In this document: one piece after another, positions 1-64,000 of the stretch
Layout of the letters: each line of letters starts with the position of its first letter
How positions within the stretch are numbered: the first letter of the stretch is position 1
Source of the DNA: Chloroflexota bacterium
GTDB lineage: Bacteria; Chloroflexota; UBA11872; VXNJ01
Length of the DNA: 64,000 nucleotides
NCBI GenBank assembly: GCA_026707405.1
Contig: JAPOWW010000007.1
Location: 19,749 to 83,748 of the forward strand
Direction: 5' to 3'
The notes under the pieces: model-generated
Told to the model about the DNA's origin: nothing
Seen by the model: only the letters and a program-made list of their open reading frames with translations
The model's database searches: none
Program-made: the position numbers and the translations under genes

Positions 1-1157
1 ACCGACTGACCGGATGCCGAACGGAAATCTCGCCCGCTCGACCTCACGCCCGCTGCGTTCGAATCTCCAAAGGGGACGCCAAATCCCGGCGCCTCGATCA
101 TTCGCGACCGGCGCTCTACCAGACCCTTGAGCGTCGCGGCCAGGTTCTCCAGAGGTGCCTTGCGTTCGGCGATCTCTCTCGCTTCCGACTCGAATCGGCT
201 CGCTTCCTCCAGACACCTTCGGGCCTCATTCAGCACGGCAAGCCTGCGGCGCATCGCGGCCCCGTCGTCAACGGAATCGCGCTGGGCGTCCATTTCCGTT
301 TCAATTGAGACCAGACTTCCCGCGGCCTCCGCGTCGGCCTCCAGGGACCCGCGCAATGCCTCCACCAGCGTGCGCGTGGCCGCCAGCCGCTCGGCCTGCC
401 GAAGCTCTTCCCGCAATGCGGCCCGGTCGTCTTCCAGTTCGGCGGCGGCTCGACGGACTGACTCTACGTCGGCCTCCGCCGAGCGAAGATTGACCAGCGC
501 CTTGTGTATCCGCACCAGATCGAGCATGCGTTGCAGCGCCGCGACTTCATCCTCGGCCGATGCCAGCCTTCCGCCCGCTTGAACCAGGTCCAGCCGCTCC
601 CGCGCTGCCTCTAAATCGTCTTCGAAATCCGAGACTTCTCCCAGGCTGTCCGCCACCCGGCGCAATTCGTAACGCCGCGGCGGACTCCATCCTCGACCGC
701 CTGTCGACTGCCTGCTGCCCGGGGAGGTATACGTATCGTCGACGCCGACGAAGCAGGCCTCGTTGAGGTTCTCCGCGCTCAGTCCAAACGCGCGCTCTAG
801 GCGGTCGGCGGCTTCGTCTTCCGATTCCGTCGTAGACCGGGCAAGCCCATCCCGCATCGCAACGCGGACCACATTCCGTTTCGATCTCGAAATGACCCGT
901 TCCAGTTCGATGGAATGGCGGTCGCCCACAAGCTCGACGCACACGGTTGACTCTGAAGCCCCGGTCCGTACTAGCGATTCGGGCGTGCCCCCGGCAGGAG
1001 TCAGCCCCGTTACCGCAAACCGGACGGCGTCCAGCACACTGGACTTCCCGGCCTCGTTCGGACCTTCAACCAAGATACAGCCGGACGCTTGCATCCTCAG
1101 GTCGAGGTACGCCAGCCCCTTGAAATTGGTGCAGCGGATCGAGCGGATGACTAGCAA
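1..1157 (-). CDS. SbcC/Rad50-like AAA ATPase, N-terminal part (3' end outside window)
   Basis: The reading frame is open from position 1157 to the window edge, so the C-terminal part is missing. The protein starts LLVIRSIRCTNFKGL and carries a P-loop GPNEAGKSS at residues 32-40, the layout of AAA_23 ATPases (SbcC, Rad50, RecF, YhaN). After about residue 150 it becomes Glu/Arg/Ala-rich with heptad-like spacing, as expected for the start of a coiled-coil arm. The proposed start is TTG at 1157, preceded by GGAG six bases upstream. The gene lies 18 bases downstream of an SbcD-like phosphoesterase, the usual partner order of sbcD-sbcC. By homology it would use ATP to clamp or tether DNA ends. The partner looks catalytically dead, so a nuclease role is uncertain. 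Confidence 0.85.
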   Translation of the reverse strand, partial: MLVIRSIRCTNFKGLAYLDLRMQASGCILVEGPNEAGKSSVLDAVRFAVTGLTPAGGTPESLVRTGASESTVCVELVGDRHSIELERVISRSKRNVVRVAMRDGLARSTTESEDEAADRLERAFGLSAENLNEACFVGVDDTYTSPGSRQSTGGRGWSPPRRYELRRVADSLGEVSDFEDDLEAARERLDLVQAGGRLASAEDEVAALQRMLDLVRIHKALVNLRSAEADVESVRRAAAELEDDRAALREELRQAERLAATRTLVEALRGSLEADAEAAGSLVSIETEMDAQRDSVDDGAAMRRRLAVLNEARRCLEEASRFESEAREIAERKAPLENLAATLKGLVERRSRMIEAPGFGVPFGDSNAAGVRSSGRDFRSASGQS

Positions 1158-1175
1158 TGCAAACTCCGCAAAACG

Positions 1176-2330
1176 TTACGACCCGAATTCGGCTCGAAGG
1201 GACTTTAGGAGCAACTCGGCTGCTTCCGTGAAAGTGCCGTTCCCCGCTCCGCCCGCGTCCGTAAGCGCCTCGGCAGTGTTATGCACCTCGTCGAACGGCG
1301 AGATGCTCTCCCCCGAGTTCACGCCGTTGCTGCCCGACTGGACTCGAAGCCCGCCGAGGTCTACCGTGAACCGCGCGCAGCGTTTCGACGCCCACCGCGA
1401 GAGCTCGGCCAGCCCGGATTCTCGGAACGACTCGATATCCAACCGCCCTGCTATTGACACTCGCACTTCCGCGCCCGTCGCTAGCTTGGGTTCGACCTCC
1501 CGCTTCAGCGCGGTCAATCCGCCTTCCGACAGCTTGCTCGCGGGAATCCGGATTTCGATGGGCTCGCGCGCCAGACCCTGTATGACCGCAACGTCTTCGA
1601 TCCCCTTCGCCGAAACGTCCAGCCTTACGAAACCGCACTCGGACGGCGCGCCAAAGGGGCTCCCGGGCATCACAACGGCCGTATCGCCGATCATCGCGCT
1701 GCTCGTGGTGTGCGACCGTCCACATACCAGCACGTTCACGCCGATCAGCGCGCGAATCGCATCGATGTTGATGGCGGACTCCGTCGCACGCGCCCCGACC
1801 GCCCCCTCCATCGCCGCGTGGGTCATCAAGACGTGGATATCAGCCGGCTTACGTCGGTCCAGCCCGTCTAAAACTGGGCCATTAGACCCATTCTTAGCTG
1901 CGCGCGGAAGACATGAAATCGCGACCGTCAGCGGCCCCGCTCGCAGCGGGAAATGGTCGCTCACCGCAATCCTGTCGAGGTCGACAAGCAGTCCCAGCCG
2001 CGCGAACAAATCTACTGCGGAAGCCGTCCCCGCCGGTGGTAGATCGCCGTCTCCGCATATCGCGCCGACAAATACTCCCGCCTTTCTCAAGTCGGCAAAC
2101 GCCCCCGCAACGAACAAGAGACAGTCGGGAGACGGCGCGGGTGAATCGAATAGGTTTCCGGCGATAAGCAGGGCATCCGCGGCAATGCCGGTGCAGTATT
2201 CCGAGACCATTCGGAGGGCCTCGCGGTCAATCGAATTTGCGGAGGAATCTCCGGTCCAACCGGCGCCAATGCGGTTGTTGGCGACTATAACGATTCGGGC
2301 GTGGTTGCTGTCGTTTCTAGGACTTGTCAT
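1176..2330 (-). CDS. SbcD/Mre11-like metallophosphoesterase fold, predicted inactive
   Basis: This 384-residue protein has the SbcD/Mre11 layout: a beta strand and first loop at residues 13-22, ALLIAGNLFDS at 54-63, a GNHD-equivalent loop at 93-96, an isolated His at 171 and a terminal GxxH loop at 204-207. The normal metal ligands are mostly changed. DxH has become N18-x-R20, GD is now G-N59, GNHD reads G93-D-G-D96 and GHxH is G-R205-S-H207. Such a site should not bind two metals in the usual way. It sits directly upstream of an SbcC/Rad50-like ATPase whose P-loop is intact. The pair may act as a DNA tether or sensor without nuclease activity, which is inference. A divergent metal chemistry cannot be excluded. 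The start at 2330 has no strong ribosome binding site. Confidence 0.8.
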   Translation of the reverse strand: MTSPRNDSNHARIVIVANNRIGAGWTGDSSANSIDREALRMVSEYCTGIAADALLIAGNLFDSPAPSPDCLLFVAGAFADLRKAGVFVGAICGDGDLPPAGTASAVDLFARLGLLVDLDRIAVSDHFPLRAGPLTVAISCLPRAAKNGSNGPVLDGLDRRKPADIHVLMTHAAMEGAVGARATESAINIDAIRALIGVNVLVCGRSHTTSSAMIGDTAVVMPGSPFGAPSECGFVRLDVSAKGIEDVAVIQGLAREPIEIRIPASKLSEGGLTALKREVEPKLATGAEVRVSIAGRLDIESFRESGLAELSRWASKRCARFTVDLGGLRVQSGSNGVNSGESISPFDEVHNTAEALTDAGGAGNGTFTEAAELLLKSLRAEFGS

Positions 2331-2527
2331 GCCGGGAAGCAGCCGCCTTCAAGAAGCCTCCCAGCTTTTGCGCCTGAAAAATGTTATCAACGGTCGACCG
2401 CCTGCACAATAAGCGGCACGCGGGCGTTTGTGACTAGCCGAGGGTCGAAACTAGACTGAATGGGTAACCGCGCTCGAAACGTCTGATCGAAGGCCGCTCC
2501 AACCTGCTCTATCGTGGCTAACCGAAC

Positions 2528-3583
2528 ATGGTAACCATCCGCAAGAATGTCGCCGAAATGAGCGGCTACGTCCCGGGCGAGCAGCCCAGAAGCGGCGGCT
2601 GGATTAAGCTCAACACCAACGAGAACGTCGAGTGCTCGCCCGCCGCGCTCGAGGCGATCCACTCAATCGACCCGGCCGCGCTCCGCCTCTATCCCGATGC
2701 CTCGTCGAGCGCCCTGCGTAACGAGCTTGCCCGGCGGTTCAACGCCGAGCCGGACCAATTTGTAGTTGGAAATGGGTCCGACGACATCCTCAATCTGCTC
2801 ATAAGAGTTACCTGCGAGCCCGGCGACAGCGTTGTTTACACCGTTCCCAGCTATTCGCTCTATCCGGTCCTGTCCCAGATCCAGGGCGCGCGAAATGTGG
2901 AGGTGCCGCTCGCAGACGATTTTTCACTGCCCGTCCGTAAGCTCTGCTCCACGCGCGGCGCGATCCTCTTCATCACCAATCCCAACAATCCCGCCGGCAC
3001 GTGGTACCCCGTCGAACAGATCGCCGAGATATGCGAGTCCGGACAGAACCTGGTAGTGCTCGACGAAGCCTACGCCGACTTTTCCGGCGAAGGCTGCTCC
3101 GAGCTCGTCGGGCAATACCCCAACGTCTGCGTGGCCCGTTCCCTTTCCAAGGCATACGGTCTCGCCGGCCTGCGCGTGGGATACATGTTCGCGTCCAGGG
3201 AGCTGGCCTCCAACGTGATGAAAGTCAAGGATTCCTACAACGTAAGTAGCGCCGCTCAGATCGCCGCCGTCGCGGCGCTCGACGATGAGGCTTGGGCCGC
3301 TAAATCATGGGCCGACGCGGCCCGGCGTAGAGACCGTCTTTCTCAACGGCTCAGCAGCGAATTGGGGTTGAAAGTCTATCCGTCGCAGGCGAATTTCATT
3401 CTCGTCGACTTCGGCATCCATTCGGCCGTAGGCACCTTGGACTATCTCCGCGAACGCGGGATCCTTGTCAGGCACTTCTCGGACAATCCAATGGTCAGCA
3501 ACGCCCTTCGAATATCCATAGGAAGCCAGGCAGAGTTGGACACACTCTTCGATGCCATTCAAGAGGCTCTGAAAGAGTCCTAA
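2528..3583 (+). CDS. hisC: Histidinol-phosphate aminotransferase
   Basis: This 351-residue class I/II PLP aminotransferase matches the HisC family in length and motifs. LNTNENVECSP near residue 34, NPNNPAGTW near 150, the DEAYADF acid region and SLSKAYGLAGLRVGY holding the PLP lysine are all present. It would convert imidazole-acetol phosphate and glutamate to histidinol phosphate in histidine synthesis. No other his gene is nearby, so the pathway is scattered in this genome. HisC-like enzymes can also act in aromatic amino acid transamination, so some breadth of substrate is possible. The start ATG at 2528 gives the full family N-terminus but has only a weak ribosome binding site. It is divergently placed to the phosphoesterase gene with a 197-base gap. 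Confidence 0.93.
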   Translation: MVTIRKNVAEMSGYVPGEQPRSGGWIKLNTNENVECSPAALEAIHSIDPAALRLYPDASSSALRNELARRFNAEPDQFVVGNGSDDILNLLIRVTCEPGDSVVYTVPSYSLYPVLSQIQGARNVEVPLADDFSLPVRKLCSTRGAILFITNPNNPAGTWYPVEQIAEICESGQNLVVLDEAYADFSGEGCSELVGQYPNVCVARSLSKAYGLAGLRVGYMFASRELASNVMKVKDSYNVSSAAQIAAVAALDDEAWAAKSWADAARRRDRLSQRLSSELGLKVYPSQANFILVDFGIHSAVGTLDYLRERGILVRHFSDNPMVSNALRISIGSQAELDTLFDAIQEALKES

Positions 3584-3696
3584 CGGATCGCGTCCGAACG
3601 TCTTAGCTACCGGGCGGCCATTCAAGTAGACTATTGCGTTAATTTGCGTGATTGCCCGGCACCGTCTCATACCGCCAGCCTTTGCTTGAGGAGAAC

Positions 3697-5820
3697 ATGA
3701 TCTGGATAGTTCCCGGTTCGATTTTGCTCGCCCTGCTGTTCGTCGCATACCTGACTTGGGACATGCTTCGGCGTGATCAAGGCAGCGAGCGGATGCGCGA
3801 GGTTGGCGGCTTCATCTACGAAGGAGCGGTCGCGTTCCTCAACCGTCAGTACCGAACTATCGCGATTCTGGCCGTGCTCGGAGCGCTTATCCTCGCGGCC
3901 ATCGTGGGCATATTCGGAGCAGAAACGCCTCCGGGTGAGGACGTCGAGGAGATCAGCGGCTTCAACCTCGCCTGGCACACCGGCGTCGCCTTCATAATCG
4001 GCGCGTTCAGCTCCGGGCTGGCGGGAGTCATAGGAATGCTGGCTGCGGTCAAGGCCAACGTCCGCACCGCCCGCGCCGCCGAATCTTCGCTCGGCGACGC
4101 GCTGACCGTGGCGCTTCGCGGCGGCGCGATCTCGGGGATCCTTGTCGTCGCTCTGAGTCTGCTCGGGGTTTACGTGCTCTTCCTCCTCTTTGGCGGACTC
4201 GACAATCCCGCTCTCGCCCCGTTCCTCATCGTCGGCTACGGGTTCGGAGCCAGCTTCGTAGCCCTGTTCGCCCAGCTTGGCGGCGGAATCTACACCAAGG
4301 CCGCTGACGTCGGAGCCGACATCATCGGCAAGGTTGAGGCCGGCATTCCCGAAGACGACCCCCGCAACGCCGCGGTAGTCGCAGACCTCGTCGGTGACAA
4401 CGTCGGCGACTGTGCCGGACGCGGTGCCGACCTCTTCGAATCGACCGCCGCCGAGAACATCGGCGCGATGATCCTCGGAGTCGCCCTCTACATAGCCACC
4501 GGAAGCCAGAACGAAGCCTGGATCCTCTTCCCGCTGGTCGTCCGCGGTCTCGGTCTCATCGCCTCGCTCGTCGGGCTGATCGCCATCCGCCCTTCGATGG
4601 TCAAGGACCCGCAGCGCGCGTTGGACATCGGGTACTGGATTACCGCCGGTCTCTCGACGCTCGGCATGTTGTTCGCCACCCTCGTAATGCTCGACAGCAT
4701 CTGGTTCTTCCTCGCCGGGATGGTCGGAATCCTGACCAGCATCGCGTTCGTCTACATCACCCAGTACTACACCGCCGGCACCTGGCGGCCCGTCCGCGAC
4801 ATCGCCGAGGCTTCCAGAACCGGTCCCGCGACCAACATCATTTCCGGGATCGCCGTCGGATTCGAGACGACCGCGGCGCCCATCATCGTTATCGCCGTAG
4901 CGCTGGGAGCCTCCTTCATCTGCGGTCGTGAGGGTGTCGAAGCTCTCGGGCTAGTCACCGACAACCCGGTCGCCGGCGGCATCTTCGGCACTGCCGTCGC
5001 CACCATGGGCATGTTGATGAGCGCCGCTTATATCCTCGCGATGGACACCTTCGGCCCCATCACCGATAACGCCGGCGGAATAACCGAGTTCTCCGGCGCG
5101 GGCGAGGATGCTCGACGCATAACCGATGACCTCGACGCCGTCGGCAACACCACCAAGGCCCTCACCAAGGGCTACGCAGTCGGCTCCGCCGCGCTGGCCG
5201 CGTTCCTCCTCTTCAGCGCCTACCTCGAAAAGGCCGGACTCCACTCGGTGGACATCGCCAAGGTAGAAGTCTTCATCGGCGCCATGCTCGGCGCCATGTT
5301 GGTCTTCCTCTTCAGCGCTCTGGCCATACGGGCCGTCGGAATAGCTTCGAGTGCAATCATCCAGGAAGTGCGCCGTCAGTTTCGGGAGCATCCCGGGATC
5401 ATGGACGGCTCCGAGAAGCCCGACTATCAGGCCGCCGTTGACATAGCCACCCGCTCCGCGCTCAAAAACATGATCGCTCCGGGTCTCCTGGTCGTGATCG
5501 CTCCGGTCGTCGTGGGAGTAATCCTGCGCGCCGAAGCCGAGGCTGCCTTGCTTATGGTGGGCACCATCGCCGGCGTGATCCTCGGAACCGTAATGAACAA
5601 CGGCGGTGGAGCCTGGGACAATGCCAAGAAGTTCATCGAAGCAGGCGAAATGAAGGAAGCTGACGGCACGACCGTCCAGAAAGGCTCCGAGACTCACGCC
5701 GCCGCCGTAGTCGGCGACACGGTGGGCGATCCCTTCAAGGACACCGCTGGACCGTCGCTGCACGTACTCGTCAAGCTCCTGAGCACGATCACGTTGGTGC
5801 TGGCGCCGATCTTCATCTAG
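3697..5820 (+). CDS. hppA: Membrane-bound proton-translocating pyrophosphatase, K+-independent type
   Basis: This integral membrane protein of 707 residues hydrolyses cytoplasmic pyrophosphate and pumps cations outward. It shows the catalytic signature GGIYTKAADVGADIIGKVE, followed by EDDPRN and DNVGDCAG, and the C-terminal repeat with VGDTVGDPFKDT. The K+-dependence determinant reads GNTTKALTKG. Lys487 and Thr490 sit where K+-dependent enzymes have Ala and Gly, so this is a K+-independent, most likely H+-pumping enzyme. About 16 transmembrane segments are apparent. The start is set at ATG 3697 because AGGAGA lies just upstream; an upstream ATG at 3652 would add 15 atypical residues. The next gene, uppP, also acts in polyprenyl and phosphate metabolism. 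Confidence 0.96.
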   Translation: MIWIVPGSILLALLFVAYLTWDMLRRDQGSERMREVGGFIYEGAVAFLNRQYRTIAILAVLGALILAAIVGIFGAETPPGEDVEEISGFNLAWHTGVAFIIGAFSSGLAGVIGMLAAVKANVRTARAAESSLGDALTVALRGGAISGILVVALSLLGVYVLFLLFGGLDNPALAPFLIVGYGFGASFVALFAQLGGGIYTKAADVGADIIGKVEAGIPEDDPRNAAVVADLVGDNVGDCAGRGADLFESTAAENIGAMILGVALYIATGSQNEAWILFPLVVRGLGLIASLVGLIAIRPSMVKDPQRALDIGYWITAGLSTLGMLFATLVMLDSIWFFLAGMVGILTSIAFVYITQYYTAGTWRPVRDIAEASRTGPATNIISGIAVGFETTAAPIIVIAVALGASFICGREGVEALGLVTDNPVAGGIFGTAVATMGMLMSAAYILAMDTFGPITDNAGGITEFSGAGEDARRITDDLDAVGNTTKALTKGYAVGSAALAAFLLFSAYLEKAGLHSVDIAKVEVFIGAMLGAMLVFLFSALAIRAVGIASSAIIQEVRRQFREHPGIMDGSEKPDYQAAVDIATRSALKNMIAPGLLVVIAPVVVGVILRAEAEAALLMVGTIAGVILGTVMNNGGGAWDNAKKFIEAGEMKEADGTTVQKGSETHAAAVVGDTVGDPFKDTAGPSLHVLVKLLSTITLVLAPIFI

Positions 5821-5888
5821 GACACGCCCCGTTCGCAGATCCGAAACGATGAAATCGCCGCTTGAGCGCAGCCCGCCGCCGCCTCGAT

Positions 5889-5902
5889 AGGAGGAAAACC
5901 TG
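5889..5902 (+). promoter_or_regulatory. Ribosome binding site deciding a CTG start for uppP
   Basis: AGGAGG at 5889-5894 is followed by AAAAC and CTG. The spacing and strength are ideal, and the frame carries the conserved uppP N-terminus directly after it. No alternative initiator codon exists in this interval. Confidence 0.7.
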
Positions 5903-6721
5903 ACCGTAAGCGACTGGCTGGCAGCGGTCCTTGCGGCAATCGTTCAGGGCATTACCGAGTTTCTCCCGATCAGCAGCTCGGGACATCTTGTAATCGTCCC
6001 ATGGGGCGCAGGCATCGAGTCGCCGATCGTGACCGGACTCACCTTCGCGGTCGCGGTGCACCTGGGCACCGGATTGGCCGCGATATCGACGATGCGTCTC
6101 GAATGGCGCGACCTGCTCGTCTCCGCTCGATCATGCCCGTCGCAAATGCGGTCCGGCGCTAGGCGCAAGCTCGTCGCCATCGTCGCCGGTACGGTCGTGT
6201 TGTCTATCGCCGGCTTGGCACTTGAGTCCATCGTCGAAACGGTCCTGCGGGAGCCTTGGATCGTCGCCCTTGCCCTGATCGCCGGCGGCGCGGCACTTTA
6301 CACCGCCGACCGCCTCGGCGGCGTAAAGACTGCCGACAGCCGGTCTCTGGCTGTCTGGACTTCCATAGCGGTGGTGCAGGTGGGTGCGCTGGTGCCCGGT
6401 GTATCCCGGTCCGGTCTGGCGATGACCGCGGGCAGGGCGTTGGGTGTGGGACGGCTCGAAGCAACGAAGTTCTCGTTTCTGCTCATGGCGCCAGCAATCT
6501 TGGGGGCCGCGGCGCTGAGAGGTTTTCGCTTGGCCCAATCCGGTGCCGCTCCCGACGAGCTAGCCATCCTCGGCCTCGGGTTGGTCCTCTCCGCCGTGTC
6601 CGGCTTCTTCGCGGCGCGATGGCTCCTCAGCTACGTCAGCAACAACGGATTCGGCGCCTTCGCCGTCTACCGGACCGCCCTCGGCATAGCCGTCCTCATA
6701 CTCTTCGCAACCCGCGCCTAA
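5900..6721 (+). CDS. uppP: Undecaprenyl-diphosphatase with apparent CTG start
   Basis: This polytopic membrane protein of about 273 residues dephosphorylates undecaprenyl diphosphate to recycle the cell-wall lipid carrier. The UppP/BacA signatures ITEFLPISSSGHL (N-terminal) and PGVSRSGLAMTAG (middle) are both present. No ATG, GTG or TTG lies between the in-frame stop at 5888 and the first motif. The only sensible start is CTG at 5900, five bases after a perfect AGGAGG at 5889-5894. Starting at the first ATG (6029) would remove the catalytic motif and the first helix. It follows hppA by 79 bases on the same strand and may be cotranscribed with it. Confidence 0.9.
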   Translation: MTVSDWLAAVLAAIVQGITEFLPISSSGHLVIVPWGAGIESPIVTGLTFAVAVHLGTGLAAISTMRLEWRDLLVSARSCPSQMRSGARRKLVAIVAGTVVLSIAGLALESIVETVLREPWIVALALIAGGAALYTADRLGGVKTADSRSLAVWTSIAVVQVGALVPGVSRSGLAMTAGRALGVGRLEATKFSFLLMAPAILGAAALRGFRLAQSGAAPDELAILGLGLVLSAVSGFFAARWLLSYVSNNGFGAFAVYRTALGIAVLILFATRA

Positions 6722-6878
6722 TCCGCGCGCGTTACCCTCCGGATGCCAGCATCCAGTCACCCCATCCGTCATTACCGCATCCCTCACTCCCCCAAACACA
6801 TCCCCACTCAGACATGAAAAGAGGATTTCACAACCGCGACATAACCCCCTTACTCACCGCCAAACGACACCCATTCCC

Positions 6879-6908
6879 TTGAAAGTCCACAGGCCATTTC
6901 AAAATAAG
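6879..6908. repeat. Left copy of a short direct repeat module
   Basis: TTGAAAGTCCACAGGCCA followed by TTTCAAAATAAG resembles the module at 7523-7552 in the same orientation, 644 bases away. The repeated GAAA/TTTC pattern around a CACAGG core recalls the multi-repeat ends of IS21-type elements, but no transposase gene is present. Confidence 0.4.
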
Positions 6909-7209
6909 GCCCTTTCAGTCTCAACAGGCCGCCTCTCCGCCTCGCCACACCGAATGGACCAGCCTTCTGCCACATTCACCCGTTACCCTCCCCACGACAC
7001 TCGAATCCAGGCTCATCGCGAGACGATCGCCACATGTCGAGATACGGTTAAGAGGAATCCAAATGAGATGGCGGGCAAAGAAAGGAACGTTCGGCAAATC
7101 CCCATGAGAAGCTACTCAGGCCCATTGGCGATGAGGCAGTCGTACCCAAGCCTCCTAATCGACGTGGTACGCCCCTTCCTTCATTCCTGCACTCTGTCGT
7201 CATTTGGGT

Positions 7210-7225
7210 GGAAGCCGGAATCCAG
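7210..7225. repeat. Dispersed repeat, GGAAGCCGGAATCCAG core
   Basis: The same 16-base core appears at 9117-9132 inside a hairpin-forming copy. Both lie in non-coding spacers around the enolase-superfamily gene. It is a REP-like intergenic repeat. Confidence 0.6.
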
Positions 7226-7520
7226 GCTTCCAGACATAAGGCCGGCATCGAGCACGTCATCCCAAGCGAAGCGAGGAATCTTACGCTTCATAATTGCGAC
7301 ACGTTCACCCGTCCTTCCCACAAAAGGCTCATCCCGTATCGGGTTACGGGGCGATAATCAACAGCGAAGCGCAGCCGCCAACCACTCCATGCGCCTAAGG
7401 CCCGTCGACGGGGCCAGGACGTGCGAAGTATGTCCTCATCCCCCGCGAGTGAGCATCCATATCACGCTTCCCCCCACTCCCCTTATCCCATACACCAACT
7501 TGCCCACTGTCAAACACCCC

Positions 7521-7552
7521 AATTTTCAAAGTTCACAGGGTAATTTTCAAAG
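7521..7552. repeat. Right copy of the module, with an internal 11-base direct repeat
   Basis: AATTTTCAAAG occurs at 7521-7531 and again at 7542-7552, a period of 21 bases, with TTCACAGGGT between. The module matches the copy near 6879. It may be the left-over end of an insertion sequence. Confidence 0.45.
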
Positions 7553-7760
7553 ACTTTCATGAAAATGCGATTCTTCCGATCTGGACTGCCATTCTCCCCA
7601 CCTTCTCGTCGAAGCACGTCCCCGAGACGTCACGCTTGCTCCTTACCCATGCCCAGGATCCCGTTCGCCACAAGACGACCGCTCACGCATCGAGATACCC
7701 TTAGTCGCGATTGCAGCCAATCCGCAAAAGCCCAAGCGACCACCGTAAAGGGAGCCGAAA

Positions 7761-8981
7761 ATGCTGATCGCTGACGCGAAGACGTGGGCTGTTGCCAATC
7801 CCCCGCCGCACTACGGCGGCACGTTCTGGGTATTTCTCAAGCTGACCACCAACGACGGCATCTCCGGTTACGGCGAGGCTTACGGAGTCCCCTTTGCGCC
7901 CAGCAAGACTTGCATGCTCATCGAAGACGTGGCCGAGCGTTGCGCCTTCGGCCAAAGCCCTTTCGACATCGAGACCATCTGGCGGCGCATGTATTCCAGC
8001 GGCTATGCCCAGCACCCCGAGCTGACGATGGGCGGCGTCATGAGCGCCATCGAAATAGCGTGCTGGGATATCGTCGGCAAGGCGCTTGACCAGCCCGTCT
8101 ACAACCTGCTCGGCGGCCAGGTCAACGAGAGGCTGCGCTCCTACACTTACCTGTACCCGTCCGTCGCGTCCGCCGGCCAACTCTCGGTAACCGAAATCCA
8201 CGCCGACCCCGACGCTGCCCCCAGGCGGGCCGAGCACTACATCGAGCTCGGATTCACGGCGTTGGGCTACGACCCCGTCATGCCCATGGGAACGTTCGAC
8301 CCCCGCCAGCTTTCGCTTGAGTCGCTCGACAACGCCGAGCTTGTGACGAAAAACATGCGCGAGGCCGCCGGAAGCGCCTGCGACTTGCTCATCAAGACTC
8401 ACGGACAGATGACTACATCCAGCGCCATCCGCCTCGCCAGCCGGCTCGAAAAGTACGATCCCCTCTGGTTCGAAGAACCGACCCCGCCCGAAAACCGCGA
8501 CGAGATGGCCCGCGTCGCCCGCTCGACCAGCATCCCGGTCGCCACCGGCGAGCGACTGGTGAGCAAGTACGAGTTCGCCGACGTGCTCTCGAAACAAGCC
8601 GCCGCGATACTTCAGCCCGCGCTGGCGAGAGTCGGCGGCATCCTCGAAGCCAAGAAGATCGCCGGCATGGCCGAAGCCCACTACGCCCAAATGGCCCCGC
8701 ACCTCTACGCCGGCCCCATCGAAGCCGCTGCCAACATCCAGCTCGCCACGTGCTCGCCCAACTTCCTGATCCAGGAAAGCATCGAGACCTTCGGCGGCTT
8801 CTACGCCGAAATCCTCAAGGAGCCGATCGAATGGCAAGACGGCTACATCATTCCCTCGGCCAGACCCGGCATCGGCATCGAGCTCGACGAGTCAGTCGCC
8901 GAGGCGCACCCGTGCCTCGACGATGATGTGTTCCCCCCGCTCGACGAGCACCCGTTCGTCCACGAACTGGAAGGCCGCTAG
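7761..8981 (+). CDS. Enolase-superfamily (mandelate racemase/muconate lactonizing type) protein with divergent metal site
   Basis: This 406-residue protein has an N-terminal capping domain and a C-terminal TIM barrel. WFEEPTPPE (Glu238/Glu239) and ATGER (Glu264) supply the second and third metal-ligand positions, and MAPHLYAGP carries His314. The first metal-ligand position reads IKTHGQ, with Lys212 where classic members have Asp, followed by His214 as in galactonate-dehydratase-like enzymes. The Asp partner of the catalytic His is also changed, QPALARVGG having Ala where QPD is usual. These may be traits of a subfamily rather than decay, since the rest is well conserved. The family mostly dehydrates acid sugars; the substrate is unknown. 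ATG 7761 has GGGAG upstream. Repeat-rich spacers flank it on both sides. Confidence 0.85.
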   Translation: MLIADAKTWAVANPPPHYGGTFWVFLKLTTNDGISGYGEAYGVPFAPSKTCMLIEDVAERCAFGQSPFDIETIWRRMYSSGYAQHPELTMGGVMSAIEIACWDIVGKALDQPVYNLLGGQVNERLRSYTYLYPSVASAGQLSVTEIHADPDAAPRRAEHYIELGFTALGYDPVMPMGTFDPRQLSLESLDNAELVTKNMREAAGSACDLLIKTHGQMTTSSAIRLASRLEKYDPLWFEEPTPPENRDEMARVARSTSIPVATGERLVSKYEFADVLSKQAAAILQPALARVGGILEAKKIAGMAEAHYAQMAPHLYAGPIEAAANIQLATCSPNFLIQESIETFGGFYAEILKEPIEWQDGYIIPSARPGIGIELDESVAEAHPCLDDDVFPPLDEHPFVHELEGR

Positions 8982-9031
8982 GCCGACTAGATAACCAAAA
9001 CCAGACCCAATCACTCACCGCCGCTTCCACC

Positions 9032-9070
9032 CCCTCTCCCTTGACGGGAGAGGGTCGGGGGTGAGGGTGT
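9032..9070. repeat. Hairpin repeat, CCCTCTCCC stem
   Basis: CCCTCTCCC (9032-9040), loop TTGAC, GGGAGAGGG (9046-9054), then TCGGGGGTGAGGGTG. A diverged copy lies at 61702-61745. Hairpin repeats of this type are common between bacterial genes. Confidence 0.7.
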
Positions 9071-9104
9071 ACTCCAATTCGTCATTACCGCTAAGGGTCG
9101 CAAT

Positions 9105-9132
9105 CGTCATTCCGGCGGAAGCCGGAATCCAG
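9105..9132. repeat. Dispersed hairpin repeat
   Basis: ATTCCGGC (9109-9116), loop GGAA, GCCGGAAT (9121-9128) form a perfect 8-base stem. The 3' part matches 7210-7225. Confidence 0.65.
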
Positions 9133-9243
9133 AGGGGAGCGGGGACCGTGGCTCAAATAAGAGACGTGACTCCCCCGAATAGCCTGCCCCGCACTCGATA
9201 CGGGGCGGGAATCCAGAGACCACCCGCCCAGCCCTAGTCCCCA

Positions 9244-9274
9244 TTCGTGGTGAGGCTGTCGAACCATGAACGGG
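9244..9274. repeat. Dispersed repeat, CTGTCGAA..CCATG core
   Basis: TCGTGGTGAGGCTGTCGAACC followed by ATGAACGGG resembles 29622-29679. It overlaps an ATG that would otherwise be taken as the start of the next gene. Confidence 0.6.
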
Positions 9275-9319
9275 AGGCGAAACCAGCTGCGGCGCCCCGC
9301 GCCCTTATACGGTGCTATC

Positions 9320-10621
9320 GTGCCGTCAAGCACATTCCAAGTACATAGGGCCCTTCCAATACCAAACCCAGCCAAACTGCCGCAGTGGTCCCTCATCGAG
9401 AACGCGACCAGCGTCGTCGAGTCCGACCAGCGGGTCCTCTGCGCGTGGCTCGGCGGCAGCTTCGGCGAAGCTACAGCCGATAGATGGTCTGACGTCGACT
9501 TCCGGCTTGTCATCGGCGACGGCGATTTCCAAGACTTCGTCGACGCCGACCTGGGCCTGCTTGAACGAATATCCCCCGTCGTCGGCGCGCGAGCGCGGCG
9601 AACCGCGGGCGGTGAGACGCTCCGGGTCGTTCTCTTCGAGGGGGCCGCTAGAGCCGACTTCCTGTACATAACCGAGTCCGGCGCGACATCCCGCCCCGGG
9701 GAGCGGTCCCACCTCCTCCTCGACAGAGCGGGCATCCACCCCACCATCGCCCGCCTGCCCGCCGAGCGGCCCGCCTCTAGAAACGAGATACTCCGCCGAT
9801 TGGAAAACGATATCCCGGCAGCTCTGGCCCGGCACCGCAATGCGATAGCCGTCGGATCGCTCATCGCCGCCTTCGAGGAGCATGTAGTTCTATTGGGATG
9901 CGTCGAAAGCCTGTTCGCGCTGCTTCGGGACCCCGCAAAGGCAGGCAGGCTCGGAAACAAGCACAAGGGGTCTGCCCTAACCGTGGACGACCAGGACAGG
10001 CTCCTGGCAACGCTCACACCCTGGAGCGACCCGGTTGCCGCGTGTTCTTCGCAAGCGCTCGATCCCCTCCTCTCGCTGCTGGGCGAGCTTGCCGAGCGCT
10101 GCGACTGGCTCGAACAGAGTCACACATTCCTCCCAGCCTCGCATGAACCAACCGCTCCCGGTCTCTTCGCCCCGCCGATCTGGACGTCCATCCCCGCCAT
10201 CCTCAAGATGCTCGTTCACGCTCCCGTGCACGCCACCTATTTCAACCGGGGCCATTGGCAGGGAGTCCTCACCGGTGATCGCATTGCGCTCCGGGCCATC
10301 GTGAACCTGTCCTATGCAAGTGAAAACGACGATCTCGAAGGCCCCACCGAGTTCCCCGAGCTGCATCTGACCGGTGAATCCAGCAAGTCGTTAGTCGAGT
10401 GTCTGACCCCCCTCGGAGAATGCACGCCCCGGGCGCTCCTCGAATCGCAGAGCCGCATGTTCGAAGTCTTTGCCGCGGTGGGCCGCGCCGCGGCCCGTCG
10501 GCACTCGCACGCCTATCCGTTCCACCTCGAATCCGAGGTCTTCGACTACCTTGAACGCGAGGGAGCGCTCGTTCGCACGGACATCTGCAATCGCCACAGG
10601 CTCCCGGATGTCCCGCCCTGA
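9320..10621 (+). CDS. Nucleotidyltransferase-fold protein (aminoglycoside adenylyltransferase-like)
   Basis: This protein of about 433 residues has the polymerase-beta nucleotidyltransferase signature GGSFGEATADRWSDVDFRL near its N-terminus, that is GS followed by DxD. Such enzymes transfer nucleotides to small molecules or proteins. The C-terminal half is helical and has no motif I recognise; its His-rich tail RRHSHAYPFHLE is noticeable. The reading frame is open from ATG 9266, but that ATG lies in a dispersed repeat, so GTG 9320 is preferred. The true start could be slightly further on. The gene is 24 bases upstream of an HTH_42 DNA-glycosylase-like gene and may be cotranscribed. Substrate unknown. 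Confidence 0.7.
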   Translation: MPSSTFQVHRALPIPNPAKLPQWSLIENATSVVESDQRVLCAWLGGSFGEATADRWSDVDFRLVIGDGDFQDFVDADLGLLERISPVVGARARRTAGGETLRVVLFEGAARADFLYITESGATSRPGERSHLLLDRAGIHPTIARLPAERPASRNEILRRLENDIPAALARHRNAIAVGSLIAAFEEHVVLLGCVESLFALLRDPAKAGRLGNKHKGSALTVDDQDRLLATLTPWSDPVAACSSQALDPLLSLLGELAERCDWLEQSHTFLPASHEPTAPGLFAPPIWTSIPAILKMLVHAPVHATYFNRGHWQGVLTGDRIALRAIVNLSYASENDDLEGPTEFPELHLTGESSKSLVECLTPLGECTPRALLESQSRMFEVFAAVGRAAARRHSHAYPFHLESEVFDYLEREGALVRTDICNRHRLPDVPP

Positions 10622-10645
10622 TACTCCGCAAAAGACCTGAGCAGT

Positions 10646-11878
10646 TTGGCCATCATCCTCTCAGACCAGGAAATCCGGTGGCTGCGCCTCCGCGCCCAGC
10701 GGCTTTACCCCAAGCCGGCTGGTCCGAGCCAATCGGTCGCCGAGGCAGTAGGCGCGCTCTGCGCCGTCCAGGCCCAGTACCCGCCTGCCGCCGCTCTGGC
10801 GCTGCGCCCGCGCGCGAGTGGTTTCGTAGCGGCAGACGTCGAGCGCGCTCGCCTGCGCGAACGCTCGGTCATGCGGACCTGGTGTATGCGCGGCACGCTT
10901 CATTTGCTTGCGACAGAGGACGTATCTTGGCTCCTCGCCTTGCATGGGCCTGTCTTCGCCGCGGCCGGCCGCCGGCGCCGCCGTCAAGTGGGACTGGACG
11001 ACGAGTCCTCCGCGAAAGGCCTTGAAGCGCTCGGGGAAATCCTCTCGGGCGGCAAACCGAAAACGCGAGCCGAGATCGCCTGCCTGTTAAAGCGTCGCGA
11101 CATACTCACCAAAGGCCAGGCCGTCTATCACCTCCTGCGACTTGCCGGCCTGGAGCGGGTGGTCTGCTTCGGCCCTGACCTGGACGGCGAACCTACCTAT
11201 GTCCTGTTCGAAGATTGGGTACCGTCCGGCAGCCAGGCCCGTCCGGAACAGCCGCAGGCGGAGCTGGCGCGCCGATATCTGTCGGCTCACGGCCCCGCCG
11301 GACCGGACGATCTGGCCGCTTGGTCGGGACTTCGTAAGACGAGCGTTCGGACCGCCTGGAACCAGATCGAAGACGACTTGATCGAGGTGCGCACCGATAC
11401 TTCCTCGTTTTCGATGCTTCAGTCGCAGCTCCCTTGGCTCAAGAAAACGCCCCCGGACGATCGCGTCGTCCACCTGCTGCCCGCCTACGACCCATATCTT
11501 CTCGGCTATCGCAAGCGGGAGCTCGCAGTCCCCGCCAGACACGCCAGGCGGATCCATCCTGGCGGCGGCCTGCTGCGTCCTGTGATGCTCGTCGACGGCG
11601 TCGCCCATGCCACCTGGAAGACACAACGGATGAAGGACGGCCTGGGCCTTGTCGTCGAGCCGTTCGAGAAGCTCACCGAGGCCGTCGAGCGCGCCCTGGA
11701 AGCTGAATTTGCGGATCTCGAACGGTACCTGGAGGTCCCCGATCAAGCCACGCCTCGCCGCCCCAGACTGAATCCGGTCTCGACGGTCCCGATGCGACCG
11801 TCCCGGACCACATCCCGACCTCGCCCGCAACCGCCGGAGCCTCTCGTCTCTTCCAGATGCCGGGCAGGTTCCGGTTGA
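10646..11878 (+). CDS. HTH_42 (winged-helix) DNA glycosylase-like protein, AlkZ/YcaQ family
   Basis: This 410-residue protein belongs to the winged-helix HTH_42 family. Family members AlkZ and YcaQ/AlkX excise bulky or cross-linked alkylated bases. The QxQ catalytic motif of that family is seen in CAVQAQYPPA near residue 42. RTWCMRGTLHLL, LLPAYDPYLLGYR and the GGLLRPVMLVDG region are also family-typical. The C-terminal 45 residues are Pro/Arg-rich, low in complexity and probably disordered. The start is TTG at 10646, with only a weak ribosome binding site. Antisense frames here are shadows. A role in tolerance to natural alkylating compounds is inferred from family members. Confidence 0.8.
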   Translation: MAIILSDQEIRWLRLRAQRLYPKPAGPSQSVAEAVGALCAVQAQYPPAAALALRPRASGFVAADVERARLRERSVMRTWCMRGTLHLLATEDVSWLLALHGPVFAAAGRRRRRQVGLDDESSAKGLEALGEILSGGKPKTRAEIACLLKRRDILTKGQAVYHLLRLAGLERVVCFGPDLDGEPTYVLFEDWVPSGSQARPEQPQAELARRYLSAHGPAGPDDLAAWSGLRKTSVRTAWNQIEDDLIEVRTDTSSFSMLQSQLPWLKKTPPDDRVVHLLPAYDPYLLGYRKRELAVPARHARRIHPGGGLLRPVMLVDGVAHATWKTQRMKDGLGLVVEPFEKLTEAVERALEAEFADLERYLEVPDQATPRRPRLNPVSTVPMRPSRTTSRPRPQPPEPLVSSRCRAGSG

Positions 11879-11892
11879 AAGTCCCAATACGG

Positions 11893-14022
11893 TTACCCGT
11901 CGGCCGGCGGTTCCAATACCGTGTCCTGTTTGCCCGAGATGCCCAGGTTCTGAACGCGCAGGTCCGCCGCCGGAGGAGTTTCGGCAACATCGAACGGATT
12001 CTCGGCGAAGAAGTGCGCCAGGTACTCAGCCAGCGCATCCTGTTCCGTGCCCGGTTCGGTGAAACGCGCCAGGCCTGCGTTCGTCAAAGCCGCCTCGTCG
12101 ATAACCCCGTTTCCGTTGGTATCGGGAAAATCCGGGTTGGGCGCATTGATCTGCCCGGCCTCGCCCGGTAGATCGACTCGGCCCGGGGCCGGGAGCGGGA
12201 ACGGATAGCCATCGCCTCCGTTCGCCAGGAAGTTCAACGTGACCATCTTTATCTCGCGTCCGGAATCGCCGGCTAGATTCCCCGCCCGCACCACGACGTC
12301 AACCACCGCTCCGCCGTCATCAACGATCGCAAGCGAGCGTAATCGCTCACCCGGCGGCGCTGCGGGATCGAAGCTGAAGCGCATTCCGCCTATCTGCGGG
12401 AACCTGCCTACGGTCGCCTCGCCAACCCCATCGAAGCCGATTGCATGTTCCATGATCTCGCGAAGCTGCTGCGCGGTCAGCGGGACGATCACGAGTCCAT
12501 TGTTGAAACGCAGGGCGCCCTCGATGTCGAACTGGGAAACGCCTCCTTCCGTCTTGTCGGCGCTGGGGTTCGCCTGCGGCGGCAAGAAATTCACGTCCTC
12601 TGGCTCCGTCGTGCCGGGCGGCTGGACGGTCATTCCGATCTGATCTCGGATCCCTCCACCATTCTTCAGCGCAACCGCCACGTCCGGGTCCACCTGCCGG
12701 GCCACCCAGAGAAAGGCGTCGGCTGTCAGATTACCCAGGTTCGTCTCCTGGGTGCGCACGTCTCGCCGCCTGCCTGCTAGGTAGACGCTCGTCCTCCCCA
12801 CGACATTCCCGTCGCGGCTCCGCAGTACACTTCTCAATGAGTCGGCGATCCGGCTCACGTCCGGGATCGGTCGCGCCCCTAGCGCCTCCACCGCTTGCTC
12901 GTTCGCGGCATAGGCGCCGCTCGTGGCTGCGTCCACGCTCTCGGGGCTCACCACTCCCCGATCGTCGAAGCCGACCACCAGCCGCCCCAGGTATCGGTAA
13001 TCGCCGTCGGTGTTGACCAGGAGCAGCGGCTCCGCCGAAGCCGACTCCAGCAGGAGCGGATACATGTCGGCGGCCTCGTCCCCGGAGCGCAAACGGTCGT
13101 TCTCGTCGGCGAGAAGTGTGTTCGAGCCGCCCCCCACCACGATATCCACGTCCACCAGCTTGGAGGCCAGCTCCTTTTCGAGCGCAAGTCGCTGCATGTG
13201 CGCCAGCAAGATGACTTTGTTGACGCCCTTGCCAACGACTTGGTCCACCGCCCGCTGCACGATTGACGCCAGCTCATCCATGTCCGTGCTGTCTGCGGGT
13301 GCAACGCTGATGCCGCCGACGCCCGTGAGTCTCGTCAGGTGCGGAGTGGTCACCCCGACCACTCCGATGCGCTCGCCGCCTACCGCGATAATCACGCTCG
13401 CCGCAAGGCTCCCGGGCGGCCGCGGTGCCTCCTGCGCATCTTCAACTACCAGTGGCTGTAAGTTCTCGTCGTCGGCGAATCCAAGATTGCTCGACAGGTA
13501 AGGGAAGGCGGCCCCCGGATAAGTCCCGCTGTCTCCCGACTCTGCGCCGATTGCGGCCGCGAATGCCCCGGTGCCGCGGTCCAGCTCGTGGTTGCCCAGT
13601 GCGGACGCCTGGAAGCCCATCGCGTTCAGTAAGGCGATATCCCCACGCCCATTACCCGAAACGCCCAGCACCGCGTCGTTGGCCTTGTCCCCCGCCGCAT
13701 AGAACCGCGGACCTGGAACGAAGTTGTCCCCCGAGCTCAGTACGAGCGTATTGTCGGGAAATTGCTTCCGAAAGCCGTCCAGTAGGGCCGAGAAGTTCTC
13801 GACGTTTTCTAGCGCCCCCACCGCCCCGTCCATGTCCCCGGCGTGAAGCAGTTGCAGGGTAAAGGCCGGCTGGTCGGTCCTGTCGCCGCCGGTGGATCGC
13901 GCCCCATCCACCCACCACCTCACCGCGACCAGCGCCGCAACGGTCCCCAGCAGAACCACCGCCAGGCTGACAGTGACCGTCAGTCTCCTGGATCGGCGCA
14001 TCCGGGTCGGCCCCCTGTTCAT
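11893..14022 (-). CDS. Membrane-anchored 5'-nucleotidase/cyclic phosphodiesterase-like metallophosphoesterase
   Basis: This 709-residue extracytoplasmic protein has an N-terminal signal anchor at about residues 15-35. A metallophosphoesterase domain follows, with HAGDMDG, SSGDNFVPG, GNHELDRG and LAHMQRL. A C-terminal 5_nucleotid_C domain carries NGGGIRDQIG. The tail has an EF-hand-like DTNGNGVID loop that may bind calcium. The first motif has Asp where UshA has His (GDMDG), and the last reads GGGSNT instead of GHSHT. I believe these occur in a marine-type subfamily, so activity is likely but the metal set may differ. It would release phosphate or nucleosides from nucleotides outside the membrane. 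It faces the upstream gene convergently, with 14 bases between stops. Confidence 0.88.
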   Translation of the reverse strand: MNRGPTRMRRSRRLTVTVSLAVVLLGTVAALVAVRWWVDGARSTGGDRTDQPAFTLQLLHAGDMDGAVGALENVENFSALLDGFRKQFPDNTLVLSSGDNFVPGPRFYAAGDKANDAVLGVSGNGRGDIALLNAMGFQASALGNHELDRGTGAFAAAIGAESGDSGTYPGAAFPYLSSNLGFADDENLQPLVVEDAQEAPRPPGSLAASVIIAVGGERIGVVGVTTPHLTRLTGVGGISVAPADSTDMDELASIVQRAVDQVVGKGVNKVILLAHMQRLALEKELASKLVDVDIVVGGGSNTLLADENDRLRSGDEAADMYPLLLESASAEPLLLVNTDGDYRYLGRLVVGFDDRGVVSPESVDAATSGAYAANEQAVEALGARPIPDVSRIADSLRSVLRSRDGNVVGRTSVYLAGRRRDVRTQETNLGNLTADAFLWVARQVDPDVAVALKNGGGIRDQIGMTVQPPGTTEPEDVNFLPPQANPSADKTEGGVSQFDIEGALRFNNGLVIVPLTAQQLREIMEHAIGFDGVGEATVGRFPQIGGMRFSFDPAAPPGERLRSLAIVDDGGAVVDVVVRAGNLAGDSGREIKMVTLNFLANGGDGYPFPLPAPGRVDLPGEAGQINAPNPDFPDTNGNGVIDEAALTNAGLARFTEPGTEQDALAEYLAHFFAENPFDVAETPPAADLRVQNLGISGKQDTVLEPPADG

Positions 14023-14251
14023 CTGCCCGGCAAACGGGCCCGGCTCGTCTTTTCCTTTAGGAGTCTAGGCAAAAAGGAACCCCCCGAAGCCCCCCGTGTT
14101 CACCACGCCTGCATCGCAATCTAAAAGTACGCGTATGCGCGTTGGAACGTTTTCTCCGCAGGCCCGCCATCGTGCGGAGTTTCTGACTACTTAGACGCCG
14201 CCAGCTTGCGCGCCCTGAGCAACACGACGGGGCAGATGACGGTCTTCCGCT

Positions 14252-15013
14252 TCAGCCCGAATACCGCGAGAAAAGCTCCTCCATGAAGCCGGTCCGAAGG
14301 GATTCCGCCCATTCGTTCGCCTTTGCAAGCCCCGACCGCTCGATCTCGTCCGCCACCGCCTCCACGTCATACGCGACGCGCCGATGTTCTAGATTCCAGT
14401 CCGCGCCGTCCCAGGTCGCAAGCGCGTATCCCGCGCGTGGGTCGCCGTCGACGGAAAAGCTCACCGGCGAAATCGTCGCGAATCCCTGCCGGTCGATCAC
14501 GCCCCGTTGCTTGAAATGCACGTGACCGCCGACTATGAGATTCGCTCGCGCGCCGCCCAGCAAACGACGCGCCTCGGCAACCGGCGTCAATGGATTCTGA
14601 TACAGCGGATTTCTCTCAAACAAAATGAGCGTTCCGATCTCCTGCGGCGTTGCGTGAACTATCAGCAGGTCGTCATTCGGTGACTCTCCTCCAGGAGGAG
14701 TGACGCGGTGCTCACGGGGCAGGCTGGCAAGGAAATGAATCCGCTCAGGACCGATCCGTTCGCGTATCTCGACTGCTTCTGGAGCATCGCTCGTAGCTGC
14801 CCAGATATCGGAGTTGCCCATGACGGCCGCGCACCCCAGTTCGCGAAGAAGATCGATGCATTCAGCTTCGTGAAGGCCGCGGACGACGATGTCCCCCGCG
14901 ACGACTAGTTCGTCGTACGACTCTCCCTCGAGCTCTCCCAATACCGCCCTGAGAGCCTGGATGTTGCCGTGGATGTCCGACAGTATTGCGATGACGGGTG
15001 CCGCCCGGTTCAC
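14252..15013 (-). CDS. Calcineurin-like phosphoesterase (YfcE/MJ0936-type)
   Basis: This protein of about 253 residues has an intact small metallophosphoesterase site: ILSDIHGN, VVAGDIV, MGNSDIW, VHATP and GGHVHFKQ. All metal ligands are present, unlike in the SbcD-like protein at 1176-2330. Members of this family hydrolyse phosphodiesters or phosphomonoesters, often with broad specificity; the substrate here is unknown. GTG 15013 is preferred as the start because GGAGG lies six bases upstream. A longer frame to 15064 adds an Arg-rich stretch without a signal. The DUF6958 gene ends 60 bases upstream on the same strand. Confidence 0.83.
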   Translation of the reverse strand: MNRAAPVIAILSDIHGNIQALRAVLGELEGESYDELVVAGDIVVRGLHEAECIDLLRELGCAAVMGNSDIWAATSDAPEAVEIRERIGPERIHFLASLPREHRVTPPGGESPNDDLLIVHATPQEIGTLILFERNPLYQNPLTPVAEARRLLGGARANLIVGGHVHFKQRGVIDRQGFATISPVSFSVDGDPRAGYALATWDGADWNLEHRRVAYDVEAVADEIERSGLAKANEWAESLRTGFMEELFSRYSG

Positions 15014-15073
15014 CCACCGCCTCCATATTCCGTGCACACGTAAAGGCCCCCGAACTCGTACCAAGGCCCTGGA

Positions 15074-15382
15074 TCAGCCGCGCGGCCCTGTCAAACGCAG
15101 GCGCTGCGGCTTCGACCGTGGTATCCGCTCGATCAGCCCCCGCGCCTCCAAATCCAACTTTACCGTAGTCGTGTACCACCCCACGCTCGACTTCTCCCAC
15201 ATGCTGGCCGGCGTGCGCCGTTCGACCTCATCGCGCAAGTCCTTGAAGGCGAGCTCCCCCGCTTCCTCGATAGCTTGCAGGATCGCCTCTCGCACTGGCT
15301 CGTAAATACGGCGGAGGATTCGAGTGTCGTCCCGACCGGTGTTCGGATTCTTGACCGTTATCCGCTCGCCGCTCCCGGCCAT
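15074..15382 (-). CDS. Small DUF6958-like winged-helix protein
   Basis: This protein of about 102 residues has the pattern ITVKNPNTGRDD, an inner helical part, then SSVGWYTTTVKLDLEARGLIE and a basic tail. The pattern matches the DUF6958 family, which looks like a winged helix. Its function is not known. ATG 15382 has AGGAG five bases upstream and is chosen over the ATG at 15409. It sits upstream of the phosphoesterase gene on the same strand and could be cotranscribed with it. Confidence 0.65.
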   Translation of the reverse strand: MAGSGERITVKNPNTGRDDTRILRRIYEPVREAILQAIEEAGELAFKDLRDEVERRTPASMWEKSSVGWYTTTVKLDLEARGLIERIPRSKPQRLRLTGPRG

Positions 15383-15526
15383 GAATGCTCCTATATCGTC
15401 CATCTGCAATCAGGGGTTGCAATCATAATTTATCCACCCGCCGCGATCGGGCCTGCGACCAAAGCCGCGTGCGGCGGCATTTCGGGTTCCGTCATCCAAA
15501 GCCGCTCCGGTCGAGACCTGTTTCGC

Positions 15527-15946
15527 CTACGCTCGACTCATTGGCGCATCCCGTGGCGGTACCGGCCACCGGCCTGCGACCCGATAAGCCTCGTCCGGTC
15601 CCGGCCACGGCGGCATCGTGACGATCAGGATGCGCAGCGGACGGTCTCCTATCGCCCTGAACTGGAAGTGGGCGCCAACGGGGATCGACAGGCTCCCGCC
15701 CGGAGACACTTCCACGACCCGATCCTCGTCCCCCTGCCGCCTCCACACTTGTCCCGTGCCGTCGAGTACGTACCAGACCTCTTCGACCGTCCTGTGCGCG
15801 ACCGCCACCGACACCTCTCCAGGATTCAGCGTGCAGTGCACCATGCTGCCGCGGCTCGTGGCCGAAAGTAGCCGAATCTCCGATCCGTCCGGCGCCAGCG
15901 TGTCAAAGTCCCTGGCAAGCCGTTTGTAGTCCAGGTCCTGACTCAT
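15527..15946 (-). CDS. Cupin-domain protein
   Basis: This 139-residue single-domain cupin contains AVAHRTVEEVWYVLDGTGQVWRR (split by the 20-residue rule: AVAHRTVEEVWYVLDGTG, then QVWRR) and SPGGSLSIPVGAHFQF. The second cupin motif keeps His. The first keeps one His, and Glu-Glu takes the HxH place. It may bind metal and a small acid or sugar; no function can be assigned. ATG 15946 begins a sensible N-terminus; the longer frame to 16108 adds sequence without cupin features. Confidence 0.75.
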   Translation of the reverse strand: MSQDLDYKRLARDFDTLAPDGSEIRLLSATSRGSMVHCTLNPGEVSVAVAHRTVEEVWYVLDGTGQVWRRQGDEDRVVEVSPGGSLSIPVGAHFQFRAIGDRPLRILIVTMPPWPGPDEAYRVAGRWPVPPRDAPMSRA

Positions 15947-16129
15947 ACAGTCGACCCTATACCTCATCAGTGCAGAAAGCCTCACCGAACGAGACCCTTG
16001 AACAACGGCGGGCGCGCTGAAAGCAGCCTGCCCATCCCGTCCGGGATTTTCAACATAAAGCGTTCCCAGGTTCAATGCACGGCCTGAACGAGCTGCCGGT
16101 GATTGCATTGAGCCGCCCTATGCCCTGTT

Positions 16130-16160
16130 GCGCCTGCCGGTCGACGTGACCGGCAGGCGC
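16130..16160 (-). terminator. Terminator-like hairpin after the VWA gene
   Basis: GCGCCTGCCGGTC (16130-16142), loop GACGT, GACCGGCAGGCGC (16148-16160) form a perfect 13-base stem, 6 bases past the VWA stop at 16167. No T-run follows on the minus strand, so it may stabilise the mRNA end or pause polymerase rather than terminate alone. Confidence 0.6.
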
Positions 16161-16166
16161 GGGCTG

Positions 16167-18188
16167 CTACGGGCTGTAGCCGCTGGGCGTGGCCGGGGGA
16201 GCCTGCGCACTGGCGGTCTCAACCATGCGCCCGAGCAGGAAGGAGAAGTCGCGGTAGGCGTCCAATCCGCCCAAGCGGCTTCGGAGCGTTCCTAGAAGAT
16301 CAGCCAGCTTGGACAGGTCTGCTAAAGCGTCGACGTCCTCGCCTTCATAGCCGTCAGGCAGAACGCTGTACCGGTCAGCCGCGAGCGCCACGATCGCGCC
16401 GAACTGAAGCAGCGGGTCTGCATCGAACCAAATAGGCCTGAGTGCCTGGTCAGCGCCGATCCGACCTATTACCTCGGCCTGTTGTCCTCGTGACTGCCCG
16501 GTGTCCGGCACCACCCAGCGCAGCTCGACCTTGCCCAGCTTGAAGTCTCCAGTCTCCAACACACCTTCGTGCAGTTCAAGCTCATAGAAGACCGTCGTGG
16601 CCGCGCCTGAGTGAATCTCCGCGAACTCCTTGCGGTCCTGGGCAAAGCTCTCGTCCGAGGTCACCCGGTTCTCGTAGCCGATTATGCGCCAGTACTTCAC
16701 CGCTTCCGGGTCCCAGGTTACCTGGGCGCGCGTCTGGTCGGCGAACGGCGTCGACAGCACCAGCCAGTTGTCGCGGCTGAAGGTCGCCCGCGCCTGATCA
16801 GTGCTGTCTAGATAGCGGTACCAGCCGTTGCCGTGTTGGGCGAGTTGCTCCAGCAACACGTCGTTGTAGTTGCTAATCCCCACGCCTATGGTGATGAGCC
16901 GCAGCGGATTGCTCGCGTCCCGGTCGTAAGCCGACTCCAGGATCGCAAACGGGTTGGTCGCGTCCACGTTGGCTACGCCGTCCGACATCAGGATGAAGTA
17001 GTTGTACGCGTCCGGACGTTCGAGACGCGCCTCGTTTGCCAGACGCACTCCAAGATTGAGACCGGCTTGGACGTTCGTGCTCTCCCGCGGCCGGAGCTGC
17101 TCGATGGAGCTTCGCACCGCCGGGGCGTCAGGTTCACGGTGTGTGACGGTCAGATCGTGCACCACGTCCTGCGTGAACTGAACGACGGCAATGCGGTCTC
17201 CCGGTCGCAGGCTCTGTCTTACCGCCTCCGCAGCGGCCCGGGCGATAGCCACCCGGTTTCCCTCCTCCATCGAGCCCGATGCGTCCAGCACCAGCGTGAC
17301 GTTTAGCGGCCGGTCGTCGACGACCCTGGCCGCCTGGAACCCGATGCGCGCCAGATTCTTTCGATTGTCCAGCGGGTGCGCCAGTACGTCGGTCGATATC
17401 GCGAATCCCCACCTGTCCGACGGCGGATCGTACTGGTAGTCGAAGGCGTTGACCCACTCTTCCGCCCTCACCGAATCCGGCTCGATATCGTGGCCCTGCC
17501 GCGCCCAGGCAAGCGCCAGTTGGTACGAGGTGCGATCGATATCCAGGCTGAAGGTCGAGACGGCGTCTTCTGACGTCGCAACCTGTGGCTGCCGCGGTTG
17601 ATCCCGAAACCTCGTGTCGGCGGGCCGTGCGGCGGCGGTAGCTGCCGGTGCCGGCGTCGGCTCTGCTCTCGCCATCGCCTCCACCGTCTTTGTCACTACC
17701 TTTTCGACAACCTTCTCGACTACCCGCTCGACCTCGACCTCAACCGTCCGCTGCTTCATGGCAGGTTCTTCGGCCCGTCGAGCCGGAGTTGCCACCTTCT
17801 CGACTTCCACCTCTTGGATTACGACTTTTTCAACCGGGGCTTCCACTACCTTCTCGACCGGCGCTTGCGCCATCTGGGGTACGGCCTTCTCGACTGGGAC
17901 TTCTTGCATAACCTCCGCGATCTGCTCGCCGCCGCCCCGCGAAGTCAGCAAGATCGCCAGGATGGCCACCACAGCCGCTCCAGACGCGCTCACCGTCAGC
18001 AAAGGCGTCCGTATGCGGCCGATCGCATCGATGAGCTTTCGCCAGCCCCGCGGCACGTCTGGATCCTCCAGGCGACCTTCCAGGGACTCCCAAAGGTTCA
18101 CGGGAGCGCGAAGCTCGTTTGCTTCCGCCGCGAAGTGCTGCTTCAGGGCCCGTTCGATGTCCTGGTCTGACAAATAGTTAGTAGCCAT
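16167..18188 (-). CDS. Membrane-anchored von Willebrand factor A protein, ECF sigma partner
   Basis: This protein of about 673 residues has a short cytoplasmic N-terminus (YLSDQDIERALKQHF), one membrane segment at about residues 60-85, and a low-complexity stalk. The stalk is rich in VEKVV and VEVE repeats. A VWA domain follows with the MIDAS motif DASGSMEEGN, then a C-terminal DUF3520-like region (FGAIVALAADRYSVLP). It overlaps the 3' end of the ECF sigma gene. The N-terminus resembles anti-sigma factors in position and topology, which is inference. The VWA domain probably binds a partner through Mg2+ outside the membrane and could signal to the sigma factor. Starts at 18188, 18197 and 18206 are possible; 18188 fits GAGG spacing best. 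Confidence 0.85.
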   Translation of the reverse strand: MATNYLSDQDIERALKQHFAAEANELRAPVNLWESLEGRLEDPDVPRGWRKLIDAIGRIRTPLLTVSASGAAVVAILAILLTSRGGGEQIAEVMQEVPVEKAVPQMAQAPVEKVVEAPVEKVVIQEVEVEKVATPARRAEEPAMKQRTVEVEVERVVEKVVEKVVTKTVEAMARAEPTPAPAATAAARPADTRFRDQPRQPQVATSEDAVSTFSLDIDRTSYQLALAWARQGHDIEPDSVRAEEWVNAFDYQYDPPSDRWGFAISTDVLAHPLDNRKNLARIGFQAARVVDDRPLNVTLVLDASGSMEEGNRVAIARAAAEAVRQSLRPGDRIAVVQFTQDVVHDLTVTHREPDAPAVRSSIEQLRPRESTNVQAGLNLGVRLANEARLERPDAYNYFILMSDGVANVDATNPFAILESAYDRDASNPLRLITIGVGISNYNDVLLEQLAQHGNGWYRYLDSTDQARATFSRDNWLVLSTPFADQTRAQVTWDPEAVKYWRIIGYENRVTSDESFAQDRKEFAEIHSGAATTVFYELELHEGVLETGDFKLGKVELRWVVPDTGQSRGQQAEVIGRIGADQALRPIWFDADPLLQFGAIVALAADRYSVLPDGYEGEDVDALADLSKLADLLGTLRSRLGGLDAYRDFSFLLGRMVETASAQAPPATPSGYSP

Positions 18189-18735
18189 CGCCGTCATCCT
18201 CTCCATCGGCGTCGGTCGTTAGCTCATCTCTTAGCTGGCCCAGCGCCCGGTGCAGCCTCGACTTGGCCGTCCCCAACGGCACGCCGATTGTTTCCGCCAG
18301 CTCCGGGACCGTCAGATCGGCGAAGTAGCGCAACACGATCACTTCCCGGTGGTCCGGCGTCAGCTTGGCCAGCGCCCGCCTGATCGTCTGGCGGTCGAAC
18401 TGTGCCTCCACCGCCTCCTCCGGCTGCGGCAGCTCGTCCGAAGGGTCCTGATCTTCCAGGGATACCGTGGGATGTGACCGAGTTCTGCTCAGCGACACGA
18501 TTTTGTTCACCAGGATGCGCACAACCCAGGGCTTGAACGGACGGCCCGGCTTGAATCCCTTGATTCCCCGCCATGCCGCGAGGAACGCTTCCTGCACCTG
18601 CTCCTCGGCCAGCGCCGGATTCCTCATCATCAGCAGCGCCGTGCCGTACAGGACGTCTTTGTACCGCTCTACGAGATGACGGAATGCTTCCCGCTCGCCG
18701 CCTTGGCAGCGCAGGATGGCTTGTTCATCCGTCAT
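18178..18735 (-). CDS. ECF-family RNA polymerase sigma factor
   Basis: This 185-residue sigma-70-family regulator has region 2 (YKDVLYGTALLMMRNPALAEE, promoter melting; written here as two parts YKDVLYGTALLM and MRNPALAEE) and region 4 (GVPLGTAKSRLHRALGQLR, -35 recognition). The linker between them is long and acidic (DQDPSDELPQPEEAVE). Its stop overlaps the start of a membrane VWA protein, so the two are translationally coupled and the VWA protein is the likely controller. Regulated genes cannot be read from this window. Confidence 0.92.
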   Translation of the reverse strand: MTDEQAILRCQGGEREAFRHLVERYKDVLYGTALLMMRNPALAEEQVQEAFLAAWRGIKGFKPGRPFKPWVVRILVNKIVSLSRTRSHPTVSLEDQDPSDELPQPEEAVEAQFDRQTIRRALAKLTPDHREVIVLRYFADLTVPELAETIGVPLGTAKSRLHRALGQLRDELTTDADGEDDGDGY

Positions 18736-18754
18736 ACGCTGCCCTCACGGCCGG

Positions 18755-18778
18755 TGTTATTCGGGGACTCTAATAACA
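18755..18778 (-). promoter_or_regulatory. Dyad just upstream of the ECF sigma gene
   Basis: TGTTATT (18755-18761) and AATAACA (18772-18778) are perfect 7-base arms with a 10-base spacer. They lie 20 bases upstream of the sigma start. The site may be an operator or a 5' leader hairpin. No regulator is identified. Confidence 0.35.
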
Positions 18779-19032
18779 ACTACGCTCGTTCGAGCCAAAT
18801 CGTTCCATCGCCCCAAGCAAAACCCCGAAACCGCTTGCGGAACGAATCACAGGCAAACCACCGTATTGCTAACAGGCTGAGCGATACAGGTTGTGGATTG
18901 GTTGGCTGTACCGAGCTTCCGAAGGCGTCTACCCGTCTCTCATGCGATTGACATCACGGGGCGCCGACCGGCGAACGGCCCTAACGGCTAACGGTCTGGC
19001 ATCTCGCGGCAAGCAGCACTAGGCGGCTCGCT
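18779..19032. other. Spacer between sigma gene and DoeA-like gene
   Basis: About 250 bases of non-coding sequence upstream of the sigma gene and downstream of the hydrolase. I see no open frame of merit, hairpin or promoter pair with good spacing. Confidence 0.5.
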
Positions 19033-20214
19033 TCACTCCACCACGAAAAGACCGCGGTCGACGCCGCAGACCCGCTCGCCGCCGTTTTCCGTGACAATGA
19101 TCGACTCGGATATCGCCGCGCCAAAATCGTCGAGCCAGATGCCTGATTGAAAGTGAAAGCACATGCCTGCTTGCAGGACGGTGTTGTCGCCGGGGCGAAG
19201 ACTCGCCGTCCGCTCGCCCCAATCGGGCGGGAACCCCACACCGATGGGATATCCGACCCGGCTGTCCTTGCTGTAACCGTGGCGGTTGATCGTCTTCTGC
19301 CAGATTGCTTCGACCTCCGCACACGTCGCTCCAGGTCTGGCGGCCTCGATTGCCGTGTCGCCGCCCTCGACGATTGCCGCCGCGAGCTTCAACACTTCGG
19401 AAGGAGGAGCGCCGATATAGGCGGTTCTCACCAGGGGCGCGTGATAGTGCCGCCGCGCCGCCGCCAGTTCTATGACGACCAGCCCCTCGTCGGGCAACGG
19501 CTCATCGGTCCAAGTCAGGTGAGGCGTGCTCGTGCCCTCAGACACCTGGATCAGCGGACAAAGGCTCGTATAGTCACCATATCCATCGTCGAGTCCAATG
19601 ATTTGCTCGTAATAGATGTCCGCCGCCATCTCATGCTGCCTGACGCCCGGCGCAAGCTTCGCAAGCGCGCGATTCATCACCCTGGTCGTTAGCTCACCCG
19701 CCTCTCGCATATAGGCCAGCTCGGCTTCCGACTTGACCAGGCGCGCCCAGTTCACAAGCTCTTTGCTGTCCGAAATGCTCGCGTCGGGGAGGCCGCTCGC
19801 AAGATGCTGATGTGCCCTGGCGGTGTAGTAAGGGGCGTCGAAGTCGACGCCAATCTGGGTAGCGCCCCAACCCCGTTGCGTGATCAGGTCGCTCAGCTCA
19901 TCGTAAGGATGATCGACGGGATGATTAACTAGGGGTTCGGAATACGCGACGATGTTGGGTCCCGGAAGGCCGGTCGTGATGTGGGCCGACTTGGCATCCT
20001 GTGCGCGACCAAACCAGATCGGAGCCGTTTCCTCGACGTGAACGAGGACGGCCTGCGGCATGTAGAACGACCACCCGTCGAAACCCGTTAGCCAGTTCAT
20101 GTTGGCCGGGTCCTGGCAGACGAGTAGCTCGAAGCCTGCGGCTTCCATGCGGCGCTTTACGTCCGACACGCGCCTTTCGTAGTCGGCTGCTTCGAATGGT
20201 TTCACATACGCCAT
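19033..20214 (-). CDS. M24-fold hydrolase, ectoine hydrolase (DoeA)-like
   Basis: This protein of about 393 residues has the two-domain creatinase/prolidase fold. The metal ligands of true Xaa-Pro aminopeptidases are absent: the VDxG position reads VIELAAARRHYHAPL, so the first Asp is Glu and the second Asp is Pro. That pattern, with GFPPDWGERTASLRPGD and FHFQSGIWLDD, fits the metal-independent creatinase/DoeA branch. DoeA opens the ectoine ring to N-acetyl-diaminobutyrate. No other ectoine gene (doeB, ectABC, uptake) lies nearby, so another cyclic amidine or amide is possible. ATG 20214 is preferred over TTG 20223. The Shine-Dalgarno is weak. Confidence 0.78.
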   Translation of the reverse strand: MAYVKPFEAADYERRVSDVKRRMEAAGFELLVCQDPANMNWLTGFDGWSFYMPQAVLVHVEETAPIWFGRAQDAKSAHITTGLPGPNIVAYSEPLVNHPVDHPYDELSDLITQRGWGATQIGVDFDAPYYTARAHQHLASGLPDASISDSKELVNWARLVKSEAELAYMREAGELTTRVMNRALAKLAPGVRQHEMAADIYYEQIIGLDDGYGDYTSLCPLIQVSEGTSTPHLTWTDEPLPDEGLVVIELAAARRHYHAPLVRTAYIGAPPSEVLKLAAAIVEGGDTAIEAARPGATCAEVEAIWQKTINRHGYSKDSRVGYPIGVGFPPDWGERTASLRPGDNTVLQAGMCFHFQSGIWLDDFGAAISESIIVTENGGERVCGVDRGLFVVE

Positions 20215-20387
20215 GGGACCCAATCATAGATCGGTTCCCGCCCGTGGAGAGGCGGGGCATCGCCTCAAACTTGGGGGGCGGGCGCTGGATGGCTCGGATC
20301 ACCATGGCGCGACTAGTCTCGTCGAGCACCAAAAGCTGCGGTGCCGCGGCTGACGCGCCGAACCGTCGGCGGACTGCCCGCCTGTAG

Positions 20388-20464
<77 letters not shown>

Positions 20465-20523
20465 ATTGCTCTGATGATATCGACGATCCGCGATTTAGTC
20501 TCTATGAAAGCCCGCTGCGCGCC

Positions 20524-21639
20524 CTACACCAGCACCATGTTCGGATCGAACGCCCTGCGAAACTCCTCGAACCCCGGAATGCCCGACACGCCCCCGGCGC
20601 CGCAATCCGGCGGCCATTGCGACGCCTCGCCTCCGTTCCCCGTGATCAGTTCATCGAGCGCATCCAAATCGGATCCCAAGGCGATGCCCCAGCGCCCCAG
20701 CGGCAAGGCCAGCGCGGAGCAGACCGGCAGATCCCCCGCTATCCGAGTCAGAATCCGTGCGCACACCGCCGGACCCGCCGTCCACTTGACACCTTCCCGG
20801 TCCTCGTCGGCCAAGTCGGAATCGATACCCGCCAGCGTCCCAGTGCCCGCGTCCTCCCATTCGACGTCAAACTCCCAAAGACCATCCAACGCGGCATCGA
20901 CATCCGCCTCGCGACCCGCGATCGAGACTTGCATAGTTGCTTGGCCATCTCCTTTGACAACTAGCAAAAGCGACTCGACGCCACGCGGCCTCCCCAATGC
21001 CTCGTCCAAGAGCCTCGAGTCAAGACTCCCAATCCCGGTCACCCACCTCTCGGGAATCGTCTCCACCCTCAACTGAAGCTCCACCGGAATCGCAAAAAAC
21101 CCAAGCGCCCCCACCAGCGCGCGGGTGATGTCGTACCCGGCGGAGTTCTTGATCGTCTTCCCGCCCGAACCCAGAAACGTTCCATCCCCGAGCAACCACC
21201 GGCCCCCCAGAATCCAGTGACGCAGGTCGGGCAGTCCGGCGGACTGGACCTGGGATAGTCCCGTCACGACCGTCTCCGCAACGGACCTATGTCCGCACAG
21301 CGGTCCAACCGGCCATCGAAGACCCTCTCGCTCCAGTGCGGATGCGAGCGACGCGTGGCTCACCCCCGGTTCGACCCGCGCTACGCGATTGGGCGGGTCG
21401 ATCTCGAGAATCCCGTTCATCCGCGCCAGCGACACGCCCGCAATCTCCGGAGATGGCGCCTCCCGCCCCAGCGCGTTCGCGGACGCCTCGATCAGGTGAA
21501 GCCTCTCCGCGTTCGCCGCACACGACGCGACCACCGCCCGCAGCTCTTCAGGAGTCGATGGCGCGACAACCAGACGGCCCGATCCGGTTCGGGACAAGCT
21601 GTCAGAGCCTACAATCGCGGATAGAAAGCCGTTTCCCAT
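20524..21639 (-). CDS. FAD-binding oxidoreductase, GlcE-like
   Basis: This protein of about 371 residues has the FAD_binding_4 core: VVAPSTPEELRAVV, VEPGVSHASLASAL, and the hallmark GGKTIKNSAGYDITRALVG (VKNVAGYD-type). It ends in EFRRAFDPNMVLV, like GlcE of glycolate oxidase. GlcE pairs with GlcD and the iron-sulfur subunit GlcF to oxidise glycolate or other 2-hydroxy acids and pass electrons to quinone. Neither partner is adjacent, so the complex would be encoded elsewhere. ATG 21639 with GAGGGAC upstream is chosen; a longer frame to 21732 overlaps the divergent murT. Confidence 0.8.
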   Translation of the reverse strand: MGNGFLSAIVGSDSLSRTGSGRLVVAPSTPEELRAVVASCAANAERLHLIEASANALGREAPSPEIAGVSLARMNGILEIDPPNRVARVEPGVSHASLASALEREGLRWPVGPLCGHRSVAETVVTGLSQVQSAGLPDLRHWILGGRWLLGDGTFLGSGGKTIKNSAGYDITRALVGALGFFAIPVELQLRVETIPERWVTGIGSLDSRLLDEALGRPRGVESLLLVVKGDGQATMQVSIAGREADVDAALDGLWEFDVEWEDAGTGTLAGIDSDLADEDREGVKWTAGPAVCARILTRIAGDLPVCSALALPLGRWGIALGSDLDALDELITGNGGEASQWPPDCGAGGVSGIPGFEEFRRAFDPNMVLV

Positions 21640-21713
21640 TAGTCCCTCGCGGAAGGCGGAGATGCCGCGCGAATGTCCCACCCACTTAATAGCAGAATCG
21701 GCGCCCCCACATA

Positions 21714-23090
21714 ATGCGTGACCGGCTGGCAATAGCCTTGGGAAAGATCGCCGGAGGCCTGACGAGGGTCCTGCGGCTGGGCGGCGGGACCGCGATCCCC
21801 GGACTTGCGGCTCTCAAGCTAAGTCCCGGCATTCTGGAGCGGCTGCTCGAAGCGATTCCCCAGGGATTCGTATTTGTGACCGGAACCAACGGTAAGACGA
21901 CGACTGCGGCCATGCTGAGCCGCATACTCTCGGCAGCGGGTAACGACGTTCTGACTAACCGGACTGGATCGAACCTCTCTAGGGGCCTTGTATCTCACCT
22001 GATTCAACGCACTAATTCTCTGGGTAGCTTGACAGTGCAGCCAAACAGCATCGGAGTGTTCGAGGTCGACGAAGCGGCGCTGATCGCAATTCTCCCTGAC
22101 ACGCGTCCGCGCGTGGTATTGCTGACAAATCTATTCCGCGATCAGCTCGACCGATACGGGGAGATCGATTCGATTTCAAAAGAGTGGGCGCGCGTAATCC
22201 ACGCCTCCGGCAAAGGCTTGCACGTTGTCCTGAATGCCGACGATCCCGCGGTCGTTCACGCCGGCGCGCGGGGGCAAGGCGAGATTTCAACGTATCGCGT
22301 AGAAGTTGCACGCGATGCGCGCGCGCCGGACGAATGGGCCGATTCTGTTTCGTGTCCGTTGTGCAGCGCTCGGCTCGACTATCGTGGTTTGACCTATTCC
22401 CACCTCGGAGATTACGTGTGTCCAGACTGCGGCTTCGAACGTCCGGCCCTCGGCTTGGCCGCAACCGAGGTCCACGCCGTCGGCCTGAGTCCCGCGCGCT
22501 TCACCTTGAGCCACGGGGACTCGCTCGACCGCATCGATCTCGATCTCCCCGGCCTCTTCAACGTCTACAACGCCCTGGCGGCCGCTGCGGCGGCATTCGC
22601 CCTAGGCATTTCCGCGGACGACGTAAAAACAGGCCTCGAACGATTCAGGCCCGCTTTCGGTCGAGCCGAGCGCACGTTGGTCGATGGAGTCGAGCTGGTT
22701 TTTCTCCTGGTCAAGAATCCCGCCGGGGCCAACGAAGTCCTGCGATCGCTCCGGCAAGACCCCGAACCGGCAAACTATCTGATGGCGCTAAACGACCGGG
22801 CCGCCGACGGAGAAGACGTGTCGTGGATCTGGGACATTGACTTCGACGGGCTTCAAGCAACCAGCATCGTCGTGACCGGTGACCGCGCCGAAGACCTTGC
22901 GCTCCGGTTGAAATATGCCGGGCTCTCCGGAGCGCAATTGGTCACCGTCGACGCTGACCGTCAAAGTGCCCTCTCGCGCATACTCCGGGGCAAAGGCAAG
23001 GTCAACGTTCTCGCCACCTACACCGCTATGCTGGAGCTGCGGAAGCTGCTCGTTGAGCGTGGCGTTCTAACCCCTTATTGGACCGAATGA
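21714..23090 (+). CDS. murT: Lipid II isoglutaminyl synthase, Mur-ligase-like subunit MurT
   Basis: This 458-residue protein has the Mur-ligase ATP-binding loop VTGTNGKTTTAAML near residue 60, a central domain, and an inserted zinc-ribbon-like part CPLCSARLDY..CPDCGFERP near residues 220-245. A DUF1727 C-terminus ends in TYTAMLELRKLL. MurT with GatD amidates D-glutamate in position 2 of the lipid II stem peptide, using ATP and glutamine. Its stop TGA overlaps the ATG of gatD (ATGA), so the two subunits are coupled. The pair is typical of Gram-positive-type and Chloroflexota-type walls. ATG 21714 is close to the divergent GlcE-like start. Confidence 0.93.
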   Translation: MRDRLAIALGKIAGGLTRVLRLGGGTAIPGLAALKLSPGILERLLEAIPQGFVFVTGTNGKTTTAAMLSRILSAAGNDVLTNRTGSNLSRGLVSHLIQRTNSLGSLTVQPNSIGVFEVDEAALIAILPDTRPRVVLLTNLFRDQLDRYGEIDSISKEWARVIHASGKGLHVVLNADDPAVVHAGARGQGEISTYRVEVARDARAPDEWADSVSCPLCSARLDYRGLTYSHLGDYVCPDCGFERPALGLAATEVHAVGLSPARFTLSHGDSLDRIDLDLPGLFNVYNALAAAAAAFALGISADDVKTGLERFRPAFGRAERTLVDGVELVFLLVKNPAGANEVLRSLRQDPEPANYLMALNDRAADGEDVSWIWDIDFDGLQATSIVVTGDRAEDLALRLKYAGLSGAQLVTVDADRQSALSRILRGKGKVNVLATYTAMLELRKLLVERGVLTPYWTE

Positions 23091-23824
23091 AACTTCGCCT
23101 CGGATATTTGTATCCCGATCTAATGAATATCTACGCCGACCGTGGCAACATCGACTGCCTTAGGAAGCGCTGCGAATGGCGCGGGATCGTGTTGGAGATC
23201 GAGCGCATCGGCCTGAACTACGAATTCAACCCAAACGAAACGGACCTGCTGTTCGTCGGCGGCGGGCAAGATCGGCAACAGCAAGCCGCTAGCAAGGACC
23301 TCACCGAGCGGACCGGGACGCTCGTCCGGGAGGCCGTAGATCAGGGGGCTGCGCTGCTCGCGGTTTGCGGCGGTTATCAGTTAATGGGCAATCGCTACGT
23401 CGCTGCCGACGGGTCCGAGCTGGCCGGAATCGGTCTCTTCGACGCCGAAACCCGGCATCCTGGACCTAACGTCCCGCGCTGTATCGGCAACGTGGCGGCT
23501 GAGTGGGAAGGCGGTTTGCTCGTCGGATTCGAGAATCATGGAGGGCGAACCTATCTAGGTCCCCAATCGGAGCCGCTCGCCCGAGTCGTTGCGGGAGTCG
23601 GAAACAACGGCGAGGATGGCACCGAGGGCGCGCGCAGCGGACTGGCCTTCGGGACTTACCTTCATGGTTCGCTGCTGCCCAAGAACCCCCATTTCGCCGA
23701 CTTCCTCTTGCAGTCGGCTCTGCAGCGGAACTATTCGGGTGTCACATTGGAGCCACTCGACGACTCCGAGGAATGGGCCGCGCATCGAGCGGCGCTGGCG
23801 AAAGCAGGCGCAAAACCCCGATAA
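23087..23824 (+). CDS. gatD: Lipid II isoglutaminyl synthase, glutaminase subunit GatD
   Basis: This protein of about 245 residues is a class I glutamine amidotransferase related to CobB/CobQ. The nucleophile lies in LLAVCGGYQLMG (Cys94) and the His in FGTYLHGSLLP (His193), matching the known GatD positions. It releases ammonia from glutamine for MurT. The start ATG at 23087 overlaps the murT stop; a TTG at 23078 is less likely. Confidence 0.93.
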   Translation: MKLRLGYLYPDLMNIYADRGNIDCLRKRCEWRGIVLEIERIGLNYEFNPNETDLLFVGGGQDRQQQAASKDLTERTGTLVREAVDQGAALLAVCGGYQLMGNRYVAADGSELAGIGLFDAETRHPGPNVPRCIGNVAAEWEGGLLVGFENHGGRTYLGPQSEPLARVVAGVGNNGEDGTEGARSGLAFGTYLHGSLLPKNPHFADFLLQSALQRNYSGVTLEPLDDSEEWAAHRAALAKAGAKPR

Positions 23825-23848
23825 CCCAACCTGTTTCGACCGGGTTGA

Positions 23849-24766
23849 TCAGCTCAGTTCCTCGATAGATCGCTCGATCAGCGCGGCCACGCGTTCGGGG
23901 GCTTGTAGCTCGATCATGTGCCCGCACCGAGACAAAACGGTCACCGAAACATCTCCGCCAAGTCTGTCGGGGAAATTGCGGTCGAGCAGCCCGGCAAGCG
24001 GGTCTCTGCCGCCGACCACCACCCGGATGGGAACCTCAATCTCGCCAATTCCCGCCATTCCTTCCCCGTTTAGCAACGTGCCGATAGCGCGGTCCAAAGC
24101 CGCGACACGGCCCGGCGTCCGACCCTCCATGTAAATCGACTCCGCCACGCTCGCGGCGGCGCGCGAGCTTCCCGACAACCAGCGAATCAGAAGGCGGAGT
24201 AGCCGGCGGCTCGAGAGGACAGTCTCCAGCATCCGCACTCTGAGCGCCGGAGCCAGTGAGTCCCAATCGAACGGCAAATTCAATCCCAGCACCGGCGACA
24301 GCAGCACAATGAGCTTGAGTTTTGCCCCGCCAACCGACGCGGCATGCAGGGCCGCAGGGGCGCTAGCGGACGATGCGACCAGCACCACAGGCTCAGGGCA
24401 AGTCTCCTCGATGAACCTGGCCAGCACCCGACCTTGCGACTGGGGAGAATAGTCGAAGTCATGGGGCTTGCCGGAGAGGCCCGATCCGGGTAAGTCGACG
24501 GATGTCACACTCAGTTTCTCTGAAAGTGCGGTCGACACCGTCCGCCAGGTCTGGGTCGAGCCGAGAAGTCCATGTGCCAGCACTACCGGCGATCCCGCGC
24601 CCTCTTGCCGGTAGTGAACGTCTATCCCTTCTATCTGCAGGAGTCGGCCATCCGTGATCAGAGCGGCCTCCGGGATCGGTCTGCGATCCTGGCGAAGCCC
24701 CCGGAACAGCCACCTCACAGTCAGGGCGAGCAACACCCCGGCAAAGATTCGAAGCATGTATCTCAT
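23849..24766 (-). CDS. Alpha/beta hydrolase, membrane-anchored
   Basis: This 305-residue protein has an N-terminal membrane segment (about residues 4-20), then an alpha/beta-hydrolase fold: VVLAHGLLGSTQTW (oxyanion region), VDLPGSGLSGKP, GGRDPLAGLL (acid) and CGHMIELQAPERV (His). The nucleophile elbow is VASSASAPA in place of GxSxG. A Ser is in the right place, but both Gly positions are Ser or Ala. The substrate is unknown. It is convergent with gatD and diverges from the electron-transfer operon. Confidence 0.8.
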   Translation of the reverse strand: MRYMLRIFAGVLLALTVRWLFRGLRQDRRPIPEAALITDGRLLQIEGIDVHYRQEGAGSPVVLAHGLLGSTQTWRTVSTALSEKLSVTSVDLPGSGLSGKPHDFDYSPQSQGRVLARFIEETCPEPVVLVASSASAPAALHAASVGGAKLKLIVLLSPVLGLNLPFDWDSLAPALRVRMLETVLSSRRLLRLLIRWLSGSSRAAASVAESIYMEGRTPGRVAALDRAIGTLLNGEGMAGIGEIEVPIRVVVGGRDPLAGLLDRNFPDRLGGDVSVTVLSRCGHMIELQAPERVAALIERSIEELS

Positions 24767-24884
24767 AAGATTGGAAATTACTTAACAGACTAGAGTTCCG
24801 CCGCCAGCTCGACCGGAAGCACAAAACTCGCCCCGCATCATATTCGGCTGAACAAACGCGGATATTGTAAAAATGCAATTCGCC

Positions 24885-24906
24885 TACGGTCGGAATTGCG
24901 ACCGTA
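24885..24906. promoter_or_regulatory. Perfect dyad upstream of the electron-transfer operon
   Basis: TACGGTCG (24885-24892), GAATTG, CGACCGTA (24899-24906) form an 8-6-8 inverted repeat, 58 bases before the first ATG of the operon. It could bind a dimeric regulator. It also lies between divergent genes. Confidence 0.45.
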
Positions 24907-24964
24907 AGCATTGGGACTTTACAATCCTCGCTGGGTCACCCCACGAAATCCAGAAAAGAGGCTA

Positions 24965-26881
24965 ATGGCAACGATTCAGGCAAGTCCCGATCTGGCCGCC
25001 GTCGACTTGCCTCGATTCACCGTCCAGCTTCCGGATATCGACTACTACCGATCCAACGTCGACTGCGCGGCTGCATGCCCCGTTCACACCGACGCGCGCG
25101 GCTATGTCACCGCCATCGAGCGCGGCGACTACGAAGAGGCGTGGTGGATAGCCAGGCAGCCGAACCCCTTCGCTTCTATATGCGGGTGGATCTGCGCGGC
25201 GCCGTGTGAGTCGGCCTGCCGGCGCGGCAGGATCGACGAGCCTATCGGCATAAGAGGGCTCAAGCGGTTCGCAAACCAAATGCACGGAGTGCTGCGGAAC
25301 CCGCTCGACCTCGGAAACGACCTCAAGACCCCGCAAAACTCAAAGACTGCGGGATCTATCTCCGCGATCCTGGAATACGCCCGCAAGTTCGCCGACGAGC
25401 GAAAGACCGGCGCCAGCGTTGCCATTGTCGGAGCCGGTCCCGCGGGACTAACCGCCGCGCACGACCTCTCGCTCATGGGGCATCGCAGCACGATATTCGA
25501 AGCGTCGTCCGCGCCCGGCGGCGCAATGTATCTGGCCGTGCCGGAACATCGCGTCGACCGGCAAATTGTGGCCGCCGAATGTCAGGCAATTCTGGAGATG
25601 CCCGGTGTCGATATTCACTACAAAACCAGGATCGGCGAGGACATCGGGCTGTCCGAGTTGCGCGCCCGCTTCGACGCGGTGGTGCTGACCACCGGACTAT
25701 GGAGGCTGGATCGACCGGCCATTCCGGGAGCGAATCTCGCTGGGGTGGTGGATACCACAAGCTTCGTCGCTGACGGCCTCATGGGAGAAAAACCGGCGGT
25801 CGGGGAACATGTCATCGTCATCGGTGACGACGATTCCGCTTTCGACGCCGCGCGCTCGGCTGTCCGCTTGCAGCTCGCGGCGGGCAAGACTATCGACGTA
25901 AAGCTATTCAGCGCCTCCACTACCAAGGCGACGCTCGGCGAGAACCAGCAGCGCGAAGCGGAGCTCGAAGGCATTTCGGTCTATACGGGCTGGGAGTTGG
26001 TGGAATGCCTCGGCAATGGCCACGCCCAATCCGTCAAGTGCAGACCGACGGTGCGCAACCCGGAAGGGATGGCTGACCTAGGTGTCGAGCGAGACCGAGT
26101 CCGCGGGACCTGGGAGGCCGAGCTGCCGGCCGATACCGTGATTCTCTCCAGCCTGCGAGGCGGAGATCTCGGCTACCTCGAAGGAATACCAGGCATCAAA
26201 GTGGATCAGGTCATCAAGGCTGACGCTTCGACCGGTAGAACCGGCGCAACCGGCCTTTACTCCGGTGGCGATGTCGTTTCCGGTCCGGCGACGATAATCG
26301 ACGCCGTCCAGGCCGGTCACGTGATCGCCCGAAGCGTGGAAGAGGACTTTCAGGAACAAAAGCTCGTTGTCAGACGCAGCGGCCGGATGACCGTGATCCC
26401 TCCCAGCGACTATCTCGTCGACGGATATCTGGACATTCCGCGGCAGACTCCTGACAGCCTGGAAACCTTCGAGCGAACGAGCGACACGCCCGTTGAGCTC
26501 GCATATGACGAGCGACAGGCGCGCACCGAAGCGGCGCGCTGCCTCAAATGCAACGTCAACACAGTATTTAGCTCCGACATGTGCATACTCTGCAATCTGT
26601 GCGTCGACGTTTGTCCCTACGATTGCCTTCAGCTGGTCGGGCTGGACAGCCTCAAAGGTCACGGGCTGGACTCGGCAGTTAAGGGGCGCTATGGTCTCGG
26701 ACTAGACTTCTTCCGTGCGAATTCCTACGACATGCAGGAAGTTGGAACCGCCCTCATGAAAGACGATGACGTTTGCACGAGATGCGGTCTTTGTGTGGAA
26801 CGCTGTCCGACCGACGTAATAACGATGGAGTGGTTCTCGTTTGACGAAAGCCTTGAGCTTGCGGGTGCGGGCGCAATCTAG
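24965..26881 (+). CDS. Fe-S flavoprotein (GltD-like with two C-terminal 4Fe-4S sites) of an unusual bc-type locus
   Basis: This 638-residue protein has an N-terminal Cys-rich region (CAAACPVHTDARGYV, then SICGWICAAPCESACRRGR) like the Fer4_20 domain of glutamate synthase small subunit. A FAD site follows (VAIVGAGPAGLTAAHDL, residues about 155-172). The second dinucleotide site is degenerate: VIVIGDDDSAFDAAR, where GGG(D/N) is usual. The C-terminus carries two [4Fe-4S] motifs, CILCNLCVDVCPYDC and CTRCGLCVERCPTDV. It would pass electrons between ferredoxin-like clusters and FAD. The degenerate second site casts doubt on NAD(P)H use. The 26-base spacing to cytochrome b indicates one operon. ATG 24965 with AGAGG upstream is preferred over 24911. 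Confidence 0.87.
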   Translation: MATIQASPDLAAVDLPRFTVQLPDIDYYRSNVDCAAACPVHTDARGYVTAIERGDYEEAWWIARQPNPFASICGWICAAPCESACRRGRIDEPIGIRGLKRFANQMHGVLRNPLDLGNDLKTPQNSKTAGSISAILEYARKFADERKTGASVAIVGAGPAGLTAAHDLSLMGHRSTIFEASSAPGGAMYLAVPEHRVDRQIVAAECQAILEMPGVDIHYKTRIGEDIGLSELRARFDAVVLTTGLWRLDRPAIPGANLAGVVDTTSFVADGLMGEKPAVGEHVIVIGDDDSAFDAARSAVRLQLAAGKTIDVKLFSASTTKATLGENQQREAELEGISVYTGWELVECLGNGHAQSVKCRPTVRNPEGMADLGVERDRVRGTWEAELPADTVILSSLRGGDLGYLEGIPGIKVDQVIKADASTGRTGATGLYSGGDVVSGPATIIDAVQAGHVIARSVEEDFQEQKLVVRRSGRMTVIPPSDYLVDGYLDIPRQTPDSLETFERTSDTPVELAYDERQARTEAARCLKCNVNTVFSSDMCILCNLCVDVCPYDCLQLVGLDSLKGHGLDSAVKGRYGLGLDFFRANSYDMQEVGTALMKDDDVCTRCGLCVERCPTDVITMEWFSFDESLELAGAGAI

Positions 26882-26907
26882 TGGCCGCGCGATCTAGGCG
26901 TATCTAA

Positions 26908-28509
26908 TTGATCGCGTTGCGTAACAGACTGCTCAGATCAATCGGGAGACCCGACGATCCGGAAGACGTGACCGGCCAGGCGCGGGCCGCCGTTGGCAAC
27001 TTCCTCCTGCAAATCCATTCGGTCAAGGTCAGCCGCAATAGCCTCACCTGGAAAAGCCCGTATGGGCTCGGGCTGATCGCCCTCTACATGTTCATAATCC
27101 ATTTCGTTTCTGGTCTTGCTCTGACGTTCTATTACGTGCCCAGCGTCGAGCGGGCCTACTTGAGCATGATCGAACTGCAGTCGGAGGTCACCTTCGGCGC
27201 GTTCATCACGAGCCTGCACAGATGGTCGGCGCACGGAATGATCATCTTCCTAGTCCTCCACATGCTTAGAGTCTTCTATACCGGCGGTTACAAGCCTCCG
27301 CGGCAGCTTAGCTGGATTATTGGAGTGCTGTTGCTGATCGTGACCGGTAAGCTGGCGTTCTCAGGCTATTTGTTGCCCTGGGACCAGCAGGCGCTCTGGT
27401 CAGTGCAAGTCGCGAGTGAGGTCATCCGATCCGGACCCATCTTCGGAGAGCATGTGCAGCGGGTCGTCTTCGGCGGACCTGACATCGGTCAGGCGACGTT
27501 GACGCGCTTCTACACCATGCACATGACGGTGCTGCCGCTACTCTCGCTGGGACTCATAGGGGCCTATATTTGGAGCCTGCGTCAGCACGGAGGCTTCGCC
27601 GCCCCCGCTGACGAAAAGCTGAACGGAGCTCAGACGGCGACCAGCCGCTACCAGACCGGGGGCGGTCTCCAGGGCGAGGGCGCATTCCCGCGAAACTCCG
27701 ACAAGACCTATGCGCTGGTGGGTTTGGTAAGAGGTTCGTCCGCCGCGGCCGGTTCCGGTCCGCGCGGCACGGTCATGGCCTGGCCTGCCGTATTCCTGCT
27801 TGAACTGGCGGTCCTGGCCGGCGTGGTACTCGTAATGGCCGCGATAAGCGCGTTCGCCCACGCGCCGCTCGGACCGCACGCCGACCCGGCGATTCCCCGG
27901 AATCCCGCCCTAATGCCGTGGTTCCTGTCAAGCATTCAGGAACTCACGCTCCACATGCATCCCGTCTTCGGCGGAATCATGATTCCCACCCTGTTTGTCA
28001 CCGGACTGTTCGCAATCCCGTTTATCGACTGGGACCGTTCCGGCTCCGGAGAATGGTTCGGCGGCAGAAGGGGAGTCATAGCCGCATTCGGGTCCGCCCT
28101 GGCGGCCGGTTTTATCTGGATAGTCCTCGAGTGGCTGGACCTGGGACGTAACCTCGCCTTCCGGTTGAAAGAGGCCCTCGACCTGACCAAGCTCACCGGC
28201 GGAGAAACGCCCAAGTCATGGCCTGAGTCATTCGGTTTCTTCGGACTCTACGATCTGACCGAATGGTCCTCGTTCCTTTGGGCCGGACTGATCCCGTTTC
28301 TCATCGTCATGACCCTGCTGCTCGTCATTGGAGCCGCCGCAAAGTTCGTGTTCGGCGGCAATCGCCGCGAGGTCATGATCTCGATATTTACGGCCACGAT
28401 CGTGTCGATAATGGTGCTGACGTTTATAGGGTCGGCGATGCGCGGGACCGACATGAATCTATATGCCCCTTGGGACCGGCCGAACATAATTGAACTTGAC
28501 AGGCAGTAG
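26908..28509 (+). CDS. Cytochrome b (b and subunit-IV parts fused), missing one heme ligand
   Basis: This 533-residue membrane protein has about 8-10 transmembrane segments and fuses the b6-like core with a subunit-IV-like part. Helix B carries H104 and H118 (spacing 14) in SLHRWSAHGMIIFLVLHML. GYLLPWDQ is present at 153-160. Helix D has H205 in RFYTMHMTVLPLL, but Ala219 and Tyr220 occupy the places of the fourth heme His. The n-side heme bH should therefore lack a ligand. The PEWY-type quinol motif reads MPWFL at 336-340, with Phe for Tyr. It would take quinol electrons. TTG 26908 is the only reasonable start. It is flanked by the flavoprotein and a Rieske-fold protein. Confidence 0.85.
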   Translation: MIALRNRLLRSIGRPDDPEDVTGQARAAVGNFLLQIHSVKVSRNSLTWKSPYGLGLIALYMFIIHFVSGLALTFYYVPSVERAYLSMIELQSEVTFGAFITSLHRWSAHGMIIFLVLHMLRVFYTGGYKPPRQLSWIIGVLLLIVTGKLAFSGYLLPWDQQALWSVQVASEVIRSGPIFGEHVQRVVFGGPDIGQATLTRFYTMHMTVLPLLSLGLIGAYIWSLRQHGGFAAPADEKLNGAQTATSRYQTGGGLQGEGAFPRNSDKTYALVGLVRGSSAAAGSGPRGTVMAWPAVFLLELAVLAGVVLVMAAISAFAHAPLGPHADPAIPRNPALMPWFLSSIQELTLHMHPVFGGIMIPTLFVTGLFAIPFIDWDRSGSGEWFGGRRGVIAAFGSALAAGFIWIVLEWLDLGRNLAFRLKEALDLTKLTGGETPKSWPESFGFFGLYDLTEWSSFLWAGLIPFLIVMTLLLVIGAAAKFVFGGNRREVMISIFTATIVSIMVLTFIGSAMRGTDMNLYAPWDRPNIIELDRQ

Positions 28510-28569
28510 TCACCGAAAAAGCAATGGGATTGGCCCTTTGAATAGTCGTTCTGGATCGGAGTTCGCCAC

Positions 28570-29067
28570 GTGCTGAACGTCGAGCGGGCTGCTGGTACCG
28601 ATCCCATCCAGCGGAACCTCTTCCGGCTCCTGTTCGTTTCGGTAGCCGGGGTGCTGGCTCCAGTTACGATCGCCGTTGCGGCAATCGCCTTCCTCTGGAC
28701 GCCGCAGACGTCGGTAGGCAGCGTCAACGCCGGTCCGGTCGAGGACTACAACCTCCTCGATATGGTCCTGTTCGAGGAAGGCGAGTTTTACCTAACCCGG
28801 CTGCCCGACAGATTCCTAGCAATCAACCAGCGGTCCACGCACATGCGCTGCAAGGTCGCCTGGGATGCCCCATCCCGACAGTTCATAAGCCCTTGCGATG
28901 GGTCCGTATTCGACGACAAGGGAGAGGTCGTTCGCGGCCCTGCGCCCAGACCTCTCGGGACCCATGCGATCACCATCGAGAACGGCGAGCTGATTATCGA
29001 AGTCGGAGACGAAAACGTGCGCAAGCGTGACAAGTACGATCCTGGGCAGGGCGCTGAAATTGGTTAG
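28570..29067 (+). CDS. Rieske-fold protein lacking most [2Fe-2S] ligands
   Basis: This 165-residue protein has one N-terminal membrane helix (about residues 18-43) and a Rieske domain. Box I, normally CTHLGC, reads STHMRC (89-94). Box II, normally CPCHGS, reads SPCDGS (107-112). Two ligand Cys have become Ser89 and Ser107 and one ligand His is Asp110; only His91 remains. The disulfide pair Cys94 and Cys109 is kept, as is the GPAPRPLG tail, so the fold was retained under selection. The protein should not hold a normal Rieske cluster. It could be structural, a redox disulfide or a different metal site. GTG 28570 has GGAG upstream. The 60-base gap to cytochrome b and overlap with cytochrome c mark one operon. 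Confidence 0.88.
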   Translation: MLNVERAAGTDPIQRNLFRLLFVSVAGVLAPVTIAVAAIAFLWTPQTSVGSVNAGPVEDYNLLDMVLFEEGEFYLTRLPDRFLAINQRSTHMRCKVAWDAPSRQFISPCDGSVFDDKGEVVRGPAPRPLGTHAITIENGELIIEVGDENVRKRDKYDPGQGAEIG

Positions 29068-29563
29068 GCTGAGTACATCCGAGTTTCTAATGGGAGCGGT
29101 GGCGATCCTCGGCGTCGCCGTTGTCGGGGTGGTGATCGCGGCGTGGACTATGGAGCCGTCCCGCATGGCCGGCGCCCAGACCGATTTTCAACCCGTCCGC
29201 CAGCAAATGATGCAGCGGATGGTGGCAGGAACCGGAGCCGTGGCCGAGGTCCCGCAGGCGACGCCTGCGCCGGTCGCCAGTACCGGCGAGTTCGCCGAAG
29301 CTCACGCGCTGTTCCGGTCCAAGGGTTGCATCGCCTGCCATATAGCCCCAGGAATCCCGGAAGCGGTCGGGACCATTGGGCCTGACCTGAATGGTCTCGC
29401 TTCGCGAGCGATGATCGCCGACGTAATGGAGCTCACCGAAGAAAACCTCGCCAAGTGGATCCACGATCCCGTGGGCATGAAGCCCGATACCGTGATGCTC
29501 AACGTCGGCCTCAGCGACCCCGAGGTCGAAACGCTCGTTACCTGGCTACTGTCGCTCAAATAG
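29027..29563 (+). CDS. Membrane-anchored monoheme cytochrome c
   Basis: This 178-residue protein has an N-terminal membrane anchor (about residues 20-42), a Pro/Ala-rich linker, then one c-type heme motif KGCIACH (Cys101, Cys104, His105) and a Met ligand in MKPDTVM (Met157). It is class I cytochrome c on the outer face of the membrane and would accept electrons from the complex. Its first possible start (GTG 29027) overlaps the Rieske-fold gene by 41 bases; TTG 29060 would give an 8-base overlap and is equally plausible. Either way it is coupled to the gene before it. Confidence 0.9.
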   Translation: MTSTILGRALKLVRLSTSEFLMGAVAILGVAVVGVVIAAWTMEPSRMAGAQTDFQPVRQQMMQRMVAGTGAVAEVPQATPAPVASTGEFAEAHALFRSKGCIACHIAPGIPEAVGTIGPDLNGLASRAMIADVMELTEENLAKWIHDPVGMKPDTVMLNVGLSDPEVETLVTWLLSLK

Positions 29564-29621
29564 CTTCCAGACCCGCCGCGCAGCCACACTCACCAGCCGC
29601 GGTTCACCGCCGGCCCACTAC

Positions 29622-29679
29622 CGTGCGTGGTGAGCTTGGCCTGCCCTGAGCCTGTCGAAGGGTCGAACCATGCACGGGA
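29622..29679. repeat. Dispersed repeat, CCTGTCGAAGG..CCATGCACGGG
   Basis: GTGCGTGGTGAGCTTGG, CCTGAGCCTGTCGAAGGGTC and GAACCATGCACGGG resemble the shorter copy at 9244-9274. It lies in the spacer between cytochrome c and lysA. A repeat of this type is common in intergenic regions of many bacteria. Confidence 0.6.
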
Positions 29680-29788
29680 AATACAGTCGCCCCATCTATG
29701 CGGGACCCTGTAGGCGGACCTGAACGAGCCAACCAGACTCACCCGAAACACGAGGCCGGCTACCCGCTAGTCCAGAGTTTTCCCCAGC

Positions 29789-31084
29789 CTAAGCACCCGG
29801 AAACACCGCCAAAAGGTCGTCGTACGTCTCGCGCCGCCGAGACAGAGTTGCCTGCCCATCCTTAACGAAGACCACGGCCGGGCGCAAGGCCATGTTGTAG
29901 TTGCTGGACATAGCCAGGTTGTAAGCGCCCGATGTGGCGGCGGCGACTATATCCCCGTTCCTGAGTTCCGGTAGGGAAACATCCTTGAACAGTATGTCGC
30001 CCGATTCGCAATATCTGCCGGCGATTGTGACCGTCGAGCATTCCCCATCCGCCTCGCGGCTGGCTATATCGACCTTGTATTCCGACCCGTAGAGAGCGGG
30101 CCTGATGTTGTCCGCCATTCCCCCGTCCACCGCAACGTATTTCCGAATGCCGGGAATCTCTTTCAATGTCCCCACCGAGTAGAGAGCCACTCCCGCGTTC
30201 GCCACTATCGAGCGGCCCGGCTCCAGCGCCAGCTCCGGCTCGACACCGGCGGGCAAACCGTCCTTGAATGTGCGGCAAATCACCTTGACGAGCCGTTCGA
30301 TCTCAAGACCGTCGTCCTCCTCGACGTATTGGACTCCGCATCCTCCACCGGGCGATAGGACCTCGGGACATACCCCGTACTTGTCGTGCATTTGCTCCGC
30401 AAAACCCAGCAGCACTTCGACCGTCTGTGCATACGGCTCCGTGTCGAAAATCTGGGAACCGATATGCGCGTGATAGCCGATCAGCGAGACTCCGCTCGAT
30501 TCGAGCGCGAGCCTTACCGCCTCCTCAGCCTGACCGGTGCTGATGGGTAGGCCGAACTTGGAGTCCAGCGCGCCGGTGCGGATGTAGTCGTGCGTGTGCG
30601 CTGAGATGCCCGGCGTGAGCCGCAGCATGACGTTTGCCGTGGTCTGTCGGTCCGACGCGACCTGCGAAATCAGGCGAAGATCATCCAAGCCGTCGACCAT
30701 GAATCGGCCTATCCCCGCCGACAGGCCAAGCTCGATCTCGTCGGGCAGCTTGTTATTGCCGTGGAAAATCACTCGCTCCATGGGAAACTCCGCGGCGACC
30801 GCGCACTGGATTTCCCCCCCGCTCACGGCGTCAAGGCCGAATCCCTCGTCGGCGACTATTCGCAGCACTGCCAGATCGATATATGCCTTCCCGGCATACG
30901 TGACGCTGAAGTTCGGATAATTCTCAGCCAGGACGTCGACGTACGACCGGCACATTGCGCGGATCGTCGCTTCGTCATAGACGTATAGTGGCGATCCAAA
31001 TTCCTGAACAAGGTCGACCACGTCGCAGCCGCCGATCACCAGATGTCCAGCTTCATTTCTGTGTGTGTCTAACGGATATATCAA
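29789..31084 (-). CDS. lysA: Diaminopimelate decarboxylase
   Basis: This 431-residue fold-type III PLP enzyme makes L-lysine from meso-diaminopimelate. The PLP lysine is in TYAGKAY (Lys66), followed by HGNNK, HAHIGSQIF, SPGGGCGVQY, EPGRSIVANAG and CESGDIL. The length fits the family. The gene stands alone on the minus strand and indicates the DAP route, which fits peptidoglycan synthesis with MurT-GatD. Start ATG 31084. Confidence 0.95.
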   Translation of the reverse strand: MIYPLDTHRNEAGHLVIGGCDVVDLVQEFGSPLYVYDEATIRAMCRSYVDVLAENYPNFSVTYAGKAYIDLAVLRIVADEGFGLDAVSGGEIQCAVAAEFPMERVIFHGNNKLPDEIELGLSAGIGRFMVDGLDDLRLISQVASDRQTTANVMLRLTPGISAHTHDYIRTGALDSKFGLPISTGQAEEAVRLALESSGVSLIGYHAHIGSQIFDTEPYAQTVEVLLGFAEQMHDKYGVCPEVLSPGGGCGVQYVEEDDGLEIERLVKVICRTFKDGLPAGVEPELALEPGRSIVANAGVALYSVGTLKEIPGIRKYVAVDGGMADNIRPALYGSEYKVDIASREADGECSTVTIAGRYCESGDILFKDVSLPELRNGDIVAAATSGAYNLAMSSNYNMALRPAVVFVKDGQATLSRRRETYDDLLAVFPGA

Positions 31085-31312
31085 TTCACTAGCTCGCTTG
31101 TTGAGGCCGTTTCACAATGGGCATCGCCAATAATACGATTCTTGCCCGTCCCGTAAGCACCGGCGCTTAGCCGCTCATGAGGCACATGGCATCCGCCATC
31201 CGTGCTCTTGTCTGCATACGGCTCCTGAGAGTCGCAGGCTTCACCCTCCACTTCCCACGTACGATGCTATGGTGCGGCCTCGAAGCTGCATCATGCAAAC
31301 CGCGAGAAGACT

Positions 31313-32065
31313 ATGAATCTCAATGGCGCGGGAGTGCTCGTTACCGGCGCGAGCTCGGGCATCGGACTGGCGACGGCAAGAGCTCTGTTCAGCAAGGGCG
31401 CGCGGCTGGCCGTGGCCGGCCGCGACCGCCAGCGTCTGGCAGATCTGGCTGCGGAGGTCGGCGGTACGGCCATAGTCGCGGATCTCACGGCTGACGAGTC
31501 AATAACGAGGTGCGTCGACGAAGCGGCGAACCATCTCGGAGCAATCGACATTCTGGTGAACAACGCCGGAGTTGGCTGGACAGGAGCCTTCGCGCACATG
31601 CCGGCGATAGATATCGACCATCTCATCCGACTCAACCTGCGTGCCGCGATACTGCTGGCCCGTGAGCTTACGCCTCCGATGATCGCCCGCGGCCGGGGGC
31701 ACATAGTCAACGTGGCGTCGATTGCCGGCCACTTGGGTGTCGGCGGCGAAGCCGTCTATTCCGCCACCAAGGCGGCGCTCATCAACTTCAGCGAAGGCCT
31801 CCGGCAAGAAGTCGCGGACTCCGGCGTCGGGGTTGCGGTTGTCAGTCCGGGAGTGGTCGCCACAGAGTTCTTCAACCGGCACGGTTCCCCTTATTTGAGG
31901 TCATGGCCGCGCCCCATTACGCCCGAAGCGGTGGCCGATGTTATCGTCCGATCTATCGAAACCAACCGCCCGGAGGCCATAGTGCCGAAATGGCTCGGCC
32001 TCGTGGCAAGGCTCAAAGGTAGCTTGCCGGGCGTGTATCGAGCTTTGAACCGCCGGTTTGGCTAG
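31313..32065 (+). CDS. Short-chain dehydrogenase/reductase
   Basis: This 250-residue classical SDR has TGASSGIGLA (cofactor), NNAGVGW, a Ser in VASIAGH and the catalytic YSATKAAL. A C-terminal extension includes KWLGLVARLKGSLPG. The substrate is unknown. It is convergent with hpnH: its TAG stop and the hpnH stop share the bases CTAG (32062-32065). Start ATG 31313 has GAGAAG upstream. Confidence 0.9.
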   Translation: MNLNGAGVLVTGASSGIGLATARALFSKGARLAVAGRDRQRLADLAAEVGGTAIVADLTADESITRCVDEAANHLGAIDILVNNAGVGWTGAFAHMPAIDIDHLIRLNLRAAILLARELTPPMIARGRGHIVNVASIAGHLGVGGEAVYSATKAALINFSEGLRQEVADSGVGVAVVSPGVVATEFFNRHGSPYLRSWPRPITPEAVADVIVRSIETNRPEAIVPKWLGLVARLKGSLPGVYRALNRRFG

Positions 32066-33075
32066 CCGGCGATGCTCTCGAACATCGCTCTGACGGAGTG
32101 CCGAAGCGAGCTTGTCGTTTCCAGCACGGCCGTGGGTTCGTATCCGCAGTGAGCCATGCAGTTGTCGCAGCGGGGATCTCGCCCGCGACCGTATTTTTCC
32201 CAATCGGTCGTTTCGACCAGCTCCTGGTAAGTCTCGACATAGCCGTCAGCCATCAGGTAGCAGGGACGCTGCCAGCCGAAAATCGAGTAGCTGGGAATCC
32301 CCCACGCCGTGCACTGGAAGTCAATTTTCCCTTCGAGAAAATCGAGGAACAGCGGCGAGTGATTGAGCCTCCACTGGCGGCGCTTGCCGTCCGCGAACGC
32401 TTCGCTAAACAGCTTGCGCGCCTGCTCCACCGGTAGAAAGTGCTCCTGATCAGGCGCTTTCCAGTAAGCGTAGCCCGGAGAAATCATCATCGCGTCAACT
32501 TCAAGCTCATTGTTCAGGAAGTCCATCACCGCACGGACGTCTTTCACGGAGTCGTGCGTGAAGATGGTCGTGTTGGTGGTTACGCGGAATCCTTTTTCCT
32601 TCGCCATCTTGATCGCGTCCACCGCAACGTCGAATACTCCCTCCCTGTCCACCGACTGGTCGTGGCGCTCCCGGAGACCGTCAACGTGCACCGCCCACGC
32701 AAAGTAAGGCGACGGTTCGAACAGGTCTATCTTCCTCTTCATCAAGAGTGCGTTCGTGCACAGGTATACGAATTTCTTTCTCGCAATCAGCTCACGCGCT
32801 ATCAGGTGGATCTCCGGGTGAATTAGCGGTTCCCCGCCTGCGATCGAAACCATGGGAGCGCCGCTCTCCTCGATCGCCGCCACGGCAGCCTCCACGGTCA
32901 TCCGCTTCTTAAGGATTTCGACGGGATACTGGATCTTGCCGCAGCCCGTACATGCCAGATTGCAGGCGAACAAAGGCTCTAGCTCGACGATGAGCGGATA
33001 TTTTTCGCGGCCTGCTAGCTTCTGTCTGAGCAGATAGGTAGCGAGCCTCGCTGTCTGCCTTAAAGGTACGCCCAT
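32062..33075 (-). CDS. hpnH: Adenosyl-hopene transferase HpnH (radical SAM)
   Basis: This protein of about 337 residues carries the radical-SAM cluster motif ACNLACTGCGK (CxxxCxxC), SIAGGEPLIHPE and a C-terminal Cys-rich SPASM-like tail (CDNCMAHCGY). It joins 5'-deoxyadenosine to diploptene to make adenosylhopane, the first step in side-chain extension. The start MGVPLRQ at 33075 matches the usual HpnH N-terminus and has GGGAAG upstream. A longer frame to 33120 has no ribosome binding site. It ends the hopanoid operon. Confidence 0.92.
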   Translation of the reverse strand: MGVPLRQTARLATYLLRQKLAGREKYPLIVELEPLFACNLACTGCGKIQYPVEILKKRMTVEAAVAAIEESGAPMVSIAGGEPLIHPEIHLIARELIARKKFVYLCTNALLMKRKIDLFEPSPYFAWAVHVDGLRERHDQSVDREGVFDVAVDAIKMAKEKGFRVTTNTTIFTHDSVKDVRAVMDFLNNELEVDAMMISPGYAYWKAPDQEHFLPVEQARKLFSEAFADGKRRQWRLNHSPLFLDFLEGKIDFQCTAWGIPSYSIFGWQRPCYLMADGYVETYQELVETTDWEKYGRGRDPRCDNCMAHCGYEPTAVLETTSSLRHSVRAMFESIAG

Positions 33076-33171
33076 TAACTTCCCTGCAACATCAAACCAG
33101 CGGTGACTGCTCACGCTCATAGTAATGATTCAGGGCCAAACAGTCGAACCTGCCGAACTTGCTTTGATGCT

Positions 33172-33780
33172 TCAAGCCCCGACCCGATCTCGCTGGTGCA
33201 ATGCCCAATTCCTCAACGCCGGTCCTAAGCGTGTCAGTGTTCGAAGCCCCTTCACGCCGCCGCCTATTGTTTTGATAGGATCAAATAGTTCCCTGCCCGG
33301 CGTATCCACCACCACCCTCACTACGGCCAAGGGTCGACACCGTGCCGTCCGCGCAAGCCAGGCCGATTCCATGTCCACCGCCATCCCACCCGCGCGGTAC
33401 AGCGTTTTGCGCTCGCCACCCCGCACCAGGTGCTCCGACGAAACGATTAGCCCCGACCTGACCCTGATTTCATCACCCCGCAGTGCCAATACTAGGGATT
33501 CCGATTCGAGCGTCAGACAAGAGCCGTCCGGCCCCCGCACTCCGCTCGCGACGACAAGATCACCCGGTTCTAGAGACGGATCCAGCGCCCCGCAAAACCC
33601 GGCAATTACGAGAACCTTTGGATCAATTCTATCGACCATTGACAGCGCTTCTATGGATTTCTCCCTGCCAAGTCCGGTCTTGAGCACGGTAACGCCGGGA
33701 AGTCCTCGTCGCATGGCCCACGCCTCGATGGCCAGCGGCGTGAGAACCAGAAGCCCCTCCGGAACCGAGCGGCTAACCAT
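33172..33780 (-). CDS. hpnG: Hopanoid-associated nucleosidase HpnG
   Basis: This 202-residue phosphorylase/nucleosidase-fold protein has LTPLAIEAWAMRRGLPG, GFCGALDPSLEPGDLVV and the MAVDMESAWLA active-site stretch. HpnG cleaves adenine from adenosylhopane and works right after HpnH. Its place between shc and hpnH fits. It is somewhat short for the family, and the N-terminus is compact. Start ATG 33780, 21 bases after shc. Confidence 0.9.
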   Translation of the reverse strand: MVSRSVPEGLLVLTPLAIEAWAMRRGLPGVTVLKTGLGREKSIEALSMVDRIDPKVLVIAGFCGALDPSLEPGDLVVASGVRGPDGSCLTLESESLVLALRGDEIRVRSGLIVSSEHLVRGGERKTLYRAGGMAVDMESAWLARTARCRPLAVVRVVVDTPGRELFDPIKTIGGGVKGLRTLTRLGPALRNWALHQRDRVGA

Positions 33781-33801
33781 CAGCCGGCTTTCGTTGCGAT
33801 T

Positions 33802-35682
33802 TCAGCCCTGAACGCTGACGAACCGGCCAAGGGCCATCAACGGAAATACGATTCGATAGAGGTGATATTTAACGTAGAAATCGCCGGGAAAGCCTGTTCC
33901 CGTGTACCACGGTTCATCCCACCCGCCGTCCGGTCGCTGGGTCTCGATCAGAAAGCGTGCGCCGCGAGCCACCGAATAGCCCCGCTCGCCAGCCGCCAGC
34001 AGTGCTACCAGCGCCCAGGCAGTCTGGGAAGCTGTGCTATCCCCTTTACCGACCCATGAACGATCTCGATACGAACGCAGGTCCTCGCCCCAACCGCCAT
34101 CGGCGTTCTGATGCCGCTGCAGCCAGTGAACCGCGCGCCGGATCGCCGGATCCCTGGTCGGCACGTCAGCGGCCACCAAAGCCGTCACAACCGCTCCGGT
34201 GCCATAGACGTGATTGGACCCCCAGCGTCCAAACCAGGAACCGTCGGGTTCCTGCTCGCTCCTTAGCCACTCAATTCCATGTTGCGCCGCATACTCGTCC
34301 TGCCGCCCCACGGCGGCCAGCATTTCGATCGCGTGCGCGGTGACGTCGGCGCTTGGTGGGTCTACCACTGCTCCAAAATCGCAGAACGGCAGCTGGGCAG
34401 CCACGTCTCTATCGTTGTCGGCGTCGAATGCGGCCCAGCCTCCTTCGAGCGACTGCATGCCGATGGTCCATCTGATGCCCCGCTCAATTGCCGGTTCGAT
34501 CCCAAGTACGGAATCGGCACTTACTTGCTTTAGAGCCAGCACTACTTCGGCGGTATCGTCCACGTCGGGATAGTTGACGTTTGCGAACTCGAATGCCCAG
34601 CCGCCCGGTTCGAGGTCTGGCCGTTTAATCTGCCAGTCGCCGGGCACGCGCACCTCGTTCTTCACCAGCCAGTCCGCCCCTCTGTGGATCGAGCTATGGC
34701 CGCCGTCGACACCAGCGTCGGAGAGAGCGATCATAGCCAGAGCCGTATCCCATACCGGCGATTGACACGCCTCGAGCCTCCTCGCGTCACCCTCCCAGAT
34801 AGTGAAGCGGTCGATCCCTTCGAGACCCGCAGCCATAACTGGGTGGTCGAGGCCGTAGCCGCGAAGCGACAACGCGATCAACGAGTAAACCCACGGCGGC
34901 TGTATACCGCCCCACGACCCATCAGCCTCCTGCCGTCTGACTATCCATTGCTCGGCCCTCTCAAGCGCCAGTTGCCGCAACGGTCTGAGAGCACGGTTTT
35001 CGTAGAGCTGAAGACCTTGATCCAGGAGTTGAAACGCGCCGAGACCGGACGCCAAAGGCGGACGCGGCGGATCGGGCGCTCCCGAGCGAATCTCGTCCAG
35101 ATCGAACTCGATGGGGCGGACCGGGCGGTACGCCGATACTACGCTCAAGGCCACGATGGTCTGTCTGGCCCAGCACGCGAAATCGTAGATATTCAGAGGC
35201 GCCCACTTCGGCAGGAAGATCTGCTCCGGGGGCAGCACGGGCACTCGTTCCCAGGACCAGAGGCCGAACAATGCCAGCCATATGCGCGTGAACACGCGAG
35301 TGCGTTCAACGCCGCCGGCATCCAGAATGTAAGCTGCCGCCTTCTTCATGTGGTCCGCGTCGGGACTATCGCCCGCGAGCTTCAGAGCCGTATAGGCCTC
35401 GGTCGTCGTCGAGTGCTCCGGAGGTCCGCCGTAGAAGTTCGCCCACGTTCCGTCAACTCGCTGCTTCGCGCGAATCCAGTTGGCCGTCGCCTGAGTCTCA
35501 CGGCGACCGCGGATACCCAGGAACTCGCGAAGCAGCAAGTCCTCCGCCTCGATCGAGACGTTGGTTTCCAGCTCGCCCTTCCAGTAGCCGTCCGAATGCT
35601 GAAGTCCCAGGAGGTAGTCGCGAGCCCTCTCCATCGCTTCGGCGGCGGTCTGAATCAGGTTAGGGGTTGATTTGGTAATCAT
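33802..35682 (-). CDS. shc: Squalene-hopene cyclase
   Basis: This 626-residue monotopic membrane enzyme cyclises squalene to hopene/hopanol. The protonating motif DVDDTA lies at residues 373-378 (Asp373, Asp375, Asp376). Several QW repeats are visible, such as QRPDGGWDEPW and QNADGGWGED near the C-terminus. Length matches bacterial cyclases. It follows hpnE by 15 bases and precedes hpnG by 21, so the cyclase is cotranscribed with squalene synthesis and side-chain genes. Confidence 0.97.
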   Translation of the reverse strand: MITKSTPNLIQTAAEAMERARDYLLGLQHSDGYWKGELETNVSIEAEDLLLREFLGIRGRRETQATANWIRAKQRVDGTWANFYGGPPEHSTTTEAYTALKLAGDSPDADHMKKAAAYILDAGGVERTRVFTRIWLALFGLWSWERVPVLPPEQIFLPKWAPLNIYDFACWARQTIVALSVVSAYRPVRPIEFDLDEIRSGAPDPPRPPLASGLGAFQLLDQGLQLYENRALRPLRQLALERAEQWIVRRQEADGSWGGIQPPWVYSLIALSLRGYGLDHPVMAAGLEGIDRFTIWEGDARRLEACQSPVWDTALAMIALSDAGVDGGHSSIHRGADWLVKNEVRVPGDWQIKRPDLEPGGWAFEFANVNYPDVDDTAEVVLALKQVSADSVLGIEPAIERGIRWTIGMQSLEGGWAAFDADNDRDVAAQLPFCDFGAVVDPPSADVTAHAIEMLAAVGRQDEYAAQHGIEWLRSEQEPDGSWFGRWGSNHVYGTGAVVTALVAADVPTRDPAIRRAVHWLQRHQNADGGWGEDLRSYRDRSWVGKGDSTASQTAWALVALLAAGERGYSVARGARFLIETQRPDGGWDEPWYTGTGFPGDFYVKYHLYRIVFPLMALGRFVSVQG

Positions 35683-35697
35683 CCGGAACGTAAGTGG

Positions 35698-37053
35698 TCA
35701 TGCATATATCGGCGTATCTCGGCTCGGAAGATTGAGACTCCTCAGCGCTTCACGAGCTGCGGAGAGTCCGCTCCGTACCGCCCCTTCCATGGTTGCCGGC
35801 CAGCCGGTGTCGGTCCAGGCTCCGGCCAAGAACAGACCGGGCATTCGAGTGACAGGACCCGGCCTCAGAGCGGCGCTTCCCGGCGATTGCAGAAACGTAG
35901 CGGCGTACTCCCGAGTCACGAAGAAAGATTCTACAGAAGCCCCGCGTGCTTTTGGAAACACCGAGGCCAGCGCATCCAGGAACTTCCTCTTCAGCGCTGA
36001 ATTGCTCTCGCCCACGTATTCGTCGGCGGCAGAGAGCGAAACGGCGAGATATTGTCCGCGCTCACATCCCGCGATATTTGTCCTGTCGAACACCCACTGC
36101 ACGGGTCCGTCGATACCTGCCGCGTGTGGCCAGTCCATGACCTTCCTGTCGTAAATCACGTGTAGATTCACGATAGGAGAAGTTCCCAGACGCTGAAATT
36201 GCGGCGGATCGCCGACCGCTTCCCGCGGCACGATCTGCGCGGCCGATTCGTGTGGAACGGCAACCACGACCGCGTCCGCGCTAAAGGAATCCCCGCCATG
36301 AACGGCGACTTGAAAACCGCCCGAACTGGCGCCTATCGATCTGACCCGCACGCCCTTTAGCACCCGCGAGCCGCGCTTGTGTAGCAGTTCTTCTGCCGGA
36401 TCGGCGTGGAGTTCCGACAGCGGCACTGCTGAGTAGCCCAGGTCCGCGGCGCTCCCGTCTTCGAGCAGTCCTGTCTGAAAGACCTTGGCCGCGAGCGTCA
36501 GCGAGGCGCGTGAGCTGGGTACGTTCAGGGTTGGAAGGACGATCAGGTCCCAAAACGAGTCTATCGAACGCTCGGACTGCCCATGCTGCCGCAGCCAGTC
36601 GTGAAAGGAATGCTCGTCCTGCTCCGAGTCCGAGAGATCGACCGCGGCGAGCTTTCTCGCTGCAAAGGCGACGCGAAGACGCTCGACGAGTTTCAGGAAC
36701 TTGAATCGCGCTAGCGATGGTCCGAGCTGGAGGGGGGCCGGTAATCGACTGCTCTTCAACCAGGCAGTCTCCCCCGTGGGACCCACCACTGGGATTTCCA
36801 ATCTCGACTGGAGCGTCACCTTGTCGGCAACTCCCACCCGTTCCAGGAACCACATATACGCTTCACAGCAGCGCAGGAACACGTGCTGCCCGTTGTCGAC
36901 CATCAGCCCGTCGCGCTCGAACGAGTACGTAGCGCCGCCCAAATGCCGCTTGCCTTCCAGCAGAGTCACCCGTGCTCCTCCGTCGACGCACGCGATGGCC
37001 GCGGTCAGTCCGGCAAGTCCTCCACCCGCAACGACCACATGGGGCCGGCTCAT
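35698..37053 (-). CDS. hpnE: Hydroxysqualene dehydroxylase HpnE
   Basis: This flavoprotein of about 451 residues is related to phytoene desaturases. VVVAGGGLAGLTAAIA is the FAD fingerprint, DNGQHVFLRCCEAY follows, and FLAGAWTDTGWPATMEGA closes the FAD domain. HpnE reduces hydroxysqualene to squalene, the third step after HpnD and HpnC. The ATG at 37053 overlaps the hpnD stop (ATGA). A longer frame to 37251 runs inside hpnD and is rejected. Confidence 0.94.
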   Translation of the reverse strand: MSRPHVVVAGGGLAGLTAAIACVDGGARVTLLEGKRHLGGATYSFERDGLMVDNGQHVFLRCCEAYMWFLERVGVADKVTLQSRLEIPVVGPTGETAWLKSSRLPAPLQLGPSLARFKFLKLVERLRVAFAARKLAAVDLSDSEQDEHSFHDWLRQHGQSERSIDSFWDLIVLPTLNVPSSRASLTLAAKVFQTGLLEDGSAADLGYSAVPLSELHADPAEELLHKRGSRVLKGVRVRSIGASSGGFQVAVHGGDSFSADAVVVAVPHESAAQIVPREAVGDPPQFQRLGTSPIVNLHVIYDRKVMDWPHAAGIDGPVQWVFDRTNIAGCERGQYLAVSLSAADEYVGESNSALKRKFLDALASVFPKARGASVESFFVTREYAATFLQSPGSAALRPGPVTRMPGLFLAGAWTDTGWPATMEGAVRSGLSAAREALRSLNLPSRDTPIYA

Positions 37054-37892
37054 GCCATCCCGCCGGCAATCGACCGGACGGCTACCCAGGCTTTCTCCCA
37101 AACCGGCAAAGATATCCGTCGGTGCAACACCTGTTCCGGATTCTTCGCTATTCGGCGAAGTATTCGGCTGTAGATACCCGCCATCGCAGCGGCGCACGCG
37201 TAACTGCGCCCCTCCAGCAACGGCAAGAGACTCAGCCCACGCGCAAACCACTCCCTGGCGCGCTCCGCCTCGAACGCGATGGCGTCGACCAGCCCGTCGT
37301 GGTTCGCCTTATCAAGATCTACCTCGGTTCCAAACATGTCTAGGTCTTCAGCCGGAATATAGACCCGGCCCCGCTCGTAGTCCTCCCTAACGTCTCGCAG
37401 AATGTTCGTAATCTGCAAAGCCACTCCCAGGGCCTCAGCTCTCGACCCGGCAAGCTCGGGATACGTCGAACCGAAAATCGCGAGCGACAGCCGTCCGATC
37501 GAGCCGGCGACCCTCTTGCAGTACAAGTGCAGATCATTAAAGGTCTGGTACGTCACCTCGCGCACATCCATTTCCACGCCATCGACTAGGTCGTGAAAAG
37601 CGCTGATCTGTATCGGGAACCGGCTCGACGTATCGGTCAGGGCCACGGTGATTGGATCGTCCGTGATTAAGCTCATCCGGTCCAGGCGTTCACGCACGTC
37701 ATCCAAACCCGATAGCTTTTCGCTCGCGGGCAGATCCCCGTCGCCTATGTCATCCACGCGGCGCGCAAGCGCATAGACCGCGCTGAGCGCGCGGCGCTTT
37801 TCCAGGGGCAGCAGGCGGATCCCGTAGAAGAAGTTGGCGGCCTCCCGCCGCGTCACGTCCTGGCAGTAGTCATACGCGAGATCGACTTGCAT
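37050..37892 (-). CDS. hpnD: Presqualene diphosphate synthase HpnD
   Basis: This 280-residue trans-isoprenyl diphosphate synthase-type protein has the first Asp-rich motif RRVDDIGD and the second one in NILRDVREDYERGRVYIP. HpnD condenses two farnesyl diphosphates to presqualene diphosphate. It sits between hpnC (4-base gap) and hpnE (ATGA overlap), which separates it from other squalene/phytoene synthases. Confidence 0.94.
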   Translation of the reverse strand: MQVDLAYDYCQDVTRREAANFFYGIRLLPLEKRRALSAVYALARRVDDIGDGDLPASEKLSGLDDVRERLDRMSLITDDPITVALTDTSSRFPIQISAFHDLVDGVEMDVREVTYQTFNDLHLYCKRVAGSIGRLSLAIFGSTYPELAGSRAEALGVALQITNILRDVREDYERGRVYIPAEDLDMFGTEVDLDKANHDGLVDAIAFEAERAREWFARGLSLLPLLEGRSYACAAAMAGIYSRILRRIAKNPEQVLHRRISLPVWEKAWVAVRSIAGGMA

Positions 37893-37896
37893 AAGA

Positions 37897-38757
37897 CTAT
37901 TGCCCGCGAAGCCCCCAAAGTGTCCGCCGTAACTCCAGCAGATAGCTCGCTTTGGATGGCCGGGGCGAACGCGAGAGAACGTCGAAGTCGGCCTTTTGGA
38001 TGGCGTCTAGAGCCGCCCGCCCGCCGGCCACAAATGCCGCGATCGCCAGCCGCTGACGTCCCCGCAAGGTGTTGGCGAGCGGCGCTCCGGCGGTCAGCAT
38101 TTCGTGAGCGCGCTGGACTTCAAAGTCCATCAGGCGGCGGAACTCCGCGCTCGCCTGTCCGCCGCCCAACTCCTTCTCCGAGACGGCGAACCGCTCCATG
38201 TCATCGCCCGGCAAATAGATCCGACCGGCCGCGTAGTCTTCCGCAACGTCCTGCCAGTGCTCCACGAGCTGCAATCCTGTGCACACGGCGTCGGATAGCT
38301 CAAACCGATCTTCCGTAGGCGCGGAGAATACGTACAAGACCAGCCGGCCCACCGGATTTGCCGAATACGAGCAGTATTCGATTAACCCCTCGACAGTCGC
38401 ATACCTTTTGATCGATTGGTCCCGCCGGTTGGCTTCGATCAGATCGAGGAACGGTTGCCGCGGAATCGCAAACTCGCCAACCGTCACGACCAGCCTCCGC
38501 ATCAGCGGATGATGCGGAGAGCCGCTATACGTACGGTCAACCTCGCTTTCCAGCCAGTTCAGGTGCGCCAATCGGTCGCCCTCGACCTCATCCCCCAAGT
38601 CGTCGACGAGACGGGCGAATCCATAGATATTGAGCAAGTGTCGTCGGATCTTCCCCGGAAGAAAGAACGCGGCTACCGGAAAATTCTCGCTCCCGGCCTG
38701 CGCCATGACCTCGGCTTGACCTGGGACGGCGCCCCCGGCGTCTTTAACCGCAGTCAT
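37897..38757 (-). CDS. hpnC: Hydroxysqualene synthase HpnC
   Basis: This 286-residue squalene/phytoene-synthase-fold protein begins the hopanoid operon. FARLVDDLGDE is the first Asp-rich motif and EHWQDVAEDYAAGRIYLP the second. HpnC converts presqualene diphosphate to hydroxysqualene. Start ATG 38757. The promoter must lie in the 340-base spacer upstream; I see no well-spaced consensus there. Confidence 0.93.
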   Translation of the reverse strand: MTAVKDAGGAVPGQAEVMAQAGSENFPVAAFFLPGKIRRHLLNIYGFARLVDDLGDEVEGDRLAHLNWLESEVDRTYSGSPHHPLMRRLVVTVGEFAIPRQPFLDLIEANRRDQSIKRYATVEGLIEYCSYSANPVGRLVLYVFSAPTEDRFELSDAVCTGLQLVEHWQDVAEDYAAGRIYLPGDDMERFAVSEKELGGGQASAEFRRLMDFEVQRAHEMLTAGAPLANTLRGRQRLAIAAFVAGGRAALDAIQKADFDVLSRSPRPSKASYLLELRRTLWGLRGQ

Positions 38758-39097
38758 AGGCGCCGCATGTGGGGAATCGTGGTTGCGCGTTCAATATTCC
38801 AAGGTTCCAACTGGGAGAGGGCGCATGTCAACAGGAACACGCCGAATTTCGACAGCCCGGCAGGGATCGGAATCCCCAAAACGAGCCTAGGGTATCACGC
38901 GCTCCCACCCCCAAATTCGGCACGGGCCGGGCCTATGACTTGACCACGTGAGTCACGGTAACGAACTATGCGTGGCGCGCTCCGGGCCCCGGCCCCATAT
39001 ACAAAGGTGACGGCAGGAACGCCAACCGTAAATTAGTCCATACTGTCTCAAGCATCTGAGTCCAGACAACTACGGAAGACCGAGGAGCGCTTGCACA
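38758..39097. other. Divergent spacer between the hopanoid operon and an SDR gene
   Basis: About 340 non-coding bases that must hold promoters for both directions. A TTGACC at 38940-38945 could be a plus-strand -35 element but has no good -10 partner. I see no open frame of merit. Confidence 0.5.
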
Positions 39098-39856
39098 ATG
39101 AAACTCGATGGCCGGGTGGCTGGAATAACAGGCGGAGGCGCCGGATTTGGGCGGGCGATGGCTCAGGCTTTCTCCCGAAACGGCGCCGACGTCGCGATTT
39201 GCGACCTGAACCTCGACGACGCGGAGGAGACCGCCCGGATGGTCGCCGCGAATGGCCGCCGCGCTCTGGCGCGCAAGCTCGACGTGACCGATACGCCGCG
39301 TCTACGGTCGTTCATCGACGAGATCGTTCACGAGTTCGGCAAGATCGACATCTGGGTGGGCAACGCCGGCATGGTCGGCGGTCTGCTCGCCGAGGACGAA
39401 GACGAAGGATTCTGGCGGCAGTTGCTGGACCTCAACCTCAGCGCCGTGTTTCTTGGCGCGCAGGCCGCTGGCCGCCACATGCTTCGGCAAGGCTCCGGCT
39501 CGATTATCAATATCGCATCTATGTACGGCACGCGCGCTTCCGCCGGAAGAGTCGCCTATTGCACCGCCAAGGCCGGCGTCATCATGCTCAGTCAGGTACT
39601 CGCGGTCGAGTGGGGTGCGCGCGGCGTCCGGGTCAACTCCATCGGACCGGGTTACTCCGATACTCAGCTCTTCCGCAAGGGCAGGTCGGCTCATTCGCCA
39701 GGGGTGGACGAGCTTTTGGAGCGGGTGCCGATGGAGCGGTTCGTCACCGTCGACGAAGTTGCCGCCGCCGCAACATTCCTGGCTTCCGATGACGCGTCGT
39801 TCGTCAACGGACACTGCCTGCTAGTCGACGGTGGATGGAGTCCCAGAGGAGCTTAG
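39098..39856 (+). CDS. Short-chain dehydrogenase/reductase (FabG-like)
   Basis: This 252-residue SDR has TGGGAGFGRAMA (cofactor), CDLNLDDAEE (Asp after beta-2, NAD preference), GNAGMVGG, the catalytic YCTAKAG and a C-terminal NGHCLLVDGGW. It resembles 3-oxoacyl-ACP reductase and sugar dehydrogenases; the substrate is unknown. ATG 39098 with GAGGAG upstream. Confidence 0.9.
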   Translation: MKLDGRVAGITGGGAGFGRAMAQAFSRNGADVAICDLNLDDAEETARMVAANGRRALARKLDVTDTPRLRSFIDEIVHEFGKIDIWVGNAGMVGGLLAEDEDEGFWRQLLDLNLSAVFLGAQAAGRHMLRQGSGSIINIASMYGTRASAGRVAYCTAKAGVIMLSQVLAVEWGARGVRVNSIGPGYSDTQLFRKGRSAHSPGVDELLERVPMERFVTVDEVAAAATFLASDDASFVNGHCLLVDGGWSPRGA

Positions 39857-39942
39857 GGAACGCTCACCACCCGGCAAACCGACGCCCCAAAAGACTTAAT
39901 CGAACCGCCGGCTAGCCCGATCCGACTATCGTGAGCGCACTC

Positions 39943-41337
39943 CTAGCCGACCACGCCCGACGCTACCTCATACTTGCCCTGAACACCCTTGAAGTCGTGC
40001 GCATGCCTCCCACTTCTAACAGAGCCCCCTCTGCCGAAGTAGATCGAGCCGAACTCGCTGCGAAGCCGCTCGGCCTCCTCCGGATGCTCGAGAATCAGGT
40101 TGTTTCGCTCGGTCGGATCGGCTTTCAAATCGTACAGCTCGTCCTGCTCACCCTCCGGACGGGCCACCAGGCTCCATTTACTGTCGCGGATGCAGCGGTC
40201 CAGGCCCTCGTAATAGCCGACGATCACCGACTCGCGGGCGGTGTCTGAGTCTCCCTCGATGACGCCTCGAAGCGTATACCCGTGCATGTCGTGTACCACG
40301 TTCGTAAAGCCCATGTAGTCGAATACGGTCGGCAGGAGATCGTGGAACTGGGCGACGGCCTCGTTATGCGCTCCGGCGCCTTTCAGGTCGGGCATGCGCA
40401 GCATGCACGGCACCTTGAGAAGCTCGTTGTACATGCGGTCCGGTCCCTTCAAAAACTTGCCATGGTCGGCAAGCGGGTGACCGTGGTCCGCGATCAGAAG
40501 AATCATGGAGTCTTCGTAGTAACCAAGCTCCTCGAGCACCTCCAAAAGCTCGCCTAAAGCATGATCGACCGCCGCGACTTCGCCGGCGTATAGACCCCGG
40601 ACGTGGTCGACCTCATTGGCGCTTGCCCACGATTCGGCCGGACCGCCCATCGGCATAACCAACCTCGCACCCGAGTAGTTGGGATCGGTATAGGTGTCGA
40701 ACTGTTCTGGCGGGTCCCAAGGCTCGTGTGGATCGAAGCTGTCTATCCACAGGAAGATCTTCTCGTAATTCCGGTTACGCCTGAGCCAATCGGCGGCGGT
40801 GCGGAACACCTGCGGCGCAAACCAGTCGTCGGCCTTCTTGAAGCCGTCAGTGTTGGCCAGAAACTGGCCTACCAGCGCCCGCCACCGTTCGGGAAATGCC
40901 TCGTTTACGTAATCGTCGAGACTCCGCTCGACCGGCGACGAAACGTAAGGATCGTATTCCTGGCCTCTTATCCAGTGATAGGACTGAAAGCCGCGATGGA
41001 AATTCATGCCCGGAGCGCGATAGTGATACGTGTCCGAGACCAGCCCGCAAACGTAGCCCTCCGCGCTCAGTATCTCCGCCATGGTGACGTCCGATTCGTG
41101 GAGCGGCTGCCACGGGCGATTAGGCAGGGTCCGCTGACCGGTCATCAAAGCCGTTCTCACGGGAATGGTCGGCAGAGCTTCGGGATATACGTTGTCGAAG
41201 ACTATGGATTCCCTGGCTAGCTTGTCCATGTTGGGCGTCTCGCAGGCGCGAATGCCCTCGTACAGCGGTACGCCTCGGTTGTAAGCGCCTACGTGGTCCT
41301 GACGCAGGCTGTCCATCATGATGACAATCAGATTCAT
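39943..41337 (-). CDS. Sulfatase-family hydrolase with Thr at the formylglycine position
   Basis: This 464-residue protein has the alkaline phosphatase/sulfatase fold. MMDSLRQDHVGAYN supplies the first metal Asp, DSFDPHEPW and IADHGHPLADHG further ligands. The nucleophile box, normally C/S-x-P-S-R, reads T57-I-P-V-R61 in LPTIPVRTALMTG. It therefore cannot be converted to formylglycine. Thr is the nucleophile in phosphodiesterases and phosphoglycerate mutases of this superfamily, so the enzyme may act on phosphoesters or phosphonates rather than sulfates, which is inference. No signal peptide is visible, so it is likely cytoplasmic. A cupin gene precedes it by 89 bases on the same strand. Confidence 0.85.
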   Translation of the reverse strand: MNLIVIMMDSLRQDHVGAYNRGVPLYEGIRACETPNMDKLARESIVFDNVYPEALPTIPVRTALMTGQRTLPNRPWQPLHESDVTMAEILSAEGYVCGLVSDTYHYRAPGMNFHRGFQSYHWIRGQEYDPYVSSPVERSLDDYVNEAFPERWRALVGQFLANTDGFKKADDWFAPQVFRTAADWLRRNRNYEKIFLWIDSFDPHEPWDPPEQFDTYTDPNYSGARLVMPMGGPAESWASANEVDHVRGLYAGEVAAVDHALGELLEVLEELGYYEDSMILLIADHGHPLADHGKFLKGPDRMYNELLKVPCMLRMPDLKGAGAHNEAVAQFHDLLPTVFDYMGFTNVVHDMHGYTLRGVIEGDSDTARESVIVGYYEGLDRCIRDSKWSLVARPEGEQDELYDLKADPTERNNLILEHPEEAERLRSEFGSIYFGRGGSVRSGRHAHDFKGVQGKYEVASGVVG

Positions 41338-41426
41338 CGAAGCTCGTGTCCTTCTTGCAAGACGCTGCCGCCCATCAAGCTCGGGCTACAGCCGCCCAAT
41401 GCTCAAACTGAGTCCGCCGCGCGGAC

Positions 41427-41951
41427 TTAGTTGCCGGCGTATTCCAGTCCGCGGGGGCCGCCGTAGCGTTCCGTGTCAAAGGTGTCCACCTCGACCGGAT
41501 TGATCACGGGACCGTCGTCGACGTAGTCGGCCGAGCGCATGATCACTTCCAGGATCACAAGCTCGTCCTCGCCGATGTTCTCGATGTAGTGATAACCGCC
41601 GATCGGCGCGTCGACTATGTCCCCCGGACCTACCTCTTCCTGCCGCTCGCCCATTTGCGACCCGATGTCGGCTCGGCCTGTGCCGCTCATGATGTACCAG
41701 ATCGCGTGGTCCTTGTGGTGCTGGTGAAGCGCGACGCCGCCGCCGCCCGGACCCACGGAAACGTGATGCCAGTTCATTCCGACTATCGGGCGGGTTGGGG
41801 TGATGATCCCAATAGGCTCGTTCCACACAATCGTCGTGTAACCGTCGGGCGCCCGTTTCTGCCTCTCGCCTACGTGCAGAATCTGGCTATCCTGACCGTC
41901 GCCCGGGCTGTCCGCGAGCTTTCCAGTCGCTTCCATTCGTTCTACCGCCAT
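41427..41951 (-). CDS. Cupin-domain protein
   Basis: This protein of about 174 residues has a single cupin core: VALHQHHKDHAIWYIMSGTG (HxHH..H metal site) and GDIVDAPIGGYHYIENIG (second motif, His). The catalytic role is unknown. ATG 41951 has GGGAGG upstream; a longer frame to 41981 is less likely. It may be cotranscribed with the sulfatase-like gene. Confidence 0.8.
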   Translation of the reverse strand: MAVERMEATGKLADSPGDGQDSQILHVGERQKRAPDGYTTIVWNEPIGIITPTRPIVGMNWHHVSVGPGGGGVALHQHHKDHAIWYIMSGTGRADIGSQMGERQEEVGPGDIVDAPIGGYHYIENIGEDELVILEVIMRSADYVDDGPVINPVEVDTFDTERYGGPRGLEYAGN

Positions 41952-42118
41952 TCCGGCCTCCCGTGGAGAATCGGATCCCAATCACCATAAGTATGAACCC
42001 CACCGGGTTCCTCGCCAAACGCCGCAGGAAAGCGATGGGAATCGAAGCGGAAAATGCCGAAGATCGTGCTCACCAACGAGAACCGAGCCTTTACGACGGC
42101 TATGTACTTGAAGCTAAA

Positions 42119-42147
42119 CAGGCGCGGCGCAAAATGCGCCGCGCCTG
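42119..42147 (-). terminator. Hairpin terminator after hsp20
   Basis: CAGGCGCGGCGC (42119-42130), loop AAAAT, GCGCCGCGCCTG (42136-42147) form a perfect 12-base stem, 57 bases past the hsp20 stop. On the minus strand TTTAGC follows, a short T-tract. Confidence 0.65.
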
Positions 42148-42204
42148 TGGGAGGGGAATTAACGATCGGGCGTGGACGAACCCTGCCCGCGCCGCCGAGA
42201 ATGC

Positions 42205-42645
42205 CTAGTTATGGACCTTCACGTCGATCACCCTGGACTTCCTCGACTCCTCCTTGGGCAAGGTGATCGTGAGCACGCCGTTGCGGTACTCACTCTCCGC
42301 CCCGTCCGGGTCGACGCCCTTGGGCAGCCGGACCGACCGGGCGAAGGATCCGGATCGCCGCTCACGCAAGAGGTAACCCGAGTTCCCCGACTCGTTGTCC
42401 TCGTTCGAGCCGCCCGCGATCGTCAAGATCCCGTCCTCGACCGTTACCTTGATGTCCTCCGGCGAAACGCCGGGAATCGACGCGCTGACGACCAGGCTGT
42501 CATCGTTGCCCACCACGTCCAGCGGCAGCGTCCACCGCCCGGCGGCGTGACCAAAATGCCTCGGCCCAAAGCCTCTGAAAAAGACCCTTGGCGTGCTGGC
42601 GATCTGCCGGAGCTCCTGAAACGGGTCCCATCGCTGTATCTGCAT
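42205..42645 (-). CDS. Small heat-shock protein, Hsp20/alpha-crystallin family
   Basis: This 146-residue chaperone has an alpha-crystallin domain (about residues 40-135): LDVVGNDDSLVVSASIPG, GVSPEDIKVTVEDGILTI and the GVLTITLPKEE end. The N-terminus MQIQRWDPFQELRQI is typical. It holds unfolding proteins in an ATP-independent way. It has its own promoter (42701-42729), a strong AGGAG and a hairpin terminator, so it is monocistronic. Confidence 0.94.
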   Translation of the reverse strand: MQIQRWDPFQELRQIASTPRVFFRGFGPRHFGHAAGRWTLPLDVVGNDDSLVVSASIPGVSPEDIKVTVEDGILTIAGGSNEDNESGNSGYLLRERRSGSFARSVRLPKGVDPDGAESEYRNGVLTITLPKEESRKSRVIDVKVHN

Positions 42646-42700
42646 CGTCTATCTCCTCGCATTCTGAGCCATACAGGCTCCGATTACTTATACGATCAGA

Positions 42701-42729
42701 AATATATCAGTTGAGTGTGTACATGTCAA
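42701..42729 (-). promoter_or_regulatory. Sigma-70-type promoter of hsp20
   Basis: On the minus strand TTGACA (42729-42724), 17 bases, TATATT (42706-42701). This near-consensus promoter is about 55 bases upstream of the hsp20 start. No CIRCE or HrcA-type dyad is visible. Confidence 0.75.
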
Positions 42730-42877
42730 GTCTTATGAAGACGGATCGTTAGGTCGTTCGCTGGGTGGGACTTCAGCCACAATCGACCACGCGAGATGCC
42801 CAAATCGTTGCTCTTGAGTGCACGCTGCTGTTACCAGAGGTCTGCGGTGTTATGGATTATGAGCGGGAGTCGCTCAA

Positions 42878-43708
42878 CTAAGACGAAGCTGATTCTTCCA
42901 GCAGTGCGCTCAGTAATTCGTGCTTTGCGCGTACAAACTCGCCTTCTACGATCATTTCGCGAGTACGCGGCCGGGGCAGGTCGATCTTGGATTCGAGCTT
43001 TACGGTCCCCGGCCTTCTGGTCATTACATAGACCCGGTCCGACAGGAACACGGCCTCTTCTACGTCGTGGGTGATGAAGACGATGGTCTTTCTGAACCGC
43101 CCCCAGATGGAAAGCAGCCATTCCTGCATTTCTAGGCGGGTGAGCGCGTCGAGCGCCCCAAACGGTTCGTCGAGCAGCATTACGTCGTGACCGGTGAGTA
43201 TGGTCCGCAACAGGGCCGCCCGCTGTCTCATCCCCCCCGAAAGCTCCGCGGGATAGCGGCTCTCGAACCCCTCCAGACCGAACTGGGGAAACAGCTCCAA
43301 CGCTTCGGCCCTGGCGGCGTGCTTGTCGCCGCCCCGAAGTTCGACCCCCAGCACGACGTTGTTCAAGATTGTCCGCCACGGCAGCAACAGGTCACGCTGC
43401 GGCATGTACCCCACGACCCCGGTCTGACCCGCCAGCCGTTCGCCCCGCAGAAGCACTTCCCCCCCATTCGCCATCTCGAGGCCGGAAACTACGTTGAAGA
43501 TTGTGCTCTTGCCGCATCCGCTCGGACCGATGATGGTCACGAACTCACCGTCGAACGCTTTCATCGACAAGGACTCCAGCGCGCTTACGGCGCCGGGACC
43601 TTCGCCGAAGACTTTGCACACGCCCCGCATCTCCAGCACGCAGCCGGACGGGGCGGGCGGGCTGTCTACGATTCGCTCAGCCCGGTTACCGCTTGGGGAG
43701 GAAGTCAT
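42878..43708 (-). CDS. ABC transporter ATPase, thiamine/pyrimidine-precursor type
   Basis: This ATPase of about 276 residues has GPSGCGKST (Walker A), PAELSGGMRQR (signature), MLLDEPFGALD (Walker B) and ITHDVEEAVFLSDRV. It resembles TauB/SsuB/ThiZ subunits. It overlaps the 3' end of the substrate-binding gene by 23 bases. The operon has a TPP riboswitch and a thiamine-binding protein, so it probably imports a thiamine precursor such as a hydroxymethylpyrimidine. ATG 43708 is preferred over the frame start at 43747. Confidence 0.92.
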   Translation of the reverse strand: MTSSPSGNRAERIVDSPPAPSGCVLEMRGVCKVFGEGPGAVSALESLSMKAFDGEFVTIIGPSGCGKSTIFNVVSGLEMANGGEVLLRGERLAGQTGVVGYMPQRDLLLPWRTILNNVVLGVELRGGDKHAARAEALELFPQFGLEGFESRYPAELSGGMRQRAALLRTILTGHDVMLLDEPFGALDALTRLEMQEWLLSIWGRFRKTIVFITHDVEEAVFLSDRVYVMTRRPGTVKLESKIDLPRPRTREMIVEGEFVRAKHELLSALLEESASS

Positions 43709-44681
43709 TGGAAAAAGCGGACTCCCAATCGAGCAGCTCCTCGACAAGCTCGTTATCGACCATCCACTCGGACATTTGCTGCCAGATTCCGGGGTCCTGG
43801 TATCCCCATTGAGACGCTTCGGCCTGGTATTGCGGACTCAGCCAATCCTGTGACGGGCCCACCAGTTCGGCATCGGTCTCCGGCGCTGCCGCGACAAGTA
43901 TCTCGGCCGCATCGGCTGGATTCTCGATGGCGAATTCATAGCCTCGCGCAATCGCTGCGACCGTCCCGGCTACGACGTCGGGATTATTCTCAATCAGCGA
44001 CTCGTTGGTCATCAGCAATGGCGTGTAGTAGTCCGGGACTCCCCAGTCGCGCAGAAACACTGTGTTTATCTCGATCCCTTCGAGGCCGGCCTTGACTCCC
44101 TGCCACGCAAAGAAAATCCAGTAAAGATCAACGTCTCGCTGAATGATGGTTAGGAAGTCAGCGGCTCCGGCGTCCACGGTCTTTAGAGATTCGTGGTCAG
44201 CCCCGTCAGCCTCCATCATGGTTCTGAGGAAGGCCAGCTCCAGCGGCGACCCGAATCCCCCATAAGTTTTGCCCTCGAAGTCTCGCGGACGGGTGATGCC
44301 TCTATCGGCGTGACTGGCGAATCCGGAAGTGTTGTGCTGGATGATGGCCGCGATGGAAACGACCGGAATGCCCTCCAGCCTTGCCGGAGTCATGAACTCC
44401 TGGAACCCGATGCCGAACTCCACTTTGCCCGCGCCCACGACCTGCGGGCCGCCGCCCTCGGCAGGCTCGATGATTTCGAAATCGAGGTTCTCATCCTCGA
44501 AAAAGCCGTTCTCCCGCGCCACGTACAGGCCTGTGTGATTGGTGTTGGGCACCCAATCGAGCATCAGCTTGGCCGAAGTCCGCTTGGCGACGGAGCGTCC
44601 TCCAGACTCCTCGCAACCCGCAAGAGCGGCCAGCGCCGCACCCGCTCCCATTAGGGCAAGAAAACGTCGTCTTGTCATCAT
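43686..44681 (-). CDS. NMT1/THI5-like substrate-binding lipoprotein
   Basis: This protein of about 331 residues has a twin-arginine-like signal RRRFLALMG with lipobox LAGC (Cys22-23), then a NMT1/THI5-like fold: LDWVPNTNHTGLYVARENG and GKVEFGIGFQEFM. It is the binding protein that delivers the substrate to the permease. Its ATG at 44681 overlaps the permease stop (ATGA). With the TPP riboswitch upstream, a thiamine precursor is the likely substrate. Confidence 0.9.
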   Translation of the reverse strand: MMTRRRFLALMGAGAALAALAGCEESGGRSVAKRTSAKLMLDWVPNTNHTGLYVARENGFFEDENLDFEIIEPAEGGGPQVVGAGKVEFGIGFQEFMTPARLEGIPVVSIAAIIQHNTSGFASHADRGITRPRDFEGKTYGGFGSPLELAFLRTMMEADGADHESLKTVDAGAADFLTIIQRDVDLYWIFFAWQGVKAGLEGIEINTVFLRDWGVPDYYTPLLMTNESLIENNPDVVAGTVAAIARGYEFAIENPADAAEILVAAAPETDAELVGPSQDWLSPQYQAEASQWGYQDPGIWQQMSEWMVDNELVEELLDWESAFSNDFLPKR

Positions 44682-45472
44682 CCCATCTCCTTTCGACTGT
44701 AATGCCACGGCATCGACCAGCGAGCCAGTAGATCGATCAAAACGAAAAGCCCGATCGCTAGCGCCGAAACGAGCACGATTACCACGAACGCCCGGTCGGC
44801 CCTGAACGAGTTCTGCGATCTGATCAGGAAGACGCCAAGCCCCCGGCTCGCTCCCAGCCACTCGACGATCACGGCCCCGATTACGCTGTAAGTCGCGGCA
44901 ATCTTCGCGCCCGCTGCCAGCGAGGGCAGCGCCGCGGGCAAGCGTCCGATTCGAAACATCTGCCACTTGCTCGCGCCCATCGCCTTAAGCAGACTCAGAA
45001 TCTCGCTATCGGCGGCACGTAATCCGTCGAGGAACGAAATACAAATAGGAAAAAAGCAAACGAGCACTATCAGCGCGATCTTGGGCGTGATTCCGAATCC
45101 GAACCAGATCACCAGCAGCGGCGCCAGTACTATCACCGGAACCGACTGGGATATCACCAGAAGCGGATATATCGTCCGCCAGATTATCGAGAACATATGG
45201 CTCGCCACCGCCGTGGCGATACCCAATACGAGCGCGATGCCGAAGCCGGAAGCAACTTCTATCAGCGTGATGTCCGCGTGATGCCAGATGAGGTCTGCGG
45301 ACTCGACAAAAGCCTTGACGATGTCGGCCGGTGACGGCAATAGCCAGCGGGGTGTCTCCCGCCACTCCACGACGATCTGCCAAGTTGCGATAAGCGACAG
45401 CAACAAGATCCCAGGCAGCAGAGTCGCACCCAGCGCGGGCTGGCGGCGACCCGTATTCGCGGGTTTATCCAA
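44678..45472 (-). CDS. ABC transporter permease, thiamine-precursor type
   Basis: This 264-residue membrane protein has about six transmembrane segments and the EAA-type loop LLKAMGASKWQMFRIGRLPAALPSL (given in two parts LLKAMGASKWQMFRI and GRLPAALPSL). It is a BPD_transp_1 permease of the SsuC/ThiX group. It overlaps the start of the binding-protein gene and follows the thiamine-binding protein by 38 bases, all under a TPP riboswitch. Confidence 0.9.
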   Translation of the reverse strand: MDKPANTGRRQPALGATLLPGILLLSLIATWQIVVEWRETPRWLLPSPADIVKAFVESADLIWHHADITLIEVASGFGIALVLGIATAVASHMFSIIWRTIYPLLVISQSVPVIVLAPLLVIWFGFGITPKIALIVLVCFFPICISFLDGLRAADSEILSLLKAMGASKWQMFRIGRLPAALPSLAAGAKIAATYSVIGAVIVEWLGASRGLGVFLIRSQNSFRADRAFVVIVLVSALAIGLFVLIDLLARWSMPWHYSRKEMG

Positions 45473-45510
45473 AGTTCGTCCTCAAGCGGCAGGATTGTTG
45501 CCTGTGCGCC

Positions 45511-45804
45511 TCAGGCAGACCGGAACGGGGCCGTCTTTTCGCCCATCGTCATAACGCCGGTCTGACTTTCCAGCAGCCGGATGTTCGACTGCACGGCGCC
45601 GGAAGTCGCCAGCGCGGCGCGGTGAGCGGCGACCGCCACTTCGACAAGCCGATCGAGATCGTCGCCTTCAAGCGCCGTCTCCATCGGCCCCACTTCGTGG
45701 ACGACTCCGCTCTCCTTTATCGCCGCAATCGCCGCGTTGACCGCCTCGAGCGGTTCGTCCGACTGCAGAGGCATCACCTGAATCGCCAGACTTGCTTTTG
45801 GCAT
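45511..45804 (-). CDS. MTH1187/YkoF-type thiamine-binding protein
   Basis: This protein of about 97 residues belongs to the MTH1187/YkoF fold (TIGR00106): LAIQVMPLQ, VHEVGPMETALEGD and SNIRLLESQTG. These proteins bind thiamine or its pyrimidine moiety in the cytoplasm and often sit next to thiamine-type transporters. It is the first gene after a TPP riboswitch and terminator. ATG 45804 with GGGGGAAG upstream is preferred over TTG 45816. Confidence 0.88.
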   Translation of the reverse strand: MPKASLAIQVMPLQSDEPLEAVNAAIAAIKESGVVHEVGPMETALEGDDLDRLVEVAVAAHRAALATSGAVQSNIRLLESQTGVMTMGEKTAPFRSA

Positions 45805-45817
45805 CTCTTCCCCCAAA

Positions 45818-45853
45818 CAAAAAAACCGCAGGCTTTGTCCTGAACCTGCGGTT
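45818..45853 (-). terminator. Rho-independent terminator controlled by the TPP riboswitch
   Basis: AACCGCAGG (read 45853-45845), a 12-base loop, CCTGCGGTT (45832-45824), then a run of about seven T. It lies between the riboswitch and the thiamine-binding gene, so TPP binding probably allows it to form and stops transcription. Confidence 0.85.
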
Positions 45854-45865
45854 GTCAGCTAAATG

Positions 45866-45960
45866 ACTATCCCTACGCTGGCATTACCCAGATCAGGTTC
45901 CAAGGGTCGGCGGCGTCACGACCGCCATCTCAGCCGGGCACATCCCAGCTCCCCTCTGTG
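45866..45960 (-). promoter_or_regulatory. TPP riboswitch (THI element)
   Basis: The minus strand reads GGGGAGCTGGG, GGCTGAGATGG, ACCCTTGGAACCTGATCT and GGGTAATGCCAGCGTAGGGA, which are the conserved boxes of the THI element in order. It binds thiamine pyrophosphate. It lies upstream of a terminator and a four-gene thiamine-precursor uptake operon. Confidence 0.96.
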
Positions 45961-46078
45961 ATTAAGTCGATCCCTAGATAGGCGCTCCGTTGTTTTTCCG
46001 TCTACCAGATCGCTTGCGTATTGATATTACATTCCGTGGAGCAGTTTTTCGAAATCGATTCACGTGGTCATACGCGGA

Positions 46079-46708
46079 TCACTCCGCTAGCAGCGGTTCG
46101 ACGAGTGCCGCGATTCGCTCATCGTCCAGCGGACCGATCCAGCGGCGCACCAGGACGTTCTTGCGATCCACTACGAACGTCTCCGGCAGACCCGTAACCC
46201 CATACTCCACGGCGACCGAGCTTACGCCCTGCAAACCATTTGGATAGGAGACGTTCATTGCTTTCACGAAGTCGATTGCGTCGTCTGGCTCGTCCCACAC
46301 GTCTAGCCCGAACACAACCAGGCCGCGTTCTCGATATTTTTGCCAAGCCCTCTCCAGCACAGGCGCCTCAGCCCGGCACGGCGGGCACCAGGAGGCCCAG
46401 AAATTCAGCAGGACGACCTTGCCCCGGTGACGTGAGAGTTGAAACGTCGCCCCGTCAAACTGCTCGACCAAGAAGTCGGGCGCCGGACGGCTGCGGACAA
46501 AACCCTCACCGCCGGTCGCATTGACGCCAAAACCACCAAAATCCTCGCCGCGCGACAGTCTGACTCCGACTAGAGCAAGGAAGGCTCCCGCAAGCCCTAG
46601 CGCTCCCACCGAAACCGCGGCGCGGCGTGAAAGATAGCGGCGCACGAAGCGCTGCGGTTTTGAAATCCGCGGGGATTCGGCGGGAGGGATCAGACCAATT
46701 GACTCCAA
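46079..46708 (-). CDS. TlpA/ResA-like membrane-anchored thioredoxin
   Basis: This 209-residue protein has one membrane segment (about residues 30-50) and an extracytoplasmic AhpC/TSA-type thioredoxin domain: LLNFWASWCPPCRAEAPVL (WCPPC) and GVTGLPETFVVD (cis-Pro). It reduces disulfides, often for cytochrome c maturation. It lies downstream of csoR-copA on the same strand, with 80 bases between. Start TTG 46708 is uncertain; GTG 46645 is an alternative. Confidence 0.87.
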   Translation of the reverse strand: MESIGLIPPAESPRISKPQRFVRRYLSRRAAVSVGALGLAGAFLALVGVRLSRGEDFGGFGVNATGGEGFVRSRPAPDFLVEQFDGATFQLSRHRGKVVLLNFWASWCPPCRAEAPVLERAWQKYRERGLVVFGLDVWDEPDDAIDFVKAMNVSYPNGLQGVSSVAVEYGVTGLPETFVVDRKNVLVRRWIGPLDDERIAALVEPLLAE

Positions 46709-46788
46709 TTCGCCATGGCGATCCAGAGTTTAGCCGTCGGAAACACGCACCGACGCATTCGGTTCCAAGACAGACCACCTCATCGCGG

Positions 46789-49266
46789 CTATCCGGTAAT
46801 ACGCGTCCGTCCTAGTCTCAACGAGTTCAAGACAACCGATAGCGAACTGAGCGCCATAGCGCCGGCGGCCAGCGCCGGCGTCAGTTGAATCTCGAACACC
46901 GGAAAGAGCACTCCGGCAGCGACAGGTATTAAGGCTACGTTGTACCCGAAAGCCCAAAAGAGATTCTGCCGGATCGTTCTCAGCGTCGACCTGCTTAGCT
47001 GAATAGCGTCGGCAACACCATGCAGGTCGCTGCGGATTAGGGTCACGTCGGACGTCTCGATGGCGATATCGGTCCCGCTGCCCATTGCGATTCCAACGTC
47101 GGCCTTGGCGAGCGCCGGCGCGTCGTTTATGCCGTCTCCAGCCATTGCGACCCGCAGCCCCTCTTTCTGCAACTCCTCGACAATTTGCGACTTCCCTTCA
47201 GGGGCAACCTCGGACCGCACCGCGTCGACCCCTACTTGATCGGCAATCATCCTGGCGGTACCGGCCCTGTCGCCGGTCACCAATTCCACGTGCAATCCCA
47301 TGCTGCGCAGACGGCTGACGGCATCGCGAGCCTCGGGCCTGGGAACATCCGCTACCGCCAGAACGCCGGAAACCCTGCCATCGATTGCGGCGAACACGGG
47401 AGTCTTACCCTCTTCCTCGAATCGGCCGGCTATGGCTGCGGAACCGTCAAGCACCGCGTTCCGCTGAGCCAGGAGACGCTCGGTCCCTATAAGTACATTC
47501 TCTCCATCGACCCTTGCCTCCACCCCCATGCCGGTTAACGAACGAAAACTCGAGGCGTCACGAAGTTCGATTCCTCGCTGGCGCGCCGCCTCCACGATTG
47601 CCTGGCCTAGCGGATGCTCGGAATCCCCCTCGGCGGCGGCCACCACCCCCAGCAGATCGGATTCGGTAAGACCATTCAGCGGCGTGATATCCGTCAATTC
47701 AGGTGTCCCCCGGGTAATCGTGCCCGTCTTGTCGAGGATCACCGCGTCGATCTTTCCAGCCGCCTCCAACGCTTCGCCGCCTCGCATCAAGATTCCCGAC
47801 TCCGCCCCCTTGCCGGCTCCAACCATGATCGCGGTCGGAGTCGCCAGTCCCAGGGCGCATGGGCAGGCGACCACGAGCACGGCCACGGCGCTCATCAGAG
47901 CGTGGGTCACTGCCGGGTACGGACCAACCGCAAGCCAAACTCCCAAAGTAACCAGCGCTATGAGCAGGACCGCCGGTACGAAGCGCGCGGCAACCCGGTC
48001 AGCGAGCCGCTGAACGGGAGCCTTGCTCGACTGGGCTTGCTCCACAAGGCCGATCATCCGTGAAAGAAACGTATCTCGACCGACGCTTACCGTGCCCACC
48101 CGAAGGCTGCCGGTCGTATTCACGGTCGCGCCGACAACCCGGTCGCCGACGCCTTTGTCGACCGGAATGCTCTCACCCGTAATCATCGACTCGTCCACCG
48201 AAGACTCGCCTTCAAGCACTTCGCCGTCGACGGGGATCCTCTCGCCCGGACGCACCGCGACCACGTCCCCGACGATCACGTCGGCAGTTGGAATGGTCGT
48301 CTCGGTCCCATCGCGGATCACGCGCGCCGTGTCGGGACGCAGTCCTATGAGACGCTTGATCGCAAGCGAAGTCCGTCCCTTCGCTCGCGCCTCGAGAAAC
48401 CGGCCCAGCAAGATCAGGCCAATGATTATCGCCGCGGTGTCGTAGTAGTAGGCGACGTCCGCTGCCGAGCCTGTCAGGACCTGCGGCCACAAGGTCAGGA
48501 CGACGCTGTAGAAATACGCTGCGCTAGTGCCAATGGAGATCAGCGTGTTCATGTCCGCGCTCAATCCGCGCGCCGCCTTCCATGCTCCTTTATGGAAACG
48601 CCACCCGGCCCAAAACTGAACCGGCGTCACGATTGCGAGCAGGAAAAACGGCTCCCCCAGCAGTCCTGGTGCCGGAATAAACTCCATCGATCCCCACAAG
48701 GCCACCAGCCCCACCGCTAGGGCAATCACCGACTTGACTGGCAGGTCGCGAAAATCGCCACCACGCGCGGCGACCATCCGCCCGTTCGCCTCGTCTGATT
48801 CAGCCGGACGGTCTTCCGACGGATCGTCGACAAGCTCATATCCGGCCTGCCCGATCACGTTTTTCAGATCGGTTCTTGAGGCGGTTCCCCGTATCAGCCG
48901 CACGTTTGCTCGTTCCGTGGCAAGATTCACAGCCGCTTCGACCACGCCCGGAACACTGGCGACCGCCCGCTCGACCGTCCCAACGCATGACGCGCAGCTC
49001 ATGCCCGCCACTTGTAGATGGATCGACTCGATAGGAACGTCGTAGCCGGCTTCCTCGACCCGTTCGACGACCTCAGGCAATGTCACCGAATCAACGTCGA
49101 ACCGAACGCTAAGAGTCCCTTGGACGAGGTTGACGGTCGCCTCGCTCACGCCCTCGGCCGACAGGGCGCTCCGCTCAACACGGTTCACGCACGAAGCGCA
49201 GTGCATCCCCGTTACCGGCAGCGTAAGCGTCTGTGAGTGGGCCGCGCGGTCTGTTTTCGCCTGCAT
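46789..49266 (-). CDS. copA: Copper-translocating P1B-type ATPase
   Basis: This 825-residue copper exporter has two N-terminal heavy-metal domains ([11 protein letters not shown] and [11 protein letters not shown]), then eight membrane segments with [13 protein letters not shown] (CPC metal motif), DKTGTITRG (phosphorylation), EHPLGQA (HP) and [10 protein letters not shown]. It pumps Cu+ out of the cytoplasm. Its ATG shares one base with the csoR stop (TGATG), so the sensor and pump are coupled. Confidence 0.96.
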
Positions 49267-49640
49267 CAGGAATCCCTACTCGAACTACCGGCGGCGGCAG
49301 GACCCAGCATCGAGCTTGCGACCTGCTCGATTACCTCACCCGTCGAAGCCACCCGGCGAAGATGGCCTGTGCCCTTGAATACATCCATCAATTCACCGAT
49401 CACCCGCTGTCGCTCCATCGCATCCGTTCCCCGAATGGCGGTGGTCACGCAACTGTGCAGATGCTTCTCCAAGATGGCCGCATTTACTCGCTCGATAGCC
49501 CCCTGGATCGCAAGCGTCTGCTTGAGTATGTCGACGCAATACCTGTCGTCTGCGATCATCCTCTCGACCGCCGAGGCGTGGCCTTCGATCGATTTCCACC
49601 GGTTGAGAATCTTCTTGGTCTCATCGTCCAACTTGATCAA
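49266..49640 (-). CDS. csoR: CsoR-type copper-sensing repressor
   Basis: This helical DUF156-family protein of about 124 residues has the Cu+ ligands in DDRYCVDIL and HLHSCV (C-H-C). It represses copA and itself, and releases DNA when Cu+ binds. The longest frame begins at 49694, inside its own operator palindrome, and its first residues (HPRWGAGKFH) are not family-like. TTG at 49640 or 49631 is therefore preferred. The stop overlaps the copA start. Confidence 0.9.
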
Positions 49641-49663
49641 ATCTCCACTATGGAACTTGCCGG

Positions 49664-49686
49664 CACCCCACCTGGGGTGGGGTATG
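49664..49686 (-). promoter_or_regulatory. CsoR operator upstream of csoR-copA
   Basis: CACCCCACCTGGGGTGGGGT followed by ATG contains the perfect palindrome ACCCCA-CC-TGGGGT (49665-49678). It resembles the known CsoR site with CCCACC/GGTGGG arms. Its position just upstream of the likely csoR start supports autoregulation. A TTGACA occurs at 49716-49711 on the minus strand, but no well-spaced -10 is clear. Confidence 0.8.
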
Positions 49687-49909
49687 ACTCTCACAATACC
49701 TTATACCTTCTGTCAATCCATTGGAGATAGTTGCCCGAACGGCGGTGGGAATGCGTGGATCACCGAGCGCCTACTCTCCTTGAACGGGTCTCGGCAATCT
49801 GCAGACCACTCCGTGATACTGTTGCACGATAAACGGACCTATCGTCAGGACGCCAAACGTTTGCGGGGTAGATCGGTTCGCTACTACTTGGGGTGCAGAG
49901 GAGGTAGGG

Positions 49910-50563
49910 ATGCCGAGAACTGAATATGAGAATCAACTACAGAGTATTCAAGACGAGCTCCTGCAAATCGGCGCCCTGGTGGAATCCAGCATCACCAAGG
50001 CCCTTGATGCTCTAAAAAACCGCGACCTTGAAGTATCGCGCCAGGTCGTCAAGGATGACGACGTGATCGACTTCAGGCATCAGGCGCTTGAGGAGCAATG
50101 CATCGACGTGCTGGCTCTTCAGCAACCAATGGGTGGCGATCTGCGGACTCTCGTGAGCGTGCTCCTGATTGCCTCCGAGCTCGAGAGGATGGGGGACTAC
50201 GCTGAGGGTATAGCCAAAATTAGCCTCCGCATGGGCGACGATCCACTGCTCAAACCGCTGATCGACATCCCCCGGATGGGCGAGATAGCTATACAAATGC
50301 TCCGCAACAGTCTGCGCGCGTTCGTGAATCACGACAACGAAGCCGCTATGCAGGTCGCGGCAGACGACGATGAGGTTGACGCTCTATACGAACAGGTGTT
50401 CAGAGAGCTGCTTGTCTACATGATCGAGAATCCCGGGACCATTCGCCGCGCGACCTATCTGATCTGGGTGGCCCACGATCTGGAACGAATTGCCGACCGC
50501 GCGACCAACATCGCCGAACGGGTTATTTACGTGACCACTGGCGTGCTCCCAAGATCGGTCTGA
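49910..50563 (+). CDS. phoU: PhoU phosphate-signalling protein
   Basis: This 217-residue protein has two PhoU three-helix repeats. ASELERMGDYAEGIAKI and AHDLERIADRATNIAERV are the metal-binding E/DxxxD motifs. It modulates PstSCAB and PhoR. No pst or pho gene is adjacent. ATG 49910 has GAGGAGG upstream. Confidence 0.94.
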   Translation: MPRTEYENQLQSIQDELLQIGALVESSITKALDALKNRDLEVSRQVVKDDDVIDFRHQALEEQCIDVLALQQPMGGDLRTLVSVLLIASELERMGDYAEGIAKISLRMGDDPLLKPLIDIPRMGEIAIQMLRNSLRAFVNHDNEAAMQVAADDDEVDALYEQVFRELLVYMIENPGTIRRATYLIWVAHDLERIADRATNIAERVIYVTTGVLPRSV

Positions 50564-50615
50564 GCCGGCACACAAGTCTGGCCGCCTCGCTTACACTCGC
50601 CGCGGAACGCCTGTG

Positions 50616-51620
50616 CTAGTGGTGATTTGACTCCGAGTAGTGGTCCGAGAGCAGGTCTTCGCCCCAGTCGTGCTCGAAGTCCCGCCAAACGGCGTGAATG
50701 TGATTCCCATCGTTCTGGGTGTTGTCGTACTCGATCATGAAATGTGGACCGACCACCGAGTAGTAGTGCTTCTTGCCTTTTTCCTCAGGACCCGCCCACG
50801 CGAATGTGGTGGTTTCCAGTCCTGCCGACTCGATCTTCCTCCACTCGTTGCGGGCTACTTCTTGTGCCGCTCGGTCCACGTAGTACCGAATCAGCTCGAC
50901 CATGCGGTCCCGCTGAACGCCCGACATTTTCGAAAACGCCAAGCCCCGTAGAGGCATTTCCGGTGACACCGTCCGGTAGTTCTTCGTGAGAATGTCGTCC
51001 GGCGCGACCGGATCGACAATCGCCTGTTTCTTCAGGCCATAGTCCAGACTGCCAAGGACCGCCCTCGCCAGGTCCTCTTCCTGCGACAGAATTCTCTTGC
51101 CCTTCTCCGGTCCGTGTCTGACTTCAGCGGGGTTGGCTCCCAGGAAAAACGGAAGCGGCGAGACGACTTCCCGGTCGATCACCGCAAAGTGCAGGCCTAT
51201 GTGATGACCACCGGCCCGCCACGCCCACGGCTCGGGTCCCGCCGGATCGCCGAAGACGCTGTAGTAGTAAAGCTCGGGGTCCCGCCTCCAGTGCGTCGCG
51301 ACGTTCTGCATCCTCTCCCAAACGTTCAGAATGCTCTCCAGGTCGATTATTTGTCTCGCCTGGTCCGCGCTCCTGACGCTCAAGCCGCTCGCCATCAACT
51401 CGAATGCGAGGACTCGCTGCGACGCGTCCATGTCCTTCAATCGCAGCCCCTTGCGACCCACCGGAACGTAGTTCCACTCATAGCGCTCATCGCCCTCGAA
51501 GTCGAACGTTGCCGCGCCGCGCTGCTCGTCGGTAAGCGAATCGAGAAACCGGAGTGCCGCCTCCCGCATTCTCCGCGCCGTCACCGGCGCGTGATGGGCC
51601 GTCCTTAGCTCGGTCGTCAC
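50616..51620 (-). CDS. DUF3500-family protein
   Basis: This 334-residue protein has the DUF3500 pattern: WAWRAGGHHIGLHFAV, FAWAGPEEKGKKHYYSV, IEYDNTQNDGNHIHAVW and a Trp-Gly-Glu-Asp-Leu-Leu..HY end. The many conserved His suggest a metal site, and the family is of unknown function. GTG 51620 has GGGGGAGAG upstream. A VOC gene precedes it by 28 bases. Confidence 0.88.
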   Translation of the reverse strand: MTTELRTAHHAPVTARRMREAALRFLDSLTDEQRGAATFDFEGDERYEWNYVPVGRKGLRLKDMDASQRVLAFELMASGLSVRSADQARQIIDLESILNVWERMQNVATHWRRDPELYYYSVFGDPAGPEPWAWRAGGHHIGLHFAVIDREVVSPLPFFLGANPAEVRHGPEKGKRILSQEEDLARAVLGSLDYGLKKQAIVDPVAPDDILTKNYRTVSPEMPLRGLAFSKMSGVQRDRMVELIRYYVDRAAQEVARNEWRKIESAGLETTTFAWAGPEEKGKKHYYSVVGPHFMIEYDNTQNDGNHIHAVWRDFEHDWGEDLLSDHYSESNHH

Positions 51621-51648
51621 CTCTCCCCCTCCAGTCCCCGAGAGCTCC

Positions 51649-52059
51649 TCAGGAAACTCCGGAAAGCTCCTCCACGTCCGCGTCCTCTTCCAAAAGCTCG
51701 ATCTCGTACCCGTCGGGGTCGTCTATGAAACCCATCTTCGTTCCGGAGACGAATTCCTCTCGCCACTCGTCCGGCCAGATTTCTATTCCCCGTCCCTCGA
51801 GTTCGGCGCAAAACGAGGTCAGATCCGGCACGCCTATCGCCATGTGCATCAGGTCTTCCGGCACGTTCAGGTCGTAATCGTCCGAATACGTAAGCTCCAG
51901 CGTGTGCTTGTTTCCAGGCAGCTCCAGATGCGCGATCTCGTTGCCCTGCGGCGACTTCTCGCTGCGGCTCATTACGCGGAAACCGAGATTGTCGCAGTAG
52001 AAATTGATCGACGCGTCGAGATCGCTGACGCGGATCCGTGTGTGCAAGAAAACTGCCAT
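51649..52059 (-). CDS. VOC/glyoxalase-family protein
   Basis: This protein of about 136 residues has the VOC pattern: HTRIRVSDLDASINFYCDNLGF, split as HTRIRVSDLDAS and INFYCDNLGF, then HLELPGNKHTLELTY, LMHMAIGVPDL and DPDGYEIELLE. It resembles lactoylglutathione lyase and related dioxygenases. His and Glu ligand positions are largely present. It shares an operon with the DUF3500 gene. ATG 52059 is chosen over the longer frame to 52182. Confidence 0.88.
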   Translation of the reverse strand: MAVFLHTRIRVSDLDASINFYCDNLGFRVMSRSEKSPQGNEIAHLELPGNKHTLELTYSDDYDLNVPEDLMHMAIGVPDLTSFCAELEGRGIEIWPDEWREEFVSGTKMGFIDDPDGYEIELLEEDADVEELSGVS

Positions 52060-52249
52060 ATCGTCTACCTCTCCCGTGAGCTCGGCTTCGCTTCGCCCTG
52101 CATCTGCCGTGCATGTTCTGCAGTGGCTAGATTGATTGTTTGAAAGCCTACCGACTATTGCCCCAGGCCGCATCCCCGCCATATCTGTCTAGGTGTCCCA
52201 CCACAGGGCGATTAAGGTTAGAAAGTTACTCCGACCGGGAGGTTCCTAA

Positions 52250-52753
52250 ATGAAGAAAGTCTGTGTAGCGGGTGCGATTGTCCTCATCGTCTCCGTTGTC
52301 GCGCTTGGCTGCAGTCCCAACGGCTCCGGGATTTCCCCGGCAATGGAAAAGAGAGCTTCTGATCACATGGTGGCGGAAGCCCTGCTGACCGCCCACTTCA
52401 TCGCGGCGGCACAGAAAGCCGGAATGAGCGATGCGGAAATAAACGCCGTTTTGAATCAGGTCGCGGACGTAACGATCATCTCAGAGTTCTGGATCAGTGA
52501 CGACCAGGGCAAAGTTGTCTTTACCAACATACCCGGTACAGGCTTTGCCTTTCCTACGTCCACCGACGCCGAAGGACAGGCCGCGCCCTTTGCGGCCTTG
52601 CTGACCGGGGAAAGGGACGTTGTAGTCCAGGAAGTGACGCCCCGGGTCCTGGACGACGTGGATTTCAAATACGTCGGCGTTTCCGGAGTAGACCAAAAGC
52701 GCATCGTCCAGGTCGGCATATCCGGCGCCACGCTCAAGGACTCTAGCCGCTAG
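52250..52753 (+). CDS. Lipoprotein with a PDC/cache-like sensor domain
   Basis: This 167-residue protein has a lipoprotein signal with lipobox VALGC (Cys21). A helical segment at about 33-65 is followed by TIISEFWISDDQGKVVFTN, the shape of a single-cache/PDC domain. No signalling domain follows, so it may be a free extracellular ligand-binding protein. GGGAGG lies upstream of ATG 52250. I do not recognise a precise family. Confidence 0.6.
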   Translation: MKKVCVAGAIVLIVSVVALGCSPNGSGISPAMEKRASDHMVAEALLTAHFIAAAQKAGMSDAEINAVLNQVADVTIISEFWISDDQGKVVFTNIPGTGFAFPTSTDAEGQAAPFAALLTGERDVVVQEVTPRVLDDVDFKYVGVSGVDQKRIVQVGISGATLKDSSR

Positions 52754-52960
52754 CCGCGGGCGGATCACCCGACTCTCATATCCCGGCGAATCGCTAAACA
52801 TAAACTCGACGGATCGCCCAACCGAGCGACACAAGGGACCTGAGCTAAGCCGCAAACGCCGAGCCTACACTGCAGGCTCTTATAGATATCTCCCCGGTCT
52901 GTTAGTTACCCTTGAGATAGTCACGGGACGTTCGGGTCTGAAAGTGAAAGGCGTTGCCAG

Positions 52961-54964
52961 ATGTTCCGGTTCCTGCGTATCAGACCGCTGATCCTGGCTT
53001 TGGGCGGGCTGCTGGCATTCACCGTGCTGGCCTGCGACAGAGAAGTCGCGCAAGAATCGCAGCCCACGGCACAGCCGGCAATCGAGGTTACCGCCGAACC
53101 AACAGTCGAGCCGGTGGCCGCGGCCGGACCGCCGATCTATCAGATGGGCATATTCGCCGAACCCATTTCCAGGAACTTCTGGAACTACTACGGAGGGCCC
53201 GCCGGCTCCGTGTGGACCGGATATGTACTGGCCGGCTGGAGCACGTCCCTCTACGGCTACTCAGACCAACGCTTCGAATGGGTTCCAGTAGCCGCGGCCG
53301 ACTTCCCGACAGACCTCAAGAAGGAGACCGTCGGAGGCACGGAATTCTGGACTACCGAAGTAACGATCAAAACAGGACTCGTGTGGAGCGACGGCGAGGA
53401 GATCACAGCCGAAGACTTCGTCTTTACCGTCAACACCGTGATGGATCTGGAGCTTGGTTCCAACTGGGCAAGCGCCGTCGATCCGGCTTTCGTCGATCGC
53501 GTGGAAGCTATCGATAGTCACGTGTTAAAGATCTTCTTTAAGGCCACCGACGATGAGGGCAATCCCCAAACACCCGGCCTAAGCGTCTGGCAGTTCGGAC
53601 TCGGCTTCATGCCGATTTTGCCGGAGCACTATTGGGCCCCTGTCGTCGAAGAGGCCAAGCAAGCCGGAGACGGCGCGCAGCAGATCGAGGCCCTCTTCGC
53701 ACACGTTCCCGAGGGCGAACCGACCGCCGGCGGCTTTACTTTCAGCAAGTGGGAACCGGGCGCATTCTTCGAAAACAAGACTTCGCCCGACTTCTTCGAT
53801 AAGGGCACAATCGTCACCCTCTACGAAAACGGCGCCATTACCGAATCCAACGAACGGCACGGATACGCGGCCGGCTACTACGGCGAGCCGCAGGGTGACA
53901 CGGTGCTCGAGTACGAGGTCGGCCCTCACGTCGACTCCGAGATATTCAGCATCTACGGCAACCAGGACGCCGCGGTACTTGCGCTCACCAACGGCGACAT
54001 AGATTTTGTGTTCAATCCGTTGGGGCTGGAAAAGGGCTTTCAAGACCGCATCATGGCCGCGGACGATGTGCAGATCATCACCAATCCCGACAACGGCATG
54101 TTTTATATGGGATTCAACGTCCGCAAGCCGCCTATGAGCATTCCGGAATTCAGACAGGCGGTGGCGACGGTTATCGACAAGGAATTCGTCGCGCAGACCA
54201 TTCTGCAGGGCGCGGCGATTCCCATGTACTCTCTGGTACCCGAGGGCAACACCGCATGGCACAACCCCAATGTCAGTAAGTTTGGTCAGGGGTTGTCTAG
54301 AGGCGAAAGGGTCCAGCAGGCCGTCGAGCTGCTGAAGAGCGCGGGATTCACCTACGAGCAGGAACCGCAAGTAGGCGAAGACGGCAGCTTCGTTGCCATG
54401 CCGGGCCAGGGTCTCAAGATGCCCGACGGCTCGGATGTGCCGCCGCTCGAGTTGATCGCCCCCAGCGCGGGCTACGATCCGCTCAGGGCGACGTTCGCCA
54501 TTTGGATCGAGCGCTGGCTGAACGACCTCGGTATCCCCATCCGAGCCAATCTCCTCGGCTTCAACTTGATAGTCGACAAGCTTTTCAGCGACACAGTCGC
54601 CCGGGACCTGGACCTCTGGATACTGGGCTGGAGCCTGAACCTCTTCCCCGACTATCTGGAAGCCTTTTTTCACAGCCGCAACGCGCCCGAGAACCAGGAG
54701 GGCGGAAACAACTGGGGCGGCTACGCCAACCCCGCATACGACGACCTCTCCTTCAAGCTGTTGTCCGAGACGACCATCGAAGGAGCGAAGGAAACAGTGT
54801 TCCGCCTGCAGGAATTCCTGGCCGACGATCTGCCATACGTCCCGCTGTTCACGATTCCCAAGCTCGACTCCTACAGGCCCTCTCGAGTCGAGTTCCCCTA
54901 CACTTCCGTGCTCGGTGGACTGGAAGGGCAAAGCGGTATGCAGCAAGTAGTGCTCGTCAAATAG
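52961..54964 (+). CDS. Oligopeptide ABC transporter, substrate-binding lipoprotein (SBP_bac_5)
   Basis: This 667-residue SBP_bac_5 protein has a lipobox VLAC (Cys25), then a Pro/Glu-rich linker and the fold. EEITAEDFVFTVNTVMDL and IDFVFNPLGLEKGF are family-typical. It binds peptides or related compounds and hands them to the permeases that follow. ATG 52961. A 140-base gap separates it from the permease. Confidence 0.93.
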   Translation: MFRFLRIRPLILALGGLLAFTVLACDREVAQESQPTAQPAIEVTAEPTVEPVAAAGPPIYQMGIFAEPISRNFWNYYGGPAGSVWTGYVLAGWSTSLYGYSDQRFEWVPVAAADFPTDLKKETVGGTEFWTTEVTIKTGLVWSDGEEITAEDFVFTVNTVMDLELGSNWASAVDPAFVDRVEAIDSHVLKIFFKATDDEGNPQTPGLSVWQFGLGFMPILPEHYWAPVVEEAKQAGDGAQQIEALFAHVPEGEPTAGGFTFSKWEPGAFFENKTSPDFFDKGTIVTLYENGAITESNERHGYAAGYYGEPQGDTVLEYEVGPHVDSEIFSIYGNQDAAVLALTNGDIDFVFNPLGLEKGFQDRIMAADDVQIITNPDNGMFYMGFNVRKPPMSIPEFRQAVATVIDKEFVAQTILQGAAIPMYSLVPEGNTAWHNPNVSKFGQGLSRGERVQQAVELLKSAGFTYEQEPQVGEDGSFVAMPGQGLKMPDGSDVPPLELIAPSAGYDPLRATFAIWIERWLNDLGIPIRANLLGFNLIVDKLFSDTVARDLDLWILGWSLNLFPDYLEAFFHSRNAPENQEGGNNWGGYANPAYDDLSFKLLSETTIEGAKETVFRLQEFLADDLPYVPLFTIPKLDSYRPSRVEFPYTSVLGGLEGQSGMQQVVLVK

Positions 54965-55105
54965 TGGCGTCCATGCTCCCGATCACTATCGGGTCGAGCA
55001 TCGGGAAGCAGGCTTTTCTGGTACCAGTCTGAGCCGGATGCGGTTTTGCATGGCCTCAATGCGTCACGCCCTTTTCTTGGCGCGTGGTATTTCAGGTAGT
55101 TCTGA

Positions 55106-56254
55106 ATGGCTCGCTATCTAATAAAACGAACACTTCAGATACTGCTCACCCTCTTCATATTCCTCTCGATTGTCTTCTTTCTCGTAAACGCCCAGCCGGG
55201 TGATATCAGCCATGTCTACAGCCTCAATCCCGACCTTCCTCCGGAGACCAGAGCGAAACTCCAGGACCTCTTTGGCGTCAATGAACCCCTTTGGAAACAG
55301 TACCTGGTTTATGTCAAGAACACCCTGACCGGCAACTTCGGCGTTTCGTTCAGTCTCTATCCAAGAACCGTCGCCGACGTCATTGGCGAGCGCCTTCCCA
55401 GGACTCTCGTGCTCTTCCTGACCGCCACCGTGCTCTCGTTCTATCTCGGATTCGCCCTCGGCAAGATAGTCGCCTGGCGCAGGGGAGGGTGGGTCGAATA
55501 CGGCTCCACGATCGGTAGCGTAACGCTCTACACCGTGTTCACCCCCTGGTTTGCGCTCATGATGATCTGGCTATTTGCGTTCAGGGCTGGCTGGCTGCCA
55601 ATAGGCAAATTCCTGGATCCAGTTGAATGGAGAGAAGCCCCCACCAGCGCGAATGCCGTGTTCAATCAGATGATCATTACCATGATCGTGCTGTCCGTAG
55701 CGATATTTGCCGTCTTTTTATTCACGACCCGAAAACGTGTGGCGGGGGCGCGGTTGATCCAGGCGGGAAGCATCGTGCTGACCGCGGCCGTCGTGGCCGG
55801 CGTTTGGATTGCTTCCGGCGTCGCCCATCTCGCCTGGGACATCGTTGAACACATGATCCTGCCCGTAGGCACCCTGACGCTCATCAGTTTCGGGGGCGCC
55901 ATGCTGCTCACCCGAAACAGCATGTTGGAGACCATGCGCGAAGACTACGTGACCGCCGCCCGCGCCAAGGGACTTCCGGAAAAGCAGGTGCGCGACCGGC
56001 ATGTCGCTCGCAACGCCCTTCTCCCCGTAGTAACCAGTTTCGTATTCAGCTTGGCGTTCGCCGTTGACGGCGGAATTATCATCGAATCCGTCTTCTCATG
56101 GCCCGGCATGGGACAAACGCTCATCTCGGCGGCAACTACGGAAGACCTGCCCCTCGCCGTCGGCGCATTCGTCTTTGTCGGAATCTTCGTTCTGGTGGCC
56201 CATCTTGCCGCCGACGTTCTATACGTTTACCTCGACCCCAGGATCCGCTACTGA
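55106..56254 (+). CDS. Oligopeptide ABC transporter permease (OppB-type)
   Basis: This 382-residue membrane permease starts MARYLIKRTLQILLTLFIFL, typical of OppB/DppB, with the EAA loop DYVTAARAKGLPEKQVRDRH. Its stop TGA shares one base with the next ATG at 56254. Confidence 0.93.
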   Translation: MARYLIKRTLQILLTLFIFLSIVFFLVNAQPGDISHVYSLNPDLPPETRAKLQDLFGVNEPLWKQYLVYVKNTLTGNFGVSFSLYPRTVADVIGERLPRTLVLFLTATVLSFYLGFALGKIVAWRRGGWVEYGSTIGSVTLYTVFTPWFALMMIWLFAFRAGWLPIGKFLDPVEWREAPTSANAVFNQMIITMIVLSVAIFAVFLFTTRKRVAGARLIQAGSIVLTAAVVAGVWIASGVAHLAWDIVEHMILPVGTLTLISFGGAMLLTRNSMLETMREDYVTAARAKGLPEKQVRDRHVARNALLPVVTSFVFSLAFAVDGGIIIESVFSWPGMGQTLISAATTEDLPLAVGAFVFVGIFVLVAHLAADVLYVYLDPRIRY

Positions 56255-57204
56255 TGGCTGTTTCCGACTCGCCTCCGACAGCACCCCGATCACTATGGGC
56301 GGTGCGCGCCGCGTTGGCTGCGCGGAGTTTCAAACAAAGCTGGTCGATGTTTCGCGGTACGCGCATCGGGATAATCGGTCTCGCAATCATCCTCTTTTAC
56401 CTGTTGCTTGCTGCGGCTCATCCCATTCTGATGAACACCGTCTGGGACGAGAAGATCTACGATCCGGTAGTCGGATACGCATTCGACGAGACTCGACAGC
56501 CCGCCCCGCCAAGCTGGAGTCACCCACTCGGCACCGATCCTTTGGGACGGGACGTTTTGAGTCAGCTCATGTACAGCGCTAGGTCCGAGTTCATGCTCGG
56601 GCTGTTGGCAGCCCTCATAACGGTGTCCATCGGGACGACGGTAGGCGCCGTCGCCGCCTATTTCGGCGGGGTGGTCGATACCGTGCTGATGAGGCTGGCC
56701 GACATCATGATCATGCTGCCAGGGATAAGCGTGCTTATCGTGCTCAGCGCGCTCATCGGAGTCGAACACTTCGAGCTTGCCCTGATTATCGGAATACTCT
56801 CGGGGTTCGGCGGCACCGGCGTCGTGCTTAAATCCCAAGCGCTCTCCGTCGTCGTCAAGCCATACATCGAGGCGGCAAGGGCGGCCGGTGGTGGACCGGT
56901 TCATATCATCTTCGTCCACATCGTCCCGAACCTCCTGCCCCTCTCATTCCTCTACATGATGTTCACCGTCACCGGCGCCATATTCTCCGAAGCGGTCCTT
57001 AGTTTTCTCGGACTCCTCAACGTTCGCATGAGTTGGGGGCTGATGATCCACACCACCGAATCGGCCGGCTACCTGCTGCAGGTCGGTGAGTACTGGTGGC
57101 TCATTTTCCCAGCCAGTCTGTCCATAACGTTGCTGTGTTCGTCCTTCTATCTCGTCGGAAGGTCGCTTGACGAGGTAGTCAACCCGAGGCTGCGGCGCTC
57201 GTGA
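56254..57204 (+). CDS. Oligopeptide ABC transporter permease (OppC-type)
   Basis: This protein of about 316 residues has an OppC N-terminus, the segment SHPLGTDPLGRDVLSQLMY, and an EAA loop PYIEAARAAGGGPVHIIFVH. The start is ATG 56254, coupled to the upstream stop; the longer frame to 56098 runs inside the OppB-type gene. Its stop overlaps the GTG of the next gene. Confidence 0.93.
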   Translation: MAVSDSPPTAPRSLWAVRAALAARSFKQSWSMFRGTRIGIIGLAIILFYLLLAAAHPILMNTVWDEKIYDPVVGYAFDETRQPAPPSWSHPLGTDPLGRDVLSQLMYSARSEFMLGLLAALITVSIGTTVGAVAAYFGGVVDTVLMRLADIMIMLPGISVLIVLSALIGVEHFELALIIGILSGFGGTGVVLKSQALSVVVKPYIEAARAAGGGPVHIIFVHIVPNLLPLSFLYMMFTVTGAIFSEAVLSFLGLLNVRMSWGLMIHTTESAGYLLQVGEYWWLIFPASLSITLLCSSFYLVGRSLDEVVNPRLRRS

Positions 57205-58166
57205 GCGAACGCCCGGTTCTGGCCGTCGAAGACCTCACGATGCATTACTCGATTAAGGCTGGGGCCGTGCGAGCCGTCGACGGCGTTACTTTCTCGATAG
57301 AACGAGGTCAGGCGCTCGGACTGGTGGGCGAGTCGGGCTCGGGAAAGTCTTCCATCGCAATGACGTTGCTGCGGCTCCTGCCGGACAACGCGCAAATCCT
57401 TCGCGGCAAGATCCTGCTGGATGGCGTCGATATCGTCCCTCTCTCCGAAGAAAGGATGCGGGAATACCGCTGGAACCGCATATCCATGATCTTCCAGGCC
57501 GCCATGAACTCCCTCAACCCTGTTTACAAGGTCGGCGAACAGATAATCGAGGCTCTGGAAGCACACCTCGAGTCCGCCCGCGAGGAGTCTATCGAGCGCG
57601 TCCGTCGCCTCTACGACGTGGTGAACCTAGATCCCGGCCTGATCGTGCGTTATCCGCACGAATACAGCGGGGGAATGCGACAGCGGGCCATCATCGCCAT
57701 GGCCTTGGCCTGCGAACCCGATCTGATCATCGCCGACGAGCCGACCACGGCCCTCGACGTTATCGTCCAGGACCACATTCTCAGAGAGATGCGCAGTATC
57801 CAGGCCGAGCTCGACATGAGCATGATCTACATCTCGCACGACATGGCGGTCATAGCCGAAGTCAGCGACGTAGTCGGGGTGATGTACGCCGGCAAAATCG
57901 TCGAGTTGGGCGGTACCGCCGACGTATTTCATAGTCCTATCCATCCCTATACGCGGTCGCTGATGTCCGCCTTCCCGAGTGTTACCGGCAAGAAACGCGA
58001 ACTCGGGACTCTCACTGGTGAGCCGCCGAACCTGCTTGACCCGCCCGAAGGCTGCCGCTTCCATCCCCGCTGCCCATACGCCACAGACGTGTGCAGCAAT
58101 CAAGAGCCTCCCAAGGTTCGCCGTGGTAACCACTGGGCGGCCTGCTGGAATCCTCAGGGAGAGTAG
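57201..58166 (+). CDS. Oligopeptide ABC transporter ATPase (OppD-type)
   Basis: This 321-residue ATPase has GESGSGKSS, EYSGGMRQR, IADEPTTALD and a C-terminal oligopeptide-transporter tail CRFHPRCPYATDVC. The tail Cys may bind a [4Fe-4S] cluster as in related ATPases. GTG 57201 overlaps the upstream TGA. Confidence 0.94.
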   Translation: MSERPVLAVEDLTMHYSIKAGAVRAVDGVTFSIERGQALGLVGESGSGKSSIAMTLLRLLPDNAQILRGKILLDGVDIVPLSEERMREYRWNRISMIFQAAMNSLNPVYKVGEQIIEALEAHLESAREESIERVRRLYDVVNLDPGLIVRYPHEYSGGMRQRAIIAMALACEPDLIIADEPTTALDVIVQDHILREMRSIQAELDMSMIYISHDMAVIAEVSDVVGVMYAGKIVELGGTADVFHSPIHPYTRSLMSAFPSVTGKKRELGTLTGEPPNLLDPPEGCRFHPRCPYATDVCSNQEPPKVRRGNHWAACWNPQGE

Positions 58167-58167
58167 T

Positions 58168-59193
58168 GTGACGCTCGATATCGCTAAGCTCGTACCTTCC
58201 TTGGACAGCCGCATCCTCCTCAAGGTGGAAGGGCTGCGCAAGTACTATCGGGCGACCGCTAACCGCTTTCGGCGCAACCGCGGACTCATTCACGCTGTCG
58301 ACGGTATCGACTTCGAAGTGGCGAAAGACGAAAGCCTTGGACTGGTGGGAGAATCCGGATGCGGCAAGACGACCACCGGCAAGCTGCTTGTTCGCCTCAT
58401 TGATCCGACCGCCGGTCGCATCCTCCTCAATCCGGGCCAGCAACAACCAACCGACATTGCGACCCTAAAAGGAAAGCCGCTCAAGGCCTTCCGAAGGAAG
58501 GTCCAGATAATCTTCCAGGACCCGTACGAGTCGATGAATCCCCGTCGGACCATATTCGATACGGTCGCGGAGCCTCTGAAAGTTCAGAAGATGGGCGGGA
58601 CTCTCGAACATCTCGACCGGGTATCTCACATGCTTGAGCTCGTTGGGCTAACGCCGCCCTCTACCTTCCTCTTCAGATATCCCCACGAGTTGTCGGGCGG
58701 GCAGCGCCAGCGTGTGGCCATCGCTAGAGCTCTGATAGTAGAACCGGCGTTCGTCGTCGCCGACGAACCCACTTCCATGCTCGACGTATCGATCAGGACC
58801 GGCGTCATGCGTCTCATGGAGGAACTTGCCGCGCGCCTGGGGATAGGCTACCTGTACATCACGCACGACCTGGCCGTTGCGCGTTACGTGTGCGATCGCA
58901 TCGCCGTCATGTACCTCGGAAAAATAGTGGAGGTCGGTGAGACCGAAGAGCTGCTCCAGCGCCCGAAACACCCCTATACGCAGGCGCTCCTGTCGGCGGT
59001 GCCGGTACCGGACCCCACATTTACTCGCCCGCCGGTCAGGATTAAGGGAGGCGTATCGGTCCCCGTGGATCCTCCCGACCAGTGCCGATTCTATTCACGC
59101 TGTCCCCTCGCGGACGATTTCTGCCGCGACAACCCGCATCCGCCGCTGGAGGACAAAGGCGCGGGACAGCTCGCGGCCTGCTACAAGGCATAG
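58168..59193 (+). CDS. Oligopeptide ABC transporter ATPase (OppF-type)
   Basis: This protein of about 341 residues has GESGCGKTT, ELSGGQRQRVAIARAL and VADEPTSMLD, and ends in CRFYSRCPLADDFC. It pairs with the OppD-type subunit. GTG 58168 starts one base after the upstream stop; the longer frame to 57979 is inside the OppD-type gene. Confidence 0.94.
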   Translation: MTLDIAKLVPSLDSRILLKVEGLRKYYRATANRFRRNRGLIHAVDGIDFEVAKDESLGLVGESGCGKTTTGKLLVRLIDPTAGRILLNPGQQQPTDIATLKGKPLKAFRRKVQIIFQDPYESMNPRRTIFDTVAEPLKVQKMGGTLEHLDRVSHMLELVGLTPPSTFLFRYPHELSGGQRQRVAIARALIVEPAFVVADEPTSMLDVSIRTGVMRLMEELAARLGIGYLYITHDLAVARYVCDRIAVMYLGKIVEVGETEELLQRPKHPYTQALLSAVPVPDPTFTRPPVRIKGGVSVPVDPPDQCRFYSRCPLADDFCRDNPHPPLEDKGAGQLAACYKA

Positions 59194-59265
59194 GTCGGCC
59201 GCCGCCGGGACGTTTCTAAGATCGGTGCTGCTCGCTGTTGCGCTCCTGCGGCGCCCATTACGACG

Positions 59266-60708
59266 ATGAAGCAGCGCCCCTCATTCTTGCGGACCGCCTT
59301 GCGCCAAGCTCCCTCAATCGGGGCGCTTGGCCTCGCCTTTGGAATTTCGCTCGGCCATCCGCTCGACGCCGACCTTTGGATTCATCTGAATACGGGTCGA
59401 TACCTCGCCGACTACGGTCGGCTCCCCATACCTGATCCGTTTACGTTCGGCGCGGAAGGAGCATCCTGGATTCCCCACGAATGGCTGTCCGAATGGATCA
59501 TCTATCAGCTTGTAAACGCGGTCGGCGTGGGAACCACGCAGGTGGCTTTCGCGCTTCTTTTCGCAGCTACCTGGTTCACCGTCGCTCGCACGCTCGCCGC
59601 TTGTGGCGCTCGAATCTGGGTCCAGGCGGCCACGGTCGTCGTCGGAGCGGTGGCCGCGGGAGCTTTCAGCGGAATCCGGCCGATGCAGTTCGGCCTGTTC
59701 TTTCTCGCGTTGACCGTCTGCATCCTGATACGTCACCGGCGTTCCGGCACGCGGGCAGTCTGGCTGTTGCCGGTCGCCTTCCTCGTTTGGGCCAACGTCC
59801 ATGGTTCGTTCCCTATTGGGTTCGGAGCCGCCCTGGCGGTTGTCGCCGACTCGATATGGAACAGAGTTGGTCTGCCATCATTCGGTGGTGAATCCCGTGC
59901 AAGCCTGCGGGCGCTCGTCTCGTCACTCGTCCTGAGCGCTGCGGCCATAGCACTCAACCCCTCTGGTCCGGCCCTATGGGCGCATCCGTTCTGGCAGCTT
60001 GTCACCCCGGCGAGGCAGTTCAACTCCGACTGGAATCCGCCCGAGCCGTTTTCGCAATCCTGGTGGGGACTCGCGATCCTGATCGCCGCCGCCATCACGG
60101 CGGCAGCTTGGGGACGTTTCCGAATCACGCCGGTAATGGCAGCGGCCGTAATTGTGCTGCTCGCGCTCTCGGCCACCGCACGCAAGACGATGGCATTCAG
60201 CTCGGTCGTGGTCCCCGCATTGCTGGAAGGCCCCCTCGCCGCTATCGGACAGCCCCGCTGGCAGCCCCCAGTCTCGGCGGGACGTACCGCCGCGATGCTG
60301 CTATTCGTCGTATCCATTGCCCTAGGCACTTGGCTGTCACCCCGGTCCCTGGACGGCCCTTACGTCACGCCCATGCCCAACGCCGCGCGCGATTACCTCG
60401 AAGCTAGGTCACCCGCCCGCGTCTGGAACACCTATCACTGGGGCGGCTTTCTCACGTGGACCCTTTGGCCGGAATCGCACGTGTTTATCGACGGCCGCTA
60501 CGACCCGTTCGCCGACCGGGCCTTGCCCGACTACGTTCAGATCGTCGGGCTCGGCCCTGAATGGCGCGAACTGTTGGCTGAAGGCGCCCTCGACGCAATC
60601 GTCATCCGGTCGGACTCGGCTCTGGCACGCGCCCTCACGTCGGAGCCGGGCTGGACTGTCGGCTACCACGATGCCGTGGCGACGGTCTTTCTGCCGTCAA
60701 CTAGATAA
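59266..60708 (+). CDS. Polytopic membrane protein, GT-C-like
   Basis: This 480-residue protein has about ten transmembrane segments. An N-terminal outer loop carries DADLWIHLNTGRYL and PHEWLSEW, and a C-terminal part holds FIDGRYDPF. The pattern resembles GT-C glycosyltransferases that use lipid-linked sugars, but the catalytic motif is not certain. It follows the peptide transporter by 72 bases and may not belong to that operon. ATG 59266. Confidence 0.7.
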   Translation: MKQRPSFLRTALRQAPSIGALGLAFGISLGHPLDADLWIHLNTGRYLADYGRLPIPDPFTFGAEGASWIPHEWLSEWIIYQLVNAVGVGTTQVAFALLFAATWFTVARTLAACGARIWVQAATVVVGAVAAGAFSGIRPMQFGLFFLALTVCILIRHRRSGTRAVWLLPVAFLVWANVHGSFPIGFGAALAVVADSIWNRVGLPSFGGESRASLRALVSSLVLSAAAIALNPSGPALWAHPFWQLVTPARQFNSDWNPPEPFSQSWWGLAILIAAAITAAAWGRFRITPVMAAAVIVLLALSATARKTMAFSSVVVPALLEGPLAAIGQPRWQPPVSAGRTAAMLLFVVSIALGTWLSPRSLDGPYVTPMPNAARDYLEARSPARVWNTYHWGGFLTWTLWPESHVFIDGRYDPFADRALPDYVQIVGLGPEWRELLAEGALDAIVIRSDSALARALTSEPGWTVGYHDAVATVFLPSTR

Positions 60709-60830
60709 GTCAATCTGGAGACCAATATTTCGCCGCATGTACCGCCAAACCGATAAACTTCAATGTCGACGGATGCGGTTTCGATGTCGAATCCTGGACC
60801 GGAAGGCCGTCGAAAAGGGGGTTGTGACTA

Positions 60831-61688
60831 ATGGATCCGAGTTGCCTTCAATACAGACTTACCCAGGACGAGCGCGAAATCTTCGAGCGGGACGGCTATC
60901 TGATTATCGAAGGCGCGCTCGATCTGGACACGAACAACGCTCTCGTCGAGGTCGTTGACCGTCTCACCGGTGAAGACAAGCTCTCGGCCCGCGGCGACGT
61001 AGGCATCGCGCAGCGGACTAACACGCTGAATTTCATGGGCATGGACCCGAAATTCGTCGACATGGTCGACTACCCTACGACTTTACCCAAAGTGTGGGGC
61101 GTTCTGGGCTGGAACATCTCTCTGTACCACTCGCACATGGCCGTCTCGTTCCCAACCGACAGCACCTACAATCCCGACGGCCCCACCTTCCGCTGGCACC
61201 AGGACTCCGGACGCCTGAACCGCGAGATGGAGACCGACCCCGCGCCGCGACTTTCAGTCAAGGTGGCCTACTTCCTGACCGACGTATCCGAGGCGGGACG
61301 TGGCAATTTCTGGGTGCTTCCGGGGAGCCATCTCAAGAAGCACGTTGATATGCCCGCGAGCGGCATGGGCCAGCCCGAGGGCGCCACGCCCGTCATGGTC
61401 GCGCCGGGAACCGCCGTCATCTTCGACCGCCGCATCTGGCACACGGCCACGCCCAACTGCTCGTCGATCACCCGCAAGGTGCTGTTCTATGGCTACGGCT
61501 ACCGCTGGATTCGCACCCGTGACGAGATGACGATTCCCGAAGACCTCTACGAGGCCGCCGACCCTATTCGCAAGCAGATCTTCGGCCACGCGCCCAACGG
61601 CGAGTTCGGACGCTCCTCGCCGACCGACGAAGACGTGCCCCTGAGAGTCTGGCTCCGCGACCACGACCCCACCGCCGCGGTCGACTAG
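60831..61688 (+). CDS. Phytanoyl-CoA dioxygenase-family protein
   Basis: This 285-residue non-heme Fe(II)/2-oxoglutarate dioxygenase has the HxD motif in FRWHQDSGR (His123, Asp125), the distal His in IWHTATPN (His204) and an Arg for 2-oxoglutarate in SITRKVLFY (Arg215). All ligands are present, so it is probably active. The substrate is unknown; this family is often expanded in Chloroflexota and other oligotrophs. ATG 60831. Confidence 0.9.
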   Translation: MDPSCLQYRLTQDEREIFERDGYLIIEGALDLDTNNALVEVVDRLTGEDKLSARGDVGIAQRTNTLNFMGMDPKFVDMVDYPTTLPKVWGVLGWNISLYHSHMAVSFPTDSTYNPDGPTFRWHQDSGRLNREMETDPAPRLSVKVAYFLTDVSEAGRGNFWVLPGSHLKKHVDMPASGMGQPEGATPVMVAPGTAVIFDRRIWHTATPNCSSITRKVLFYGYGYRWIRTRDEMTIPEDLYEAADPIRKQIFGHAPNGEFGRSSPTDEDVPLRVWLRDHDPTAAVD

Positions 61689-61701
61689 CGACCTACGCCA
61701 A

Positions 61702-61745
61702 CCCTCTTCCCCTATCAGTTAGAGAGAGGGCTAGGCTGAGGGGAT
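61702..61745. repeat. Diverged copy of the CCCTCTCCC hairpin repeat
   Basis: CCCTCTTCCCCTATCAG and TTAGAGAGAGGGCTAGGCTG with AGGGGA resemble 9032-9070. The stem is imperfect. Confidence 0.55.
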
Positions 61746-61836
61746 CTGCCAGCACCACGCCGGTGCTTTGTCATCGTAGGCTCTCCACTTAGATAAGCCC
61801 CATCTCCTAGTTGACGACACTTCTGCCAAGATCTCG

Positions 61837-62307
61837 TCAGCGCCCCGTAGATACAGGGGGACTCCACACTATGTTGCCGCTCTCGTCGAAAAAGGCCACT
61901 CGCGGCTTGCCATTCGGGTCCACGCCGATGTCAACCTGCAATTGCCCCGACTCGTCCGAAAATCCCAGCCCGGCAACGCCGTCAGGTCTCACGACTAACA
62001 CGCTTCGGGCCAGCCCGGACTCGTCGAATAGAGTCAGCGACGCGATGTCCTCCGCCACCCGCAGCCTCCCCCGCATATAGCCTTCGGCATCCTCCAGGCG
62101 AAACTCCTGGGCCGTAACGACCGGTGAGTCGATCTGCCCGCTGTCGGCCGGACGGCCTATGTCGCCCGTCGCGCCGAAGTAGATAGCCGCCCCAAAAACC
62201 ACCATCGCCGCGATCCCATAGGCCCACATTCGCCGGATCTGACCTTCGAGCTTTTGAATCCGCAGATTCACCGACTCGAACTCTTGCGCCGACTCAACCT
62301 CCACCAT
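61837..62307 (-). CDS. Small membrane protein with Asp-Gly repeats
   Basis: This 156-residue protein has a Glu-rich coiled-coil-like N-terminus, one transmembrane segment (about residues 27-47) and a C-terminal domain. The domain has three related units of the form LEDAEGYMRGRL, LFDESGLARSVLVV and FDESGNIVWSP. Repeats of this type occur in small bacterial proteins of unknown function. Confidence 0.7.
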   Translation of the reverse strand: MVEVESAQEFESVNLRIQKLEGQIRRMWAYGIAAMVVFGAAIYFGATGDIGRPADSGQIDSPVVTAQEFRLEDAEGYMRGRLRVAEDIASLTLFDESGLARSVLVVRPDGVAGLGFSDESGQLQVDIGVDPNGKPRVAFFDESGNIVWSPPVSTGR

Positions 62308-62417
62308 CGTGCACGTCTCCCGCTATCCCAAGTTAACGCTTGCATCCTACCGGTCGATAACATTGAGCGACCGTCAGTGAAACGCCTCAATAGACATCAA
62401 CTCGCCGGAGTCCGCAA

Positions 62418-64000
62418 ATGCCCAACACTTACGACCTGATCTTCAAGAATGCAACCGTCATCGACGGTAGCGGCGGACTTAGAAGGCGCGCCAGCGTAGC
62501 CGTATCCGGTGGCCGCATCGCCTCGATCGGGCAGATCCCCGACCAGGCCGCCGCGGCGATCCTCGATATCTCGGGTAAGGTGCTCGCGCCGGGATTCATC
62601 GACCCGCACGGACACTCCGACCTGACGCTGCTCACGGAGCCTTCCGGCATGAGCAAGACGATGCAAGGCGTCACCACCGAAGTCTTTGGAAATTGCGGTC
62701 AGGCCGCCGCGCCGGTTACGGAGTTGAATCGCCGGGAGACGGGCCTGAAGCGCGTATTGCTAAGCGGAGGCGACGATCTCAGCCTTACTTGGTCGTCGAT
62801 GGGCGAATACACGGAGCGGCTAGGGGCTGCGGGTCTTGGCCTCAACGTGCTGCCGCTCGCCGGGCACAGCGAGATCAGGTCCGGCGCGATGGGGTACGAG
62901 GAACGCGCCCCGTCGCCCGACGAGCTGGAGCGCATGCGCAACCTGCTGCGGGAAGCCCTCGACGCCGGAGCGTTGGGCATGTCCACCGGTCTCATCTTCC
63001 CCCCAAGCGCCTACGCCGACACCGACGAGATCGTCGAGTTGGCCAAGGTCCTGGCGGAACACGGCGCGATGTACTTCAGCCACATCCGCGGAGAAGACGA
63101 CCGCCTTCTGACAGCGATTGAAGAGGCTATCGCGATTGGCGAGCGCTCCGGCGCGCCGGTCCAGATTGCCCATTTCAAGGCGTTCCAGAGCCCCAATTGG
63201 GGATCGGTCCGCGATGGTCTGAGGCTCGTAGACGACGCCGTCGAGCGCGGAGTGAACGTCGCCGTGGACGTATACCCGTACGTCGCGGGCATGGGCACCC
63301 TCACTCAACCCGTCCCCGATTGGGCCCAAGAGGGCGGTAAGGAAGATATGGTCAAGCGGATGAAAGATTCCGCGACGCGCCGCCGGATCGAATCCGAGCT
63401 AAGAGACGCGCGCTGGGAGTGGGACCGCTCCATCATCGCCCGCATGGTCACCCGCGACGAGGGTGGCGAGTTCGGGATGTCGATCGCCGAGGTCGCCGCC
63501 GAACGTGGTGTCGAGCCGGAGGCCGCTGCGGTCGACCTGCTGATCCGCGAGGGCGGCCAGGTCTCGATCGTCTGCTACGGAATGGATGAAGCCGACGTCC
63601 GCTACACCCTGCAACATCCCGCGTCGATGGTCTGCTCGGACGCCCTCGCCGTCACGCCCGACCATCCTCTCGGCTCCGGACTCTCGCATCCTCGTTTCTA
63701 TGGCACGTTCCCGCGCGTGCTGGGCCACTACGCCCGGGACGAAGGACTGTTCTCCATGGAAGAGGCCGTCCATCGCATGACCGGCAAGACCGCCGACCGG
63801 CTCGGACTCGCCCGCAAGGGCAAGATCGAGTCCGGCCGCGACGCCGACCTCGTCGTCTTCGATGAAAGCGAAATCATCGACCGGTCCACCTTTGAGGAAC
63901 CCCACCGGTACCCGGCGGGAATAGAGCACGTAATGGTCGGCGGACGCTTCGTCGTTCGGAACGGCCAGCCCACGCACCAGCTACCCGGCCAGGTCCTTCA
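62418..64000 (+). CDS. N-acyl-D-amino-acid deacylase (D-aminoacylase), C-terminus cut
   Basis: This amidohydrolase runs off the window at 64000 after 527 residues, close to full family length. The metal site has DPHGHSD (His64, His66), Cys93 in VFGNCGQ, SHIRGE, IAHFKA and CSDALAVTP. It would release D-amino acids from N-acyl forms, possibly in turnover of D-peptides. ATG 62418 has GGAG upstream. Confidence 0.92.
   Translation, partial: MPNTYDLIFKNATVIDGSGGLRRRASVAVSGGRIASIGQIPDQAAAAILDISGKVLAPGFIDPHGHSDLTLLTEPSGMSKTMQGVTTEVFGNCGQAAAPVTELNRRETGLKRVLLSGGDDLSLTWSSMGEYTERLGAAGLGLNVLPLAGHSEIRSGAMGYEERAPSPDELERMRNLLREALDAGALGMSTGLIFPPSAYADTDEIVELAKVLAEHGAMYFSHIRGEDDRLLTAIEEAIAIGERSGAPVQIAHFKAFQSPNWGSVRDGLRLVDDAVERGVNVAVDVYPYVAGMGTLTQPVPDWAQEGGKEDMVKRMKDSATRRRIESELRDARWEWDRSIIARMVTRDEGGEFGMSIAEVAAERGVEPEAAAVDLLIREGGQVSIVCYGMDEADVRYTLQHPASMVCSDALAVTPDHPLGSGLSHPRFYGTFPRVLGHYARDEGLFSMEEAVHRMTGKTADRLGLARKGKIESGRDADLVVFDESEIIDRSTFEEPHRYPAGIEHVMVGGRFVVRNGQPTHQLPGQVL

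Follow-up and report, generated by a model that had tools for sequence, protein, structure and literature searches.

The window, the whole stretch of 64,000 nucleotides from a Chloroflexota bacterium that was analysed, carries an operon for a Rieske/cytochrome b complex. A GltD-like flavoprotein is followed by a cytochrome b, a Rieske subunit and a cytochrome c, and the features of these genes are collected in Table 1. The cytochrome b frame encodes 533 residues from a TTG start. Further in-frame starts lie downstream of this codon, and the exact N-terminus is uncertain. In the operon's cytochrome c, a linker of about 45 residues precedes the heme domain. An earlier note on this DNA had described a cytochrome b with H104, H118 and H205, the pair Ala219/Tyr220 and the motif MPWF. 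Checking of the reading frame returned the same coordinates and residues. For comparison we used a second species of the same genus (G001), two relatives of the same family f1 (G021 and G023) and further named relatives, which are a sample of at least 80 loci among the matches listed.

Table 1. Features of the Rieske/cytochrome b operon in the window, with the basis of each assignment.
Feature	Position	Strand	Basis
GltD-like FAD/multi-[4Fe-4S] flavoprotein	24911..26881	+	Pfam Fer4_20, Pyr_redox_2, Fer4
Altered NAD(P)-binding loop, GDDDSA replacing GGGNVA	25823..25840	+	Alignment of 30 sequences
Cytochrome b, b6-like and subunit-IV-like halves fused	26908..28509	+	Pfam PF00033, AlphaFold2 model
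Cytochrome b H65 at place of b6 Gln47	27100-27102		Conserved position changed
Cytochrome b T101 at place of b6 Arg83	27208-27210		Arg in 84/86 relatives
His104, p-side heme ligand (b6 His86)	27217..27219	+	H in 88/88; ungapped b6 alignment
His118, remaining n-side heme ligand (b6 His100)	27259..27261	+	H in 88/88; b6 alignment
His205, p-side heme ligand (b6 His187)	27520..27522	+	H in 88/88; b6 alignment
Tyr220 at n-side heme ligand place (b6 His202)	27565..27567	+	H in 86/86 relatives
His227, new in genus	27586..27588	+	Asp in 85/86 relatives
Qo-type motif MPWF	27913..27924	+	VPWF in G021, G023; APWY in most others
Rieske subunit without cluster ligands	28570..29067	+	Alignment with 82 relatives; model pLDDT 92
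Rieske Gln-Arg replacing twin-arginine, residues 14-15	28609-28614	+	Arg at 14 in 81/82 relatives
Rieske Ser89, ligand Cys lost	28834..28836	+	Alignment
Rieske SPCD (residues 107-110) versus CPCH in relatives; disulfide Cys109 kept	28888..28899	+	Alignment
Membrane-anchored monoheme cytochrome c, CIACH intact	29027..29563	+	Pfam PF00034; dN/dS 0.068

The GltD-like flavoprotein with its Fe-S clusters directly adjoins the cytochrome b, an arrangement of the anammox type. In Kuenenia stuttgartiensis, the Rieske/cytochrome b complexes Kuste4569-4574 and Kustd1480-1485 each include a putative NAD(P) oxidoreductase (PMC12954380). Like the window, these complexes combine b6-like and subunit-IV-like parts, a Rieske protein, a c-type cytochrome and a cytoplasmic NAD(P)-oxidoreductase subunit. 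In contrast to the window, where the cluster ligands are lost, their Rieske clusters are high-potential (+303/+335 mV, PMC12954380). Their cytochrome c is multiheme and their b hemes have been modelled, whereas the window encodes a monoheme cytochrome c and has lost one b-heme ligand. Loss of the NAD(P) loop and fusion of the b6 and subunit IV parts further set the window apart. Among the matches listed, about half of 80 named loci have a GltD-like gene, and such loci span Chloroflexota, Acidobacteriota, Verrucomicrobiota, Kiritimatiellota, Chlamydiota, Planctomycetota and others. GltD-like operons of Chloroflexota, Acidobacteriota, Verrucomicrobiota and Chlamydiota (L052 Desulfolinea, L081, L043) hold the gene set of the window, and several Chloroflexota loci also share its gene order. 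Unlike the window, they keep CxH...CxxH and the n-side His, and most have a GGGNVA-like loop. Every Rieske protein found at the wider-family loci, again among the matches listed, has an intact CxH...CxxH. The complex is a widespread, known kind of Rieske/cytochrome b complex with an NAD(P)-oxidoreductase arm, and the window holds a derived form of it. Cytochrome b6f and bc1 share the cytochrome b and Rieske folds with the window, but both of their b hemes are bis-His ligated and their Rieske protein carries a [2Fe-2S] cluster. For the ExtP/ExtQ cytochrome of selenite/tellurite reduction operons, the NCBIfam scores stayed below the curated cut-offs, at 220 against 290 (ExtP) and 31 against 150 (ExtQ).

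In the Rieske alignment, the window has S89, H91, S107 and D110 at the places where all 82 relatives have C, H, C and H. The Cys2His2 ligand set of a [2Fe-2S] cluster is reduced by C89S, C107S and H110D to H91, and the Rieske protein of the second species has the same S, H, S, D pattern. With three of four ligands gone, a normal Rieske-type [2Fe-2S] cluster cannot be expected in this subunit, and the high-potential branch would therefore be closed. The earlier note had called the Rieske partner cluster-less and the high-potential branch broken. Both claims stand on the Rieske side, where the ligand loss is real, derived and conserved.

The structural disulfide of the Rieske protein (C94 and C109) is retained. 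The protein scored below every curated profile cut-off, yet it gave a confident model (pLDDT 92). Best fold matches of this model were Kuste4569 (9rk4, Z 18.0, 1.7 Å over 109 residues) and Kustd1480 (9rk3, Z 16.8), followed by arsenite oxidase Rieske subunits at Z 12.8. Fold, disulfide and conserved head suggest that the Rieske protein still packs in the complex. Residue 14 is Gln in the window and the second species and Arg in 81 of the 82 relatives, which breaks the twin-arginine motif used for Tat export of folded cofactor proteins. This loss is consistent with Tat export of a folded cofactor protein being no longer needed, as would be expected if the Rieske protein gets no cluster. A search of open-licence papers for described cluster-less Rieske subunits found nothing to the point, and an earlier description is possible.

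The AlphaFold2 model of the cytochrome b (pLDDT 79, pTM 0.82) has the expected fold. It matched the bc1 cytochrome b 9gy6_B with Z 29.8 and an rmsd of 4.6 over 342 residues, and helix D spans residues 195-227. Compared with b6 structures by phmmer, window residues 52-226 aligned with b6 34-208 (E 5e-45), and positions 104, 118, 205 and 220 correspond to b6 86, 100, 187 and 202. Since this alignment is gapless, Y220 lies exactly at the place of the n-side heme ligand, b6 His202. The bis-His ligation of the p-side heme b is kept by H104 and H205. For the n-side heme b, H118 faces a Tyr at position 220 and the bis-His pair is lost. Position 220 is His in all 86 aligned relatives, and Tyr occurs in the window and the second species only. 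A helix-D DNA pattern with Tyr at the ligand place matched these same two and no others in 400 genomes of the phylum. With the ligand place left open, 76 of 77 recognisable segments in 201 genomes encoded His, and the single Tyr was that of the window. The alignment thus bears out the missing fourth heme histidine of the earlier note.

Tyrosine can ligate heme iron in other proteins, and His to Tyr changes in haemoglobin give Tyr-ligated iron. We know of no natural case of a Tyr-ligated heme in a cytochrome b bundle. By analogy, a His/Tyr-ligated n-side heme with altered potential is possible. The n-side heme could have been kept through His118/Tyr220 or be held further to the n-side by His227, the low-potential centre being tuned to the Fe-S arm and only the Rieske branch being lost. 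His227 was found in the window and the second species only, seven residues past the lost His. It lies two helix turns beyond position 220, on the same face and at the n-side end of helix D. Y220 and H227 come as a pair, which both species retain. Against re-ligation, R101, N135 and R223, at otherwise near-invariant sites, are lost too, and some of them were probably near the hemes. Thr101 stands at the place of b6 Arg83, which we take to contact the p-side heme propionate.

The same His position was altered in Rhodobacter capsulatus (H212 there, equivalent to 220). H212N is a heme bH knock-out, and H212K restores a functional low-spin heme through Lys, which speaks for re-ligation; tyrosine is not mentioned in that paper (PMC4807273). 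These are laboratory mutants of an otherwise intact Q-cycle enzyme, whereas the window combines a natural, conserved Tyr with cluster loss. On balance, we regard a retained n-side heme with loss of the Rieske branch alone as rather doubtful. The earlier claim of a broken n-side heme is likely to be right but less than certain, given that Tyr might ligate the iron. A covalent heme c_n was rejected, as the position of b6 Cys35 is Gly53 in the window.

The earlier note had also counted the PWF quinol motif as part of the anomaly. This did not hold, because VPWF is present in the intact relatives G021 and G023. The Qo motif of the wider family is APWY, and 'PEWY' is the wrong reference for MPWF. 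At the N-terminus, relatives have LHLHP, of which the window keeps the second His (H37), the first being replaced by Q35. His43, in the N-terminal part of the cytochrome b Kuste4571, was proposed to hold an interface heme, and its match to these residues is ambiguous.

The flavoprotein has Fer4_20 at its N-terminus and ferredoxin domains at its C-terminus, and is expected on the n-side. Its closest NCBIfam model is PRK12771, with a score below the cut-off. The cysteines of the Fe-S cluster motifs and the FAD motifs are conserved with the relatives. Among 28 relatives, the window and the second species, the GGGNVA loop was replaced by GDDDSA in the latter two, by GGAQDA in G021 and by GGCNRS in G023; most relatives keep a GGGNVA-like NAD(P) loop. 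The loop is altered in all four members of the family seen, and this change precedes the Rieske loss. The altered loop suggests a changed cytoplasmic partner, which, as a guess, may therefore be a ferredoxin-like protein instead of NAD(P)H.

The cytochrome c, whose gene is the most constrained of the four (dN/dS 0.068), has an intact heme motif and its long linker. It might dock at the quinol site and run the high-potential branch itself, with the Rieske fold as a spacer and quinol oxidation independent of the Rieske protein. However, the same tether stands beside an intact Rieske protein in G021 and G023 and is therefore no adaptation to cluster loss. We know of no precedent for bifurcation without a Rieske cluster, and consider this explanation improbable. 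As a separate observation, the cytochrome c of family f1 (L031-L034) has one heme, and class outgroups (L035-L038) have two CxxCH domains at the same position.

The operon is present in four genomes of family f1, which form one clade (100/99) in the cytochrome b tree with a long stem to the window's genus (0.87). Judged by its named members, the tree places them probably in Chloroflexota. In G021 and G023 it encodes the flavoprotein, a b6-like and a subunit-IV-like protein, the Rieske subunit and the cytochrome c in the order of the window. All heme and cluster ligands are intact there, and the cytochrome b halves are in separate frames. VPWF and the altered NAD(P) loop are already found in these two genomes. 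The window's genus then adds the fusion, the cluster-ligand loss, H220Y, D227H and the Gln-Arg change. Thus the PWF motif and the altered loop are family traits, and the cofactor losses are genus traits.

Selection was evaluated between the window and the second species, where dS is about 0.4-0.5. Nei-Gojobori dN/dS was 0.084 for the Rieske subunit, 0.077 and 0.155 for the cytochrome b parts and 0.131 for the flavoprotein. For the Rieske gene, the Fisher p was below 1e-17. In the Rieske head we counted 19 synonymous codon differences and two residue changes (S102T, V113I), and D110 is kept by GAT in one species and GAC in the other. The losses are common to the two species and, unless they happened in parallel, predate whatever now distinguishes the genes of one from those of the other. 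All four operon genes have been under purifying selection since the losses and are not decaying. Gene decay or a sequence artefact would account for the loss of invariant residues and for the long stem branch of the cytochrome b. Both were rejected as scarcely credible, because the same state is found in two genomes, with no stops or frameshifts and with low dN/dS.

Redundancy with a second, intact copy was likewise rejected. In targeted searches, the window's own genome had a single cytochrome b, and its four other Rieske-domain genes looked ferredoxin- or oxygenase-like, without a bc-type motif. It also has a complete operon for alternative complex III, with succinate dehydrogenase genes immediately behind it (C3:96000-115000), and an aa3 oxidase whose subunit II has a cytochrome c domain. 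Gene identities in these two sets beyond NrfD and COX1 are a reading of the sequence. A close homologue of ActC is present throughout the order, also in family f2 members that yielded no cytochrome b. It had no match in the two class outgroups tested or in the second species (84 % complete). The alternative complex III gives quinol:cytochrome c oxidation another provider.

We propose, with a probability of about one half, that the window's complex is a derived Rieske/cytochrome b form which abandoned bifurcation and was repurposed as a non-bifurcating electron conduit with putative substrates. The Rieske protein would now be a structural subunit. The n-side heme would be missing, or be His/Tyr-ligated with a changed potential. 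By sequence, no damage is seen in the Fe-S/FAD arm, p-side heme or cytochrome c, and we therefore infer a single electron path, running in either direction, that would join the cytoplasmic Fe-S flavoprotein to the quinone pool, to the tethered cytochrome c or to both. The alternative complex III would take care of ordinary quinol:cytochrome c oxidation. The complex probably no longer runs a classic Q-cycle. A weakness of the conduit is that linear flow from n- to p-side dissipates the membrane potential, so that the benefit to the cell is not obvious. In addition, a His/Tyr-ligated heme, or one relocated to H227 or H65, could keep the b-heme chain complete. More specifically, we put forward tentatively that a Q-cycle enzyme was converted to a one-path conduit that keeps the full architecture, with no Rieske cluster and a His/Tyr-ligated or relocated n-side heme. 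The interpretation in the earlier note was right in the cofactor-ligand losses and wrong on PWF, and it had missed the NAD(P)-linked type, the alternative complex III and the purifying selection.

The family lost its features stepwise, from the NAD(P) loop, the Qo Tyr (to Phe) and one N-terminal His to the cluster and the heme ligand. Such a course would also fit a scaffold or regulatory remnant, which assembles without transmembrane electron flow and anchors the flavoprotein or cytochrome c to the membrane. A pure scaffold, however, would have no need of Fe-S cysteine motifs, p-side heme ligands or a heme c motif, all of which are conserved here. We therefore judge a scaffold to be quite improbable and retain the electron conduit as the preferred reading.

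A Rieske cluster and a pair of bis-His b hemes count as hallmarks of Q-cycle enzymes. To our knowledge, no complete Rieske/cytochrome b operon under selection was known before without the cluster ligands and the n-side heme ligand. A lineage that has both losses and still keeps the genes under strong selection offers a natural experiment on what the rest of such a complex can do when it does not bifurcate. The case is also relevant to the NAD(P)H-linked function proposed for anammox-type complexes, because changes have hit the high-potential branch and the NAD(P) loop but spared the Fe-S/FAD arm, p-side heme and cytochrome c.

Elsewhere in the window, positions 31313-37251 hold genes read as SDR, radical SAM, nucleosidase-like, squalene-hopene cyclase-like and squalene-associated FAD dehydrogenase-like, which are likely a hopanoid or terpenoid set.

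Follow-up and report, generated by a model that had tools for sequence, protein, structure and literature searches.

The window, a stretch of 64,000 nucleotides from a Chloroflexota bacterium, belongs to contig 2 of a genome of 3.13 Mb that is 94.5% complete and whose nearest named relative is the "Chloroflexi bacterium" metagenome-assembled genome COS1_bin_21. Its forward strand carries an operon of four genes encoding, in order, a GltD-like Fe-S flavoprotein, a cytochrome b, a Rieske protein and a monoheme cytochrome c (Table 1). Genes homologous to those of cytochrome b6/subunit IV and Rieske share this operon with a c-type cytochrome, as in complexes of the bc1/b6f type. The Rieske and cytochrome c genes overlap by 41 nt, and the same overlap is present in a sister genus (G003, locus L077). 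Downstream, at 31177-35682, there is a hopanoid-like cluster, assigned by eye from the sequences, with reverse-strand genes for a radical SAM protein (32062-33120), a phosphorylase-like protein (33172-33780) and a squalene-hopene cyclase-like protein (33802-35682).

Table 1. Genes and altered sites of the Rieske/cytochrome b operon, in window numbering.
Feature	Position	Strand	Evidence
GltD/NfnB-like FAD oxidoreductase, 656 aa, putative cytoplasmic flavoprotein subunit	24911..26881	+	Pfam, NCBIfam, solved relatives, alignment
Fused cytochrome b6/subunit IV-type cytochrome b, 533 aa, TTG start	26908..28509	+	Pfam, NCBIfam, alignments, dN/dS 0.026 (helices A-D)
Tyr220 (TAT) at the position of the heme bN helix-D axial His (His202 of b6)	27565..27567	+	alignments
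Rieske subunit with degenerate cluster loops and N-terminal TM helix, 165 aa; GTG start at 28570, stop at 29067	28570..29067	+	ORF, NCBIfam, alignments, solved relatives
Gln14-Arg15 in place of the twin-arginine (Tat) motif before the TM helix	28609..28614	+	alignment
Box I STHMRC: Ser89 (TCC, 28834-28836; ligand Cys lost), His91 (CAC, 28840-28842; ligand kept), Cys94 (TGC, 28849-28851; disulfide kept)	28834..28851	+	
Box II SPCDGS: Ser107 (AGC, 28888-28890; ligand Cys lost), Cys109 (TGC, 28894-28896; disulfide kept), Asp110 (GAT, 28897-28899; ligand His lost)	28888..28905	+	
Membrane-anchored monoheme cytochrome c, 178 aa	29027..29563	+	Pfam, alignment, dN/dS 0.068

What kind of protein does the third gene encode? 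Its best solved relatives are the Rieske subunits of b6f complexes (7zxy, E 5e-11), and NCBIfam models of the cytochrome b6f iron-sulfur subunit match it with E-values of 2.7e-16 and 4.1e-16, under their curated cut-offs. The Pfam Rieske score is 16.3 bits against a cut-off of 20.3, and a PF00355 scan of the whole genome missed the gene. Judged by the matches to solved chains and subunit models, the homology is not due to chance. A preliminary description of the locus had claimed that two ligand Cys are replaced by Ser and one ligand His by Asp, while the disulfide pair and the GPAPRPL tail are intact; the open reading frame bears out each of these residues and its coordinates. The ligands of the solved b6f Rieske chains align with Ser89, His91, Ser107 and Asp110, where the canonical residues are Cys, His, Cys and His, and the set of two Cys and two His in CxH and CxxH boxes is incomplete in both species of the genus (g1) for which a genome is available. 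The Cys94/Cys109 pair and the GPAPRPL proline loop of bc/b6f Rieske proteins are both present. An AlphaFold2 model from a two-row alignment has low confidence (mean pLDDT 44, pTM 0.25). The alignments point to a Rieske fold that is probably retained and to a [2Fe-2S] cluster that is probably absent in vivo.

Have the ligands been lost in one sequence or in a lineage? G001, an independently assembled genome of the same genus, has the same degenerate loops at 93% identity, with synonymous codon differences beside them. A sequencing or assembly error was considered and is ruled out by this congener, whose residues agree while the codons around them differ synonymously; the presence of all three substitutions in G001 likewise excludes a local mutation, the case in which the earlier claim would have fallen. 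Outside the genus the substitutions are not conserved: Cys89, Cys107 and His110 are kept in all 41 other distinct Rieske homologues, including those of two genera of the same family (G002 and G003), where the same operon encodes canonical loops (CTHLGC/CPCHGS or CSHLRC/CPCHGS). With the congener altered and all others canonical, the loss of ligands is, on these alignments, derived and fixed at the level of the genus. Near-full-length Rieske matches were confined to the two g1 genomes among the 41 genomes of the class that were searched, and a scan of genome contigs with the genus alignment returned the congener as its sole match. The cytochrome b sequences of the family form one clade, within which g1 is nested. 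A third sister genus, G004 (89% completeness), gave no Rieske match and no cytochrome b of this type, so that within the family the complex is dispensable.

As the alignments of the other subunits indicate, the change goes beyond the Rieske protein to cytochrome b, its Qi side and the Tat motif, a point that the preliminary description overlooked. Of the four axial His expected for hemes bP and bN on helices B and D, three are kept in both g1 species: His104 and His205 for heme bP, and His118 for heme bN. The fourth, at position 220, is Tyr in both, whereas each of the 36 other distinct homologues has His there, with CAT or CAC codons in the sister genera. Tyr220 aligns with residue 202 of cytochrome b6 from solved complexes, the helix-D ligand of heme bN. 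Asn135, likewise present in 36/36 others, is Ser in g1, and on the Qi side Arg223 has become Ser and Asp227 has become His, both residues being near-invariant in other homologues. Residues 200-240, covering helix D and the Qi region, have no amino-acid differences between the two species. PWF replaces PEWY, the F being family-wide. In g1 a single reading frame encodes cytochrome b6 and subunit IV as a fusion, whereas G003 (L077) and G002 have a separate gene for each. At the position of the heme cN Cys (b6 Cys35) stands Gly53 (27064-27066), which is Gly throughout the family; this Cys is often present in other Chloroflexota cytochrome b sequences (WCLGG/FCLGG).

With the pair His118/Tyr220, heme bN has probably been lost or strongly altered. 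In the Rhodobacter bc1 complex, the equivalent helix-D substitution H212N is a knock-out of heme bH, and H212K restores function with His-Lys ligation of the same heme (PMC4807273). Thus, a non-His ligand does not always mean that the heme is lost.

The flavoprotein, whose solved relatives are NfnA/NfnI and the glutamate synthase small chain, carries a Fer4_20 [4Fe-4S] domain at its N-terminus and a 2x[4Fe-4S] ferredoxin domain at its C-terminus. The FAD motif and the Fe-S cysteines are intact. The second Rossmann motif, for NAD(P), reads GDDDSA in place of GGGxxA, and g1 has no intact GxGxxA/G motif there. The sister genera have GGAQDA and GGCNRS at this position, which indicates that erosion of the NAD(P) motif began before g1. 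The alteration is family-wide (GDD, GGA, GGC), as against the canonical GGG of G101 and G368, where the motif is GGGYTA (loci L036, L037, L148 and L149). This suggests that the electron donor may have changed before the Rieske ligands were lost. The flavoprotein of G002 also has a deletion in the region of the second FAD motif. The cytochrome c, at the other end of the operon, keeps its single CxxCH motif (CIACH) and the distal Met.

How does a Rieske protein of this kind reach the P-side? The Gln-Arg pair before the transmembrane helix is found in both g1 species, whereas the twin arginine is kept in 23/23 other aligned homologues. The Kyte-Doolittle hydrophobicity of the helix is 2.42 and 2.25 in the two g1 species and 1.41-2.27 in the others, which places one g1 species highest and the other near the top. 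In Streptomyces, the twin arginines and a weakly hydrophobic transmembrane helix allow Sec to hand over the Rieske protein to Tat (PMC5449189). The two g1 changes thus fit the export of a protein that would need no folding around a cluster beforehand. A cluster-less yeast Rieske protein is still translocated and inserted, with lower efficiency, according to the passage in PMC12219900 that cites Graham and Trumpower 1991. TatC is encoded in the same genome, and the Gln-Arg pair could retain a weak Tat function.

The selection acting on the operon was estimated from one pair of g1 species (n = 2 genomes), and hence describes one branch. All four reading frames are intact in both species at dS 0.34-0.50, with dN/dS of 0.03-0.16 in every subunit. 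The Rieske domain has 3 non-synonymous as against 23 synonymous changes (dN/dS 0.030), and the transmembrane segment is freer (0.16); the whole gene has 0.084. In cytochrome b, residues 91-240 are identical between the species; the ratio for the cytochrome c (Table 1) and that for the flavoprotein (0.131) were likewise obtained against the congener. The adjoining lysA-like gene, in the same gene order in both g1 assemblies, has a dN/dS of 0.074, so the constraint on the operon is that of an ordinary gene. A pseudogene is ruled out by the intact reading frames in two species and the low dN/dS. The earlier proposal of a selective loss in a gene that is no pseudogene holds up, given the congener with the same loops, the intact frame and the constraint on the domain. 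It could be that selection acts on a single subunit rather than on the complex as such.

Which other enzymes of the genome could carry electrons from quinol to cytochrome c? It encodes an alternative complex III (ACIII) cluster with ActA/B/C/D/F-like proteins: a multiheme cytochrome c, a molybdopterin-like ActB, a ferredoxin-like subunit, two NrfD-like membrane proteins (one of the two above the Pfam threshold) and ActD (PF11821). The cluster lies directly ahead of succinate dehydrogenase-like genes, and an IS30-like transposase gene, identified by eye, follows just downstream of both (L141, 13723-14736). ActB is present in 5/5 genomes of the family, including G001. A heme-copper oxidase (COX1/COX2-cyt c, with a cytochrome c-fused subunit II) is encoded on contig 18. 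With ACIII and this oxidase in the same genome, quinol:cytochrome c activity need not depend on the g1 Rieske/cytochrome b complex. A second, complete Rieske protein as a substitute was also considered and rejected: the four PF00355 hits in the genome (a 139-aa ferredoxin-like protein, two oxygenase-like proteins and a 669-aa ORF) have ferredoxin-like or oxygenase-type sequence contexts, and none adjoins a second cytochrome b because a single one of this type was found in the genome.

The defining reaction of Rieske/cytochrome b complexes is bifurcation, in which the electrons of quinol part, one branch leading to the Rieske cluster and the other to heme b. In g1, ligands have been lost on both branches, from the cluster as the high-potential acceptor and from heme bN as the low-potential exit, so bifurcation should be impossible. 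The explanation preferred here, to which a probability of about 0.6 is given, is a conserved, non-bifurcating complex with the apo-Rieske protein as a structural subunit; on this reading, an enzyme of energy conversion seems to have been retained for a task other than its usual one. Selection would have retained a four-subunit complex with a cytoplasmic Fe-S flavoprotein after the means for quinol bifurcation were lost. The apo-Rieske protein would carry no electrons; its transmembrane helix and head may keep the cytochrome b dimer together, close over the quinone pocket on the P-side and provide a seat for the cytochrome c. The loss or alteration of heme bN would also impair the Q-cycle route to the N-side, and ACIII with the heme-copper oxidase could take over the quinol:cytochrome c duty. 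Any electron flow left to the complex would be linear rather than bifurcated, with FAD and Fe-S centres on the N-side and heme bP and the cytochrome c on the P-side. The full combination, in which bifurcation has been given up, the apo-Rieske is structural, heme bN has His/Tyr ligation and electrons follow a linear path between the cytoplasmic Fe-S flavoprotein and the periplasmic cytochrome c, is rather unlikely to be correct in all its parts.

It is possible, if doubtful, that the complex acts as a linear conduit for electrons across the membrane, in the manner of NADPH-oxidase-like flavocytochromes: heme bN would be retained, either with His/Tyr ligands or five-coordinate, and electrons would pass in a single line between the FAD and Fe-S centres on the N-side, hemes bN and bP, and the P-side cytochrome c. 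This is a more specific form of the preferred explanation and not exclusive of it, so the two weights overlap; all weights given here are matters of judgement. In favour of a conduit, g1 keeps the FAD motif, all Fe-S cysteines, the bP ligands, His118 and the c-heme site, and the helix D/Qi stretch is unchanged between the species. The working His-Lys ligation in bc1 offers a precedent for a non-His ligand, and in models of anammox complexes the distance between heme bP and the c hemes is 26-28 Å, shorter than in b6f (PMC12954380). However, the eroded NAD(P) motif casts doubt on the cytoplasmic donor, and no example of a Tyr ligand in a membrane cytochrome b was found in the open-access papers searched. 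A degenerating relic, in which a complex redundant with ACIII has taken its first steps of decay in the loss of ligands, is decidedly improbable. ACIII in all five family genomes, the absence of the complex from G004, the family-wide erosion of the NAD(P) motif and the deletion in the G002 flavoprotein would agree with decay, and the three Rieske changes and H220Y can each be explained by single-base changes from sister-genus codons. Yet decay would not strike ligands selectively and leave the rest of the domain unchanged; the four intact frames, with low dN/dS in every subunit at the divergence of the two species, and the conserved 41-nt overlap also argue against it.

Could Ser89, His91, Ser107 and Asp110 in the head of the Rieske protein instead bind another metal centre, or a [2Fe-2S] cluster with oxygen ligands? 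His91 and Asp110 are conserved in both g1 species, and engineered ferredoxins with O-ligated clusters are known. In bc1 Rieske proteins, however, mutation of a single ligand abolishes the cluster, and here three ligands have changed, two of them from Cys to Ser; the loss of the Tat motif also suggests that nothing is inserted before export. Such a centre is very unlikely. The chance that the whole observation stems from an artefact of assembly, contamination or sequencing is close to negligible: both g1 genomes appear to be metagenome assemblies, but they are independent and agree in residues and in gene order up to the lysA-like gene while differing in synonymous codons.

The preferred explanation, a scaffold conserved without bifurcation, concerns one lineage in which both branches of bifurcation are affected, through the cluster ligands and the bN axial ligand, and the proteins are still under selection. 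If confirmed, it would represent a scaffold naturally separated from its defining chemistry. It would also provide natural tests of what an apo-Rieske protein contributes to the complex, of whether Tyr can serve as a ligand to heme b in a membrane protein, and of whether dependence on Tat drops once cluster insertion ceases.

The closest parallel in gene content is found in the NAD(P)-oxidoreductase Rieske/cytochrome b complexes of the anammox bacterium Kuenenia (Kuste4569-4574 and Kustd1480-1485), whose operons resemble that of g1 in their make-up. Both encode a cytoplasmic FAD/4Fe-4S NAD(P)-oxidoreductase-like subunit, a b6-type cytochrome b with subunit IV, a Rieske protein and a c-type cytochrome. 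The gene for the FAD/4Fe-4S subunit accompanies those for cytochrome b and Rieske in g1 (24911-26881), G002 and G003, and the arrangement is similar in G101 and G368. These last two represent anammox-like operons with canonical ligands (L148 and L149) that occur in other Chloroflexota families, including in genomes of ~1.1 Mb. The Kuenenia complexes have been proposed to bifurcate electrons from menaquinol and so form NAD(P)H (PMC12954380). In contrast to Kuenenia, where the Rieske clusters lie above +300 mV, the g1 Rieske protein is without three of its ligands, Tyr takes the place of the bN axial His, there is no cysteine for heme cN and the NAD(P) motif has eroded. The g1 cytochrome c is monoheme, whereas the Kuenenia c subunits are hexa- or octaheme.

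The b6f and bc1 complexes share with g1 the cytochrome b6/subunit IV, the N-terminal transmembrane helix of the Rieske protein, its disulfide and the GPAPRPL loop; g1 differs in its incomplete [2Fe-2S] ligands, one missing bN axial His, PWF for PEWY and an extra flavoprotein. No earlier account of a cluster-less Rieske protein in a cytochrome b complex was found in the open-access papers searched. Rieske-fold domains without a cluster are known from the NirD type, NirD being a soluble cytoplasmic subunit of assimilatory nitrite reductase, and like the g1 protein they are Rieske homologues that have lost their ligands and presumably kept the fold. Unlike NirD, the g1 protein is anchored in the membrane and encoded in an operon with a cytochrome b; it still has the disulfide and one of the ligand His, and the sister genera have canonical orthologues of it.
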